DNA from: a virus
Virus record (IMG/VR): IMGVR_UViG_3300024428_000005
Coordinates: 1 to 45,908 of that record
Strand: one strand, 5' to 3'
Length of the DNA: 45,908 nt
Every line of letters begins with the position of its first letter. Position 1 is the first letter of the stretch. Position numbers and translations under genes: made by a program. Below the pieces are notes generated by a model. That model saw only the letters and a program-made list of their open reading frames with translations. It was not told the origin of the DNA and did no database searches. Of the stretch, positions 1-45,908 are shown one piece after another.

Positions 1-225
1 TCACTTGTTCAATGAATTCAAAATTCTATCAGCGTCTACACACACAAAGGATGTTGGCAATGCTTTATACTCATCTCTGATTATTCTTTTTAATCCATTA
101 CGATTTTCAACATAAAAATTTTCACAATCTTTTTCAGTCTTGAAAAGAAACTCAAAGACATGAACATCTTCCAACACAACTGCTGTTGTTGGTATGCTAA
201 AAAATGCTATCAATACCCACGACAT
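1..225 (-). CDS. Small protein with N-terminal hydrophobic segment
   Basis: I do not recognise this 74-residue protein. Residues 3-18 are hydrophobic and could be a signal peptide or membrane anchor. The rest is charged and has cysteines near residues 34 and 62, which could pair if exported. The TGA stop lies at the window edge, so the gene is complete. Its ATG overlaps the TAA of the preceding gene (TAATG), which implies translational coupling in the leftward early operon. A small exported or inner-membrane accessory protein is the most I would infer. Confidence 0.6.
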   Translation of the reverse strand: MSWVLIAFFSIPTTAVVLEDVHVFEFLFKTEKDCENFYVENRNGLKRIIRDEYKALPTSFVCVDADRILNSLNK

Positions 226-422
226 TATAGTTCTCCGTCATAGTGCATATCAATTATCTCAGCAATCTTAGTTGTTAAAAATTCATATATTTTTAATTCA
301 TTTAAATCTGCACTCTTATACTCAGCCATTGCTTCTTCAACAAACTTATCAAAAGTTTTCTCAGAAATCTTAGCCGACACCTCATTCATCATGGCAAATT
401 GTTCGCCAATATCTTTACTCAT
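225..422 (-). CDS. Hypothetical early protein
   Basis: Unrecognised 65-residue, mostly helical and acidic protein (many Glu, Ala, Ile, Lys), with no cysteine or membrane segment. A strong Shine-Dalgarno (AGGAGG on the minus strand) sits just before the ATG at 422. It is the second-last gene of the leftward operon and overlaps the next gene by one base. It could be a small host-interacting early protein, but nothing in the sequence names a target. Confidence 0.65.
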   Translation of the reverse strand: MSKDIGEQFAMMNEVSAKISEKTFDKFVEEAMAEYKSADLNELKIYEFLTTKIAEIIDMHYDGEL

Positions 423-471
423 ATCTCCTCCTAAATTCTGTTATCTTCTGTGATATTATCTTAACTTCCAT
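415..471 (-). CDS. Possible 18-residue leader ORF
   Basis: A tiny reading frame starts at an ATG with AGGAG six bases upstream and ends inside the start of the next gene. That next gene's Shine-Dalgarno is encoded by its Arg-Arg-Arg codons. Such an ORF could couple translation of the following gene. The length is too short to judge coding potential, so this is tentative. Confidence 0.2.
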   Translation of the reverse strand: MEVKIISQKITEFRRRYE

Positions 472-485
472 TTACTTTCTCCTGT

Positions 486-785
486 TTAAACAACTTCTTC
501 ATCAGCGTAAGTGTCGGGAAAAAGTTCATCTTCGTCTATTGGATTCCAGTCTTCATCAAGATAAGAGTCCATTGATGACCACTTCCAATCTGTATTATCT
601 AACTCAGGCGTTATTTGTTTTGAAATAAACGTGCCATCTCTTAAGTGAATATGTAGTGTAACCCACTTACCTACTTCAACCTTTTCAATATCTTCAAGTT
701 CAAAGCCTTCGCTTTCAGCAATGGCTTCAATATCCCATGAAAGGGTAGTGTCATACTTTGCTTCTACATATCTAACATCTGTCAT
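486..785 (-). CDS. Very acidic small protein (possible DNA mimic)
   Basis: This 99-residue protein has about 28 Asp/Glu against 7 Lys/Arg, so a net charge near -21 and a very low pI. Aromatic residues (Trp, Tyr, Phe) are spread through it. I do not recognise a family. The composition and its place among early genes with an ArdA homologue suggest a DNA-mimic inhibitor of the Ocr/ArdA kind, but that rests on charge and context alone. The palindrome GTTTAAAC lies between a GAGG ribosome binding site and the ATG. A second copy overlaps the TAA stop. Confidence 0.65.
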   Translation of the reverse strand: MTDVRYVEAKYDTTLSWDIEAIAESEGFELEDIEKVEVGKWVTLHIHLRDGTFISKQITPELDNTDWKWSSMDSYLDEDWNPIDEDELFPDTYADEEVV

Positions 786-787
786 GT

Positions 788-973
788 TTAAACACCTCTT
801 AAATTAAACATATCTTCGGCAACTGCTTCTCGCAATTCAACCTCGTTAAGTCTTGTTACTTCTTCTTGAGAATGTAAATTACTCAATAAGAATTCTCTTA
901 CTTCTTCTAAAGACATTTGTTCTACTGCTTCCCAAACATCTTCCCATACTCTGTCATTTACTTCGTGGCTCAT
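788..973 (-). CDS. Hypothetical acidic helical protein
   Basis: Unrecognised 61-residue protein rich in Glu, Val and Leu, probably all helix with amphipathic periodicity (residues 8-30 and 38-56). No cysteine or transmembrane segment. It follows the 81-residue coiled-coil-like gene with almost no spacer (its ATG overlaps that gene's stop region) and precedes the acidic 99-residue gene, so it belongs to the same leftward unit. Its function is unknown. Confidence 0.6.
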   Translation of the reverse strand: MSHEVNDRVWEDVWEAVEQMSLEEVREFLLSNLHSQEEVTRLNEVELREAVAEDMFNLRGV

Positions 974-974
974 A

Positions 975-1220
975 CTATTCCTCCAATGCTTCTAGTCTTG
1001 TGATTACATCTGCCATTTCATTATTGACCAGTTCTTCTACTTGGCTTTCCATATCATAGAAGTTAGGTCTGTCATTTAGTTCGTATTCATTAGACTCTGA
1101 TAACTCTTTAACTTCTTGTAGTAATTCTTCAAGTTGTTCTATTTCAGTAACAACTCTATCGTCTATATAGTCATCAAGTTTAATTAACTTTCTTAAAAAG
1201 TTAGCTATTTTTTGTTTCAT
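975..1220 (-). CDS. Hypothetical coiled-coil protein
   Basis: Unrecognised 81-residue protein with a short basic N-terminus (residues 1-14) and a long acidic helix rich in Glu and Leu, consistent with a coiled coil. The ATG at 1220 is preceded by GGAG nine bases upstream, inside the conserved leader made of a hairpin and GTTTAAAC. It is the first gene after the promoter at 1281-1309, so it and the genes to its left probably form one transcript under the IR-containing promoter. No function can be assigned. Confidence 0.65.
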   Translation of the reverse strand: MKQKIANFLRKLIKLDDYIDDRVVTEIEQLEELLQEVKELSESNEYELNDRPNFYDMESQVEELVNNEMADVITRLEALEE

Positions 1221-1263
1221 TTATACTCCGTTTAAACACCTTGCTTTTAAATAGGTAGCAAGG
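1221..1263 (-). promoter_or_regulatory. 5' leader element: hairpin, GTTTAAAC, SD
   Basis: On the minus strand a 7-bp stem (CCTTGCT/AGCAAGG, loop ACCTATTTAAA) is followed by one base, then GTTTAAAC, then GGAGTATAA and the ATG at 1220. The leader at 3236-3282 has the identical loop but compensated stem changes, which supports an RNA structure. The loop TTTAAA can pair with the TTTAAA core of GTTTAAAC, giving a possible pseudoknot beside the ribosome binding site. Translational control is inferred. Confidence 0.6.
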
Positions 1264-1280
1264 CTTGACCTATTGAAACT

Positions 1281-1328
1281 ATTATAACATAGTTTAAATT
1301 CTTTTTGTAGCATAAGCATATAGCTTAT
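1281..1328 (-). promoter_or_regulatory. Minus-strand promoter with inverted-repeat operator
   Basis: The -10 is TATAAT (1286-1281) extended by TGT, and the -35 is TACAAA (1309-1304) with a 17-bp spacer. Two base pairs upstream of the -35 lies the inverted repeat ATAAGC-ATATA-GCTTAT (1312-1328). The promoter at 1838-1885 has the same architecture and spacing. A phage or host activator or repressor binding the repeat is inferred. It would drive the genes from 1220 leftward. Confidence 0.6.
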
Positions 1329-1334
1329 AGTTAT

Positions 1335-1832
1335 AAAACAAATCAAGAGTTAAATAAATATCTCAGCTTCTTTGATTGGCTTCGTGCTACTAAGAGTTTC
1401 GAGTTTGAGTCAAGTATTTAAACTGCCTCTTGTTTCCTACGTGCAACGTTGGTATGCCGTTACACTCTCCTTTCACTAGGCTGTTAACCTAATCTATTTA
1501 ACTCTCGAAGAGTAGCAGTTTCTTATACGCTTTCAAGGTGGTTTCAAGTCCTGCTAACTTTGCACCCGATTACCCACTTATTTAATTTAGGTATCACGCC
1601 CACCGAAGTCCAAGCCGTGTCGTTTAAACGTTACACGTTGTCGACTAATCGGAAGTCTTATATCGCCTTTCGGTCTTGCAACTAGACTAGAGGTGTCTTC
1701 ATTATCCCGAGTATCTTGGCTAGAAACTATCCACCTTTTGCGAGGCTTCGCTACAGTCATCTCTCAGGGTCATCGAATGTTTTACACATAACTTCCCGTG
1801 GTTTTTCTATGAAGCATTGCCTCATAGTTATG
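1335..1832 (-). ncRNA. Large structured non-coding RNA candidate (~500 nt)
   Basis: This stretch has no credible ORF and is visibly richer in G+C than its neighbours. A promoter at 1838-1866 points into it. The minus-strand transcript begins with a stem ACATAA (1833-1828)/TTATGT (1791-1786) enclosing a 9-bp hairpin (1827-1807). Other helices I can draw are GCGA/TCGC (1751-1740), CGTGT/ACACG (1637-1616), the long-range CCGATTA (1652-1646)/TAATCGG (1572-1566), an 8-bp hairpin GTGTAACG/CGTTGCAC (1465-1441), and a long-range pair TGCTACT (1517-1511)/AGTAGCA (1391-1385) extended by TTCGAG/CTCGAA. A weak terminator-like stem (1377-1341) with a T-rich tail closes it. Size, phage context and ornate folding recall GOLLD, ROOL and related giant phage RNAs, but I cannot match it to any known family. 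Confidence 0.65.
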
Positions 1833-1837
1833 TAATA

Positions 1838-1885
1838 ATTATATCAAACTTTTTATTGTTTGTGTAGAATAAGTATATAACTTAT
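1838..1885 (-). promoter_or_regulatory. Promoter and operator of the large RNA
   Basis: Extended -10 TGATATAAT (1846-1838), 17-bp spacer and -35 TACACA (1866-1861). The inverted repeat ATAAGT-ATATA-ACTTAT (1869-1885) begins two base pairs upstream of the -35. The start point would be near 1831, where the structured RNA begins. The repeat is a covarying copy of the one at 1312-1328 (C/G pair replaced by T/A), so symmetry rather than exact sequence is conserved. This suits a dimeric regulator or a transcript hairpin. Confidence 0.65.
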
Positions 1886-1887
1886 AG

Positions 1888-2250
1888 TTATATAAACTCT
1901 ACTTGTCTTTCATACTTTTTACTAGCAGTCTTCACTTGCTTTTCTAAGTCAATAGAATAATCATAAAGCTTTTCAACTCCATCATTCCAATTTGTCCAGC
2001 CTAAAAATCCAACACAACATTCGTCTAAATCTCTATGCTCATCTTGTAATGACATATCATAGATGTATACTTTACAATCATCAAAAGCATTGACACCTTT
2101 ATATTTATCTCCTGCCTTTTGGTTAGCACACTTACTTAAATCTCTGGTAAGTTCAACTGCTATATCTCCGTAGCATTCTATTGTGTAATGGTAGTTTCTA
2201 TTCTTTAAAATTTCTCCCATTAAAAATCTAATGTATGGTTTTGCTATCAT
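1888..2250 (-). CDS. Hypothetical early protein
   Basis: Unrecognised 120-residue soluble protein. It has a basic C-terminal third (residues 103-116), several Tyr, and four cysteines including a Cys-Cys pair around residue 78, but no CxxC zinc motif. The ATG at 2250 is preceded by GGGAGTATAAATT, the same ribosome-binding segment used by the neighbouring genes; here it also contains the stop codon of the upstream 34-residue gene. It is the last gene before the large RNA. Confidence 0.65.
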   Translation of the reverse strand: MIAKPYIRFLMGEILKNRNYHYTIECYGDIAVELTRDLSKCANQKAGDKYKGVNAFDDCKVYIYDMSLQDEHRDLDECCVGFLGWTNWNDGVEKLYDYSIDLEKQVKTASKKYERQVEFI

Positions 2251-2253
2251 AAT

Positions 2254-2358
2254 TTATACTCCCGCTATATGCATTGCTATTATAAAAAATATCGGTACTG
2301 GTAAAGCTACCGACATAACCAAAATAAAATCTTTGTTTTGTACTATCCAATCTCTCAT
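2254..2358 (-). CDS. Tiny single-span membrane protein
   Basis: A 34-residue ORF starts with ATG preceded by GTTTAAAC and GGAGTAAAAATT, matching the leaders of adjacent genes. Residues 10-32 are strongly hydrophobic with a Pro-x-Pro kink, so a single transmembrane helix is likely. The TAA stop sits inside the ribosome binding site of the next gene, so the two are tightly coupled. The shared leader is the main evidence that this small gene is real. Function unknown. Confidence 0.6.
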   Translation of the reverse strand: MRDWIVQNKDFILVMSVALPVPIFFIIAMHIAGV

Positions 2359-2380
2359 AATTTTTACTCCGTTTAAACAG
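2359..2380 (-). promoter_or_regulatory. GTTTAAAC-SD leader
   Basis: GTTTAAAC (2371-2378) is followed on the minus strand by GGAGTAAAAATT and the ATG at 2358. The bases just upstream (AAGACT) are shared with the leader of the ardA-like gene at 2887-2910, so the two intergenic leaders are near-identical over almost 30 bases. Confidence 0.55.
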
Positions 2381-2382
2381 TC

Positions 2383-2886
2383 TTAACAATTACTAAAAAC
2401 TGCTACATTATAATCTGATACATCACATACCATGTAATCATATTCTAAATCTCTAGCATGGCTTTCGTAATCAAAATAATTTTTAAGAAAATCATCTTTA
2501 TCTTGAAGCTGTTCGTCTGCCCATTCGTCTGCATATTCTTGAAAGCTACCGTAAGTACCTACATAATTTTCTTCTGCGTTAATTATTAAATCAGTATCTA
2601 ATTCTTCGCCAGTATATTCTGCGTAAGCTAGGATAACTTCATCATCTACCCAACTATCTTTTAAAGCTTGGCAAAAATAATAAAGCTCTTTAAAGTCTGG
2701 ATACTCATTGCTCATATTAGTGCCGTCATAGTCATGTACGGCTACCTCATCAGCGTATTCAGTGGCGACTTGGATAGCATTATTAAACTTTTCAAAGCTT
2801 AGATAATCTGTGGGAGTTATCCAATCTCCAACCATTCTACCCTGATTATATGCTTCTAAAGAAGCTACATATATTTTTATTGTCAT
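2383..2886 (-). CDS. ardA: ArdA-like antirestriction protein
   Basis: 167 residues, the usual ArdA length. ArdA proteins mimic bent B-DNA with a line of acidic side chains and block type I restriction-modification enzymes in the cytoplasm. Visible family signatures are the N-terminal IYVASLEAYNQGR (residues 5-17), the AVHDYDG segment (about 49-55), the YVGTYGSFQEYADE region (about 108-121) and the FDYESHARDLE segment (about 138-148). The protein is very acidic, as the mimic fold requires. It has a GTTTAAAC-GGAG leader and lies in the early arm, so it would be made soon after entry, when incoming DNA is still open to restriction. Confidence 0.87.
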   Translation of the reverse strand: MTIKIYVASLEAYNQGRMVGDWITPTDYLSFEKFNNAIQVATEYADEVAVHDYDGTNMSNEYPDFKELYYFCQALKDSWVDDEVILAYAEYTGEELDTDLIINAEENYVGTYGSFQEYADEWADEQLQDKDDFLKNYFDYESHARDLEYDYMVCDVSDYNVAVFSNC

Positions 2887-2910
2887 AATTTATACTCCGT
2901 TTAAACAGTC
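2887..2910 (-). promoter_or_regulatory. GTTTAAAC-SD leader of ardA-like gene
   Basis: GTTTAAAC (2899-2906), then GGAGTATAAATT, then the ATG at 2886 on the minus strand. It is one of the best-conserved members of the leader set at 1220, 2358, 2886 and 3235. Confidence 0.55.
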
Positions 2911-2911
2911 T

Positions 2912-3235
2912 TTAATTTTTCCAAAGCTTTTCTTTCTTCAAAAGCTTTTTAACTTTCTTGTTAAAGTTTTTAGTTGGCTTAGTGATATATCTTCGCAAAT
3001 CTTTCTTTGCTAATCTTACATGATAAGGAATAATATTCTCATCAGTAAAGAAGTAAAAGCTGTCAAAGTAATCAGTAATTGCTCCATTAATTTCAACATC
3101 TTTTATCATTGCTACTAACTTATTGCCACTAAAAATAAAGTTAATACCATGCTCAAAATAAGCTCTATAGTTTCTAGTATCGTGAGGTAAAAACCCCCCG
3201 CCCTCAAGTTTAATGTTATCTTTTGTTATTGTCAT
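2912..3235 (-). CDS. Hypothetical basic-tailed early protein
   Basis: Unrecognised 107-residue protein. Residues 1-75 look like a compact alpha/beta domain with many aromatics; residues 76-107 are strongly basic (Lys/Arg clusters), consistent with nucleic-acid or membrane-surface binding. The ATG at 3235 follows the second copy of the hairpin and GTTTAAAC leader. It lies between the SprT-like and ArdA-like genes. No family or function can be assigned. Confidence 0.65.
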   Translation of the reverse strand: MTITKDNIKLEGGGFLPHDTRNYRAYFEHGINFIFSGNKLVAMIKDVEINGAITDYFDSFYFFTDENIIPYHVRLAKKDLRRYITKPTKNFNKKVKKLLKKEKLWKN

Positions 3236-3282
3236 AATTTTATATTCCGTTTAAACGCCCTGTTTTTAAATAGGTAACAGGG
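3236..3282 (-). promoter_or_regulatory. 5' leader element: covarying hairpin, GTTTAAAC, SD
   Basis: Minus-strand stem CCCTGTT/AACAGGG with loop ACCTATTTAAA, one base, GTTTAAAC (3249-3256), then GGAATATAAAATT and the ATG at 3235. Compared with 1221-1263, the 11-nt loop is identical and the stem differs at two positions, both compensated on the opposite arm. Both copies also share the AGGTYAAG segment before the stem. No promoter is evident between this leader and the upstream gene, so it probably acts within a polycistronic RNA. Confidence 0.6.
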
Positions 3283-3296
3283 CTTAACCTTTTAAC

Positions 3297-3911
3297 TTAA
3301 CAATCTATTTCTAAACTATCACTCCCACAACCATTGCAAATAGTGTTTGCCATCATACCTATATTTTTTCTGCTTGTTCGGTATGAAAAGTTACACTCAG
3401 TACAAGATACTTTTAGCATTCTGGTGCTTTGCTTCTTGCGTTTGTGTATCTGCAATTCATTATGCGGGTACAGTCCAATATCTTTTACAATATCTTTTAT
3501 AGTTTGCGTTAACTCATCTCCTGCACAAGCATAACGCATTTGACTCGAGCCGTTTAAACCTACCGCTAAACAGATTTTTCTAAACCCTGCACCGTGTCCG
3601 CTTTTGTTATCATCAACCGCATGAACTAATTCATGGGCTAAAGTGTCAATGACTTGTTCGCTATCGTCAACCGTTGGCATAATCATAATCTCGTTGATGT
3701 TTGCCTTGCTCCAACTTCTTGGCACACATTGCCCTAGCGTTTTCTTATTTTTATCAGCCGTACCCAATGCCCATGAGCAAGATATTTTAACTTCTGGGAT
3801 TTCATATCCCGACTGTTTAAACACTCTCTCGTTGAGTTCGTCTTTTGCCTTTTGTAAATACTCCTCACGTGTACCGTTGAAAAGTTTATTTTGTATCATT
3901 AAGTTCTGCAT
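3297..3911 (-). CDS. SprT-like zinc metalloprotease
   Basis: 204 residues with the SprT/Spartan arrangement. The metalloprotease motif HELVH is at residues 93-97, with a further histidine in the GHG segment (H106) as probable third zinc ligand. A C-terminal zinc ribbon has two CxxC pairs (CTEC and CNGC, about residues 169-198). Family members cleave DNA-bound or crosslinked proteins; bacterial SprT roles are poorly defined. The ATG at 3911 has GGAG five bases upstream, and that sets the start. In this early arm it could remove host proteins from DNA or mature phage proteins, which is inference. Confidence 0.82.
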   Translation of the reverse strand: MQNLMIQNKLFNGTREEYLQKAKDELNERVFKQSGYEIPEVKISCSWALGTADKNKKTLGQCVPRSWSKANINEIMIMPTVDDSEQVIDTLAHELVHAVDDNKSGHGAGFRKICLAVGLNGSSQMRYACAGDELTQTIKDIVKDIGLYPHNELQIHKRKKQSTRMLKVSCTECNFSYRTSRKNIGMMANTICNGCGSDSLEIDC

Positions 3912-3956
3912 AAATGCTCCGTTTGTTAAGTTATTTGTTAAGTGTATAGGTTTTTT

Positions 3957-3982
3957 AAAGTTAGTCCATACTTCCTAACTTT
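3957..3982. other. 8-bp hairpin upstream of the SprT-like gene
   Basis: AAAGTTAG (3957-3964) and CTAACTTT (3975-3982) flank a 10-base loop. On the plus strand a T-run follows, so it would terminate rightward transcription; on the minus strand it would lie in the 5' leader of the SprT-like gene. No rightward gene needs a terminator here, so a leader hairpin or processing site is equally likely. Confidence 0.35.
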
Positions 3983-3993
3983 TTGTTATATGC

Positions 3994-4077
3994 TTATTCC
4001 TCCCCGTCTTGATATTTTTTTTCAATTAAAAATACTACTGTCATAGAAAATATAAAAAGAAATATAAACTCTAGCAT
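3994..4077 (-). CDS. Tiny single-span membrane protein (27 aa)
   Basis: A short ORF starting at 4077, a few bases after the stop of the preceding gene, with a G-rich segment (GGGGG) upstream. Residues 3-18 are almost entirely hydrophobic and residues 19-27 charged, a typical one-helix micro-membrane protein. Length prevents any firm call. It is one of at least four such micro-proteins in this window. Confidence 0.35.
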   Translation of the reverse strand: MLEFIFLFIFSMTVVFLIEKKYQDGEE

Positions 4078-4079
4078 TT

Positions 4080-4400
4080 TTAACCCCCGTTCCTAACTAA
4101 GTTTCCATCACAATTGTGAACCATTGAACGCTTAACTTTTGCCGTTACTTGGTTCTGTCTTTCAGCTTTTACTATTGTACCTTTTCCGTTGATGGCTTGT
4201 CCGATGTTGTTCTCACGTCTAACCTTTTCTAAGTTTATGAAACCTTTGAAAGTCAATCTCATTTCTTCGTTATGATTTCCTGCCCTAACTTTAAACCTAT
4301 CAATAGTTCCAGTCGCTTTGTGCATAACAATGAAATAACCATTGTTTTTAAGTACATCAAATTCCCTAGCATTATATTTTAGTTTATTGATTGTAGCCAT
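4080..4400 (-). CDS. Hypothetical basic protein
   Basis: Unrecognised 106-residue basic protein with a beta-rich N-terminal half and a Lys/Arg-rich C-terminal half, suggestive of nucleic-acid binding but without a nameable motif. A run of six G precedes the ATG at 4400 and probably serves as ribosome binding site. It directly follows the 76-residue coiled-coil gene with one base between, so the two form the start of the leftward operon. Confidence 0.6.
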   Translation of the reverse strand: MATINKLKYNAREFDVLKNNGYFIVMHKATGTIDRFKVRAGNHNEEMRLTFKGFINLEKVRRENNIGQAINGKGTIVKAERQNQVTAKVKRSMVHNCDGNLVRNGG

Positions 4401-4401
4401 A

Positions 4402-4632
4402 TTATTTGCCCCCCTGTAATAATTTTAATTCTTTTTCTAAAGCTTCTATTTCTCCCCCAACTCTAAGGACAGCATAGATTCTATTCTGAAGCTTATCAAC
4501 ATTTTCTTTGCTTGAATCTTCTTGCATTCTTTTAACATCTTTATTGAATACTTTAGAAGCCATTCTCAAGTCAGTTTCAAGAATCAGTATAGACTCTTTA
4601 AGTGCTGTGATTTTCATTTTTTTTGTCGCCAT
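4402..4632 (-). CDS. Hypothetical coiled-coil protein, first leftward gene
   Basis: 76 residues from the ATG at 4632, chosen because ACGGAG lies eight bases upstream; the frame is open further upstream but without a binding site. The protein is a predicted long helix with Lys/Glu/Leu periodicity and no cysteines. It is the first gene downstream of the leftward promoter at 5334-5362, separated from it by the origin-like region. A GTTTAAAC copy lies about 30 bases upstream (4662-4669). Function unknown. Confidence 0.6.
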   Translation of the reverse strand: MATKKMKITALKESILILETDLRMASKVFNKDVKRMQEDSSKENVDKLQNRIYAVLRVGGEIEALEKELKLLQGGK

Positions 4633-4739
4633 AGTAAAAACTCCGTAAATTATGGAAACAAGTTTAAACCATAGGTTTTGAAAGCACAATCAAAAAGTGA
4701 ATAAATTAGTAAATCCAAATATCCTTAGATTAAAAAGTT

Positions 4740-5220
4740 ATATAGCTTATAAAGTTCTTGACATTCACAGAACCGTTGAAAAGTTTTATTTCGATATAAA
4801 CCTTAACAAATATAAAACGGCTCTTAGAATGGTTCTATTTAGTTCGGGTAGTTTAAACGCTTTCAAAGTTTGTGAAGTAGCCATAGCCCCTTATAAAGTG
4901 TTGAAAAGTAAACTCTATAAACTTTACAAGGTTTCTGATATTTCATTAACTAGATTTTATAAACTTTATAAAGTTTTCAAAGCTTAGAAAGGTTTTATAA
5001 AGTTCACAAAGATTTCACATAACTCACTTGCAAAACTTTATAAAGTGTGATAGGGAAATCCTTATTCCTAAAGGTTATAAGACTTGCAAAGTTTGAGAAG
5101 TTTAGTTATAAGGGGGTGGGCAGGATGTACATGGGGGGAGGGGGTATATATATATAAAACTCATACATTTCTACCCAGTTAAGGTATTAACCAGATGCCC
5201 TAAACTTTATAAAGCTTTAT
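4740..5220. repeat. AT-rich iteron region, possible replication origin
   Basis: No gene is credible from 4633 to 5426. The segment is packed with variants of CTTTATAAAG: a 16-bp perfect palindrome (AAACTTTATAAAGTTT, 4961-4976), ACTTTATAAAGT (5035-5046), CTTTATAAAG (5205-5214), and half-sites TATAAAG near 4753, 4892 and 4996. Clustered palindromic iterons between divergent arms suit an origin or a regulator-binding array. A plus-strand frame here encodes only the repeats (Tyr-Lys-Leu-Tyr-Lys-Val units) and I treat it as spurious. Confidence 0.5.
5112..5144 (+). other. G-tract cluster (possible G-quadruplex)
   Basis: Four guanine tracts (GGGGG, GGG, GGGGGG, GGGGG) in 33 bases, with loops of 1, 12 and 1 nt, followed at once by a (TA)n run. 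This is exceptional in DNA of about 33 percent G+C. It could fold as a G-quadruplex on the plus strand and, with the adjacent TA tract, mark a melting or replication-start site. Confidence 0.5.
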
Positions 5221-5242
5221 AATAAAACTAACACTAATTATA

Positions 5243-5327
5243 TAATAAAAAACCCTGTACGTTGTACAAGGTTTTAAAAGCTCTATAGGGATATGTTATT
5301 CTATAGGTATGCACCGGGGTGGCATAC
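5243..5327 (-). ncRNA. Short terminated leader / small RNA
   Basis: Starting about 7 bases after the leftward -10, the transcript opens with a hairpin GTATGC/GCATAC (5327-5307). Two self-complementary CTATAG boxes follow (5306-5301 and 5288-5283). It then reaches a strong hairpin AAAACC-x-TTGTAC type (5275-5249) followed by TTTTTT (5252-5247), a rho-independent terminator. So a roughly 80-nt RNA, or an attenuator upstream of the leftward operon, is expected. Readthrough would supply the genes from 4632 leftward. Confidence 0.5.
5249..5275 (-). terminator. Intrinsic terminator or attenuator, leftward
   Basis: Stem of 6 plus 5 base pairs with one mismatch and a GTT/AAC triloop; the minus-strand side runs directly into six T. 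On the plus strand the stem is followed by TTTT then A-rich sequence, so the leftward direction is the better terminator. Confidence 0.55.
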
Positions 5328-5333
5328 AAGTAT

Positions 5334-5362
5334 ATTGTACACTTTTTTTCAACGTTTGTCAA
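5334..5362 (-). promoter_or_regulatory. Leftward sigma70 promoter
   Basis: On the minus strand: TTGACA (5362-5357), a 17-bp spacer, and TACAAT (5339-5334), 11 of 12 consensus bases. The start point is predicted near 5327. It is back-to-back with the rightward promoter at 5390-5418. Confidence 0.75.
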
Positions 5363-5398
5363 GACCTTTCGTGTTTATTTTAAAATAACTTGACAAAC
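5354..5398. promoter_or_regulatory. 10-bp inverted repeat spanning both -35 boxes
   Basis: GTTTGTCAAG (5354-5363) and CTTGACAAAC (5389-5398) are perfect inverted copies 25 bases apart, and each contains the -35 of one divergent promoter. The extra conserved bases outside the hexamers suggest a shared operator through which one protein could switch both directions, although two good -35 boxes facing apart give part of the symmetry for free. Confidence 0.55.
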
Positions 5399-5418
5399 TT
5401 GCAAAGTGTCTCTATAAT
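5390..5418 (+). promoter_or_regulatory. Rightward sigma70 promoter (12/12 consensus)
   Basis: TTGACA (5390-5395), exactly 17 bp, TATAAT (5413-5418). The predicted start is at about 5425, and the ATG of the first gene is at 5427, so the mRNA would have essentially no 5' leader. It drives the packaging and structural operon. Confidence 0.85.
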
Positions 5419-5426
5419 ATTATAGT

Positions 5427-5846
5427 ATGACATACTTATCAGAAACTCGTAAGAAGAATTTAACTGAGAAACAACAAAGTTTTTTAGACAATCTAGTCGA
5501 AACTAAAGGTGACTTTAAAAAGGCTGCAGAACTTGCAGGATACTCAGGCAATCACTATCAAGTTATCAAATCACTTAAAAATGAAGTAGTTGATTTAGCC
5601 TCGGATGTACTTGCCAAGTCTGCACCGAAGGCTGCTTTTAAGTTAATCGAAATGATTGATTCTGATAGACCTGTACCTCAAGCTAGTCAGAAACTTGCAG
5701 CAGCTCAAACTATCCTTGATAGAGTGGGTGTAAGTAAGACTGACAGGGTGCAGGTTGACCACAATGTACAAGGTGGTATCTTTATACTACCTCAAAAAGA
5801 AAATGTAATAATAGAGAGTGATGAGTATGAAGATATATCTGACTGA
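5427..5846 (+). CDS. terS: Terminase small subunit (probable)
   Basis: 139-residue protein, first gene of the rightward operon and a few genes before the large terminase. Residues 11-55 resemble the helix-turn-helix of small terminases (an LTEKQQSFLDNLVET segment, then KKAAELAGYSG). A long helical segment follows (60-105) and a short beta/acidic C-terminus. Small terminases bind the packaging site and regulate the motor. The start is the only ATG in frame near the promoter; no Shine-Dalgarno is possible, because the promoter -10 ends eight bases upstream. Confidence 0.7.
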   Translation: MTYLSETRKKNLTEKQQSFLDNLVETKGDFKKAAELAGYSGNHYQVIKSLKNEVVDLASDVLAKSAPKAAFKLIEMIDSDRPVPQASQKLAAAQTILDRVGVSKTDRVQVDHNVQGGIFILPQKENVIIESDEYEDISD

Positions 5847-6033
5847 GATGGAACAACACGGTAAAAAGTTTGCTGGACCTAATATAGTTGCTGAAACTTT
5901 ACAAGAGGCTGAAGAAGCTGCCGAAGCAAATGGTCTAACGTTATTAGGCGAGTTTACTGAAATTGTAACTGAAGACGGCTTAATGCATTACTTAGAGCCT
6001 GAAGGTTATAACGAAGAGAAGGTGTTACATTGA
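5827..6033 (+). CDS. Hypothetical small acidic protein
   Basis: 68 residues from the ATG at 5827. Upstream GTG (5818) and ATG (5821) codons are in frame, but AGAG spacing favours 5827. The protein is acidic, with a probable beta-alpha-beta layout and an Ala/Glu-rich helix (residues 19-33). It overlaps the end of the small terminase gene by about 20 bases. Proteins of this kind occur beside terminases in marine phages; I cannot name a function. Confidence 0.55.
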   Translation: MKIYLTEMEQHGKKFAGPNIVAETLQEAEEAAEANGLTLLGEFTEIVTEDGLMHYLEPEGYNEEKVLH

Positions 6034-6158
6034 TTGAATTTTTTGTTACCTTTGCTGTTTCATTCTGTATTAGTTACTATATCGTTAACAATTTAATATT
6101 TAAGGTTGATTATGCCCAAGAAAAAAACCACAACAAAAAAGAAAAGCACAGTAAATAA
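6030..6158 (+). CDS. Possible 42-aa membrane micro-protein (TTG start)
   Basis: A TTG at 6030 overlaps the previous stop and has AAGG seven bases upstream. The frame encodes a hydrophobic N-terminal helix (residues 3-24) and a basic, hydrophilic tail that overlaps the next gene in another frame. The hydrophobic pattern argues for reality; the rare start and overlap argue against. Confidence 0.35.
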   Translation: MIEFFVTFAVSFCISYYIVNNLIFKVDYAQEKNHNKKEKHSK

Positions 6159-6312
6159 AGCTGGTAACTATACCAAACCTACGATGCGTAAGAATTTATT
6201 TAATAGAATTAAAGCCGGTAGCAAAGGTGGAAAGCCGGGTCAATGGTCTGCTCGTAAAGCTCAGATGTTGGCTAAACAATACAAAGCTAAAGGTGGTGGG
6301 TATAAATCGTGA
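6112..6312 (+). CDS. Basic small protein, DUF5872-like
   Basis: 66 residues from the ATG at 6112, with TAAGG six bases upstream. It is strongly basic: a Lys/Thr-rich N-terminus, then an IKAGSKGGKPGQWSARKAQ segment (about residues 34-52) and a GGGY tail. I recall this pattern from a family of small proteins in marine phages, often labelled DUF5872. Three consecutive genes here make such basic proteins. Binding to packaged DNA or to nucleic acid is plausible but unproven. Confidence 0.65.
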   Translation: MPKKKTTTKKKSTVNKAGNYTKPTMRKNLFNRIKAGSKGGKPGQWSARKAQMLAKQYKAKGGGYKS

Positions 6313-6557
6313 GTTTAAAAAGTTCACAAAGAAGTCTTAGAAGTTGGACTAAACAGAAATGGCGTACTAAGTCTGGTAAGAAATCTTCAGAGACTGGCGA
6401 ACGTTACTTACCTGAAAAAGCTATTAAAAGTCTTAGTGCTGCAGAATATGCTGCAACTTCTAAAAAGAAACGAGAAGATACTAAGAAAGGTAAACAGCAT
6501 TCTAAACAGCCTAAGAAGGTTGCTAAGAAAACTAGAAAATACAGGAAAGTAAAATGA
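6309..6557 (+). CDS. Basic small protein, DUF5872-like
   Basis: 82 residues starting at GTG (6309), overlapping the previous stop by four bases (GTGA). It has a SWTKQKWRTKSGK segment (residues 12-24), a GERYLPEKAI segment (31-40) and an AEYAATSKKKRE segment (45-56), then a poly-basic tail. These segments recur in marine phage proteins of unknown function. The net charge is very high, so nucleic-acid binding is the natural guess. It is translationally coupled with both neighbours. Confidence 0.65.
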   Translation: MSLKSSQRSLRSWTKQKWRTKSGKKSSETGERYLPEKAIKSLSAAEYAATSKKKREDTKKGKQHSKQPKKVAKKTRKYRKVK

Positions 6558-6841
6558 GTGAGAAAGATTCGAGACTTAAAAAAGCTGGAGTATCTGGTTA
6601 TAATAAACCTAAAAGAACTCCTAACCATCCTAAGAAATCACACATAGTTGTTGCTAAAGAAGGTGATAAAATAAAAACTATTAGGTTCGGACAAAAAGGA
6701 GCTGAGACTGCAGGTAAACCTAAAGCTGGTGAATCTGCTAGAATGAAAGCTAAACGTAAATCTTTTAAAGCTCGTCATGCAAAAAACATTAAGAAAGGAA
6801 AGATGTCAGCAGCATATTGGGCTGATAAGGTGAAATGGTAA
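6554..6841 (+). CDS. Basic small protein, DUF6321-like
   Basis: 95 residues, starting at an ATGA overlap with the previous gene. Segments such as GYNKPKRTPNHPKKSH (about residues 15-30), IRFGQKGAETAG (about 43-54) and ARHAKNIKKGKMSAAYWA (about 73-90) match a conserved phage family I recall as DUF6321. It is highly basic and lacks cysteine. Role unknown; the run of three basic genes between the two terminase genes suggests virion or packaging-related DNA binding. Confidence 0.7.
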   Translation: MSEKDSRLKKAGVSGYNKPKRTPNHPKKSHIVVAKEGDKIKTIRFGQKGAETAGKPKAGESARMKAKRKSFKARHAKNIKKGKMSAAYWADKVKW

Positions 6842-6895
6842 AACTAACGGAAAAAGAAATACAACTTATAAACAACATACTAACTGCAGATTAAA

Positions 6896-7312
6896 ATGGC
6901 ATACTCACAAGAAGTGGTTGATAGATTTGAAAGCGTGTTGAATAATCCACAGAAACATGCTGTTGGTCGGTTCGACCCTAACGACCCTGATGTTGCTACT
7001 GGTATGACTGGTGCTCCAGCTTGTGGAGATGTAATGAAGTTACAATTAAAACTTGACAATGATATAATAGCAGATGTTAAGTTTAAAACTTATGGTTGTG
7101 GCTCTGCGATTGCTTCAAGTACAATGTTTGTTGATATGTTAAAAGGTAAAACTATAGCTGAAGCTAAACAAATAAAAGATAAAGATATTGCTGCAGCTTT
7201 AGATTTACCACCCATAAAATTACACTGTAGTGTCTTGGCTGAAGAAAGTATTCGTAAAGCTATAGAAAACTGGGAAACTAAAATAGAACATAGAACACAC
7301 AATCAAAAATAG
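6896..7312 (+). CDS. iscU: IscU-like iron-sulfur cluster scaffold
   Basis: 138 residues, close to bacterial IscU (about 128) along its whole length. IscU assembles [2Fe-2S] clusters with cysteine desulfurase IscS and passes them on with HscA/HscB. All key residues are visible: C43 and D45 in GAPACGDVM, C68 in TYGCGSA, H110 and C111, and the HscA-recognition motif as LPPIK (104-108; usual form LPPVK). A five-residue insertion near 16-21 and a longer C-terminal tail are the main differences. No strong Shine-Dalgarno precedes the ATG. It sits alone, without iscS, iscA or hscA, so it must work with host partners. A functional phage-encoded cluster scaffold is likely. Confidence 0.92.
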   Translation: MAYSQEVVDRFESVLNNPQKHAVGRFDPNDPDVATGMTGAPACGDVMKLQLKLDNDIIADVKFKTYGCGSAIASSTMFVDMLKGKTIAEAKQIKDKDIAAALDLPPIKLHCSVLAEESIRKAIENWETKIEHRTHNQK

Positions 7313-7313
7313 T

Positions 7314-7460
7314 ATGGCACAATTAGGTAAAGATGAAAAGCCAATTAGGATGACTCCTAACCGTATAGGAAAAGGCTCTAGACCAAGACCAATAGAAGTA
7401 TCAAGAACGCAGTTTGAAAGTAATTGGGATAAAATATTTAAATCTAAACAGGAGAAGTAA
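7314..7460 (+). CDS. Hypothetical 48-aa protein
   Basis: A short basic ORF with a PNRIGKGSRPRPIE segment (residues 15-28) and a C-terminal FESNWDKIFK segment (36-45). I recall similar small proteins in marine phage genomes upstream of the large terminase, without known function. It starts one base after the iscU stop and ends in an overlap (TAATG) with the next small gene. Confidence 0.5.
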   Translation: MAQLGKDEKPIRMTPNRIGKGSRPRPIEVSRTQFESNWDKIFKSKQEK

Positions 7461-7603
7461 TGATGGACGGCATAATTTTTATAATTATTGTAGGTGTTGT
7501 TGTAGGTGTATTAGTTATAAAAACTGAAAACCCTAATACCTATGAAAAGATAAAAGACAAACTAGAAGATTACTACGAAAATCTTAGAACCTATTTTAAA
7601 TAA
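7460..7603 (+). CDS. Small single-span membrane protein (47 aa)
   Basis: Starts at ATG 7460 (a second ATG follows at 7463) with AGGAG five to eight bases upstream. Residues 4-20 are almost all Ile/Val/Gly, a clear transmembrane helix. The remaining 27 residues are charged and helical and would face the cytoplasm. Position between iscU and terL gives no functional hint; a membrane anchor or toxin-like peptide are alternatives. Confidence 0.55.
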   Translation: MMDGIIFIIIVGVVVGVLVIKTENPNTYEKIKDKLEDYYENLRTYFK

Positions 7604-7611
7604 TAGTTATT

Positions 7612-7908
7612 ATGAACATGTTACCTGACGGTTATATCAAAAGAGCTACATCTACTATACCTTTTGGGTATACCTATGATGAAGTTACTGGTCATTTAAA
7701 ACCGATTGAAGAAGAGTTAGAAGCTTTACAAACTGTAGAGAATATGATTGTCAACGAAGAAGTATCTTTACAAACTGCAGTAGATTGGCTAGAGTATGAA
7801 ACAGGACGTAAGATTTCAACTCCCGGATTAAAAAAACACATAGATAAAAAGTATGGCACACGAACTGAAAGACTGGGAAGAGAATCCTCATCTTTACTTG
7901 CAAGATAA
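7612..7908 (+). CDS. Hypothetical protein coupled to terL
   Basis: 98 residues. The N-terminus has a TSTIPFGYTYDE segment (13-24); residues 33-80 look helical and resemble helix-turn-helix-type repeats (AVDWLEYETGRKIS, then GLKKHI). Its last 56 bases overlap the start of the large terminase gene in another frame. It may be a DNA-binding packaging accessory or the true small terminase, with the gene at 5427 as competitor for that role. Confidence 0.6.
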   Translation: MNMLPDGYIKRATSTIPFGYTYDEVTGHLKPIEEELEALQTVENMIVNEEVSLQTAVDWLEYETGRKISTPGLKKHIDKKYGTRTERLGRESSSLLAR

Positions 7909-9508
7909 TGAAGGCAACTTCGTTTTAAAAAAAGACGGTACACCTAGAAAAAAAAGCGGTAGACCAACTTTAAAAGATGAAGCAAAGTTTGCAGCTCATC
8001 GAGCAGTCTCTAGAAAACAAAAGAATATTAAAAAGATTGAGCAGAAACTTAACAATGCTCGTAAGTCTTTAAAAAAACAAAAAGACACTTTACAAGATTT
8101 AAGTGGTGATGAAAAAAATACTGCCACTACTGATGAGTTAGATAAATTACCTGCTACTGTTAAAAAAGATTTAGAAGATGCTAACATTCTTTTTAACGCT
8201 AACGATGGACCACAGACAGATTTCTTAGCTGCAGACGAAAAAGATGTATTGTATGGCGGTGCTGCAGGTGGTGGTAAATCATATGCAATGATTGTTGACC
8301 CATTACGTTATGCTCATCGTAAAGCCCATCGTGCTTTAATACTGCGTAGGTCTATGCCAGAACTACGAGAGATGATTGATAAATCTCGTGAACTATACCC
8401 TCAAGCATTTCCCGGAGCTAAGTTTAGAGAAGTAGAAAAACTTTGGAACTTTCCAAGTGGTGCAAAGATAGAGTTTGGTTTCTTAGAAAGAGATGCAGAT
8501 GTTTATCGTTATCAAGGACAAGCATACTCTTGGATTGGCTTTGATGAAATTACGCACTTACCTACAGAATTTAGTTGGAACTATCTAGCATCTAGGCTAA
8601 GAACAACTGACCCTGAAATTAAAACTTATTTACGCTGCACTGCTAACCCCGGTGGTGTTGGTTCTACATGGGTAAAACGTAGATACATAGACCCACATGA
8701 ATCTAATAAAAGTTTTTTAGGTACTGATGGATTAACTCGTAAATTTATTCCAGCTAAGTTAGCAGATAATCCATACTTAGCAGAGGATGGTATTTATGAA
8801 CAAATGCTAAACTCACTACCGCCAATACAACGTAGACAGTTGTTAGAAGGTAATTGGGATGTAGCTGAAGGTGCTGCTTTTGTAGAATTTGACCCCTTAG
8901 TACATGTAATACCACCGTTTGAGATACCTTTACCGTGGGAAAGAACAAAGGGAGTTGACTATGGTTATGCTGCTGAAAGCTGTTGTTTATGGGGAACTAT
9001 TGATGTAAATGATGGAACTTTAATAATTTATAGAGAATTATACAAAAAAGGCTTGACAGGAGAAGAATTAGGCAGTATAATAACAGATATGGAAGTGGTA
9101 GACCCATTTTCAGTAAATGGTGTATTAGATACTGCAGCTTGGGCTAGAACAGGTACTACTGGTCCTACCGTTGGAGAAGCTTTGTTACGAGCAGGTCATA
9201 AGTTAAGACGAGCTGACAAAAATCGTATACAAGGTAAAATTCAAATACATGAATTTTTAAAAATAAAAGATAACGGTAGACCTAAATTGCAGATATTTAA
9301 TACTTGCCCAAACTTAATAAGAGAGTTACAAAGTATACCGTTATCAAAAACTAATCCAGAAGATGTGGATACTCACGCTTCTGACCACGCATATGATGCG
9401 TTGAGATATATGATAATGAGCAGACCTAGAATGGAGAACCCATTAGAAAGGTTAAGAGGTTTTAAACGTGATATGTTTAAACCTGCTGATTCAGATTTTG
9501 GTTATTGA
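7853..9508 (+). CDS. terL: Terminase large subunit
   Basis: 551-residue packaging motor. It drives ATP-dependent DNA translocation into the prohead and cuts the concatemer. The ATPase domain has Walker A GGAAGGGKS (135-143) and Walker B ending in D231-E232 (WIGFDEI). The RNase H-like nuclease acidic residues are visible as D369 (GVDYGY), D426 (VLDTAAW) and D511/D515 (HASDHAYDALRY). An N-terminal extension of about 110 residues is basic, with a GRP core (KKSGRPT) reminiscent of an AT-hook and a coiled-coil-like stretch at 55-82. A consensus promoter lies inside this gene at 9053-9081. No clear Shine-Dalgarno; translation is probably coupled to the overlapping upstream gene. Confidence 0.93.
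   Translation: MAHELKDWEENPHLYLQDNEGNFVLKKDGTPRKKSGRPTLKDEAKFAAHRAVSRKQKNIKKIEQKLNNARKSLKKQKDTLQDLSGDEKNTATTDELDKLPATVKKDLEDANILFNANDGPQTDFLAADEKDVLYGGAAGGGKSYAMIVDPLRYAHRKAHRALILRRSMPELREMIDKSRELYPQAFPGAKFREVEKLWNFPSGAKIEFGFLERDADVYRYQGQAYSWIGFDEITHLPTEFSWNYLASRLRTTDPEIKTYLRCTANPGGVGSTWVKRRYIDPHESNKSFLGTDGLTRKFIPAKLADNPYLAEDGIYEQMLNSLPPIQRRQLLEGNWDVAEGAAFVEFDPLVHVIPPFEIPLPWERTKGVDYGYAAESCCLWGTIDVNDGTLIIYRELYKKGLTGEELGSIITDMEVVDPFSVNGVLDTAAWARTGTTGPTVGEALLRAGHKLRRADKNRIQGKIQIHEFLKIKDNGRPKLQIFNTCPNLIRELQSIPLSKTNPEDVDTHASDHAYDALRYMIMSRPRMENPLERLRGFKRDMFKPADSDFGY
9053..9081 (+). promoter_or_regulatory. Consensus sigma70 promoter inside terL
   Basis: TTGACA (9053-9058), 17 bp, TATAAT (9076-9081): 12 of 12 consensus bases at the ideal spacing, in the sense direction. 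It would start RNA near 9088 and supply the portal, scaffold and coat genes. Confidence 0.6.
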
Positions 9509-9510
9509 TA

Positions 9511-11721
9511 ATGGCAGAAAACGACAATACATTTTTAACAGCAGATAATATCTACGAAGATGTAGAGGGTGAAGCTGGTAAAACTTTATCTTTAGAAGAA
9601 GACCAACAAATTAATTTAGTTGGCATTGTTAAAAGTAGATTTGCTTTAGCAGAAGAAGCTCGTGACGGTGACGAGACAAGATGGCTTAAAGCTTATGAAA
9701 ATTATAGAGGGTTATATAACAGGTCTGTAAAATTTAGAGAATCTGAAAAATCTAGAATATTTGTTAAGATAACTAAGACAAAAGTATTAGCTGCTTTTGG
9801 ACAATTAGTAGATGTTATTTTTGGTACAGGTAAATTTCCAATAGGTATTGCAGAAACTAAAATACCTGAAGGTGAGAAAGAAAATGCTTACCTAGATACA
9901 CAAAATCCACAGATGGGAATAGAATCTAATGTACCAGATAATATTGGTAATAGATTAGAAGATGACCCAGTTGAAAATATTTATAATGTTGGTTACGAAG
10001 GCGATGGTAAAACTTTAAAAGCTGGTGCAACATTAGGCACTGGAATGTTTGAGGATGATATTATTGCTCAAGCAGATGAACAGGGAATGTTACAGGAAGG
10101 ATTAACGCCTAATCCACAAATACCTGAAGTTTCTCCTGCAGAAAAAACTGCAAGAAGAATGGAAAAATTAATCCATGACCAAATAGAAGAATCTAATGGT
10201 GGTTCAGAGATAAGAAATGCTTTATTAGAATCTTCATTATTAGGTACTGGAATTATTAAAGGACCTTTTAACTTTAATAAAAAACTTCATAAGTGGGATA
10301 CAGATGAAAGCGGTGAAAGACAATACAACCCTTTAGAAGTTAGAGTACCTAGAATTGAGTTTGTAAGTTGTTGGGATTTTTATCCAGACCCTGCAGCAAC
10401 AAACATAGATGAATGTGAGTATGTAGTTCACAGACATAAAATGAATCGTAGTCAGTTAAGGCAGTTAAGAAATATGCCTTACTTCGATGAGGATGCTATT
10501 AGAGAATGTATTCAAAAAGGAGCAAACTACGAAGATAAAGATTTTGAAGCTCATTTAAGAGATGACTATAAAGTAGACGATAGCTACACAGCTAACTTTG
10601 AAGTACTTGAATATTGGGGTATCATGGATGCCGAGTATGCTAGAGAAGTTGGAATGGAATTAGATGAATCTATAGATGACTTAGATGAAGTACAAATTAA
10701 TGCATGGGTATGTGGTGATAAATTACTACGAGCAGTAATCAATCCTTTTACACCATACCGTATACCTTACAGTGCATTTCCTTACGAAAGAAATCCTTAC
10801 AATTTCTTTGGTATAGGAGTAGCTGAGAATATGAATGATTCTCAACAAATTATGAATGGTCATGCTCGTATGGCTATTGATAACTTAGCATTAGCAGGTT
10901 CATTAGTATTTGATGTTGATGAATCAGCTTTGGTAGGTGGGCAAAATATGGAAGTCTATCCCGGTAAAATCTTTAGAAGACAAGCAGGGATGCCCGGTCA
11001 ATCTATTTACGGTCTGAAGTTTCCGAATACAGCACCAGAAAATATGATGATGTTTGACCGGTTTAGACAACTTGCTGATGAACAAACTGGTATTCCAAGT
11101 TATTCACATGGACAAACAGGAGTTCAAAGTATGACAAGGACTGCTTCAGGTATGTCAATGTTACTAGGAGCAGCAAGTTTAAACATAAAAACAGTCGTTA
11201 AAAATCTTGATGACTTTTTACTAAAGCCACTAGGAGAGTCTTACTTTCAATGGAACATGCAGTTTTTTGAAGGTAAGATAGATGTGGCAGGTGATTTAGA
11301 AGTTAGAGCAACTGGTACAAATAGCTTGATGCAAAAAGAAGTTAGAAGTCAAAGACTTACTATGTTCTTACAAACTGTACAAAGTCCTGCTATTGCACCG
11401 TTTGTTAAAATATCTAAATTGGTTAGTGAACTTGCCTACAGCTTAGACCTCGACCCAGATGAAATTCTGAATGACCCAGAGGAAGCAGCTATCATGGCAC
11501 AAATTATAGGAATGCAAAATGCTCAACAAAACACAGGCGAGGAAACTGAACCCGGTAGTCAACAACCAGCAGGTATGGGAGGTCTTACAGGAACACCTGT
11601 CCAACCTCAAGACCTTGGAGCTACAGGCACTGGCGGTGGCAACATCGGAATCGGAGATGTTCCGGTTGCAGGGGAGGATAGCTTCTCTGGCACGGTTGGA
11701 ATCCCTACCGGAGCAGGTTAA
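9511..11721 (+). CDS. Portal (head-tail connector) protein
   Basis: 736 residues from the ATG at 9511 (an in-frame TTG at 9505 overlaps the terL stop and is less likely). Size, position after terL and features such as the NPYNFFGIGVAENMNDSQQ segment and the conserved SYSHGQTGVQSMTRTASGM segment fit the long P22-type portals of marine podoviruses. The portal ring at one vertex is the DNA channel and motor dock. Residues 60-250 include a long insertion. The last 60 residues are Gly/Gln/Pro-rich and low complexity, and this is where another gene is overprinted (11519-11746). Confidence 0.85.
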   Translation: MAENDNTFLTADNIYEDVEGEAGKTLSLEEDQQINLVGIVKSRFALAEEARDGDETRWLKAYENYRGLYNRSVKFRESEKSRIFVKITKTKVLAAFGQLVDVIFGTGKFPIGIAETKIPEGEKENAYLDTQNPQMGIESNVPDNIGNRLEDDPVENIYNVGYEGDGKTLKAGATLGTGMFEDDIIAQADEQGMLQEGLTPNPQIPEVSPAEKTARRMEKLIHDQIEESNGGSEIRNALLESSLLGTGIIKGPFNFNKKLHKWDTDESGERQYNPLEVRVPRIEFVSCWDFYPDPAATNIDECEYVVHRHKMNRSQLRQLRNMPYFDEDAIRECIQKGANYEDKDFEAHLRDDYKVDDSYTANFEVLEYWGIMDAEYAREVGMELDESIDDLDEVQINAWVCGDKLLRAVINPFTPYRIPYSAFPYERNPYNFFGIGVAENMNDSQQIMNGHARMAIDNLALAGSLVFDVDESALVGGQNMEVYPGKIFRRQAGMPGQSIYGLKFPNTAPENMMMFDRFRQLADEQTGIPSYSHGQTGVQSMTRTASGMSMLLGAASLNIKTVVKNLDDFLLKPLGESYFQWNMQFFEGKIDVAGDLEVRATGTNSLMQKEVRSQRLTMFLQTVQSPAIAPFVKISKLVSELAYSLDLDPDEILNDPEEAAIMAQIIGMQNAQQNTGEETEPGSQQPAGMGGLTGTPVQPQDLGATGTGGGNIGIGDVPVAGEDSFSGTVGIPTGAG

Positions 11722-11746
11722 AGAAGCACTAAATAGGAAAGAATAG
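11519..11746 (+). CDS. Overprinted small protein in the portal 3' end
   Basis: 75 residues in a different frame from the portal, sharing 203 bases with it. Unlike a shadow ORF it has a well-formed sequence: an amphipathic helix-rich protein with a SESEMFRLQGRIASLARLE segment (about residues 43-61) and a charged end. I recall similar small proteins after portals in marine phages. TAGGA lies about 9 bases before the ATG, and its TAG is followed at once by the next gene's ATG (11748), so it fills the coupling position. The portal's low-complexity tail is what one expects where a second frame is under selection. Confidence 0.6.
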   Translation: MLNKTQARKLNPVVNNQQVWEVLQEHLSNLKTLELQALAVATSESEMFRLQGRIASLARLESLPEQVKEALNRKE

Positions 11747-11747
11747 T

Positions 11748-12821
11748 ATGGAACCTTTAAATCCAAAAGATAAAAAAGCAGATAAAGAACTAGCTAAAAG
11801 ATTACAAACTTTAAATGAGCCTAGTCTACTTACTAGAGATGCTCCACCCGATACAGAATTTAATCTTGAAAAATTTAATGAAGAAGGAGTTAGAGATTCA
11901 GCAGGTAGAATGTTATCAGTTTTACAAAACGTAAAAACTAGAGACGAAGCAATGTTGAATATAATTAAAAATAATCCTGATGTTACTAAAAAAAGAGTAG
12001 AAAGTATAGTTAGAGAAGTATTAATAGAAGATGATGCAAAAAAAGAAAAAGAAAAACTGGCAACCGGTGGATTAGCTGGTGGTCAAAAAGAATTAGATAA
12101 AAATAATGACGGTGATATTACTGGTGAAGACTTTAAAATGTTAAGAGAAGGTAAACAAGAAGGTGGTATGTTAATGGATGACCAAATGGCAGACATGATG
12201 CAAACAGAAGAAACACCTGACATGGAAAATCAAATGTCAGATATGATGTCACCAGTTGCAGAAACTGCCGAAGAAGAATTACAAGAACAACAAGCAATAG
12301 AAGAGTCTCAAGCTCCAGACGAAATGATGGAAGATAATTATATAGACTTTTTAATAGATGAAGCATTAGATGAAAATGAAGAAGAAATGCTCATGCAAGA
12401 ATTAGAAGCAAACCCACAACTCAGCATGTTATTTGACAAAGTTATGGAAGTTGCAATGGAATTTTCAGGCTCTGGACCTGTTGAAGGTCCGGGGTCAGAA
12501 GTCTCCGACAGTATACCCGCAAGGTTATCTGACGGTGAATTTGTCTTTACTGCAAAGGCTGTAGATGTTATCGGAGCAGACAATTTAATGTCTATGATGA
12601 AACAAGCTGAAGCTCAAGCAGAAGAAAGACAACCAGCTCAAGAAGGTGGTTTAATGGAAGAAGAAAATGTTATGCCGGTTGAACAACAACCTGTACAGCA
12701 AAATATTCGTGTTACCAAAGAAACAGTCGGTCCTCAAGTAGGAATGCAAGAGGAAGAAGACTTAGTTGGAGACGAACTTAAAAAATCTATGCTTTCTACT
12801 AGACCATATGTAAGGAGCTAA
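11748..12821 (+). CDS. Acidic head-associated protein with EF-hand-like loop
   Basis: 357 residues, acidic, rich in Glu, Gln and Met. Residues 117-128 form a textbook EF-hand loop (DKNNDGDITGED) with Asp/Asn/Thr at positions 1, 3, 5, 7, 9 and 12, so calcium binding is possible. A segment with SIPARLSDGEFVFTAKAVD (about 252-270) is a motif I recall from portal-adjacent proteins of marine phages. It lies between portal and scaffold. It might be a scaffold partner or head-completion protein. The ATG at 11748 has AGGA about 10 bases upstream. Confidence 0.6.
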   Translation: MEPLNPKDKKADKELAKRLQTLNEPSLLTRDAPPDTEFNLEKFNEEGVRDSAGRMLSVLQNVKTRDEAMLNIIKNNPDVTKKRVESIVREVLIEDDAKKEKEKLATGGLAGGQKELDKNNDGDITGEDFKMLREGKQEGGMLMDDQMADMMQTEETPDMENQMSDMMSPVAETAEEELQEQQAIEESQAPDEMMEDNYIDFLIDEALDENEEEMLMQELEANPQLSMLFDKVMEVAMEFSGSGPVEGPGSEVSDSIPARLSDGEFVFTAKAVDVIGADNLMSMMKQAEAQAEERQPAQEGGLMEEENVMPVEQQPVQQNIRVTKETVGPQVGMQEEEDLVGDELKKSMLSTRPYVRS

Positions 12822-12928
12822 CAAGGGATAAAGCTACCCTAGCAATAGGCACTTTATCAAAATATAACAACCGAAAGGCGACCTTTACAAGACAAGCCCT
12901 GCAAGTGCACACCGCAGCTACCTTGTTA
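12819..12928 (+). ncRNA. Structured RNA element before the scaffold gene
   Basis: The gap holds no gene but folds well. An 8-bp closing stem TAACAAGG (12819-12826)/CCTTGTTA (12921-12928) encloses three hairpins. GATAAAG/CTTTATC (12827-12833/12852-12858) continues into CCTA-GCAA-TAGG, a GNRA tetraloop. AAAGG/CCTTT (12874-12886) is alternatively CC-GAAA-GG. CTGC/GCAG (12899-12917) is the third. The scaffold's AGGAGG (12944-12949) lies just outside. A cis-regulatory mRNA element or processed small RNA is inferred; I do not recognise a family. Confidence 0.5.
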
Positions 12929-12956
12929 AACGAAGCCCTTAGTAGGAGGATAGAAA

Positions 12957-13826
12957 ATGACTGAACAAGTCGGAAAAGAGGAACAAGCCAATCCTTATAA
13001 TTTAAAAAAATCTTGGCATGACGGTGAGGATAAACCTTTTAAATCAAGTAACGAAATGTTTTTTGAAGAACCTACAAACGAAAGTAACGAAGTTACTGAA
13101 GCTGTAGCAGAACCTCAAGAAGCTATTCAGGAAGAAGCTAAAGAAGCTCCTTATAAAAAACCTGACTATAAAAAACGTTATGATGATTTGAAAAAACATT
13201 ATGATTCTAAACTTAATGAGTTTAAATCTAGGGAACAGGAACTACTTGAAGAAGCTACTAAAAATAAAACTGATTACGAAGCTCCTAAAACCGAAGAAGA
13301 ACTTGAACAATTTAAGCAACAATATCCTGATGTTTATGAAGTTGTAGAAACAGTTGCTCACATGCAAAGTGAATCTAAGGCAAAAGTTCTAGAAGAACGT
13401 CTTAGTAAACTCCAACAGCGTGAAGTAGAAATATCACAACAAGAAGCAGAAAAAAGGTTACTAGAAAGACATCCTGATTTTGACGATGTTAGAAACAGTG
13501 ATGATTTTCATACATGGGCAAAAGAACAGCCAGAGTCTATCCAAGACTGGATATACAAAAATGCTGACGATGCCGATTTAGCTAGTCGTGCAATAGATTT
13601 ATTTAAGAAAGATATAGGTATGGAAGTTACTCCTAATAAGATAAAGTCATCTTCTAAAAAGACTAAGTCTGCCGCTGATATGGTATCTACTAAAACAACA
13701 AGCGTAGAACCTGCACAGCAAAAGATATGGTCTGAAAAGGAGATTGCTGCAATGAGCATGGCTGAATTTGATAAACACGAAAGTGAAATTAGTGAAGCAA
13801 TGCAACAAGGCAGAATCATTAAATAA
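12957..13826 (+). CDS. Scaffolding protein (probable)
   Basis: 289 residues, hydrophilic and helical, with an acidic N-terminus, a long coiled coil (about 65-170) and a basic Lys/Ser-rich stretch near 235-250. A C-terminal helix (about 262-285) could bind coat protein. Position directly before the major coat protein and this composition are characteristic of phage scaffolds, which template the prohead and then leave. A strong AGGAGG precedes the ATG. No sequence motif proves the role. Confidence 0.7.
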   Translation: MTEQVGKEEQANPYNLKKSWHDGEDKPFKSSNEMFFEEPTNESNEVTEAVAEPQEAIQEEAKEAPYKKPDYKKRYDDLKKHYDSKLNEFKSREQELLEEATKNKTDYEAPKTEEELEQFKQQYPDVYEVVETVAHMQSESKAKVLEERLSKLQQREVEISQQEAEKRLLERHPDFDDVRNSDDFHTWAKEQPESIQDWIYKNADDADLASRAIDLFKKDIGMEVTPNKIKSSSKKTKSAADMVSTKTTSVEPAQQKIWSEKEIAAMSMAEFDKHESEISEAMQQGRIIK

Positions 13827-13850
13827 CTATAAAACACAGGAGAATATCCC

Positions 13851-14819
13851 ATGGCTCAATTTTTTGAACCCGGAACGGATACTGATGCTAACTTTGCAAA
13901 CTCCGTCAGTGGACAAACTAATAGTTTTTTCCTACCTTCGATTTATTCTAAAAAGGTTTTAAACTTTTTCAGAAAGTCTTCGGTAGTTGAAGCTATCACT
14001 AACACTGATTACGCTGGAGAAATATCAGCGTTTGGAGACTCTGTAAAGATTATCAAAGAGCCAGTAATTTCTGTATCAGCGTATACTAGAAATTCTGACA
14101 CAACTGAAACTAGACTAACTGACCAAGAAGCTTCTTTGGTAGTTGACCAAGCTAATGCTTTCAAATTCATCGTTGATGATATTGAAACTAATATGTCTCA
14201 CGTTAACTTTAAAGAAGTCGCTACTTCATCAGCCGCTTATGCTCTTAAAGATGCATACGATGCTGCTGTCTTAGTCGAGATGTTTGCCGGTTGTTCTGCT
14301 TCTTCACCTAATCACATTTTAGGTGCTGACAGTGCAACTGACTTAGGTACAGGAGTCTTCGATGGCTCTGGTGCTGCTGACTTAGGTCCATCTGAGACTG
14401 ACCCTCTAGACTTAATGGCTAGAATGGCTAGACTATTAGACGAACAAAATGTACCTGAAGAAGGTAGATGGTTCGTTGCTAGTCCTGACTTCTATGAAGT
14501 ACTAGGTCAATCATCTTCTAAATTGCTGTCTGTAGACTTCAACGCAGGTCAAGGCTCAATTAGAAATGGTTTAGTATCAAGTGGTAAACTTCGTGGATTT
14601 GACATGTACAAATCAAACAACATTGCTGCAACATCTAATGCTGCTGGTAAATGTTTGGCTGGACATATCTCATCTACAGCTACTGCACAAACTATTCTTT
14701 CAACAGAAGTGTTGAGAGACCCAACTTCGTTTGGTGACATAGTTCGTGGATTGCATGTATACGGAGCTAACGTCTTAAGAGACGAAGCTTTAGTTTCTGC
14801 ATTCTATGGTATTGACTAA
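13851..14819 (+). CDS. Major capsid protein
   Basis: 322 residues. The typical coat-gene setting is present: after the scaffold, strong Shine-Dalgarno (AGGAG), and a strong terminator straight after. Segments such as FFLPSIYSKKVLNFFRKSSVV (near 25-45) and the EPVISVSAYTRN region (near 70-82) match coat proteins of marine podoviruses related to the P22/HK97-fold group. It forms the icosahedral shell. Codon use is slightly richer in C-ending codons than neighbours, as expected for the most abundant protein. Confidence 0.88.
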   Translation: MAQFFEPGTDTDANFANSVSGQTNSFFLPSIYSKKVLNFFRKSSVVEAITNTDYAGEISAFGDSVKIIKEPVISVSAYTRNSDTTETRLTDQEASLVVDQANAFKFIVDDIETNMSHVNFKEVATSSAAYALKDAYDAAVLVEMFAGCSASSPNHILGADSATDLGTGVFDGSGAADLGPSETDPLDLMARMARLLDEQNVPEEGRWFVASPDFYEVLGQSSSKLLSVDFNAGQGSIRNGLVSSGKLRGFDMYKSNNIAATSNAAGKCLAGHISSTATAQTILSTEVLRDPTSFGDIVRGLHVYGANVLRDEALVSAFYGID

Positions 14820-14829
14820 TACTAAATTT

Positions 14830-14857
14830 GGGGAGGTCTTCGGACCTCTCCTTTTTT
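14830..14857 (+). terminator. Intrinsic terminator after the coat gene
   Basis: A 9-bp stem (GGGGAGGTC against GACCTCTCC, one G-T pair) capped by the stable TTCG tetraloop, then six T. It is the clearest rho-independent terminator in the window and would raise coat mRNA relative to the genes beyond. Confidence 0.92.
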
Positions 14858-14881
14858 ATAAAAATTAAAAAGGATAATAAA

Positions 14882-15016
14882 ATGATGTACGGTAAAGATA
14901 AAGATAAAAAGAAAAAAATGATGTATGGTGGAATGGCTAAAAAGAAAATGATGAAAGGTGGAAGAGCTATGTATGGACATGGTGGCGAAGCAATGTCTAA
15001 AGCTAAACCTTGCTAA
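14882..15016 (+). CDS. Met/Lys/Gly-rich 44-aa protein
   Basis: From ATG 14882 (AAAGGA nine bases upstream) this encodes a peptide almost wholly of Met, Lys, Gly and Tyr, with repeated KKKMM and MYGG units and a C-terminal Cys. The longer frame upstream would run through the terminator and is not credible. Such peptides follow coat genes in other marine phages. A capsid-bound or DNA-binding peptide is possible; function unknown. Confidence 0.55.
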   Translation: MMYGKDKDKKKKMMYGGMAKKKMMKGGRAMYGHGGEAMSKAKPC

Positions 15017-15017
15017 C

Positions 15018-15161
15018 ATGAAAGTTGAAGCACCTAAAGGTTATCATTGGATGAAAGATGGTAAAGGTTACAAGCTTATGAAGCACACTGGAAAGTTTGT
15101 TAAACATAAAGGTGCTTCATTAAAAGCAGATTTTAAAATACAAAAAGTTCATAAAAAATAA
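15018..15161 (+). CDS. Basic 47-aa protein
   Basis: A 47-residue basic protein (APKGYHWMK at 5-13, GYKLMKHTGKFV about 17-28, then HKGASLKA) starting one base after the previous stop. It ends by overlapping the ATG of the connector gene. I recall the GYHWMK...GKFVKHKGASLKA pattern in marine phage genomes at the same position. It lacks a visible Shine-Dalgarno, so translation is presumably coupled. Probably a minor virion protein. Confidence 0.6.
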   Translation: MKVEAPKGYHWMKDGKGYKLMKHTGKFVKHKGASLKADFKIQKVHKK

Positions 15162-15928
15162 TGGCAACTACATATCTAGATTTAACTAATGAAGTACTTA
15201 GAGAACTAAACGAAGTTCCTTTAACATCTACAAACTTTGCAAGTGCTATAGGTTTTCAACAGTTTGTCAAAGATTCTATAAACAAAGCTATTTTTGATGT
15301 GGCAAACGAAGAACCACAACTACCGTTCTTTTCCGCAGGACTAAGTGGAGCAACAGACCCTTTCTATGGAAACACAACTGTAGCTTCAGTAGCTGGACAA
15401 AGATGGTATACTTTAAAAGATGGCAGTTCTAGTTTAACTACAGACTTTGCATCTATTGATTGGGATGACTTTTACATTACAACAATAAATGTATCAGGTG
15501 AAGCAGCTCCATTTGTTTCTAATGGGTTAAAACATATTAACCTTGAAGAGTGGCGAAGATTTTTAAGAGATTCTGAAAATGCTGATGATGCAAATACTCA
15601 AGCTTATGGTGAACCTAAATATGTATTTAAATCTCCAGATAGTAGAAAGTTTGGATTAAGTCCAATACCAGACAAAGTTTATAACATACATTTTTATGCT
15701 TTTAATAGACCAACAGCATTAAGTGCTTTTGGTGACGAAATAGTTTTTCCAGAACAATACAGTAATGTAATTACAGCTAGAGTTAGATACTATGTATGGC
15801 AATTTAAAGAAAGTCCACAACAAGCTGCATTTGCATTAGAAGATTATAAAAAATCATTAAAACACATGAAGTCAAGTTTAATTAACCCTACCCCAAGAAC
15901 TATGGTAGATGACAGGCTTTATTACTAA
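15161..15928 (+). CDS. Tail adaptor / connector protein (probable)
   Basis: 255 residues. The N-terminal helix (TYLDLTNEVLRELNEVP) and overall length fit the gp11-like adaptor or tail-tubular proteins that dock below the portal in podoviruses. The C-terminal half includes SPIPDKVYNIHFYAF and the helical ARVRYYVWQFKESPQQA region. It overlaps the previous gene by one base (TAATG). It would seal the portal and join it to the tail hub. Confidence 0.68.
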   Translation: MATTYLDLTNEVLRELNEVPLTSTNFASAIGFQQFVKDSINKAIFDVANEEPQLPFFSAGLSGATDPFYGNTTVASVAGQRWYTLKDGSSSLTTDFASIDWDDFYITTINVSGEAAPFVSNGLKHINLEEWRRFLRDSENADDANTQAYGEPKYVFKSPDSRKFGLSPIPDKVYNIHFYAFNRPTALSAFGDEIVFPEQYSNVITARVRYYVWQFKESPQQAAFALEDYKKSLKHMKSSLINPTPRTMVDDRLYY

Positions 15929-15944
15929 ACACTAGAGGAATAAT

Positions 15945-17072
15945 ATGGCATTAACAAAAATTTCAAGAAACTTATTAGACACAGGAGTTTCTGATAGTTC
16001 TGATGCTACGGCTATAACTATTGATAGTAGTGAAAGAATTGGTATTGGCACTACAAGTCCAGCTTTTAAATTAGATGTTAATGGCAGTCTTTCTAGTAAT
16101 GGTAATGAAAATGTAATGCGAATTGCTGGTTCAGATACTAACAATGCAGGTGGTATTACTATAAATAGTGTTTATGGTAATAGTGCTTCTGCAAGAGTTT
16201 CAACTTTATTTAGTATTGATGGTCAAGACCAAGCATCGCCATTAGCATTTGGAAGCGGTACTTCAGAAAAAATAAGGATTACTTCTGCTGGTAAAGTTGG
16301 TATTGGATTAACAAGTCCACAAGCTGTACTTGATGTTGTATCTTCAGGTGCAACTTCAACTGCTTTTAGAGTTTTAAAAAGTGGTACATCAACACAAAAC
16401 TTACACGCTGCAACAGAAATATCAGGACATGGCAGATTTAGTATTTATGATAGTTCTGAAAACGAAGATATAAGATTTGATAGTAATGGTGATTCTTACT
16501 TTAATGGGGGAGATGTTGGTATTGGTACTACTTCACCAACTACAAAATTAGAAGTTCAAGAAACCACAGGAACTGTATTTGCAGGTCGATTTTTTCACGG
16601 CTCTAATCCTAGTAGCAGTCCACCACAAGGTGTACGAGTAGATTTTGGATACACTCCAAATAACGGAACTTCAGAATTTTTAAAATGCAGAGATAGTGTA
16701 AATAGTTCGGCTGTTAATAGAGCTGTAATAATGTCAAATGGCGGTATCGGTAATTTTACTACTAATGACTTTAATTATTCTGATGAAAGAATGAAGAAAG
16801 ACATAAACAATGCAACAGCACAGTTAGACAATGTAAAAAAATTACAATTAAAAACTTTTCGCTATAAAGAACAAGAAGATAGTGAGCCTACAAATTTAGG
16901 TGTAGTTGCACAAGATATTCAAACAGATTTTCCAGCTCTTGTAACTGAGCAAGGAGAAGGAGATGAAGCAAGGTTAGGAGTTAAAGAGCAACAAATTATG
17001 TGGATGGCAGTTAAAGCAATCCAAGAACTATCAGCAAAAGTAGAGGAACTAGAAAGTAAAATAAATGAGTAG
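15945..17072 (+). CDS. Short fibre-like protein with S74 chaperone
   Basis: 375 residues. Residues 20-210 contain repeated beta-type segments with GIGTTSP-like turns (three copies). The C-terminal third is an intramolecular chaperone of the peptidase S74/endosialidase type: SDERMK at 279-284 supplies the Ser and Lys of the self-cleavage dyad, followed by the conserved FRYKEQ region and a closing coiled coil. S74 domains trimerise fibres and cut themselves off. A second, larger S74 protein lies at 18678. This one is an unusual extra, inserted between adaptor and tail genes. Confidence 0.78.
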   Translation: MALTKISRNLLDTGVSDSSDATAITIDSSERIGIGTTSPAFKLDVNGSLSSNGNENVMRIAGSDTNNAGGITINSVYGNSASARVSTLFSIDGQDQASPLAFGSGTSEKIRITSAGKVGIGLTSPQAVLDVVSSGATSTAFRVLKSGTSTQNLHAATEISGHGRFSIYDSSENEDIRFDSNGDSYFNGGDVGIGTTSPTTKLEVQETTGTVFAGRFFHGSNPSSSPPQGVRVDFGYTPNNGTSEFLKCRDSVNSSAVNRAVIMSNGGIGNFTTNDFNYSDERMKKDINNATAQLDNVKKLQLKTFRYKEQEDSEPTNLGVVAQDIQTDFPALVTEQGEGDEARLGVKEQQIMWMAVKAIQELSAKVEELESKINE

Positions 17073-18675
17073 AAGTCAACCTTATACAGTAGCATGTGCT
17101 GGAGGTCTAGTTACTTCATCAAATGCTATTGACTTGCTTAAAACTCCCGGTGTAGCAACTGAGTTAAAAAACTTTGAAGTTTCTACCAAGGGTGGTTATA
17201 GACGTATCAATGGCTTTACAAAGTTTGGTGGTGGTAGTGCCGTACAACCTACAGGTAGTTCAACAACTATCTTAGGTGCAATACCTTATGCCGATGGTGT
17301 AGTTGTTTGTGCAGGTACAAGTATTTATTTTAGTCAGACTGGTACAAGTTGGTTAGAAATAAATAGAGCTAGTGTATCTGGTAGTGGCGATGACCATACA
17401 GCTTTTACAGGTCGTAGTGTTGCTGCTAGAACTGGACAAGGACAATGCCAGTTTGCTTTGTTTGAAAGTGCAACATCAGATTACGGTACATTAATTATTT
17501 CTGATGGAGCTAACGAACCTTTCTTTTTTAGAATGGAAGGTACAGGTGCTAATATAAATACTAGAACTTTTTTTGCTGGTGAAATAACTGTAACAGGTAC
17601 AAAGTCAGTTGAGTATGTAACAGTACATGACAAACACTTAATAGCTGCTGGAGTTGAAGATAATTTAAATACTATATTTTATAGTTCAACTTTAGACCCA
17701 TTATCTTTTTCAGGTTCTGGTTCTGGTTCTATTGCATTGGAAGACCAAATAAAAGGTATTAAAAGTTTCCGTAACGAATTATTTATATTTTGTGAAAATT
17801 CAATATTTAAACTACAGAATATAAATAATTCTAGTACAGTTGCTGTAATACCAGTTACTAAAAATGTAGGTTGTTTAAGTGGTCATAGTATTCAAGAGAT
17901 TGCCGGTGACTTAATATTTTTAGCACCAGATGGATTAAGAACAGTAGCTGGTACAGCAAGAATTGGAGATGTGGAGTTGGGAACTGTTAGTAGTAGCATA
18001 CAAAATATTGTAAGTGACTTAGCTGAAAGTATAAATCTTTACACAATAACCAGTGTAGTGCTGAGAGAAAAATCACAATATAGATTATTTTATACAAACA
18101 CTGGAGCTGCTGATAGTACGCAGAGAGGAATTATTGGTACATTAAGACCTAATGGTTTTGAGTGGTCAGAAACTAGAGGATTAGAAGTTACTGCTATTGG
18201 TTCTGGTTTTGACAATACTGGTATTGAAAAATATTATCACGGTGATACTAATGGTAATATTTATCAACACGATACTGGTGATGACTTTAATGGTACTGCT
18301 ATTTTAGCAAGATATACTACACCAGATTATGATTATGGTGATTTAGGAACTTTAAAAACTTTACATTATCTTAGAGTTTCTATGGCAACAGAAGGTATTG
18401 TAGAACCTGATGTACAAGTTAAATTTGATTACAACAGTACAGATGTACCACAACCAACAGATTTATTTGACTTAGGAGTTGTAAATCCACCTTCATTATT
18501 TGGTGGTGCAGTATTTAATACAAATAAATTTGCTGGACAAAACAATCCAATGATAAGAGTACCTTTGCAAGGCAGTGGTACAAGTAATAATTTTACAGTT
18601 ATTAGTAACGATACTAAACCAAGCTACACAGTTAACGGACTTTATGTAGACTTTATACCTTCGGGCAGGAGATAA
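17065..18675 (+). CDS. Tail tubular / stem protein (probable)
   Basis: 536 residues, beta-rich with many Ser, Thr and Gly. The N-terminal QPYTVACAGGLVTSSNAIDL segment and the GGYRRINGF segment match the gp12/gp10-like tail-hub proteins of marine podoviruses, where they form the tube below the adaptor. The start overlaps the previous stop by eight bases. Position between fibre and adaptor genes supports a tail-stem role. Confidence 0.68.
   Translation: MSRSQPYTVACAGGLVTSSNAIDLLKTPGVATELKNFEVSTKGGYRRINGFTKFGGGSAVQPTGSSTTILGAIPYADGVVVCAGTSIYFSQTGTSWLEINRASVSGSGDDHTAFTGRSVAARTGQGQCQFALFESATSDYGTLIISDGANEPFFFRMEGTGANINTRTFFAGEITVTGTKSVEYVTVHDKHLIAAGVEDNLNTIFYSSTLDPLSFSGSGSGSIALEDQIKGIKSFRNELFIFCENSIFKLQNINNSSTVAVIPVTKNVGCLSGHSIQEIAGDLIFLAPDGLRTVAGTARIGDVELGTVSSSIQNIVSDLAESINLYTITSVVLREKSQYRLFYTNTGAADSTQRGIIGTLRPNGFEWSETRGLEVTAIGSGFDNTGIEKYYHGDTNGNIYQHDTGDDFNGTAILARYTTPDYDYGDLGTLKTLHYLRVSMATEGIVEPDVQVKFDYNSTDVPQPTDLFDLGVVNPPSLFGGAVFNTNKFAGQNNPMIRVPLQGSGTSNNFTVISNDTKPSYTVNGLYVDFIPSGRR
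18209..18237 (+). promoter_or_regulatory. Possible internal promoter before the fibre gene
   Basis: TTGACA (18209-18214), 17 bp, TATTAT (18232-18237), 11 of 12 bases, within the tail-stem gene and about 440 bases ahead of the long fibre gene. Chance occurrence is possible in such AT-rich DNA. Confidence 0.35.
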
Positions 18676-18677
18676 TT

Positions 18678-21600
18678 ATGGCACAAACATACACAAGACA
18701 AAGTACATTTGCAGATGGCGATACTATAACTGCAGCTTTGTTTAATGATGAATATAATCAGTTAGTAAATGCTTTCGCTTACTCTTCAAGTAGTGCAAGT
18801 TCTACTGGACACAGACACGATGGTACTGCTGGACAAGGTGGTAATATTCATACTATTGGTGATTTAGATTTTCTAAACAAAATAGTTGTAGATAGTACAA
18901 ATAATAGATGGGGATTTTATGTAGAGGTTTCTTCTTCTGCAGTTGAGCAAATAAGATTACAAGACGGTGCTTTACTTCCAGTTACTGATAGTGATGTTGA
19001 TTTAGGAACAAGTTCATTATATTTTAAAGATGCTTATATAGATTCAATTACAACTACAGGTAATGTTGCAGTAGGCGGTAATTTAACAGTCACAGGTACT
19101 ACAACTTTTAATGGTGGCACAATTACCATGGGTGATGCTGCTACTGATAATGTAGTATTTGGTGCTGATGTAGACTCAAACATTATTCCTGATGATGATG
19201 ACACTTATGACTTAGGTAGTTCTTCACAACAATGGCGAAACATATTTATTGATGGTACTGCTGAAATCGATACTCTTGCTCTTAATGGCACTACAGTAAC
19301 TTCAACTGCTGCTGAACTTAATATCCTTGATGGTGTAACAAGTACTGCTGCAGAACTTAATCTTTTAGATGGAGTTACTTCAACGACAGCAGAACTAAAC
19401 ATACTTGATGGAGTTACCTCAACTGCAGCAGAGTTAAATATCTTAGATGGTGTAACAAGCACTGCAGCAGAACTTAATATCCTTGATGGTGTTACAGCTA
19501 CTGCAGCAGAAATAAATGCTCTTGATGGTATTACTTCAACAGTTGCAGAGTTAAATATTTTAGATGGTGTTACAGCAAGTGCTGCAGACATTAATCTTAT
19601 AGATGGAATTACCAATGGAACAGTAATAGCAAGTAAAGCTATTATAACAGATGCAAACAAAGACATAACTGGTGGTAGAAATATTACTATTAGTGGTGAG
19701 CTTGATGCAGCTACACTTGACATATCAGGTGATGCAGACATAGACGGAACATTGGAAGCCGATGCAATTACTATTGGTGGAGTTACTTTAGCAGAAACAA
19801 TTAGTGATACTGTTGGAGCAATGGTAACAAGTAATACTGAAACTGGTATTACAGTTACTTATGATGACTCTGATAATACATTAGACTTTGTAATTGGTAC
19901 ACTTAATCAAGACACTACAGGTTTAGCAGCTACTGCAACAGCTTTAGCAACTGCAAGAACTATTGGTGGTACAAGCTTTGATGGTACAGCTAATATTTCT
20001 GTAGGATTAGCAGATACAGCCACAGCTTTAGCAACTGCAAGAACAATACACGGTGTTTCGTTTGATGGTACAGCTAATATAGACCTTTCTGAAGTTATTC
20101 AAGATACTGTAGGTGCTATGGTATCTAGTAATACTGAAACAAATATTACAGTAACTTATCAAGACTCAGACGGTACATTAGATTTTGCATTCAGTGGTTC
20201 AGCAGATACTACAGGTAACGCAGCAACTGCGACAGCTTTGGAAACTGCTAGAACTATTCATGGAGTATCTTTTGATGGTACTGCAAACATAGACTTAACA
20301 GAAGTTGTACAAGATACAGTAGGAGCTATGTTCAGTTCTAATACTGAATCCGGTATTACTGTAGCTTATGAAGACTCAGACGGCACTATAGACTTAACAG
20401 TAGGAACTCTTAACCAAAATACTACAGGTTCTGCAGCTACTTTAACAACTGCTAGAACTATTGGTGGAGTAAGCTTTGATGGTAGTGCTAATATTACTCC
20501 TACAACTTTTACAACAGCTACGTTCTCAGGAGATGTTAATGTAGATAGTGGTGTTTTATTTGTAGATGTAAGTGAAAATAGAATAGGTATTAATCAAACT
20601 TCACCAGATGTATCATTAGACTTAGGTGCTAATACAGATTCAATACATGTACCAGTAGGTACTACAGCTCAAAGACCGGGAAGTCCTGCTGCAGGTTACT
20701 TTAGATATAATTCAACTACCGGTGGCTTTGAAGGTTATACAGATGAATGGGGTGCTATAGCTGGTGGTGGAGGAGGAACTGCTCCTGTAATAAATACGAT
20801 GACAGGAGATGGTTCTGATACTACACTATCTTTAAGTGTAGCTCCAACAAATGAAAATGCTACTTTTGTAACTTTAGATGGTGTACTACAGCATAAAGAT
20901 ACTTACTCAGTTTCAGGCTCAACTTTAACATTTTCAACAGCACCGCCAACTGGTGTAAAAGTAGAATGTATTACTTTAACTACTACAAGTATCAGTACTG
21001 CTACTACTGTACAAGATGCTGATGCTGATACTAAAATTCAAGTAGAAGAAAGTTCTGATGAAGATAAAATTAGATTTGATACTGGTGGTACTGAACGAAT
21101 GGTATTAGATTCTACAAGTTTAACAGTTACTCCAAAAATTGTATCTGATGCAGGTGTAGAAATTGATAATATTACTATTGATGGTACAGAAATAGATTTA
21201 TCAAGTGGAAGCTTAACTGTTGATGCTGCACAAAATATTATATTAGACCATGATTCAGGTCATTCATTAGTTTTAGCAGGTTCAGGTACATCTTATGGTT
21301 CATTTTTTATAAATAATACTACTAACTTGGCTATTGCTACAGCTATCTCTGGTGCAGGAATAGAATTTTTTGCTAACGGCTCAGAAAGAATGAAAATTGC
21401 TTCTGATGGAAAAGTTGGAATTGGTACTTCAAGTCCAAATAGAAATTTAACAGTTTTTGCTTCATCAAGTCCTGTGCTGAATGTAAAAAACTCTAATGCA
21501 GATTTACATTTAGAAATGGCTGGAGAAAATGCTTATGTAGGAAACTCTTCATCATCAGGATTTTTACAACTTTTTACTAATAATGGAAGTTCTACTTCGC

Positions 21601-22352
21601 AGTTTAATGCTGATGGAAGTTTTCAAATAGGAGCTGCTTCAATAGCAAATTTAAAATTTAGTCAAAGTAGTGATGTTATATCTATCACAGCTAAAAAAGA
21701 TGGCACAGATGATATTGATTTAGCTTTTATTACTCAAGCTTCTGGTGGTACTGCAGCAGAAAGAATGAGAATAAAATCTGATGGTAAGGTTGGTATTGGC
21801 ACAACCGCACCTGAATATATATTCCATGCAAAAGCATCAGGTGCTGGTACTAATTTTAAATTTCAAACAGCAGGGGGTGGTGATACTTTATATATAGATT
21901 TAACTACTTCAGGTGGTACAGGTTTTATAGGTAAAGCAGGTTCAAGTTTAGAATTTTATCCACAAGGTACAATTAGTGTTGAATTTGCTAATGGTGGTAA
22001 TGCAAAATGTGTAGGTTCTTTTTTAAGTAATCAATCTTTATCAGACATGAGATTAAAAGAAAATGTTAAACCAATTACAAATGCTTTATATAAAGTTAGG
22101 CAGCTTGAAGGTCTTACATGGAAATATAAAAAAGATGGTACAGTGAATACAGGACTTTCTGCTGATAAATTAATAGAAATATTACCTGAAGCAGTAGGAG
22201 AAGATACTTTAATTGGTGATGATAATGGCGAAAAATATAAACACATAAATTATGGCAATACTGTTGGTTTATTAGTTGAAGCAATTAAAGAACAACAAGA
22301 ACAGATTGAAGCCTTACAATCTAAAATTAACACACTGAAAGGAGGTGAATAA
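18678..22352 (+). CDS. Long tail fibre with S74 chaperone domain
   Basis: 1224 residues. The N-terminal about 200 residues probably attach to the tail. Residues 208-311 hold eight 13-residue repeats (TSTAAELNILDGV type). Then come longer repeats containing DTVGAMVSSNTE and ARTIHGVSFDGTANI segments, a collagen-free beta region, and further GIGTSSP turns. At the C-terminus, SDMRLK (1122-1127) marks the S74 autocleaving chaperone, ending in a coiled coil. The fibre recognises the host surface. Its stop is embedded in the ribosome binding site of the next gene. Confidence 0.88.
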   Translation: MAQTYTRQSTFADGDTITAALFNDEYNQLVNAFAYSSSSASSTGHRHDGTAGQGGNIHTIGDLDFLNKIVVDSTNNRWGFYVEVSSSAVEQIRLQDGALLPVTDSDVDLGTSSLYFKDAYIDSITTTGNVAVGGNLTVTGTTTFNGGTITMGDAATDNVVFGADVDSNIIPDDDDTYDLGSSSQQWRNIFIDGTAEIDTLALNGTTVTSTAAELNILDGVTSTAAELNLLDGVTSTTAELNILDGVTSTAAELNILDGVTSTAAELNILDGVTATAAEINALDGITSTVAELNILDGVTASAADINLIDGITNGTVIASKAIITDANKDITGGRNITISGELDAATLDISGDADIDGTLEADAITIGGVTLAETISDTVGAMVTSNTETGITVTYDDSDNTLDFVIGTLNQDTTGLAATATALATARTIGGTSFDGTANISVGLADTATALATARTIHGVSFDGTANIDLSEVIQDTVGAMVSSNTETNITVTYQDSDGTLDFAFSGSADTTGNAATATALETARTIHGVSFDGTANIDLTEVVQDTVGAMFSSNTESGITVAYEDSDGTIDLTVGTLNQNTTGSAATLTTARTIGGVSFDGSANITPTTFTTATFSGDVNVDSGVLFVDVSENRIGINQTSPDVSLDLGANTDSIHVPVGTTAQRPGSPAAGYFRYNSTTGGFEGYTDEWGAIAGGGGGTAPVINTMTGDGSDTTLSLSVAPTNENATFVTLDGVLQHKDTYSVSGSTLTFSTAPPTGVKVECITLTTTSISTATTVQDADADTKIQVEESSDEDKIRFDTGGTERMVLDSTSLTVTPKIVSDAGVEIDNITIDGTEIDLSSGSLTVDAAQNIILDHDSGHSLVLAGSGTSYGSFFINNTTNLAIATAISGAGIEFFANGSERMKIASDGKVGIGTSSPNRNLTVFASSSPVLNVKNSNADLHLEMAGENAYVGNSSSSGFLQLFTNNGSSTSQFNADGSFQIGAASIANLKFSQSSDVISITAKKDGTDDIDLAFITQASGGTAAERMRIKSDGKVGIGTTAPEYIFHAKASGAGTNFKFQTAGGGDTLYIDLTTSGGTGFIGKAGSSLEFYPQGTISVEFANGGNAKCVGSFLSNQSLSDMRLKENVKPITNALYKVRQLEGLTWKYKKDGTVNTGLSADKLIEILPEAVGEDTLIGDDNGEKYKHINYGNTVGLLVEAIKEQQEQIEALQSKINTLKGGE
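19299..19610 (+). repeat. Eight tandem 39-bp (13-residue) repeats in the fibre
   Basis: Units encode variants of TSTAAELNILDGV. Codon choice differs between units while the protein stays similar, so this is an old, selected repeat array rather than a recent expansion. It probably forms a repetitive triple-stranded shaft. Confidence 0.85.
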
Positions 22353-22353
22353 A

Positions 22354-22707
22354 ATGGCAATTAACTACACATGGAATGTAAGCACTGTAGATGTTAAAGA
22401 AATAGACAGCAACGCTGATACTGTTTTTAATGTCCACTGGAGACTTACTGGAACTGATGATACTAATACTGTTAAAGATATGAGTGATAATGATGTCGCT
22501 GCTGCTTCTACAGTATATGGCTCAATAGGTTTAGACACTTCAGACTTATCAAGCTTTACAGCTTTTGCAGATTTAACTGCAAGTGATGTACAAGGTTGGG
22601 TTGAAGCTGCTATGGGTGCAGATAAGATTACAGAAATAAAAGCTGGTCTTGATGCAAATATAGCTGAGTTAGTTACACCAACAGTTCAAACTAAACAGGT
22701 AGGCTAA
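22354..22707 (+). CDS. Conserved phage protein, DUF7936-like
   Basis: 117 residues from the ATG at 22354, chosen because a perfect AAGGAGGTGA binding site (also encoding the fibre's last residues) lies just upstream. The YTWNVSTVD start, VFNVHWRL segment and C-terminal WVEAAMGAD region fit a family common in T4- and T7-like marine phages that I recall as DUF7936. Role unknown; the strong ribosome binding site indicates high expression, so a virion component is likely. Confidence 0.65.
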   Translation: MAINYTWNVSTVDVKEIDSNADTVFNVHWRLTGTDDTNTVKDMSDNDVAAASTVYGSIGLDTSDLSSFTAFADLTASDVQGWVEAAMGADKITEIKAGLDANIAELVTPTVQTKQVG

Positions 22708-22708
22708 T

Positions 22709-22951
22709 ATGGAACTATCTTCGTATCTGATTTGGAATGCTTTTATAACATTAGTCCTAGCTCCAATACTCTACAACATTCGACAAAACTCTCAAGAAAA
22801 TAAACGTGTTGATATTTTGTTAAATAAAACTAGAGAAGAAATAGCTAGAGACTATGTTACTAAAAGTGAGTCTAGAGCAGTTATGAAAGACTTAGTAGAT
22901 AGGCTAGATAAATTAGATGAAAAGCTTGACAAACTGTTTGAATTAAGGTAA
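22709..22951 (+). CDS. Membrane-anchored coiled-coil protein
   Basis: 80 residues: a hydrophobic N-terminal helix (residues 5-22), then a charged coiled coil with Leu/Asp/Lys heptads to the end (about 30-80). The layout resembles i-spanins, XhlA-type proteins and other anchored coiled coils. Being away from the lysis genes argues somewhat against spanin. The ATG follows the previous stop directly (TAATATG). Confidence 0.6.
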   Translation: MELSSYLIWNAFITLVLAPILYNIRQNSQENKRVDILLNKTREEIARDYVTKSESRAVMKDLVDRLDKLDEKLDKLFELR

Positions 22952-22954
22952 AAT
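22926..22954 (+). promoter_or_regulatory. Weak candidate promoter before the Gln-rich gene
   Basis: TTGACA (22926-22931), 17 bp, TAAAAT (22949-22954). It lies in the end of the previous gene, and the next ATG (22960) is only five bases beyond the -10, so transcripts would start at or after that ATG. Probably fortuitous, but noted because the small-terminase promoter is similarly close to its ATG. Confidence 0.25.
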
Positions 22955-22959
22955 AGTAT

Positions 22960-24957
22960 ATGAAGAAAAAGTACAAAAGAGCAGGTACTAGTTCTGAACG
23001 TCAAGACTATCGCAAAGGTGGTCAAGTTTCTAAAGACGGTCCAAGAGAAAAATTTAACGATGGCGGGTATGGAACTTCCTTTAGTCAACAAATGGCTCAA
23101 GCCTATAGTTCAGACCCTCTTAATTTAAATTTAAATATAAATCCAGAACAAATACAAGCACGAGGACAACAAATGGTATTGACAGAAGAACAAAAAGCAG
23201 CTACTAGAGCTGAACTAGAACAGGCTAAAGCAGGTCAAGTTCCTGTTGGTGGTCAAATACCTGAAGTGCAGCAAGTAAATGCTGATATGCCACAGCAGAC
23301 TACTACAATGCCTACAGCTACTACTGTAGGTCAAACTCAAGTTGCTACAACTCCTGCAGAACAAGTTACAACTATACAACCTCCACAAACTGTAACTACT
23401 CCTACAGTTGCTCCAGTTAGTACTATTCAACCTGCACAGATAACTCAAGCTCCTGCCGTTACTGCTGCACAAACAACACTAGCTGATGAAGAACTTGCTA
23501 AAATTGCAGGGGTAGATAGAATACAACCTATTGACCCTGCTGAAGTAAAAGTAGAAGAAGGAGCAGTTGCTCAAAGAGTAGTAGGTCAAATAAGTCCACA
23601 GTCTATCGCTACTGCAGCTCAAGCAAGTGGTACAACATTAGCAAGAGTTACTAGAGCTAAAAAACAATTAAGAACTGCTGGATTAGATGAAGCAACAATT
23701 ACTGCGTTAGGAGATAATCCTGAAGCACTGGAAGATAGGCTAACTGATTTTACTGAAGCACAGAGAGGTGTAATCGAAGGTTTACCACAAGAAGCCTTAG
23801 TTAGTAATCAATTAGATACTTTATTAAAAGGAATTGAAAATGGTGAAATACCTACATGGGCACAACCTGCAGTAGCTGCTGTAGAGCAAATGTTAGCTCA
23901 AAGAGGTATGTCAGCTTCTACAGTGGGTAGAGATAATTTAATAAATACTATAATACAATCTTCAGTTCCGATTGCTCAAGCTAATGCTCAAGCTATACAA
24001 CAGTCAGTAGCACAAGAAAAAACTTTAATAAGTCAAGAAGCTTTAGCTAATGCTCAGTTTCAACAACAAACAGCATTGCAAAATGCTAACAATGTTTTTA
24101 GATTAGACTTAGCACAATTTACTGCTGACCAACAAACTTCTTTAGCTAATAGTAAATTTTTACAAACTGTTTCATTACAAAATGCTACAGCAGAACAGCA
24201 AGGCGTTATTCAAAACGCTGTATTAATGTCTCAAGCAAATATTGTAGAGGCTGATGCAAATACAAAGTTAGCTATACAAAATGCAAAATCTTTTTTATCA
24301 GTAGACTTAGCCAATTTAAATGCAGAGCAACAAGTAAATATATTAAGAGCTCAACAAGACCAGCAAAGAATGCTAACTAATCAAGCTTCACAAAATGCTG
24401 CTGCACAGTTTAATGCTACCAGTACAAATCAAACAGAGCAATTTATGGCTAACTTATCTGCACAAATGAATCAGTTTAATGCAGCTCAAACAAATGCTAT
24501 TTCTGAATTTAATGCTACTCAAGCTAACGCTGCTGCAGCTAGAGATGCTGGTAGAACTGCAGAAGTAAATAGATTAAACTCACAACTAGCTACACAGATT
24601 GACCAGTTTAATGCTAATCAAGATTTTGCTAGAAATCAATGGAATGCACAGAATGCTGCTACTGTTGAAGCTAGTAACATTCAGTGGCGAAGACAAGCTA
24701 ATACTGCAAACACTGCAGCACAAAATGCAGTTAATTTACAGAATGCTCAGAATGCTTTTAATCTAAGTACTCAAGCACAAGCTTTTATTTGGCAAGAGCT
24801 TAGAGACCAAGCTGACTTTGATTTTAGATATGCAGACAATCAAAAAGCAAGAATAAGTGCTTTACTAAACACAGCACTAGCTGCCGACCCTGCTAGTTAT
24901 AAAGATACTGCAGGTTTAGAAAGTTTAATACTAGCATTATCAGACGATGTATCATAG
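22960..24957 (+). CDS. Gln/Ala/Asn-rich internal virion protein (probable)
   Basis: 665 residues. A basic N-terminus (1-40) is followed by a Pro/Thr/Gln-rich linker (about 75-170) and a long helical region (about 330-620) with irregular repeats of QNA, QFNA and NAQ units. This composition is typical of elongated ejection or internal proteins in marine podoviruses. It begins the block of five genes (22960-35760) that I read as ejectosome components. No enzymatic motif is visible. Confidence 0.6.
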   Translation: MKKKYKRAGTSSERQDYRKGGQVSKDGPREKFNDGGYGTSFSQQMAQAYSSDPLNLNLNINPEQIQARGQQMVLTEEQKAATRAELEQAKAGQVPVGGQIPEVQQVNADMPQQTTTMPTATTVGQTQVATTPAEQVTTIQPPQTVTTPTVAPVSTIQPAQITQAPAVTAAQTTLADEELAKIAGVDRIQPIDPAEVKVEEGAVAQRVVGQISPQSIATAAQASGTTLARVTRAKKQLRTAGLDEATITALGDNPEALEDRLTDFTEAQRGVIEGLPQEALVSNQLDTLLKGIENGEIPTWAQPAVAAVEQMLAQRGMSASTVGRDNLINTIIQSSVPIAQANAQAIQQSVAQEKTLISQEALANAQFQQQTALQNANNVFRLDLAQFTADQQTSLANSKFLQTVSLQNATAEQQGVIQNAVLMSQANIVEADANTKLAIQNAKSFLSVDLANLNAEQQVNILRAQQDQQRMLTNQASQNAAAQFNATSTNQTEQFMANLSAQMNQFNAAQTNAISEFNATQANAAAARDAGRTAEVNRLNSQLATQIDQFNANQDFARNQWNAQNAATVEASNIQWRRQANTANTAAQNAVNLQNAQNAFNLSTQAQAFIWQELRDQADFDFRYADNQKARISALLNTALAADPASYKDTAGLESLILALSDDVS

Positions 24958-24966
24958 GAGAATATA

Positions 24967-26376
24967 ATGGGAATACTTGACGATATAAAAAAAGTTGGAA
25001 AAAAAGTATATGGTGGTGTTAAGAAACAAATTAGCACTGTTGCTAAAGGAGTTAAAAAGGCTGTTAATTTAGTTAAAAAAATTCAAAAGAAAACTTTTAA
25101 AGGAGTTAAAGAACTAACTAGAAACAAATATGTACGGCTAGGTTTAATGATAACAGCAGCCGTTATGTTACCCGGAGCTATTGCTGCGTTACCTGCTTTA
25201 GGAGGATTAGGAGTAACTGCTGCTGCCGTGGCTACTGGTGCGATTAGTGGTGCAGTAATGGGAGCAGGTGGAGTTGTTCTAGCTGGTGGTAGCTTTAAAG
25301 ATGCTTTAAAAGCTGGAGCATTCGGTGCTGCAACTGGAGCTGCCTTTGCTGGAATTGGTTCAAAAATTAAACAAGCTCAAGCTGCAAAAGCTGGAGGAGA
25401 AAGTCTTGATTTGACTCAAGGTAAATTAGATGCTATGGGAGCAGACGGCACTTTAGATGCTTCAGCTTACGGTGATAATTTTGCTGAAAATTTAACTGAC
25501 TACCAAGAAATGAGAGAAATAACAGGAACAGGTCAAATAAGTACAGACGTAACTGCACCAACAGATGTTTCTGCAGCTATCGCAGATTCAGGATTATCTG
25601 CAACTCCTAGAGGAACTTTAACAGACGTAAATCCTTTAAAACCAGACACTATATTTATGGATGAAATAGGTGCTACTTTTGCTAAGACTGCTGATGGATT
25701 CAAACCTGTATCAAGTTTAAATACTTATACTTTACCTGAATTAAATATAAATACTTCTGGTATTACTGACTTTACATCAGATATAAGTAATCTTCAACCT
25801 AAGTTTGATTTAGCTACTGGAGTTAGTCAAGGCAGTTTAGATTCTACTCTTGCTTCATTTAGACCAGAAGGATTTGGAATGCCTGACCCACTTTCATTAG
25901 GCGACCCGACTGCAGGTTTCCAACAAAACTTAGCAAATGTTTCTCCGGGTTTTAAACCTGATACATCTATGCTTAGAGACCAGTTATCTGTAGATTTTTC
26001 AAATCCTGATGTAGGTCTTAGAAATGTAGCAATAACTAAACCTATGTCTTATGGAGAAAAACTTGCTCAAAATATTAAAGACTCTTTCAGTGCTGAAAAA
26101 GTAGTTGATGGTGTAATGGATTTTGGTATGAGTGTTGCAGGTACAGCAGCAATGGGTGCACTTCAAGGAGATGCACCTTTACAACCCGGAAGAGCATCAG
26201 AGCCTCTATACGGCACTGGTCAAGGAATAGCTAGTCAACCTTTCCAAGCTGCTTTAATGGCAGCAGATATAAACCCACTCGCTGCTTATCAAAATTTAAC
26301 TTATGGTTCAGGAGATATAAATGCAGCCGGTGGAGAATTATTTAGACAACAAATATTACCAATACAGGTGGGATAA
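24967..26376 (+). CDS. Internal virion protein with Gly/Ala membrane region
   Basis: 469 residues. A basic N-terminal 55 residues precede a strongly hydrophobic Gly/Ala-rich region (about 56-140) with glycine-zipper spacing, able to insert in membranes. The rest is soluble. T7 gp14 and P22 ejection proteins have comparable membrane-inserting segments that build the channel through the cell envelope, so a channel-forming ejection role is plausible. AGGAG precedes the ATG; the stop overlaps the next start. Confidence 0.6.
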   Translation: MGILDDIKKVGKKVYGGVKKQISTVAKGVKKAVNLVKKIQKKTFKGVKELTRNKYVRLGLMITAAVMLPGAIAALPALGGLGVTAAAVATGAISGAVMGAGGVVLAGGSFKDALKAGAFGAATGAAFAGIGSKIKQAQAAKAGGESLDLTQGKLDAMGADGTLDASAYGDNFAENLTDYQEMREITGTGQISTDVTAPTDVSAAIADSGLSATPRGTLTDVNPLKPDTIFMDEIGATFAKTADGFKPVSSLNTYTLPELNINTSGITDFTSDISNLQPKFDLATGVSQGSLDSTLASFRPEGFGMPDPLSLGDPTAGFQQNLANVSPGFKPDTSMLRDQLSVDFSNPDVGLRNVAITKPMSYGEKLAQNIKDSFSAEKVVDGVMDFGMSVAGTAAMGALQGDAPLQPGRASEPLYGTGQGIASQPFQAALMAADINPLAAYQNLTYGSGDINAAGGELFRQQILPIQVG

Positions 26377-27125
26377 TGGCAGAACAAAAAATTAATCCTT
26401 TAAATAGAAAATTTATTAAAAGAAATTTATCAGATGCGATGATACAAAGTGTATCAGATGTTGCTGAAGCAGATATTGATATATCAGAATTAGTAGATGC
26501 GATAGATAAAGAACCTACTAAACTAATAGCTGACGGTAAAACATCTGAACCAGCTTTAAATCAATTAGCAAATGATACTGTAAAAGGTGTAGCAATTCCC
26601 GGACAATCATTAGTTAATGACCCTGAAAATCCTTATCCTTGGGAAAAACCTGCAAAGTTTGCTAACCCTAGAGATGCTCTAACTTCTATCACTGCAGATA
26701 TTTTAAACCCTGAAGCAATGAAAGGTATTATAAAATCTTTAGCAGATGGAGTTGCAGTAACTGATATTACTAATACAATCTTGTATACAAAGTTTGTTAA
26801 TGGCGAAATAAATCCTGACACTATGTTATTATTAGCAGAGCCTATCATGTATACCGTAATGTCAATAGGTTCTGAAGCTGGTATAGAATATAATATTGAA
26901 CCTAATGATATTGGTGAATCTGATGAAGTTGAAGTAAATGAACGAGTAGCACAGTTTAGAAAAGCTGCTGAAGACATTAGAAGTAAAAAACAAATTACTG
27001 ATGATAATAAAGATATAGCAGTTGCTAGAGCAGAAGAAGTGGTAGGAAAAAATTTACTAGATAAAATAAAAGATAAAGGTCCAGAAATGAGAAGCTTACT
27101 AACTAAACAAGAAGAGGTAGTGTAA
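26376..27125 (+). CDS. Hypothetical virion-block protein
   Basis: 249 residues, acidic, mostly helical, with no membrane segment apart from a mildly hydrophobic stretch near 150-170 (MLLLAEPIMYTVMS). The start overlaps the previous stop by one base and the next gene follows after one base. Co-transcription with the ejection-type proteins suggests a minor virion or assembly protein. No family recognised. Confidence 0.55.
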   Translation: MAEQKINPLNRKFIKRNLSDAMIQSVSDVAEADIDISELVDAIDKEPTKLIADGKTSEPALNQLANDTVKGVAIPGQSLVNDPENPYPWEKPAKFANPRDALTSITADILNPEAMKGIIKSLADGVAVTDITNTILYTKFVNGEINPDTMLLLAEPIMYTVMSIGSEAGIEYNIEPNDIGESDEVEVNERVAQFRKAAEDIRSKKQITDDNKDIAVARAEEVVGKNLLDKIKDKGPEMRSLLTKQEEVV

Positions 27126-27126
27126 A

Positions 27127-28548
27127 ATGTCAGAAGATTCAAGAAAAAAATTCTTTAGTGGTGCGATAGTTGATTTAGGTATGCAAAAAGACTTTGAGAT
27201 ATTTAGTTTATTGGCAAAAAACAAGGGTGGAAAAAGCGACAAAGCCAAAGCATATTTTTATACAGGTCTATATGGTGTTTTTAAAGGTAAACAAAGAAAA
27301 CTACAACAGAGATTATTAGATAATCTTACCAACTTAGATGAAACTTTTCAAACTGAACAAGACTCTAGAAGAACTATTTATAATAAAGAAAATGAAAACA
27401 GAAATTTTTATGATAAATATAAAGCAAACCCAAGTCAAGGTATACAAGACTATGCTAAATTTCTTTACAATAATGACGAAGCTATTTCTCAATCAGCAGT
27501 AAATTATGGTAATAAAGGTTTCTATAAAGGTGAAACTGGTGCTTTAGTAGATACCTTGTGGCAAAGTAAATTAAAAGAAGCTGAAAGAGATTTAGAACAA
27601 ATGGGTAAAAATCCTTTAATAACTTCAAGAACTTTTCAAGAGTATGATAAAGTTTATTACGATACTTACAAAGCTGAAAAAAGACAATTTAAAGATGACC
27701 CAACTCAATCAAGTTTATTAAAATCTGCTGCCAATAAAGTATTTCCTTCTTGGTTTGACGATAGAAAAGCTGATTTACAATTAGCTGTTGAAGAGGGTAA
27801 TAGAGTAATAGATACTCAAGAACAAAATGAAAAGTTTGGAAGTTTAGCTGCTGCAGATTACTTGGCTGCTCAACCAAAATTTGATAAAAAACAAGCTGTA
27901 AAACAAGTTACAGATGCTTATGGAGATATGTTATCTTATGGTGAGCTTGAAATTGTAACAAGAAGAATTAATTCTAAGCCTGAAAATCAAGTGTTTACAG
28001 ATGATGAGCTGATAAGTTTAACTGTTAGTACTAGAATATTAAATCCTAACAATCAATCGCCATTGAGAAAAAAAATAGAAGAAGCTAAAGAATTTCATAA
28101 AGAAAAATATTTATCTGATAATAAGGTAACAAGTCTTCCTCCAAGAGGAACTGATGATTATGCAATATATAAAGAATCACAAAATGACTATGTAAACTTA
28201 AATGTATTTAGTACAGAAGCTAAAGTTGTAAAAGATGCTAAAAACCTTCTTGCTATTATAAATAATGAAAGTATTGACAAAGGAATAAGAAGGATTGCTC
28301 AAGCACAATATAATAATTTAGGTATTGATAAAACTCAAAGTGCGTTAATAGTAGATGTTATTAGGGATTATATGGATTCTGAGAATGATACAACTATACA
28401 GGAACTAATAAATGATGAAAAAGATGCATTAAAGAAGAACTCAAATTATATACCTAAATATCTGACTGATATAGAATTTCTTCAATATAATATAAAAAGA
28501 GCTTTAGAGTTACATAAGGTAGGCACTCAGATTCCAATAATTGAATAG
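27127..28548 (+). CDS. Hypothetical ejection-type protein
   Basis: 473 residues, hydrophilic, rich in Lys, Asp, Tyr and Asn, largely helical. It lies directly before the giant polyvalent protein, the place where gp15-like internal proteins lie in podoviruses. No conserved motif or catalytic signature is visible to me. An internal core or ejection role is inferred only from gene order. Confidence 0.55.
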   Translation: MSEDSRKKFFSGAIVDLGMQKDFEIFSLLAKNKGGKSDKAKAYFYTGLYGVFKGKQRKLQQRLLDNLTNLDETFQTEQDSRRTIYNKENENRNFYDKYKANPSQGIQDYAKFLYNNDEAISQSAVNYGNKGFYKGETGALVDTLWQSKLKEAERDLEQMGKNPLITSRTFQEYDKVYYDTYKAEKRQFKDDPTQSSLLKSAANKVFPSWFDDRKADLQLAVEEGNRVIDTQEQNEKFGSLAAADYLAAQPKFDKKQAVKQVTDAYGDMLSYGELEIVTRRINSKPENQVFTDDELISLTVSTRILNPNNQSPLRKKIEEAKEFHKEKYLSDNKVTSLPPRGTDDYAIYKESQNDYVNLNVFSTEAKVVKDAKNLLAIINNESIDKGIRRIAQAQYNNLGIDKTQSALIVDVIRDYMDSENDTTIQELINDEKDALKKNSNYIPKYLTDIEFLQYNIKRALELHKVGTQIPIIE

Positions 28549-28557
28549 ACTTTTATA

Positions 28558-31500
28558 ATGTCAGACAACAATAAAAAACCTGAATTAGAATCAAAAGATT
28601 TTCCAGTTTTAAATTTTCTTTCCAATCTTGGTCAAAGTATGCAAGAGGACAGAGGTGCAATATCTCCATCTGAAAATTTTGACAAAGTATCTCCATCGAA
28701 AAAATTTAAAGGATTTGAAGAGCCTAGTGATAATCCTTATGATTTTTCTAAAAAAATGATAGACTTACGTGAGAAAAGTCAAGAATATAATAGAAGTGTT
28801 GGTGCTATTATACCAGAGTTAATTGGGGGAACTATGGAAGTATATCGTGATTTTATTGATGAACCAACAAGAGAAGAACAAATTGATACTGCTGAAGCTT
28901 TAAAAAAATTCTATACCTTTACATCGTTTAAAAATCCAGAGGATATTGAAATAGTAGAAAATGAAGCAGGTAGAATTGTTGCAAGAGTTAAAGACCCTGA
29001 AGGAGTTGGTAGTAAATTAGTTAGAGGTATTGGAGAGTTTACTGCTGCTATGTATGGGTTAGGAAAAGTTCCAAAAATTGGAGCTTTTTTAGCTCCTGCT
29101 GCTGTTGTAGAAAAAGGTAAAAAACTAGCTGATACTGTTACGTTTGGTAAAAAAGAATTAAAAACATTTGCAGCAACAACTTTACAAGCAGAAGCAGCAG
29201 CACAAATTGTTTTAAATCCTTATGAAGAAAGACTTGCTGACTTTCTAGGGGGTTTTATTGCTGACGATAATGAAGGTTTTTGGGGTGGTTTTGAAGATTA
29301 CATGCTAGACCCTCTTAAAACAGATAAAGAAAAAACTGCATTAGAAAATAGATTAGCACTATTTGGTGAGGGGTTAGCTGTTTCTGGAGCAATGGTAGGA
29401 GGAGTTGGTTTAGCAGGTGCTACATATTTAGGCGGTAAAACTTTAATTAATTTTTTAAAGTCTGTTAAAGAAAAAGGTCCTGAAGCTGCTGAAGAATTTG
29501 TTAAGAAAGTAAAAAGTTATTCTCAAGACTACAACGATTTAAAACTTGCCAAGGCAGAATCCTTTGAAACAAGAAAATTACAGTCAGCTAATAAAAGAGC
29601 TGAAGAGGGTAGAGGAGGACAAAAAGATGATTTAGGAGATTTAGAAGGTTTATCAGAAACATTTCTTGGTTTTCAAAAGTTTTCTTTTACCGATGAAGTT
29701 AGAGGATTTGCAAATTTTTTAGCTAATACTTTTACATCAAGAGGAAGTATGACTAAAAAAATGTATGAAAGTAAATTAACACATCAAAATATTCAAGCTA
29801 AGTTTAGTAAAACTATAGAAAATACAATGTCTAACTTAGACTCAGCTTTACAAAATATTTTTAAAAATACTAAATTAAATCAAGATGAAGTTTTTGATGA
29901 CCTTAGTTTACTATTATTTAGTGACTACAGAGTTCCCGGCATTATAACAAGTAAAGGAACTAAAGCTCCAATAACACAGCGAGGAGAATTTTTAAAAAAG
30001 CTTAATCAATTTCCTGAAGAGGCTAGACCATTTATTTTAGAAGCTAGAAAATTACAAGATGATTTAAGTAAGCTTTTAATTGACTCTCCATATATAAGTA
30101 AAGTTGATAAAAAGAAACTAACAGACCAGTTAGGGTTCTATGCAAAAAGAAGTTATCAAGCATTTGAAGACCCGAATTATAAACCTTCTATTGCACACTT
30201 TAATGCAGCTAAAGATTATCTTAGAACTAAAATTATTGCTGCTAATCCTAATGCTAGTCCAGCTAAAATTGAAAAGAAAGTTAATGGTGCAATGGACAAA
30301 CTTGCGAAGAAAAAAGGAGCATATAAAGATTTAATAATAGAAGAAGGTAAATTAGCAGGTCTTAATAAAAACATTTTAGAAAAAAAACGAAAAGTACCTA
30401 AAGTCATTAGAGATTTTTATGGAGAAGTATCTAACCCTCTTGAACGTTTAACTGTTTCTATGAATAGAATTACTAGGTTTGTAACAGACTTAGATTTTTA
30501 TGAAGAGTTATATAAAAATGGAAAAGGAATTTATTTTTTCGATAAAAAACCTGATAGAGGTTTTGATATAAAAATACCTTCAGGTAAGAAAAAGTTTAAA
30601 AGTAAAAAAGCTAGAGAGGATGCAACTATTATAGAACCTTTTGGTGCTTTGTCTGGTAAATATACAAGTCCTAACTTAGTAAGATTTTTTAATGAAAGAG
30701 CAAAAATTAATAAACCTGCTGGTTTTGAAGAACAGGCAAATAATGTATCTGGACAACTTGCACAGGGTATGTATAAAATTGGAATGTATTGGAAAGGATG
30801 GTCTCAAAAAATGAAAACAGTTTTTAATATAGGAACTCACTTTCAAAATGTTGGAGGGGGTGCTCATGCTACTTTAGCACAAGGAGTGTATGGTAGTGGA
30901 AGTTTAAAAGACTTTAGAAAGTCTTGGAGAACGATTGTAGATAATTTCCGTAAAAAAACAGATAAAAAGCAGCAAGAATATGTTGAAGAATTAGCAGGTC
31001 TTGGTATTTTAAATAAAGGTGTAGTAGCTAGAGAAATTAGAGGACTAATGGATGACTACGCAGATATTAAAGGACCTTTTGATGTTCTAAGTAAAAAAAA
31101 ATATAGAAGAAAATATTTACAAAATATAAAAAATAAAGCTGCTAAGTTTGATAGAGGTATAACAGATGTCTATGTTGCTGAAGATGATTTCTTTAAAATA
31201 CTGATGTATGAATATGAGTTAAGGCAATTACAAAAATTTAATAAAGCTTTACCGAAAGATTACGATGGATATTTTAAATTTAAAAACGATGCAGATATAA
31301 AAGTAGAGGCAGCTAGTAAAGTAAGGAAAACTTTACCAAATTATGATATTATTCCTCCTAACTTTTTAAGTTTAAGAAGAATTCCTTTGGGTAATTTCTT
31401 TTCATTTTTAGCAGAGTCTACTCGTATAGCTTTTACAAGTCCTAAAGTTGCTTGGGATGAAATTACTTTAGGAAATAAATTAATAAAAGAGGGATTAACG

Positions 31501-34500
31501 GAAGCTGGTAGCATACTTCGTAATAGAGGAATAAAAAGAGCAGCATTTCAAACAACATTTGGATTTGCTGGAGAAGCTTTTAAGGTAGCAGGTAAAGCAG
31601 CTTTAAAAGGTACAAAATATAGTGCTTACGCAGGTGCTGGATTAATGGGCTATCATGCTTTTAATAGATATGTTACAGGTATAGATGAACAACAAGAAAG
31701 AGATTTAAAATTATTCACAGCTCCTTTTATGCAGAATGATAATTTAATGTTCACTAGACATCCTGAAAATGGTAAGCTGTTAATGTTTAATACGAGTCGC
31801 TATGATTTTTATGATTACCCTAAAAAATTAATAAATGTAATACCTAAAATAATAGATGAAACAGAATTACCTGAAGGAGATGTTGATGGACTTATTTTAA
31901 GAAGTCTTGAAGATACATTAATTCCTTTTTTTGGAGAAACAATGCTTGGTGATGTAGTGACAGATTATTTTATACAAGGGGGTAGAGATAATGATGGTAG
32001 GCTTTTAAGAAGTAAATATCTTAATCCCGGACAGCAATATGACCCGGATGAAGGTGTATTTAGTAAAGACAACTTAATGATATTAATAGAAAAATTAGCA
32101 GAAACAATGTCTCCCGGAACACTTGTTCAAACAAAAAGATATATAGATACTTTAGGAGAAGAGGAAACTGGCTTTAAACAAGAAATTTTTGAAGGCTTAG
32201 AATTGTTAAGAATGGTAACAGGTCTAGGTGTAACCAATATGGAAGATGAATATTTAGAAGCTGTTTTTGACTATAAGACAACTCAGTTTTTACGTAGAAA
32301 AAACTATTTGCAAAATGAGCTTAGAAGATTTGCAGAAAAAGCAGGGAGTAATGAACAATTATTAAACAATATTAAGAATGTTCATACTAAGTATAATGAA
32401 GCAATGACTGATTATTATAGATTAATTCAAGCATCAAAACGTTTAGGGTTAAATTTTAGACTAATAATGAAAGATAAAAATGTGCCTACACCATTAAGAA
32501 TAAATTTAGGAGTAGATGTAGATGAAAATGTTATTAGTTCTGCAGGTTTTAGACCTCTAGATTATTATACAAATAACTTTAGAGACTTAATTAGAGAAAA
32601 TAAAAATTTAAATCTGTCAAAAATAAATCCTTTAATAGATGACTTACATAGTAGTTATAGAGCTATGCCATTATTAGACTACGATGTAAAAGAAGAAGCT
32701 AGAGAAAGAGTTTCTAAATCTACTGGAGGATTAATAACAGGAACTGAAGATGTGCCTTACACTGAAGAAAATCCTGCAGATAGAATTAATCCATATACAG
32801 GAGAACCATACAGTGAAACTTCGCAAGGTGTCTTAGCTACTTTAAAATCTAGACAAGGAGATAGAGTTCCTAAAACATACGGTGGTTTGTTAAAGAACTT
32901 ACAAAAACGTAAAAAGTTTTATGGAGGACTTTTTGTTAACATTTCTAAAGCCATAGGTAAAGGCAAGGTAATTCCTGCAGAAAAGATATTAAACGAACTA
33001 CCGGATAAAGTTTACCGTGGTGGTACAAGTAGAATAGTAAATAGCCCGGAAGGAACTAAATCTGTATTCGCTGCGAGTGACCCGTATCATGCTCAAACTT
33101 ATGCTTCTCCAGATGCATTTCCAAAAGTAGAGGCAAGTGATGGTAAATCTTTACTTATTCCTAAATCAGAATATGGACTGCATGAAATAGATATTAGCTC
33201 TGCTAAAAAGCCATACGTTTTAGATGCCCCTACTTCTAATATGAGATTTAAAATTAGAACTAAATTACAAGAACTAGAAAATAAATTTAATGATATGGAC
33301 TATGTATCTAATGTAGCAGACGATGATTTGTTTGATGCTTTAGGAGTTTTATTAGGTAGGGCTGAAGGTAGTTTAAAAGTTGACTCTGGAGATTTTGCAA
33401 GGATAGCTAGGACAGCCGGTGATTTTTTAAGAAAAGAAGGTTTTGATTTAATAATTGATAATCAAACTTTAAGAAAAGGTTTTGTTAATAGTCCTGATGC
33501 AGAGCTTTATGTTTTAGGAGACTTCCCTGTTAAAGCTATAGATGACTTTGTTCCTCCAAAAGTACAAGAGCAGACAACTAAACAAACAAACACCGTAAAA
33601 GTTCCAACATGGTTTAAGGAAACTAAAGTTAAAACTAATGTAGACCCTGCTGATGCTCAAAAAACTCAAGTAGGTATAACCTCTGGAACTTATAAAAAAG
33701 TAGTGCCTCTATTAAAAGAAGGTAATACTTTAGACTATGGTGCAGGATTAGGACAAGGAGCTAAAATTTTAAATGCCGATAGCTATGAGCCGTTTCCTAA
33801 AAAAGGATTTACCCCAACCGTTGAAGATACTACTGTACTAGATAATTTTTCATACGATAACATAGTAAGTTTAAACGTTCTTAATGTAGTTCCACCGGAT
33901 ACTAGAAAAGATATAGTTTTAGAAATTGGTAGACTTTTAAAGAACAACGGTAAGGCTATAATTACTACTAGGGGTTCTGATATTTTTGGTAATCAAAATA
34001 ATATTACGAAAGGTGTCTTGTCTAAATTAGAAGATGGTGCTATAATTACAAGTAGTGGTACTTATCAAAAAGGTTTTACCAATCAAGAACTAAAAGAATA
34101 TGTCAGTGGTATATTAGGAGAAGGTTATGAAGTGACAACTCTTAAAGGGCTAGGTAAAGCTGGTGTACAAATTGAAAAAGGTATTTTTGCTAAACACGCT
34201 ACTAAAGCAGACTTTGATAAATTTGATTTAAACTACATGGGAACTGGAGAAGGTGCACAAGTTTATAGTGATGGTATTTATTTTGCAGAGGCTGATGAAG
34301 TAATTTCATTTTACAAACAATATTTTGATAAAGAATTAGCTAGTACTAAAACAGTTGTTTATAAATATGGGGATGATGTTTTAGATACTTTTGTAGCAAA
34401 ACCACAGGTTGAACTATCTGCTCAACAAAAAAAATATTTTACAGAAATAAATCCACTTTCAAAAATGGTTGACGATGCTTTAGAAGCTATTAAAAAACTT

Positions 34501-35760
34501 CAGAAGTACGATATACTAGATGAAGATTATAATTTTAAAGTTTTAGGTAAGACGCAAGAAGTAATTACAAGAATAGCTTCACAAAAATCCAAGCAACTAG
34601 GAAAAGATTTTAAACTTAATAAAACACAGCAAGATAAACTTTTAGACATTTTAATATCAAATCCTAAAACCTTTACAAAATATGAAAAAACAGAACTTAT
34701 AAGCGATGATACTTTAAAATTTCAGAGACTAATATCCTCAATAATTAATCCAGATATATTTTCGATGAGAGCAAATGGGTTGAGATATGACCTTTCTTCC
34801 TCATTAAGTATGGCTGGTACTAGGACTTTAATTCCTAACACAGTAACTGATGCAGGTAGAGCTAGTGGTTATGGTAAATTAATATTTGATACCAGCCCAG
34901 ATACATTTTTTATGTTACAAGAATACAGTAATGACCCAGTGATAACTAGACTTGTCGTAGAGCAACAACTACAAGTTTATGAAAATCGTCAATTATTTTC
35001 TAAGTTAGGTATTGTACCATTTGAAAATTTAGGTGCTAACACTAGATTAAAAGAGTATGTAGCTTCACTTAAGAACGAAAATGTAGATACTATTGATTTT
35101 AAAGAGATATATAATGCAGCACAAACATTAGGGCAGGGTCGATTCTTCCTTACTAGACGTGATTACATTAGGATGTTAAAAGAACTAGAAGAAATTACAC
35201 CTAAACTTGTTAAAGAAACTAAAGAAAATAAAGTTGCAAAAATTTTAGAAGTATATATTAAAGCAAAAGATGAAAACCTAATAGATTGGGATAAGAAAAT
35301 TAGTCAGCAGTCTGAGGAAGTTCAAGAAAGTATAGGTAAATTATTTTATGATTTAATGAATAAATTAGACAACAATCTTTTACCAAAGTCTGCAGAAGCA
35401 AGAAGTGAGCTCAGACAATTAAAAGAGATTATTCGAGACTATGAAAACGAATTTACTGATGTAGAAGAGTTAATAGATTATTATAATTCTGGAATTACAC
35501 AAGATTTTCCTACTTTATCAAATTCATTTATTGATTTATATAAATTAAAATTTGAACAAAACATTACAAAGTATGGTGTAAAAGGAGTTAAATATTTAGA
35601 TGGTGTTAGTAGAGGTCAAGGAAGAGGAACTTATAATTATGTAGTTTATGATACTGACATAATTAATATATCTAAAAAATACGGAGTTGCTTTACCATTT
35701 GCTGCAGCTTACTTTGCACAACAAGAACAGATAAAACCTAACGTAGAAGATGACATATAA
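28558..35760 (+). CDS. Giant polyvalent ejection protein (ART and methyltransferase domains)
   Basis: 2400 residues. The N-terminal about 1370 residues are helical with hydrophobic stretches (about 160-190 and 270-300), like internal virion proteins. After a Gly/Pro linker, residues 1480-1680 look like an ADP-ribosyltransferase fold (YRGG at 1486-1489; FAASDPYHAQTYA at 1504-1516). Residues about 1690-1875 are a SAM-dependent methyltransferase (motif I LDYGAGLGQG, 1725-1734; acidic E1744; the NVLNVVPP segment). From about 1878 comes the polyvalent-protein ART domain: GTGEGAQ at 1895-1901, and its end at 2343-2365 (GVKYLDG...YNYVVYD) with an insertion between. Such proteins are packaged and injected to disarm the host. 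No catalysis is proven here. It overlaps the endolysin gene by 11 bases. Confidence 0.8.
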   Translation: MSDNNKKPELESKDFPVLNFLSNLGQSMQEDRGAISPSENFDKVSPSKKFKGFEEPSDNPYDFSKKMIDLREKSQEYNRSVGAIIPELIGGTMEVYRDFIDEPTREEQIDTAEALKKFYTFTSFKNPEDIEIVENEAGRIVARVKDPEGVGSKLVRGIGEFTAAMYGLGKVPKIGAFLAPAAVVEKGKKLADTVTFGKKELKTFAATTLQAEAAAQIVLNPYEERLADFLGGFIADDNEGFWGGFEDYMLDPLKTDKEKTALENRLALFGEGLAVSGAMVGGVGLAGATYLGGKTLINFLKSVKEKGPEAAEEFVKKVKSYSQDYNDLKLAKAESFETRKLQSANKRAEEGRGGQKDDLGDLEGLSETFLGFQKFSFTDEVRGFANFLANTFTSRGSMTKKMYESKLTHQNIQAKFSKTIENTMSNLDSALQNIFKNTKLNQDEVFDDLSLLLFSDYRVPGIITSKGTKAPITQRGEFLKKLNQFPEEARPFILEARKLQDDLSKLLIDSPYISKVDKKKLTDQLGFYAKRSYQAFEDPNYKPSIAHFNAAKDYLRTKIIAANPNASPAKIEKKVNGAMDKLAKKKGAYKDLIIEEGKLAGLNKNILEKKRKVPKVIRDFYGEVSNPLERLTVSMNRITRFVTDLDFYEELYKNGKGIYFFDKKPDRGFDIKIPSGKKKFKSKKAREDATIIEPFGALSGKYTSPNLVRFFNERAKINKPAGFEEQANNVSGQLAQGMYKIGMYWKGWSQKMKTVFNIGTHFQNVGGGAHATLAQGVYGSGSLKDFRKSWRTIVDNFRKKTDKKQQEYVEELAGLGILNKGVVAREIRGLMDDYADIKGPFDVLSKKKYRRKYLQNIKNKAAKFDRGITDVYVAEDDFFKILMYEYELRQLQKFNKALPKDYDGYFKFKNDADIKVEAASKVRKTLPNYDIIPPNFLSLRRIPLGNFFSFLAESTRIAFTSPKVAWDEITLGNKLIKEGLTEAGSILRNRGIKRAAFQTTFGFAGEAFKVAGKAALKGTKYSAYAGAGLMGYHAFNRYVTGIDEQQERDLKLFTAPFMQNDNLMFTRHPENGKLLMFNTSRYDFYDYPKKLINVIPKIIDETELPEGDVDGLILRSLEDTLIPFFGETMLGDVVTDYFIQGGRDNDGRLLRSKYLNPGQQYDPDEGVFSKDNLMILIEKLAETMSPGTLVQTKRYIDTLGEEETGFKQEIFEGLELLRMVTGLGVTNMEDEYLEAVFDYKTTQFLRRKNYLQNELRRFAEKAGSNEQLLNNIKNVHTKYNEAMTDYYRLIQASKRLGLNFRLIMKDKNVPTPLRINLGVDVDENVISSAGFRPLDYYTNNFRDLIRENKNLNLSKINPLIDDLHSSYRAMPLLDYDVKEEARERVSKSTGGLITGTEDVPYTEENPADRINPYTGEPYSETSQGVLATLKSRQGDRVPKTYGGLLKNLQKRKKFYGGLFVNISKAIGKGKVIPAEKILNELPDKVYRGGTSRIVNSPEGTKSVFAASDPYHAQTYASPDAFPKVEASDGKSLLIPKSEYGLHEIDISSAKKPYVLDAPTSNMRFKIRTKLQELENKFNDMDYVSNVADDDLFDALGVLLGRAEGSLKVDSGDFARIARTAGDFLRKEGFDLIIDNQTLRKGFVNSPDAELYVLGDFPVKAIDDFVPPKVQEQTTKQTNTVKVPTWFKETKVKTNVDPADAQKTQVGITSGTYKKVVPLLKEGNTLDYGAGLGQGAKILNADSYEPFPKKGFTPTVEDTTVLDNFSYDNIVSLNVLNVVPPDTRKDIVLEIGRLLKNNGKAIITTRGSDIFGNQNNITKGVLSKLEDGAIITSSGTYQKGFTNQELKEYVSGILGEGYEVTTLKGLGKAGVQIEKGIFAKHATKADFDKFDLNYMGTGEGAQVYSDGIYFAEADEVISFYKQYFDKELASTKTVVYKYGDDVLDTFVAKPQVELSAQQKKYFTEINPLSKMVDDALEAIKKLQKYDILDEDYNFKVLGKTQEVITRIASQKSKQLGKDFKLNKTQQDKLLDILISNPKTFTKYEKTELISDDTLKFQRLISSIINPDIFSMRANGLRYDLSSSLSMAGTRTLIPNTVTDAGRASGYGKLIFDTSPDTFFMLQEYSNDPVITRLVVEQQLQVYENRQLFSKLGIVPFENLGANTRLKEYVASLKNENVDTIDFKEIYNAAQTLGQGRFFLTRRDYIRMLKELEEITPKLVKETKENKVAKILEVYIKAKDENLIDWDKKISQQSEEVQESIGKLFYDLMNKLDNNLLPKSAEARSELRQLKEIIRDYENEFTDVEELIDYYNSGITQDFPTLSNSFIDLYKLKFEQNITKYGVKGVKYLDGVSRGQGRGTYNYVVYDTDIINISKKYGVALPFAAAYFAQQEQIKPNVEDDI

Positions 35761-36118
35761 ATACTTTACAGAAGATGAACTAAAATGCAAACACACCGGT
35801 CTATGTGATATGGACTGGGCATTTATGCAGACAGTTGAAAGGATTAGAGAACGTTGTGGTTTCCCTTTCAAAGTAAGCAGTGCTTATCGTTCTCCAGAGC
35901 ATCCCATAGAAGCCAAAAAGAGCACCCCCGGAGCTCATTCTTCTGGTAAGGCTATGGACATACTTGTCAACGGAGAACAAGCCATGACACTCGTTAAAAT
36001 AGCTCTGGAAGAGGGTATTAATAGGATAGGAGTTGCACAAAAAGGAGACCGTGCTTCGAGATTTATTCATATCGACATGGATAACTCACGAGCCACTCCT
36101 CGTATTTGGAGCTACTAA
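35750..36118 (+). CDS. Peptidase M15-type endolysin
   Basis: 122 residues with the peptidase M15_3 (VanY/D,D-carboxypeptidase-like) zinc site: H63 and D70 (GAHSSGKAMD), then H107-x-D109 (FIHIDM), plus R47 in SAYRSPEHP. It cleaves peptidoglycan crosslinks and would lyse the cell once the holin opens the membrane. It has no signal peptide. It opens the lysis cassette and overlaps the preceding giant gene by 11 bases. Confidence 0.88.
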   Translation: MTYKYFTEDELKCKHTGLCDMDWAFMQTVERIRERCGFPFKVSSAYRSPEHPIEAKKSTPGAHSSGKAMDILVNGEQAMTLVKIALEEGINRIGVAQKGDRASRFIHIDMDNSRATPRIWSY

Positions 36119-36372
36119 TGTTAATATTATACAGAGAAAGAGATTTAGACGAAGCATATAGAATAGATTGTAAAGCTAGAACCAAAGGTAGTGAGCCTTG
36201 GATAAAACGAGAAGACTTTAGAAACATCTATGAAGCTTTACTAGATACATACTTTACAAATTCTGTAGAAAAAAAACTAGAGAGAAAAGAACAAGACGTT
36301 GCTGAATATGTTATTGAGCAAGTTAATAAAGCTCTAGAAAGAACTATAGACTTTGACCCTGAAATAAAATAA
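36118..36372 (+). CDS. Hypothetical protein in the lysis cassette
   Basis: 84 residues from the ATG at 36118, which overlaps the endolysin stop (TAATG) and has GGAG six bases upstream; an in-frame TTG at 36106 is less likely. It is charged and helical with Arg/Glu/Lys clusters and no membrane segment or cysteine beyond one near residue 17. Unrecognised. It may be a virion or lysis-timing protein by position. Confidence 0.55.
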   Translation: MLILYRERDLDEAYRIDCKARTKGSEPWIKREDFRNIYEALLDTYFTNSVEKKLERKEQDVAEYVIEQVNKALERTIDFDPEIK

Positions 36373-36373
36373 T

Positions 36374-36733
36374 ATGAACTTAGAACAATACTATGTCGAG
36401 GCTATCGGCTTTATAATAACTTTGCTAACTGGTCTAGCTGTGAAAGACTGGTCTATGTCTTTTGTAAAAGGTGCTTCCTTTAGACTTAGCAACTCTTTTA
36501 AAGAAGGAGACAAAGTTATTCTCGATGGACAAGTAGCAATGATAATTAAAATAGGGTTTACCCAGACTGTATTCGGGGTATACTCAGATGATGGATATAC
36601 ATGGAGGTATATTCCCAATCAAAAGATAGATTCTATAAAACTTGAAAAAGTTGTAGACCAAGATTTACATGCTGACTCAGCTATGGAGAAAGCAGAAAAA
36701 CTTAGAAAAATATTGGAGGCAAAAGATGTTTGA
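36374..36733 (+). CDS. MscS-like mini membrane protein
   Basis: 119 residues. One transmembrane helix (about 8-24) is followed by a domain whose pattern (SFKEGDKVILDGQVAMIIKI, 41-60, then WRYIPNQKI, 77-85) matches the beta-domain of mechanosensitive channel MscS, including the conserved IPN. A charged helix ends it. Full MscS has three membrane helices and about 280 residues, so this is a single-helix miniature. It lies between endolysin and holin-like genes, so a role in membrane permeabilisation or osmotic control of lysis is inferred. It overlaps the next gene by eight bases. Confidence 0.7.
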   Translation: MNLEQYYVEAIGFIITLLTGLAVKDWSMSFVKGASFRLSNSFKEGDKVILDGQVAMIIKIGFTQTVFGVYSDDGYTWRYIPNQKIDSIKLEKVVDQDLHADSAMEKAEKLRKILEAKDV

Positions 36734-37088
36734 AACATTAATAAAACCAGTGAGTAATTTAGTTGGTAAGCTAGTAAAAGATAAAGACTTACAAGCCCAA
36801 CTTGACCACGAACTAAAAACACTATTTCATCAGGCTAATCTAGCACAGGTAGAAATAAATAAACTTGAAGCTAAAGGTAATTGGTTTCAATCTTCATGGC
36901 GACCATTAACAGGGTATGTTTGTGTTGCCGGATTAGCTATTAACTTTTTAATTTCACCAATCGCAAAAGGTTTTGGTATAGATATACCACAAGCTGATGC
37001 TAGTGTAATGATGCCACTTCTAACCGGCATGTTAGGAATTGCCGGAATGAGAAGTTATGACAAACTAAAACAAACAGATTCAAAATAA
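36726..37088 (+). CDS. Holin-like membrane protein
   Basis: 120 residues from the ATG at 36726, chosen because GGAGG lies six bases upstream. A basic amphipathic N-terminal 50 residues precede two or three hydrophobic segments (about 58-75, 83-97 and 92-108), resembling the 3-TM holin family found in gene transfer agents and marine phages. A holin would time membrane opening for the M15 endolysin. It overlaps the MscS-like gene by eight bases. Confidence 0.7.
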   Translation: MFETLIKPVSNLVGKLVKDKDLQAQLDHELKTLFHQANLAQVEINKLEAKGNWFQSSWRPLTGYVCVAGLAINFLISPIAKGFGIDIPQADASVMMPLLTGMLGIAGMRSYDKLKQTDSK

Positions 37089-37122
37089 TTTTAACCAATG
37101 CTTATGGAGGTAAAAAAAGCTA

Positions 37123-37215
37123 GTGAAAAATGGCAATGGCGAGGATTTCTGTGTCCTCTGTATCCTGTTCTGGATAACAATGACAGTAATGTATGCTTCA
37201 ATTACAGCACTATAA
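37123..37215 (+). CDS. 30-aa membrane micro-protein after the holin
   Basis: A GTG-initiated ORF with GGAGGT eleven bases upstream encodes a short hydrophilic start and a hydrophobic helix (residues 9-29) containing two cysteines. Its TAA lies three bases from the converging stop of the minus-strand gene at 37219. Composition and position in the lysis cassette support a small membrane lysis accessory; the long spacing is the weak point. Confidence 0.45.
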   Translation: MKNGNGEDFCVLCILFWITMTVMYASITAL

Positions 37216-37218
37216 GAA

Positions 37219-37440
37219 CTACTTTATAAAATCTAGTTCACTCTGAAAATAATTATGTAAGGTGGAAAATTTCTTTTTCCCTGCCTGTAGGATAGTCTTA
37301 ACTATCTCATTCTCGTCTCTAGTTTTAAATACCTTATCTACTTCTTCTACCGGTAGCATACTTAACTCCGTAACAATATCGTTGTTAGCAGTAAGCACTA
37401 CTTTAAAACTTATTATATTAGCTTCTTTCTTCTTCGCCAT
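37219..37440 (-). CDS. Hypothetical protein downstream of nrdB
   Basis: 73 residues, basic at the start (KKKE) then mixed. Unrecognised. The ATG has a GAGGAGAAT site within the 3' end of nrdB, which it overlaps by 23 bases. It is the last gene of the leftward replication/metabolism operon; transcription converges with the lysis cassette and no terminator is visible between them. Confidence 0.6.
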   Translation of the reverse strand: MAKKKEANIISFKVVLTANNDIVTELSMLPVEEVDKVFKTRDENEIVKTILQAGKKKFSTLHNYFQSELDFIK

Positions 37441-38416
37441 TATTCTCCTCCATGGATGCGAAAGTTATTTGGTCTTGTCTTCCTCTTAATCCTGCCTTCA
37501 TGTATGAAGTAGCACGACCCTCAAAAAAGTTTTGATGTTCAACTCCCATAACTTCATCTAACCAACCTAACGGATTCTCCCTCTGGTCAAAGTTTGTTTT
37601 GAGTCCTAGTTGTAGCAGTCTTCTATCTGCTATATATCTATTATAGGCATACATATCTTTCTTAGTTAATCCTTGTATGTCTCCCATATCAAACACTAAG
37701 TCTAAGAATTTATCTTCAAGTTCTACCATGTGTCTACATATATCGTATAATTCTTTTTTAAACTTGTCAGTCCATATTTCTATGTTCTCTTGAATAAACT
37801 CTCTAAAAAGTTTTGTCATGGCTTCAACATGCATTGACTCATCTCTAATAGAATAGGTAACTATCTGACCCATACCTTTCATTCTACCGAACCTTGGAAA
37901 GTTTAACAAGATTGCAAAGCTACTGAACAGTTGTAGTCCTTCAGTAAAAGCTGAGTACACTGCTAAAGTTTTTGCAATACTTTCTTTATCTCTTTTAGTT
38001 GTTTTCAAATTACTAATGTACTCGTGTTTGTTAGACATCTCTTCGTATTCGGAAAAAGCTTTGTACTCTATCTCAGGCATACCGACAGTATCTAACAATA
38101 AACTATAAGCATGTTGGTGTATAGACTCCATGTTAGCAAATGAACCCATCATCATTCTTGCTTCTGGTTTTTTAAATATTCTCATGTATCTATCTATATA
38201 ACCAGAACCAACATCTACATCAGACTGTGTAAACAACCTGAATATTTGTGTTAATAAGTTCTTTTCAGTATTAGATAACTCTTGCCAATCTTTAACATCT
38301 GTATGTAAAGGTACAGACTCTGGCATCCAATGCATTTGATTTTGTAATACATAGTAATCAAACATCCATGGGTTATCAAATGGTTTGTAGTAATCTCTTG
38401 TTCCTAATAAGCTCAT
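37418..38416 (-). CDS. nrdB: Ribonucleotide reductase small subunit
   Basis: 332 residues. It houses the di-metal centre and tyrosyl radical that start ribonucleotide reduction in the NrdA subunit. Ligands are in place: D66, E97 and H100 (MESIH), E159, E193 and H196 (DESMH). The radical tyrosine is Y104, seven residues after E97, as in the active enzymes. Residue spacing is that of the shorter NrdF-type proteins. With nrdA two genes upstream in transcription it should supply dNTPs for the AT-rich phage genome. The ATG overlaps the preceding stop by one base. Confidence 0.93.
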   Translation of the reverse strand: MSLLGTRDYYKPFDNPWMFDYYVLQNQMHWMPESVPLHTDVKDWQELSNTEKNLLTQIFRLFTQSDVDVGSGYIDRYMRIFKKPEARMMMGSFANMESIHQHAYSLLLDTVGMPEIEYKAFSEYEEMSNKHEYISNLKTTKRDKESIAKTLAVYSAFTEGLQLFSSFAILLNFPRFGRMKGMGQIVTYSIRDESMHVEAMTKLFREFIQENIEIWTDKFKKELYDICRHMVELEDKFLDLVFDMGDIQGLTKKDMYAYNRYIADRRLLQLGLKTNFDQRENPLGWLDEVMGVEHQNFFEGRATSYMKAGLRGRQDQITFASMEENNGEEERS

Positions 38417-38625
38417 TAAAAATCCTCCTGTAATATTTCTAATTTTTCTGAAGCACTCGAATATTTTTTTATAAGTTTATCCATAGACTCGACAACATTA
38501 GGGTGGTCTGCTACGGCTACTTTGTGTTCAAAAAATACTTCAAGGTTAGCTTTAGCTTCTGCTTTTTCTGCTTTGTATTTTGTTTCTAGAGCTTTATACA
38601 ATAGTGCTCCTGAATATTTAGTCAT
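38416..38625 (-). CDS. Hypothetical coiled-coil protein between RNR genes
   Basis: 69 residues, helical, rich in Lys, Ala and Glu, predicted coiled coil (about 15-40 and 48-66). Unrecognised. The stop and the nrdB start overlap (TAATG style) and its start overlaps the zinc-ribbon gene by eight bases, so it is part of one coupled block between nrdA and nrdB. A role in reductase assembly is possible only by position. Confidence 0.55.
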   Translation of the reverse strand: MTKYSGALLYKALETKYKAEKAEAKANLEVFFEHKVAVADHPNVVESMDKLIKKYSSASEKLEILQEDF

Positions 38626-38776
38626 AATAATTTTCTCCTCTAGGTAAATAAACTACAACAAAAGCTCTACAATTAGGACAGCTTAAATTTGTTTCCATCG
38701 TAAACTCTTCGTTTTCTTCTTCAATATCGTGGTCTCCACCCCAAATTAATTCTGTATTACAGTGCCAACATTTCAT
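38618..38776 (-). CDS. Zinc-ribbon small protein
   Basis: 52 residues from the ATG at 38776, chosen because AGGAGGTAATTATT precedes it; the longer frame overlaps the upstream gene without a binding site. Two CxxC pairs (CWHC near residue 3 and CPNC near residue 33) form a zinc ribbon around a GGDHDIEEENEE acidic loop. The same small protein recurs in marine myoviruses and podoviruses. Function unknown; nucleic-acid or protein binding is possible. Confidence 0.68.
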   Translation of the reverse strand: MKCWHCNTELIWGGDHDIEEENEEFTMETNLSCPNCRAFVVVYLPRGENYYD

Positions 38777-38789
38777 AATAATTACCTCC

Positions 38790-39014
38790 TTATGGTTTAA
38801 GAAATTCTGGTTTGTCAAAAAAGATTAGCATTGTAATGAAAGGTAACAATCCTATACCAATTACAAAAATAGACGGTATTATTACTGCCCAGAGTAAAGG
38901 CTTTTCTGCCATGAAGTCTAAGTCTTTATTATTCATACCTTTCTTTTTATCTTCTTCAGTGTACTCTGGATAAGATAAAGAATCTTCAAATCTTTTAACA
39001 TGTTTTGGTTTCAT
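38790..39014 (-). CDS. Small membrane protein paired with the cytochrome
   Basis: 74 residues: a charged N-terminal half (1-36) then one long transmembrane segment (about 39-66) and a short PEFLKP tail. The start overlaps the end of the cytochrome c gene by four bases (ATGA), so the two are translationally coupled. No heme or metal motif is visible. By context it could anchor or dock the cytochrome to a host respiratory complex, similar in scale to small oxidase subunits. That is inference. Confidence 0.62.
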   Translation of the reverse strand: MKPKHVKRFEDSLSYPEYTEEDKKKGMNNKDLDFMAEKPLLWAVIIPSIFVIGIGLLPFITMLIFFDKPEFLKP

Positions 39015-39442
39015 AAAGTATCAATGTAAGCTTGTAAATTTTTCATATCTTCAGAAGATAAGTTAGCAGCTTGACCCCACATAAGAGCAGACTGTGCACC
39101 TCTAGTTTCTCCGTTTTTATATTGCATTAACATTTTTACAATAGACGTACTGCCAGATAGTTTCGGTCCAATACCTCCTTCTCCTTTCATGCCGTGACAC
39201 ATATTACAGTTAACATATATCTTAGCACCTTTGTCAGCAGGTGTTTCTGTTTGCATTGCAACTCTTTTTGCTTCTAGTTGTTCTGTAAATGTACCATACT
39301 TTGCAGTGTATTCTTTGTAACATTCGCCTCCACAACCGTGTACGTCTCCGTACCCAGACACTTCTGCATTTATGATAGTTGTATATAGTATTCCACCAAT
39401 ACCTAGTATACTAACTATTAACATTGCTATACTGTGTTTCAT
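39011..39442 (-). CDS. Membrane-anchored c-type cytochrome
   Basis: 143 residues from the ATG at 39442, preferred over an in-frame GTG at 39454 because GAGGG lies five bases upstream. Residues 5-24 are a signal/anchor helix, placing the rest in the periplasm. C79-N-M-C82-H83 is the heme c attachment site with G84 after it. M121 in the LMWGQAANLS segment is the likely second axial ligand, followed by the usual C-terminal helix (SSEDMKNLQAYI). An extra pair C37/C41 may form a disulfide. Heme attachment would need host Ccm. It starts one base after the nrdA stop. I read it as a phage-borne electron carrier. Confidence 0.9.
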   Translation of the reverse strand: MKHSIAMLIVSILGIGGILYTTIINAEVSGYGDVHGCGGECYKEYTAKYGTFTEQLEAKRVAMQTETPADKGAKIYVNCNMCHGMKGEGGIGPKLSGSTSIVKMLMQYKNGETRGAQSALMWGQAANLSSEDMKNLQAYIDTL

Positions 39443-39443
39443 A

Positions 39444-41339
39444 TTATCCCTCACAAGCTATACATTCCACATCATCTAGCTTTATTCGTGGAACTTTTAT
39501 ATTAACATTCTCTGCTGCTCTAGCTGCATCAGACCTAAAATAATAAAGTGATTTTAAATTATGCATACCGTACCAGTGAACATCATTTACATATTGCATA
39601 TATGTATCGTGAGCATCTTGTTCTTCAGTGGCTTTTTGTAACACAAAAAATAAATTTATTGACTGACTCTGACAAAGAAACTCTTGTCTTTTATGGGCAT
39701 GTTCAATAATCCATATTTGATTTATCTCATTTGCAGTTTTAAATAATTCTTTTTCAGTATCGTCTAACATAGACAGATGTTGTATTGAACCGTTTTTACC
39801 GGCAATGTCTTTCCAAACGTTGTCAAGTTCTTCTCCTTTCAACCCTTTACTTCTTAAAACTTTTTCTAAGTATTTATTTTTTACTTGATAAGAACCTGAT
39901 AAAGTTTTATGAGTAAAGACGTTTGCTCGATAAGGTTCTACTGAGGGAGACGTACCAGCACATATAATACTACTACTAGCGTTAGGAGCAACGGCAAGGA
40001 GATTAGCATTACGCATCCCAGAACCAGATACATCAGGTGCTTCACCACGAGTATCAGCCAGTTCCTCACTAGCTTTCGTAGCTTTCTTTTTAATGTGTTT
40101 AAACGCTTGATAGTTGAATCCCGTAGCTTGGATTCCTTCAAAAGGTATGCCGTTTGATTGTAGATAGGCATGAAAACCCATCGCACCCAATCCCAAAGAA
40201 CGTTCTCTGTAAGCTGAATAAGCAGCTTTTGTAAAGCCTTCTTTGCCTTCCTTGACATATCCTTTAAATCTTTTAAAGTTTGCATTATATTCTCCCAGTT
40301 GTGATGTGTCAATAGCATTCTCAATAAAATGTTGTAGAACATTATCTAACATAGTTATTAAATCTTTTATAAAGTAATCATCTTTAGACCATTCATCATA
40401 GTGTTCTAAATTAACACTAGATAAACAACACACTGCCGTTCTTTCTTCGTTAGTAGGTAAGGTTATTTCTGAACATAGGTTACTTTGTTTTATTTCTAAA
40501 CCTAAGTCTTTCTGTCCTTGGGGTAAAGCATCATTACAGTTGTCTATATTTATCATGTAAGGCTCTCCTGTTTCTGCTCTTGCATAAATAATCTGCCACC
40601 ATAACTCTCTAGCATTTATAGTTTTAACTGCTTCGTTTGTTTTAGGGTCTATCAATCTCCAGTCTGTATCATCTCTGACAGCTTTTAAAAAATCATTAGT
40701 GATGTTAATACCGTTGTGTAAGTTTAAACACTTTCTATTTATGTCGCCACCAGACTCTTTTCTCATGTTTATAAACTCTTCAATCTCTGGATGAGATATA
40801 TCCATGTAAGCAGCGTAACTGCCTCGTCTAGTTACACCTTGATTAAAGGCTAACATTTGAGAATCAACTACATGGATGAATGGAATGCTTCCAGTAGAAC
40901 GACTCCCACTAGAAGTAGAAATACCATTACTCCTAATATCTCCCCAGTATCCACCAATTCCACCCCCCGAACTAGCCAACCAAATATTTTCGTCATAATG
41001 AGAAGATAGCCCATCACGACTATCGGGAACATAATTGAGAAAACAGCTAATAGGTAGCCCACGAGTTGTTCCCCCGTTGCTAAGTATAGGAGTGCTAAAC
41101 ATGAACCAACAATCGGAACTGTAGTTATACAGTCTTTGAGCCATTTCATAATCCGTAACACCCTTGAAGGTGGCAGCAAATACTGCAGCCCTAGCAAAAG
41201 CTTCTTGTGCATGTGTTTCTTCCTCCCAGAAATATCTATCTCTTAATGTATCTAAACTAAACTTGTCTAGCTTTTTTTCTTTATCGTAATTTATCTCAAT
41301 ACCTAAATAAGGTTTTTGTCCTACTTTATCTTCTACCAT
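39444..41339 (-). CDS. nrdA: Ribonucleotide reductase large subunit
   Basis: 631 residues, class I-like alpha subunit without the N-terminal ATP-cone, so shorter than E. coli NrdA (761) and probably lacking that activity regulation. The redox cysteine in PISCFLN, the catalytic NLCSEITLPT (Asn, Cys, Glu), the CCLSSVNL segment, the radical-path tyrosines in LKSLYYFRS and the C-terminal CIAC pair are all visible. It reduces ribonucleotides with NrdB. Two consensus-type minus-strand promoters lie nearby, one inside this gene (40284-40312). The gene order nrdA, cytochrome, membrane protein, zinc ribbon, nrdB is unusual. Confidence 0.92.
   Translation of the reverse strand: MVEDKVGQKPYLGIEINYDKEKKLDKFSLDTLRDRYFWEEETHAQEAFARAAVFAATFKGVTDYEMAQRLYNYSSDCWFMFSTPILSNGGTTRGLPISCFLNYVPDSRDGLSSHYDENIWLASSGGGIGGYWGDIRSNGISTSSGSRSTGSIPFIHVVDSQMLAFNQGVTRRGSYAAYMDISHPEIEEFINMRKESGGDINRKCLNLHNGINITNDFLKAVRDDTDWRLIDPKTNEAVKTINARELWWQIIYARAETGEPYMINIDNCNDALPQGQKDLGLEIKQSNLCSEITLPTNEERTAVCCLSSVNLEHYDEWSKDDYFIKDLITMLDNVLQHFIENAIDTSQLGEYNANFKRFKGYVKEGKEGFTKAAYSAYRERSLGLGAMGFHAYLQSNGIPFEGIQATGFNYQAFKHIKKKATKASEELADTRGEAPDVSGSGMRNANLLAVAPNASSSIICAGTSPSVEPYRANVFTHKTLSGSYQVKNKYLEKVLRSKGLKGEELDNVWKDIAGKNGSIQHLSMLDDTEKELFKTANEINQIWIIEHAHKRQEFLCQSQSINLFFVLQKATEEQDAHDTYMQYVNDVHWYGMHNLKSLYYFRSDAARAAENVNIKVPRIKLDDVECIACEG
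40284..40312 (-). promoter_or_regulatory. Consensus sigma70 promoter inside nrdA
   Basis: Minus strand TTGACA (40312-40307), 17 bp, TATAAT (40289-40284), 12 of 12. RNA from here would cover the end of nrdA, the cytochrome, the membrane protein and nrdB. Confidence 0.6.
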
Positions 41340-41344
41340 AATTC

Positions 41345-41641
41345 TTATCTGTAATATTCTATTTTGTCTAATAATTCTAATAGTCTTTTTTCATACCATT
41401 CTGCTTTCTTTAAATCTTCAGTGCCGTTTTTATATCTAAATCGCCAACGGTACTTTAAAGAATTACCTCGTAAGTATCCTATAAACTCTTCTGAGGTTAA
41501 CATAGAGTCAATAGCATCTATACATTCAATCTCTCCTGTGTTATAATGTTTAGGATTGTTAACCATGTCTCTTTCTTTTTCTAGTTCTATATCTCTTTCT
41601 TGTTCTATTATTATATCATTAATTGTTTTGTGTTGAGTCAT
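41345..41641 (-). CDS. DUF3310 protein (T7 gp1.7-like)
   Basis: 98 residues from the ATG at 41641, which has GGAG close upstream; the frame is open further upstream without a start signal. The segment NPKHYNTGEIECIDAI (about 27-42), the GNSLKYRWRFRYKNG region and the KAEWYEKRLLE end define DUF3310, a family that includes T7 gp1.7, a nucleotide kinase. It sits directly upstream of nrdA, in keeping with nucleotide metabolism. It overlaps the endonuclease gene by 23 bases. Confidence 0.8.
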   Translation of the reverse strand: MTQHKTINDIIIEQERDIELEKERDMVNNPKHYNTGEIECIDAIDSMLTSEEFIGYLRGNSLKYRWRFRYKNGTEDLKKAEWYEKRLLELLDKIEYYR

Positions 41642-42068
41642 TTCTCCATTCCTCCGGTAGTGTATCTTCATCAAACCATCTAAAGTTATTTGCTTCAGCC
41701 CACTCAGCATGGGTTCTTTTAGTTCCGTCTCTACGTTTTTTAGACTGAGGCATAGGTGCTAAAGGTTTTTGAAAAAAGAAAACCAGTTCAGCATTATCTT
41801 CTAACGCATCTCTGACATGTATATATTTACTATACTCTGCATAATCCCAGAATCTTCCTTTAGCTTCTATTAGAATAACTTTATCTTCATCAAATACTTT
41901 TACAAAATCAGGTTCATATTTTTTAGGAACATTATATTTTATAGTATCGTAATGGTGTAACCAGTCTCCGAACAGTCTTTGATGTATTTCATATTCCCAT
42001 AAACTATCGTATCCTCTAGGTGCATTTTTATCTTTAGGTCTTACCTTTCTAGGTTTTCTACGAGCCAT
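41619..42068 (-). CDS. T7 endonuclease I-like Holliday junction resolvase
   Basis: 149 residues matching T7 gp3. The catalytic carboxylates and lysine are visible: E25 in the SLWEYE helix, D54 (YEPDF), E68 and K70 (LIEAKG). The PLPEEW-like C-terminal segment (about 137-143) also fits. The enzyme cuts four-way junctions and branched DNA before packaging and helps degrade host DNA. The basic N-terminus is longer than in T7. It overlaps both neighbours. Confidence 0.88.
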   Translation of the reverse strand: MARRKPRKVRPKDKNAPRGYDSLWEYEIHQRLFGDWLHHYDTIKYNVPKKYEPDFVKVFDEDKVILIEAKGRFWDYAEYSKYIHVRDALEDNAELVFFFQKPLAPMPQSKKRRDGTKRTHAEWAEANNFRWFDEDTLPEEWRNDSTQNN

Positions 42069-42312
42069 TCATTATCTCCTCTAATGTAGCATTAGGATTT
42101 TCTTTTACCTTTTTATAAAACCATCTAAGTGTATAAGCACTAACCATGAATTTATTGTTAGCAAATATATGTGTCTGTTCAGGTAAAAACTGTTCTAAGT
42201 TTTTTTCATTTATTTCAGTCTCATCTTCTCCGTCAGGAGTCATAGACCTAATCCATCTTATTAATAATTGTTTAGAATGTTTACGAAGTCTTTTTGCTTT
42301 TCTGCCATTCAT
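42058..42312 (-). CDS. Hypothetical basic protein
   Basis: 84 residues with a very basic N-terminus (about residues 3-20), then a mixed acidic segment and a helical C-terminus. It overlaps the nuclease gene (32 bases) and the endonuclease I gene (11 bases). Unrecognised. DNA binding beside two nucleases is plausible from the basic tail. Confidence 0.6.
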   Translation of the reverse strand: MNGRKAKRLRKHSKQLLIRWIRSMTPDGEDETEINEKNLEQFLPEQTHIFANNKFMVSAYTLRWFYKKVKENPNATLEEIMNGS

Positions 42313-43168
42313 GTGTAACCTCTATAACTTTAGGTGGTTTTGGTGTTTGTGTTAAATAAGTGTAGCCTCTTGCATATTTAAATACTCTTAGACCTAGTCC
42401 ATCGTTAGCATCTGAATGACATTCAAACTTATGTCTGCAATATACACATCCTTTAGCAAGTTTCATATTACCAGAGCTGCCTTCTGGTTCTGCATTATAA
42501 CATCTCTGAGGTGGTTTGTCAAGCTTTATTGCTTTCTTAACATCTCTTATTTTCTTTTTAATATTTGGTTTATCAAAGTCAGACGGTCTGAATAAAGCTA
42601 ACTCTCCTGTTTCTTTATTCATGGCTAGGAAGCCTCCTTTGTTTGTACCTTCAGCTTCTTCGTAACCTGCAAGTTGTGGAAGATAGCCGAAGGTATCTTG
42701 CTCTGCTAACGTACCGTCTTTAAATTTCTTGAAAGCAAAGCCTGAAGCAGTCTTAACATCTACTACTTCTCCGTCTATAGTACAGTCCATGTGTCCTTTT
42801 ATTCCTGAAACAGTAACCTCTTTCTGTTCGTTATCTACTTCGTGTCCAGAAATCTTTACTAAGAATAATAATACTTCCTCTAGCAGGTGTCCGTATAAAA
42901 ACTTAATAAACACCGGAGGGGGTAAAGACTCAGTAGATTCATTCTCTGATTTTAAATCATACCATAGTTGCCTAGTAGGTTTTCCAATGTTAGACATTCT
43001 TAACATGTCAGAACTTCTTGGAGACGGGTTAGCCCAGTGATGTAGAACTTCTTTAATACTTTCTCCTAAAGCATCTATATCTTCAGGACTAGCATCAAGA
43101 GACTTACCTTCTCCTAAAACGGAAAGCTTAGAATAAATATCCTCTACTAAGTTATCTAATTTTTTCAT
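42281..43168 (-). CDS. RecB/Cas4-like nuclease with Cys cluster
   Basis: 295 residues, PD-(D/E)XK exonuclease. Active-site elements are H94 with E97 (GHLLEE), D128 (GHMD), D137 and K139 (VVDVKT) and a QLAGY helix at 165-169. Four cysteines, C223, C241, C244 and C250 (CVYCRHKFEC), form a C-terminal cluster like the iron-sulfur staple of Cas4/AddB nucleases, although the usual N-terminal cysteine is replaced, so zinc is an alternative. Likely role is DNA end processing or recombination in replication. It carries an internal promoter (42494-42522). Confidence 0.82.
   Translation of the reverse strand: MKKLDNLVEDIYSKLSVLGEGKSLDASPEDIDALGESIKEVLHHWANPSPRSSDMLRMSNIGKPTRQLWYDLKSENESTESLPPPVFIKFLYGHLLEEVLLFLVKISGHEVDNEQKEVTVSGIKGHMDCTIDGEVVDVKTASGFAFKKFKDGTLAEQDTFGYLPQLAGYEEAEGTNKGGFLAMNKETGELALFRPSDFDKPNIKKKIRDVKKAIKLDKPPQRCYNAEPEGSSGNMKLAKGCVYCRHKFECHSDANDGLGLRVFKYARGYTYLTQTPKPPKVIEVTHEWQKSKKTS
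42494..42522 (-). promoter_or_regulatory. Consensus sigma70 promoter inside the nuclease gene
   Basis: Minus strand TTGACA (42522-42517), 17 bp, TATAAT (42499-42494), 12 of 12. It is placed to transcribe endonuclease I, DUF3310 and the nrdA block. Confidence 0.6.
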
Positions 43169-43485
43169 GATGTGTGATTAATAAATCTTAATTTTCTAGT
43201 CTTAGAATTAAACTGTAATATCTTAACGCCCATGTTTACTTGTTCTTTGCTTCTACTACCAGATTTGGTAACATTGTTACCTGTCTCTTTATGTAGTTGG
43301 GGTTGAGCACATTTAACATCTATTAGACTAATGTTACCATCTTTGTCTCTAGCTATTAAATCTACTGGACCAGTACAGCCGCAGTTTTTAAAAACTTCGT
43401 ACCCATTATCCCATAGCCAAGTAACTGCGTAGAACTCTGCCATGTCTCCTTTTCTACTACTATCATTTGGTTTAGTGTACTTCAT
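43165..43485 (-). CDS. PD-(D/E)XK nuclease-like protein, copy 2
   Basis: 106 residues with the compact nuclease core: E17 in a SRKGDMAE helix, D42 (GPVDLIA), D56 and K58 (LIDVK). It is a clear paralogue of the gene immediately upstream (43472-43777), sharing SRKGD, GYEVF, GPVD and SLIDVK. Family members include intron-type and archaeal-resolvase-like nucleases. A Cys-x-Cys at 35-37 is extra. Two adjacent copies suggest gene duplication with possible heterodimer formation. Confidence 0.72.
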   Translation of the reverse strand: MKYTKPNDSSRKGDMAEFYAVTWLWDNGYEVFKNCGCTGPVDLIARDKDGNISLIDVKCAQPQLHKETGNNVTKSGSRSKEQVNMGVKILQFNSKTRKLRFINHTS

Positions 43486-43777
43486 TACAATCTCCTCTAT
43501 GATTTACAAATTTTATATTCTTTGTTTCTGGATTATATCCTAGTATTTTTACTCCTAATTTTTTTTGTTTAGATGTTCTTTGTTTAGTAGCATAATTACC
43601 TACTAAAGTTTTAACATCTATTAAACTGACATTGTTTTCTTTATCTATTGCTACAATATCTACTGGTCCATCACAACCATAGTTTCTAAAAACTTCATAA
43701 CCTTTTTCTAATAAAAAAGTAACTGCCTTTAATTCTGCAATATCTCCTTTTCTACTATGTGATTTAATGTGTCTCAC
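43472..43777 (-). CDS. PD-(D/E)XK nuclease-like protein, copy 1
   Basis: 101 residues, same fold as its downstream neighbour: E15, D40 (GPVDIVA), D54 and K56 (LIDVK), then a basic region and a C-terminal IKFVNH strand shared with copy 2 (FINH). It overlaps the polymerase gene by 14 bases and copy 2 by 14 bases. Small size means a dimer would be needed for double-strand cutting. The specific substrate is unknown. Confidence 0.72.
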   Translation of the reverse strand: MRHIKSHSRKGDIAELKAVTFLLEKGYEVFRNYGCDGPVDIVAIDKENNVSLIDVKTLVGNYATKQRTSKQKKLGVKILGYNPETKNIKFVNHRGDCNEVH

Positions 43778-45494
43778 TCCAGTTATCTCCTATTTTGTAT
43801 TCACCATCTAAAGGACAGCGAAGATTAAAATGTTCTCCTGCTTCTGTTATAGCTTCGACTGCACGAAGTCCTACAAAGTCTGCTTGAGATTCCCTCACTT
43901 CAACTTGCCATTCGTCATGTATATTTGCAACGAACTTATAGTCAATAGTATTTAATTTTAATTTATTATCTAATAAAGATAGTGCTTTCTTCATAACTAT
44001 AGCACCTGCTCCTTGCAATAAAGTGTTAAGTGCTGCATGATTATTTCTAATGTAAAGCTTTCTACCGTCTATACCCTTGAGGTACTTCTTAGCTGCTGCT
44101 CTCTGAACTCTATCTCTAAGAGACTTAAATTCTGGTTTATTATCAAAGAAATATTGTCTAGCTCTTTTGCCATCAGATGTATTTCCTCCAACCACTTTGC
44201 CAAGTTTTTCATCTCCTGCTCCGTACATGAGGGCGTAGATAAAAGTCTTTGCCTTATCTCTTGATTTAAGTTTTGCAAGTTTTTGATTAGCGGTGTGTAT
44301 GTCTCCGTTAATGATTTCATTTATAAACTCCTTGTCATCCATATAGTGTGCTAACATTCTTAATTCTAAGCCACTAGCATCTATACCTACTAATTTATTT
44401 CCTTCTTCTACTATCCAACAAGACCTACATTCTTTACCATACGGACTAGAACTACTAGGAACTTGTGCTAAGTTAGGATTCCTATGTGTCATCCTTCCGG
44501 TTATAGCTCCGTTAGGAATGACAAAGCCATGTACTCTACCATCTTCTTGAAGAGATTCAAGCCACGACTCTATTTGTGCTATTCTTTTTTGCAGTAATAA
44601 AAACTTAGCAATAAGATTAGCTTCATGTATATGAGTTATCTCTGATAAAGTTTTCTCATCTACAATAGGCTGACCCGTAGGTGTAAACCTATCAGGCTTC
44701 CAGCCGAAGTCAGTAAGATATTCGCCAATCTGTTTACGACTTCCAAGATTAAACTCTTGTAAAGTCTGTCTCATAAACGGTCTATAATCGGAACTGTTTA
44801 AACATCTTTCATACTCTTCGTCAGTAAGTCCTCTCTTAGAAAGAACTCCATCTTTTCTAATGTAAGGTGTAACTAACTTATCGTCTACCCACTTAGGTTG
44901 AAATGTTTCATGCACTTCATCTTCAATAGACTGCATCTCTTGTCTAAGTTCTGCTAATAAAAGATTAGCATTAATCTCGTGAAACTTAAAGCCATCTTTC
45001 TCCTGTCGTTTCATTATGTCAGCAATGTCATGTTCCAAACATACTGATTCTTTTGAAAATCCTTTTGCTTCTTTCTTCAATTCTTTGAGAACTAAAGTAT
45101 TAAGCTGTACATCACGAACACAATAGTTCAACATGTCTGACGAATAGTTTTGATAGTCTTCAAACTCAATCTTATTAAAGCCTAATTTGTATCCCCACTT
45201 TTCTAGCGAATGTCCTCCTTCACGAGTAGGATTAAATAGCCTTGATAAAACTAATGTATCAAGAAGTTCTCTATCAGTTAAGTCAACATCAAAAAACTTT
45301 TTAATCATTGGTACATCGAAACCTATAATGTTATGACCTATTAATCTATCTGCAGATTGTAAAAGTTTTACACCGTCATCAAGTTTATTAGGTGGGAACT
45401 TAAATATTTCATTTGTGTCTACATCTTGAGCAACAATACACCAAACCTTAGTGGCTTTTAAATCGTCTGTTTCTATGTCAAATACTAAATCCAT
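43764..45494 (-). CDS. T7-like DNA polymerase (family A)
   Basis: 576 residues, shorter than T7 gp5 (704). The 3'-5' exonuclease opens with D6/E8 (FDIET). The polymerase has motif A D372 (GIDASGLELR), motif B K416 and Y420 (AKTFIYALMYG), and motif C with H526-D527-E528 (NIHDEW). The residue matching E. coli Pol I position 762 is tyrosine, as in T7. It is the phage replicase. It follows the helicase by two bases and overlaps the nuclease paralogue. Confidence 0.95.
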   Translation of the reverse strand: MDLVFDIETDDLKATKVWCIVAQDVDTNEIFKFPPNKLDDGVKLLQSADRLIGHNIIGFDVPMIKKFFDVDLTDRELLDTLVLSRLFNPTREGGHSLEKWGYKLGFNKIEFEDYQNYSSDMLNYCVRDVQLNTLVLKELKKEAKGFSKESVCLEHDIADIMKRQEKDGFKFHEINANLLLAELRQEMQSIEDEVHETFQPKWVDDKLVTPYIRKDGVLSKRGLTDEEYERCLNSSDYRPFMRQTLQEFNLGSRKQIGEYLTDFGWKPDRFTPTGQPIVDEKTLSEITHIHEANLIAKFLLLQKRIAQIESWLESLQEDGRVHGFVIPNGAITGRMTHRNPNLAQVPSSSSPYGKECRSCWIVEEGNKLVGIDASGLELRMLAHYMDDKEFINEIINGDIHTANQKLAKLKSRDKAKTFIYALMYGAGDEKLGKVVGGNTSDGKRARQYFFDNKPEFKSLRDRVQRAAAKKYLKGIDGRKLYIRNNHAALNTLLQGAGAIVMKKALSLLDNKLKLNTIDYKFVANIHDEWQVEVRESQADFVGLRAVEAITEAGEHFNLRCPLDGEYKIGDNWSETH

Positions 45495-45496
45495 AA

Positions 45497-45908
45497 TTAA
45501 AATCCATGTTCGTCTTCGTTAACTTGTATATCAGACATGTCAACTTCTGATAACCTGCCAGTATCTTTATCATAAAGTAAATGCGAGGCAAGTCCTACGT
45601 CTCCAGTGTACCTAGATTTAAGAACTCTCATCTTAGTAGTCCTAGCTTCGTCAATATCATCTGACTGTTGATTTCTTTCTAATGCTATCACACAATCTGA
45701 TAATTGTCCAATACTATTTGAACCCCTTAGATGGGATAGAGATACTTCAATACCGTTCTCATGTCCTTTGTTACCATCAACTCTACGAAGATGAGAAACT
45801 AAAACAATACCTGCTCCGGTTTCTTCTACTAAACTTCTAAGCTTTGTCATAATAGAATCTATGGCTCTACGTTCATCGCCTTCATGGACAGCACTAACTA
45901 ACATATGT
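45497..45908 (-). CDS. Replicative helicase, C-terminal part (cut by window)
   Basis: The last about 137 residues of a T7 gp4/DnaB-like RecA-fold helicase. VLVSHLRR (an H3-type strand), GSNSIGQLSDCVIALERNQQ and the arginine-finger-bearing KSRYTGDVG segment are typical of the C-terminal motor. Walker A and any primase domain lie beyond the right end. The frame stays open through the window edge, so the annotated Met near 45904 is internal. It unwinds DNA ahead of the polymerase. Confidence 0.88.
   Translation of the reverse strand, partial: HMLVSAVHEGDERRAIDSIMTKLRSLVEETGAGIVLVSHLRRVDGNKGHENGIEVSLSHLRGSNSIGQLSDCVIALERNQQSDDIDEARTTKMRVLKSRYTGDVGLASHLLYDKDTGRLSEVDMSDIQVNEDEHGF

Follow-up and report, generated by a model that had tools for sequence, protein, structure and literature searches.

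The window, that is, the whole stretch of DNA analysed here, is a 45,908-base virus record (G000) that is classed as linear. A minus-strand arm at positions 1-4700 carries the antirestriction gene ArdA and an SprT-like gene (Table 1), and a minus-strand continuation at the other end of the window encodes a primase/helicase and a family A DNA polymerase. The polymerase and the terminase are nearest to those of the Pelagibacter phages HTVC115P, 103P and 104P, and the next nearest terminases are those of Roseobacter phages and HMO-2011. On these sequence relationships, the phage is assigned to the HMO-2011 type and considered a relative of the Pelagibacter phages, with a SAR11-like organism as its most likely host. 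The record ends within the helicase gene (window 1 and 45908), into which the minus-strand early arm would run on were the genome circularly permuted, and the contig is probably incomplete. Genes for a c-type cytochrome (PF00034; 39014-39454, minus strand) and an iron-sulphur scaffold protein of the NifU/IscU type (PF01592; 6896-7309, plus strand) are likely auxiliary metabolic genes. Between the two arms (4690-5430) there are repeats of the ACTTTATAAAGTTT type and, at 5275-5249, a hairpin resembling a terminator; strong promoter-like sites in divergent orientation lie at 5362 (minus) and 5390 (plus).

Between the early genes of the minus-strand arm lies a segment that very probably constitutes a non-coding structured RNA gene, read on the minus strand from about 1832 to 1335. 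An RNA gene of about 500 nt starting at a promoter with an extended -10 element had been suggested for 1335-1832 in the first-pass annotation, and the predicted transcript agrees almost exactly with this proposal, its strand being that of the surrounding early genes. The promoter includes a segment, TTTGATATAAT, that is unchanged across six aligned homologues and also occurs in L090, the seventh, and the RNA is expected to start at about 1831-1833. At the other end, a 12-bp hairpin is followed by the U-tract UUUGUUUU, which runs to 1335, and three pairs of the terminator stem have changed on both sides among the seven homologues. A consensus terminator scan of the window did not pick up this terminator, because its loop carries an insert in the window. 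The G+C content of the segment (0.43-0.45) exceeds that of the flanks on either side (0.26-0.35), as had been noted, but it is not unique in the neighbourhood, since the SprT-like gene (3501-3750) also reaches 0.43.

Table 1. Features of the RNA locus and its surroundings in the window
Feature	Position	Strand	Evidence or remark
Predicted non-coding RNA transcript, long form, about 498 nt	1335-1832	minus	Promoter and terminator at opposite ends, covariation, seven distinct homologues
Conserved RNA core, about 335 nt	1498-1832	minus	84-98% pairwise identity among seven homologues
RNA promoter, TACACA, 17 nt, extended -10 TGaTATAAT	1838-1866	minus	Sequence; conserved in homologues
Upstream promoter repeat, beginning with palindrome TATAACTnnAAGTTATA	1838-1892	minus	Before the RNA in all seven loci
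Second promoter repeat copy (TG-TTATAAT), before next gene	1281-1338	minus	Overlaps end of U-tract
Intrinsic terminator, stem 1508-1497 with 1354-1343, U-tract 1342-1335	1335-1508	minus	12 pairs in 7/7 homologues
5' hairpin CUAUGAGGC/GCUUCAUAG	1807-1827	minus	Two pairs changed on both sides
Long-range helix CCAC/GUGG, 1801-1798 with 1603-1600	1600-1801	minus	Compensatory CUAC/GUAG in L085
Long-range helix GGAAGU/ACUUCC, 1796-1791 with 1656-1651	1651-1796	minus	Invariant
Helix CCUGAG/CUCAGG, 1768-1763 with 1711-1706	1706-1768	minus	Compensatory CUUGAG/CUCAAG in L086
Palindrome stem-loop, 1637-1633 with 1620-1616	1616-1637	minus	CGUGU/ACACG, CAUGU/ACAUG, CAUGA/UCAUG, UGUGC/GCACA
Apical loop, palindrome GUUUAAAC	1622-1629	minus	Invariant in seven homologues within a variable stretch
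Helix UAGCAG/CUGCUA, 1556-1551 with 1518-1513	1513-1556	minus	Compensatory changes at two positions
Extra structured arm inside terminator loop, about 140 nt	1355-1492	minus	Window and L087 only
Leader motif GTTTAAAC before early-gene start	484-491	minus	
Leader motif GTTTAAAC before early-gene start	786-793	minus	
Leader motif GTTTAAACGGAG before early-gene start	1230-1237	minus	
Leader motif GTTTAAACGGAG before early-gene start	2371-2378	minus	
Leader motif GTTTAAACGGAG before ArdA gene	2899-2906	minus	
Leader motif GTTTAAACGGAA before early-gene start	3249-3256	minus	
Antirestriction gene ArdA	2383-2886	minus	Minus-strand arm
SprT-like gene	3297-3911	minus	Minus-strand arm

Protein and pattern searches of IMG/VR yielded the contigs L007, L086, L087, L088, L090 and L085, which together with the window itself make seven distinct homologues. 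A further IMG/VR contig, L083, ends inside the RNA, and L082 and L084, being the same contigs as L007 and L086, were not counted as distinct. The RNA measures about 375-395 nt in five of the seven, and the 498-nt length in the window is due to a variable arm in the terminator loop. A covariance model (R1) recovers the seven homologues and no convincing others; its weak hits, found in L012, L090 and L003 at E 0.13-1.7, were rejected, since each shrank to 95 nt and those in L012 and L003 shared an offset of 1.07 kb upstream of the polymerase, the site of the helicase gene. Additional pattern matches (such as L089 and the 15-mer matches) were attributed to chance by profile search, as were five matches among genome contigs. 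No more RNAs emerged from further pattern and profile searches, no match to the RNA from blastn of phage and plasmid collections, and no RNA from the first 14-16 kb of the cultured relatives HTVC115P, 103P, 104P and 033P. Within the collections searched, the family is thus a narrow one. Of 385 bacterial genomes, one (class of L146) contains a 27-nt match, which is unremarkable, since its E-value of 3e-4 applies per genome and all 385 were searched. The RNA core is better conserved than most neighbouring genes: in L090, identity is 91% for the RNA, 71% for ArdA, 79% for SprT and 70% for F0. This conservation indirectly supports the important role that had been ascribed to the RNA, but L005, a relative with a 91% identical polymerase, lives without it.

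The only notable open reading frame in the segment, which had been described as lacking any, encodes 57 aa on the same strand (1587-1760). It is open in the window, L087 and L007, but indels or stops break it in L086, L088, L085 and L090, where 10, 10, 10 and 39 residues stay open, respectively. The frame is therefore not regarded as a gene; a small protein as the product of the locus is refuted by these disruptions and retains almost no probability, and no reading frame is conserved among the homologues. A cmscan of the window against Rfam 15 at gathering score gave no RNA family match, and permissive E-values applied to the RNA region and the six homologous loci gave two chance matches to eukaryotic families, with E near 10. 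Given the lack of an Rfam match, the covarying helices and the absence of a conserved reading frame, the original proposal of a structured RNA gene, maybe of a new family, stands. With a promoter and terminator of its own, this independent non-coding RNA gene represents a new family within a known broad kind, the large structured phage RNAs.

The fold was evaluated on an alignment of the seven sequences (A2) with ten helices, amounting to 61 pairs, picked from the helix listing. The structure is 97.8% paired on this alignment, and 13 of the 61 pairs are changed on both sides, compared with 4.9±1.6 in shuffles, none of 500 reaching 13; these numbers are biased by the relatedness of the sequences, by derivation of the structure from them and by a choice of helices made partly for covariation, so individual compensations weigh more than totals. 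Sliding the helix partners by 1-3 columns leaves 35-40% pairing and 0-2 pairs changed on both sides. Many local and long-range helices had been proposed from the single sequence, and helices covary in the aligned relatives. The helix UAGCAG/CUGCUA, for instance, occurs as UAACAG/CUGUUA and UAGUAG/CUACUA, and within the extra arm, a position occupied by a short loop in the other five homologues, the hairpins GUGUAACG/CGUUGCAC and AUUAGGU/GCCUAGU each show a compensatory change in L087. The helix GGAAGU/ACUUCC is neither supported nor opposed, because it is invariant, and the pairing of the palindrome stem is lost in L085 as aligned. The helices GAUACC/GGUAUC and CCGAU/AUCGG are partly mutually exclusive. 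Long central pairings predicted by RNAalifold were set aside, as most pairs there never vary.

Four pairs vary on one side, with nine G-U cells as against a single A-C cell, which sits in the unpaired stem of L085; such variation through G-U wobbles fits an RNA made from the minus strand. Folding energy is modest: the window RNA has a z-score of -1.6 and its L007 homologue one of -1.8 (3 of 100 shuffles in either case); for the opposite strand, the values are -0.6 and -1.0, respectively. What argues for an RNA gene is the covariation together with the conserved promoter and terminator, rather than folding energy. The same observations bear on the notion that the segment is a DNA element, such as a replication origin or packaging site, that merely looks structured. 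Conservation, the lack of coding capacity, the richer G+C content and the presence of palindromes would all suit such an element; the compensatory changes, the wobble bias to one strand and a promoter and terminator in register leave it highly improbable.

In the window, a promoter repeat of 58-65 nt containing the palindrome TATAACTnnAAGTTATA lies on both sides of the RNA. The module consists of the palindrome followed by an extended -10 element and is present in one to three copies per locus (window, L007, L086, L087, L090, L088 and L085); it is possibly a site for an activator or repressor. The window copies of the module fall at 1281-1338 and 1831-1895. In L005, a single degenerate repeat occupies the same slot after ArdA, and the RNA is missing. 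This arrangement also bears on whether the segment acts in cis on the next gene, as a leader or attenuator with its terminator as a switch. The downstream genes do lie on the same strand and the RNA does end in a terminator, but a separate promoter follows directly after the terminator and the gene behind it differs between homologues. The constant downstream gene under control that characterizes a cis-regulatory leader or riboswitch is thus not found here, and a cis-acting role is considered very improbable.

The most distinctive element of the RNA is its palindromic apical loop, in which GUUUAAAC is unchanged while the stem and flanks vary. The letters flanking the palindrome pair in six of the seven homologues, as C..G or, in L088 and L090, where both have changed together, as U..A; L086 has C..A. 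The same word, written as GTTTAAAC in DNA, occurs in 17 copies in the window, against 1.9 expected from dinucleotides and 2.7 from an order-3 model, and ranks first among over-represented 8-mers in the window, L086 and L030. Strong over-representation is likewise seen in L087, L090 and L024, and the word is absent or rare in L005 and HTVC103P. Six window copies are placed immediately ahead of early-gene starts, most often in the form GTTTAAACGGAG...ATG. The word is complementary to five of 12 early leaders, the most of any 8-mer in the RNA, and shuffled RNAs reach five in 2.4% of trials, in a test that was run after the motif had been seen; the predicted loop-leader duplexes range from -7 to -13 kcal/mol. 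Hairpins occur in early-gene leaders of the window (1220-1274 and 3239-3293), L088 (1493-1550) and L090 (11152-11209). Ten of the 17 motif copies fall inside ATG-started reading frames of at least 60 aa, and because coding DNA contains many copies, spread over two frames, the motif may serve a DNA-level role apart from the RNA. The idea that the motif requires the RNA was not upheld, as L030 and L024 contain 27 and 17 copies, respectively, with no RNA seen in the stretch examined. The word may be a signal at either the DNA or the RNA level. A literature search for an RNA regulator of early leaders or for a phage GTTTAAAC motif returned nothing relevant.

It is proposed, tentatively and with somewhat more doubt than confidence in the statement as a whole, that the early arm encodes a trans-acting structured RNA that tunes early messages through loop-leader pairing. 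Since the promoter is sigma70-like and the RNA lies among early-type genes, host RNA polymerase would presumably make it early in infection. The RNA would then act in trans, its invariant loop offering a pairing surface of 8-10 nt that could engage copies of the motif adjoining the ribosome-binding site in six early mRNAs (for example, GUUUAAACGGAG...AUG) and thereby tune the translation or stability of these messages. Pairing of leaders by the GUUUAAAC loop is the leading putative mechanism, albeit a rather doubtful one when judged by itself, and it is quite unlikely that the RNA is a global controller of the phage early genes, a one-RNA, many-leaders regulon operating through GUUUAAAC words beside ribosome-binding sites. 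The invariance of the loop, the rank of its word among 8-mers and the number of complementary leaders speak for leader pairing, as does a single comparison, that with L005, which has neither the RNA nor motif enrichment. The model is weakened by the motif-rich relatives without a visible RNA and by the many coding copies.

The main rival to leader pairing is self-pairing into dimers, in which the palindromic loop would kiss that of a second copy to form an RNA-only homodimer or multimer like those of OLE, GOLLD and ROOL, serving as a scaffold or sequestering a host factor, with the leaders not being its target. In its favour, the loop is a perfect palindrome whose flanking letters also mostly pair, and changes that preserve a palindrome have been taken as support for symmetric kissing loops (PMC12286853). 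In a simple model, the isolated hairpin dimer reaches -21.2 kcal/mol compared with -4.8 kcal/mol for one hairpin, as any near-palindrome would. The co-changing flanks, observed in a sample of seven closely related homologues, fit hairpin closure or self-dimerization as well as or better than pairing with mRNA; ordinary hairpin closure, however, yields the same covariation, and dimerization leaves unexplained both the top rank of this 8-mer among the enriched words of the genome and its recurrence in early leaders. Taken together, dimer formation is itself a doubtful account. It is distinctly unlikely, in turn, that the RNA is a decoy for host takeover or anti-defence that binds a host protein or the ribosome, GUUUAAAC then arising as a side effect of a DNA or RNA motif present throughout the phage. 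Its location in the early arm close to ArdA, its gain and loss as a cassette between two promoter repeats, the long invariant stretches outside the palindrome and the occurrence of the motif in L030 and L024, where no RNA is visible, would suit a decoy, but the RNA has no likeness to 6S or other decoy RNAs in Rfam.

Pelagibacter phages and related phages rank among the most abundant marine viruses, and no described structured RNA of this size was found for them. The gene anatomy of the family is clear, a close relative supplies an empty site for comparison, and the palindromic loop gives a testable handle. If the loop pairs with early leaders, the phage would run an early regulon with one RNA, a link that would be new; if it drives dimers, the family would be an addition to the short list of natural RNA-only assemblies.

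The parallel with GOLLD and ROOL that was drawn at first holds in general character, and kinship is unsupported, as the RNA has no Rfam match. Like these "ornate" RNAs of phages and prophages, it is phage-encoded, large for a phage non-coding RNA and composed of many helices, and its loop, as read from the sequence, would be capable of symmetric kissing as theirs are (PMC12286853). In contrast, it spans 375-498 nt whereas many GOLLD RNAs exceed 800 nt, its known distribution is far narrower, and no tRNA genes were detected in the window by ARAGORN, while GOLLD and ROOL are commonly, though not by strict definition, located near such genes. The OLE RNA dimer likewise involves a palindromic kissing loop (PMC12286853) and resembles the present RNA in being a structured RNA with such a palindrome, here predicted from sequence; the present RNA differs in being phage-borne, without an Rfam match and with no partner gene seen. 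The leader hairpins of L088 and L090, which contain GTTTAAAC, resemble the DUF2815 RNA (RF03084) at 32 bits, below the cut-off of 41.2, a likeness that concerns mRNA leaders and not the structured RNA at 1335-1832. The closest analogue of the motif is provided by the Start-Associated Sequences of Cluster K mycobacteriophages, a short word just upstream of many phage gene start codons (PMC3203893). The window motif is also a short word ahead of several gene starts; however, the Start-Associated Sequence is an asymmetric 13-mer, whereas the window motif is a symmetric 8-mer that is found in an RNA loop and in coding DNA as well.
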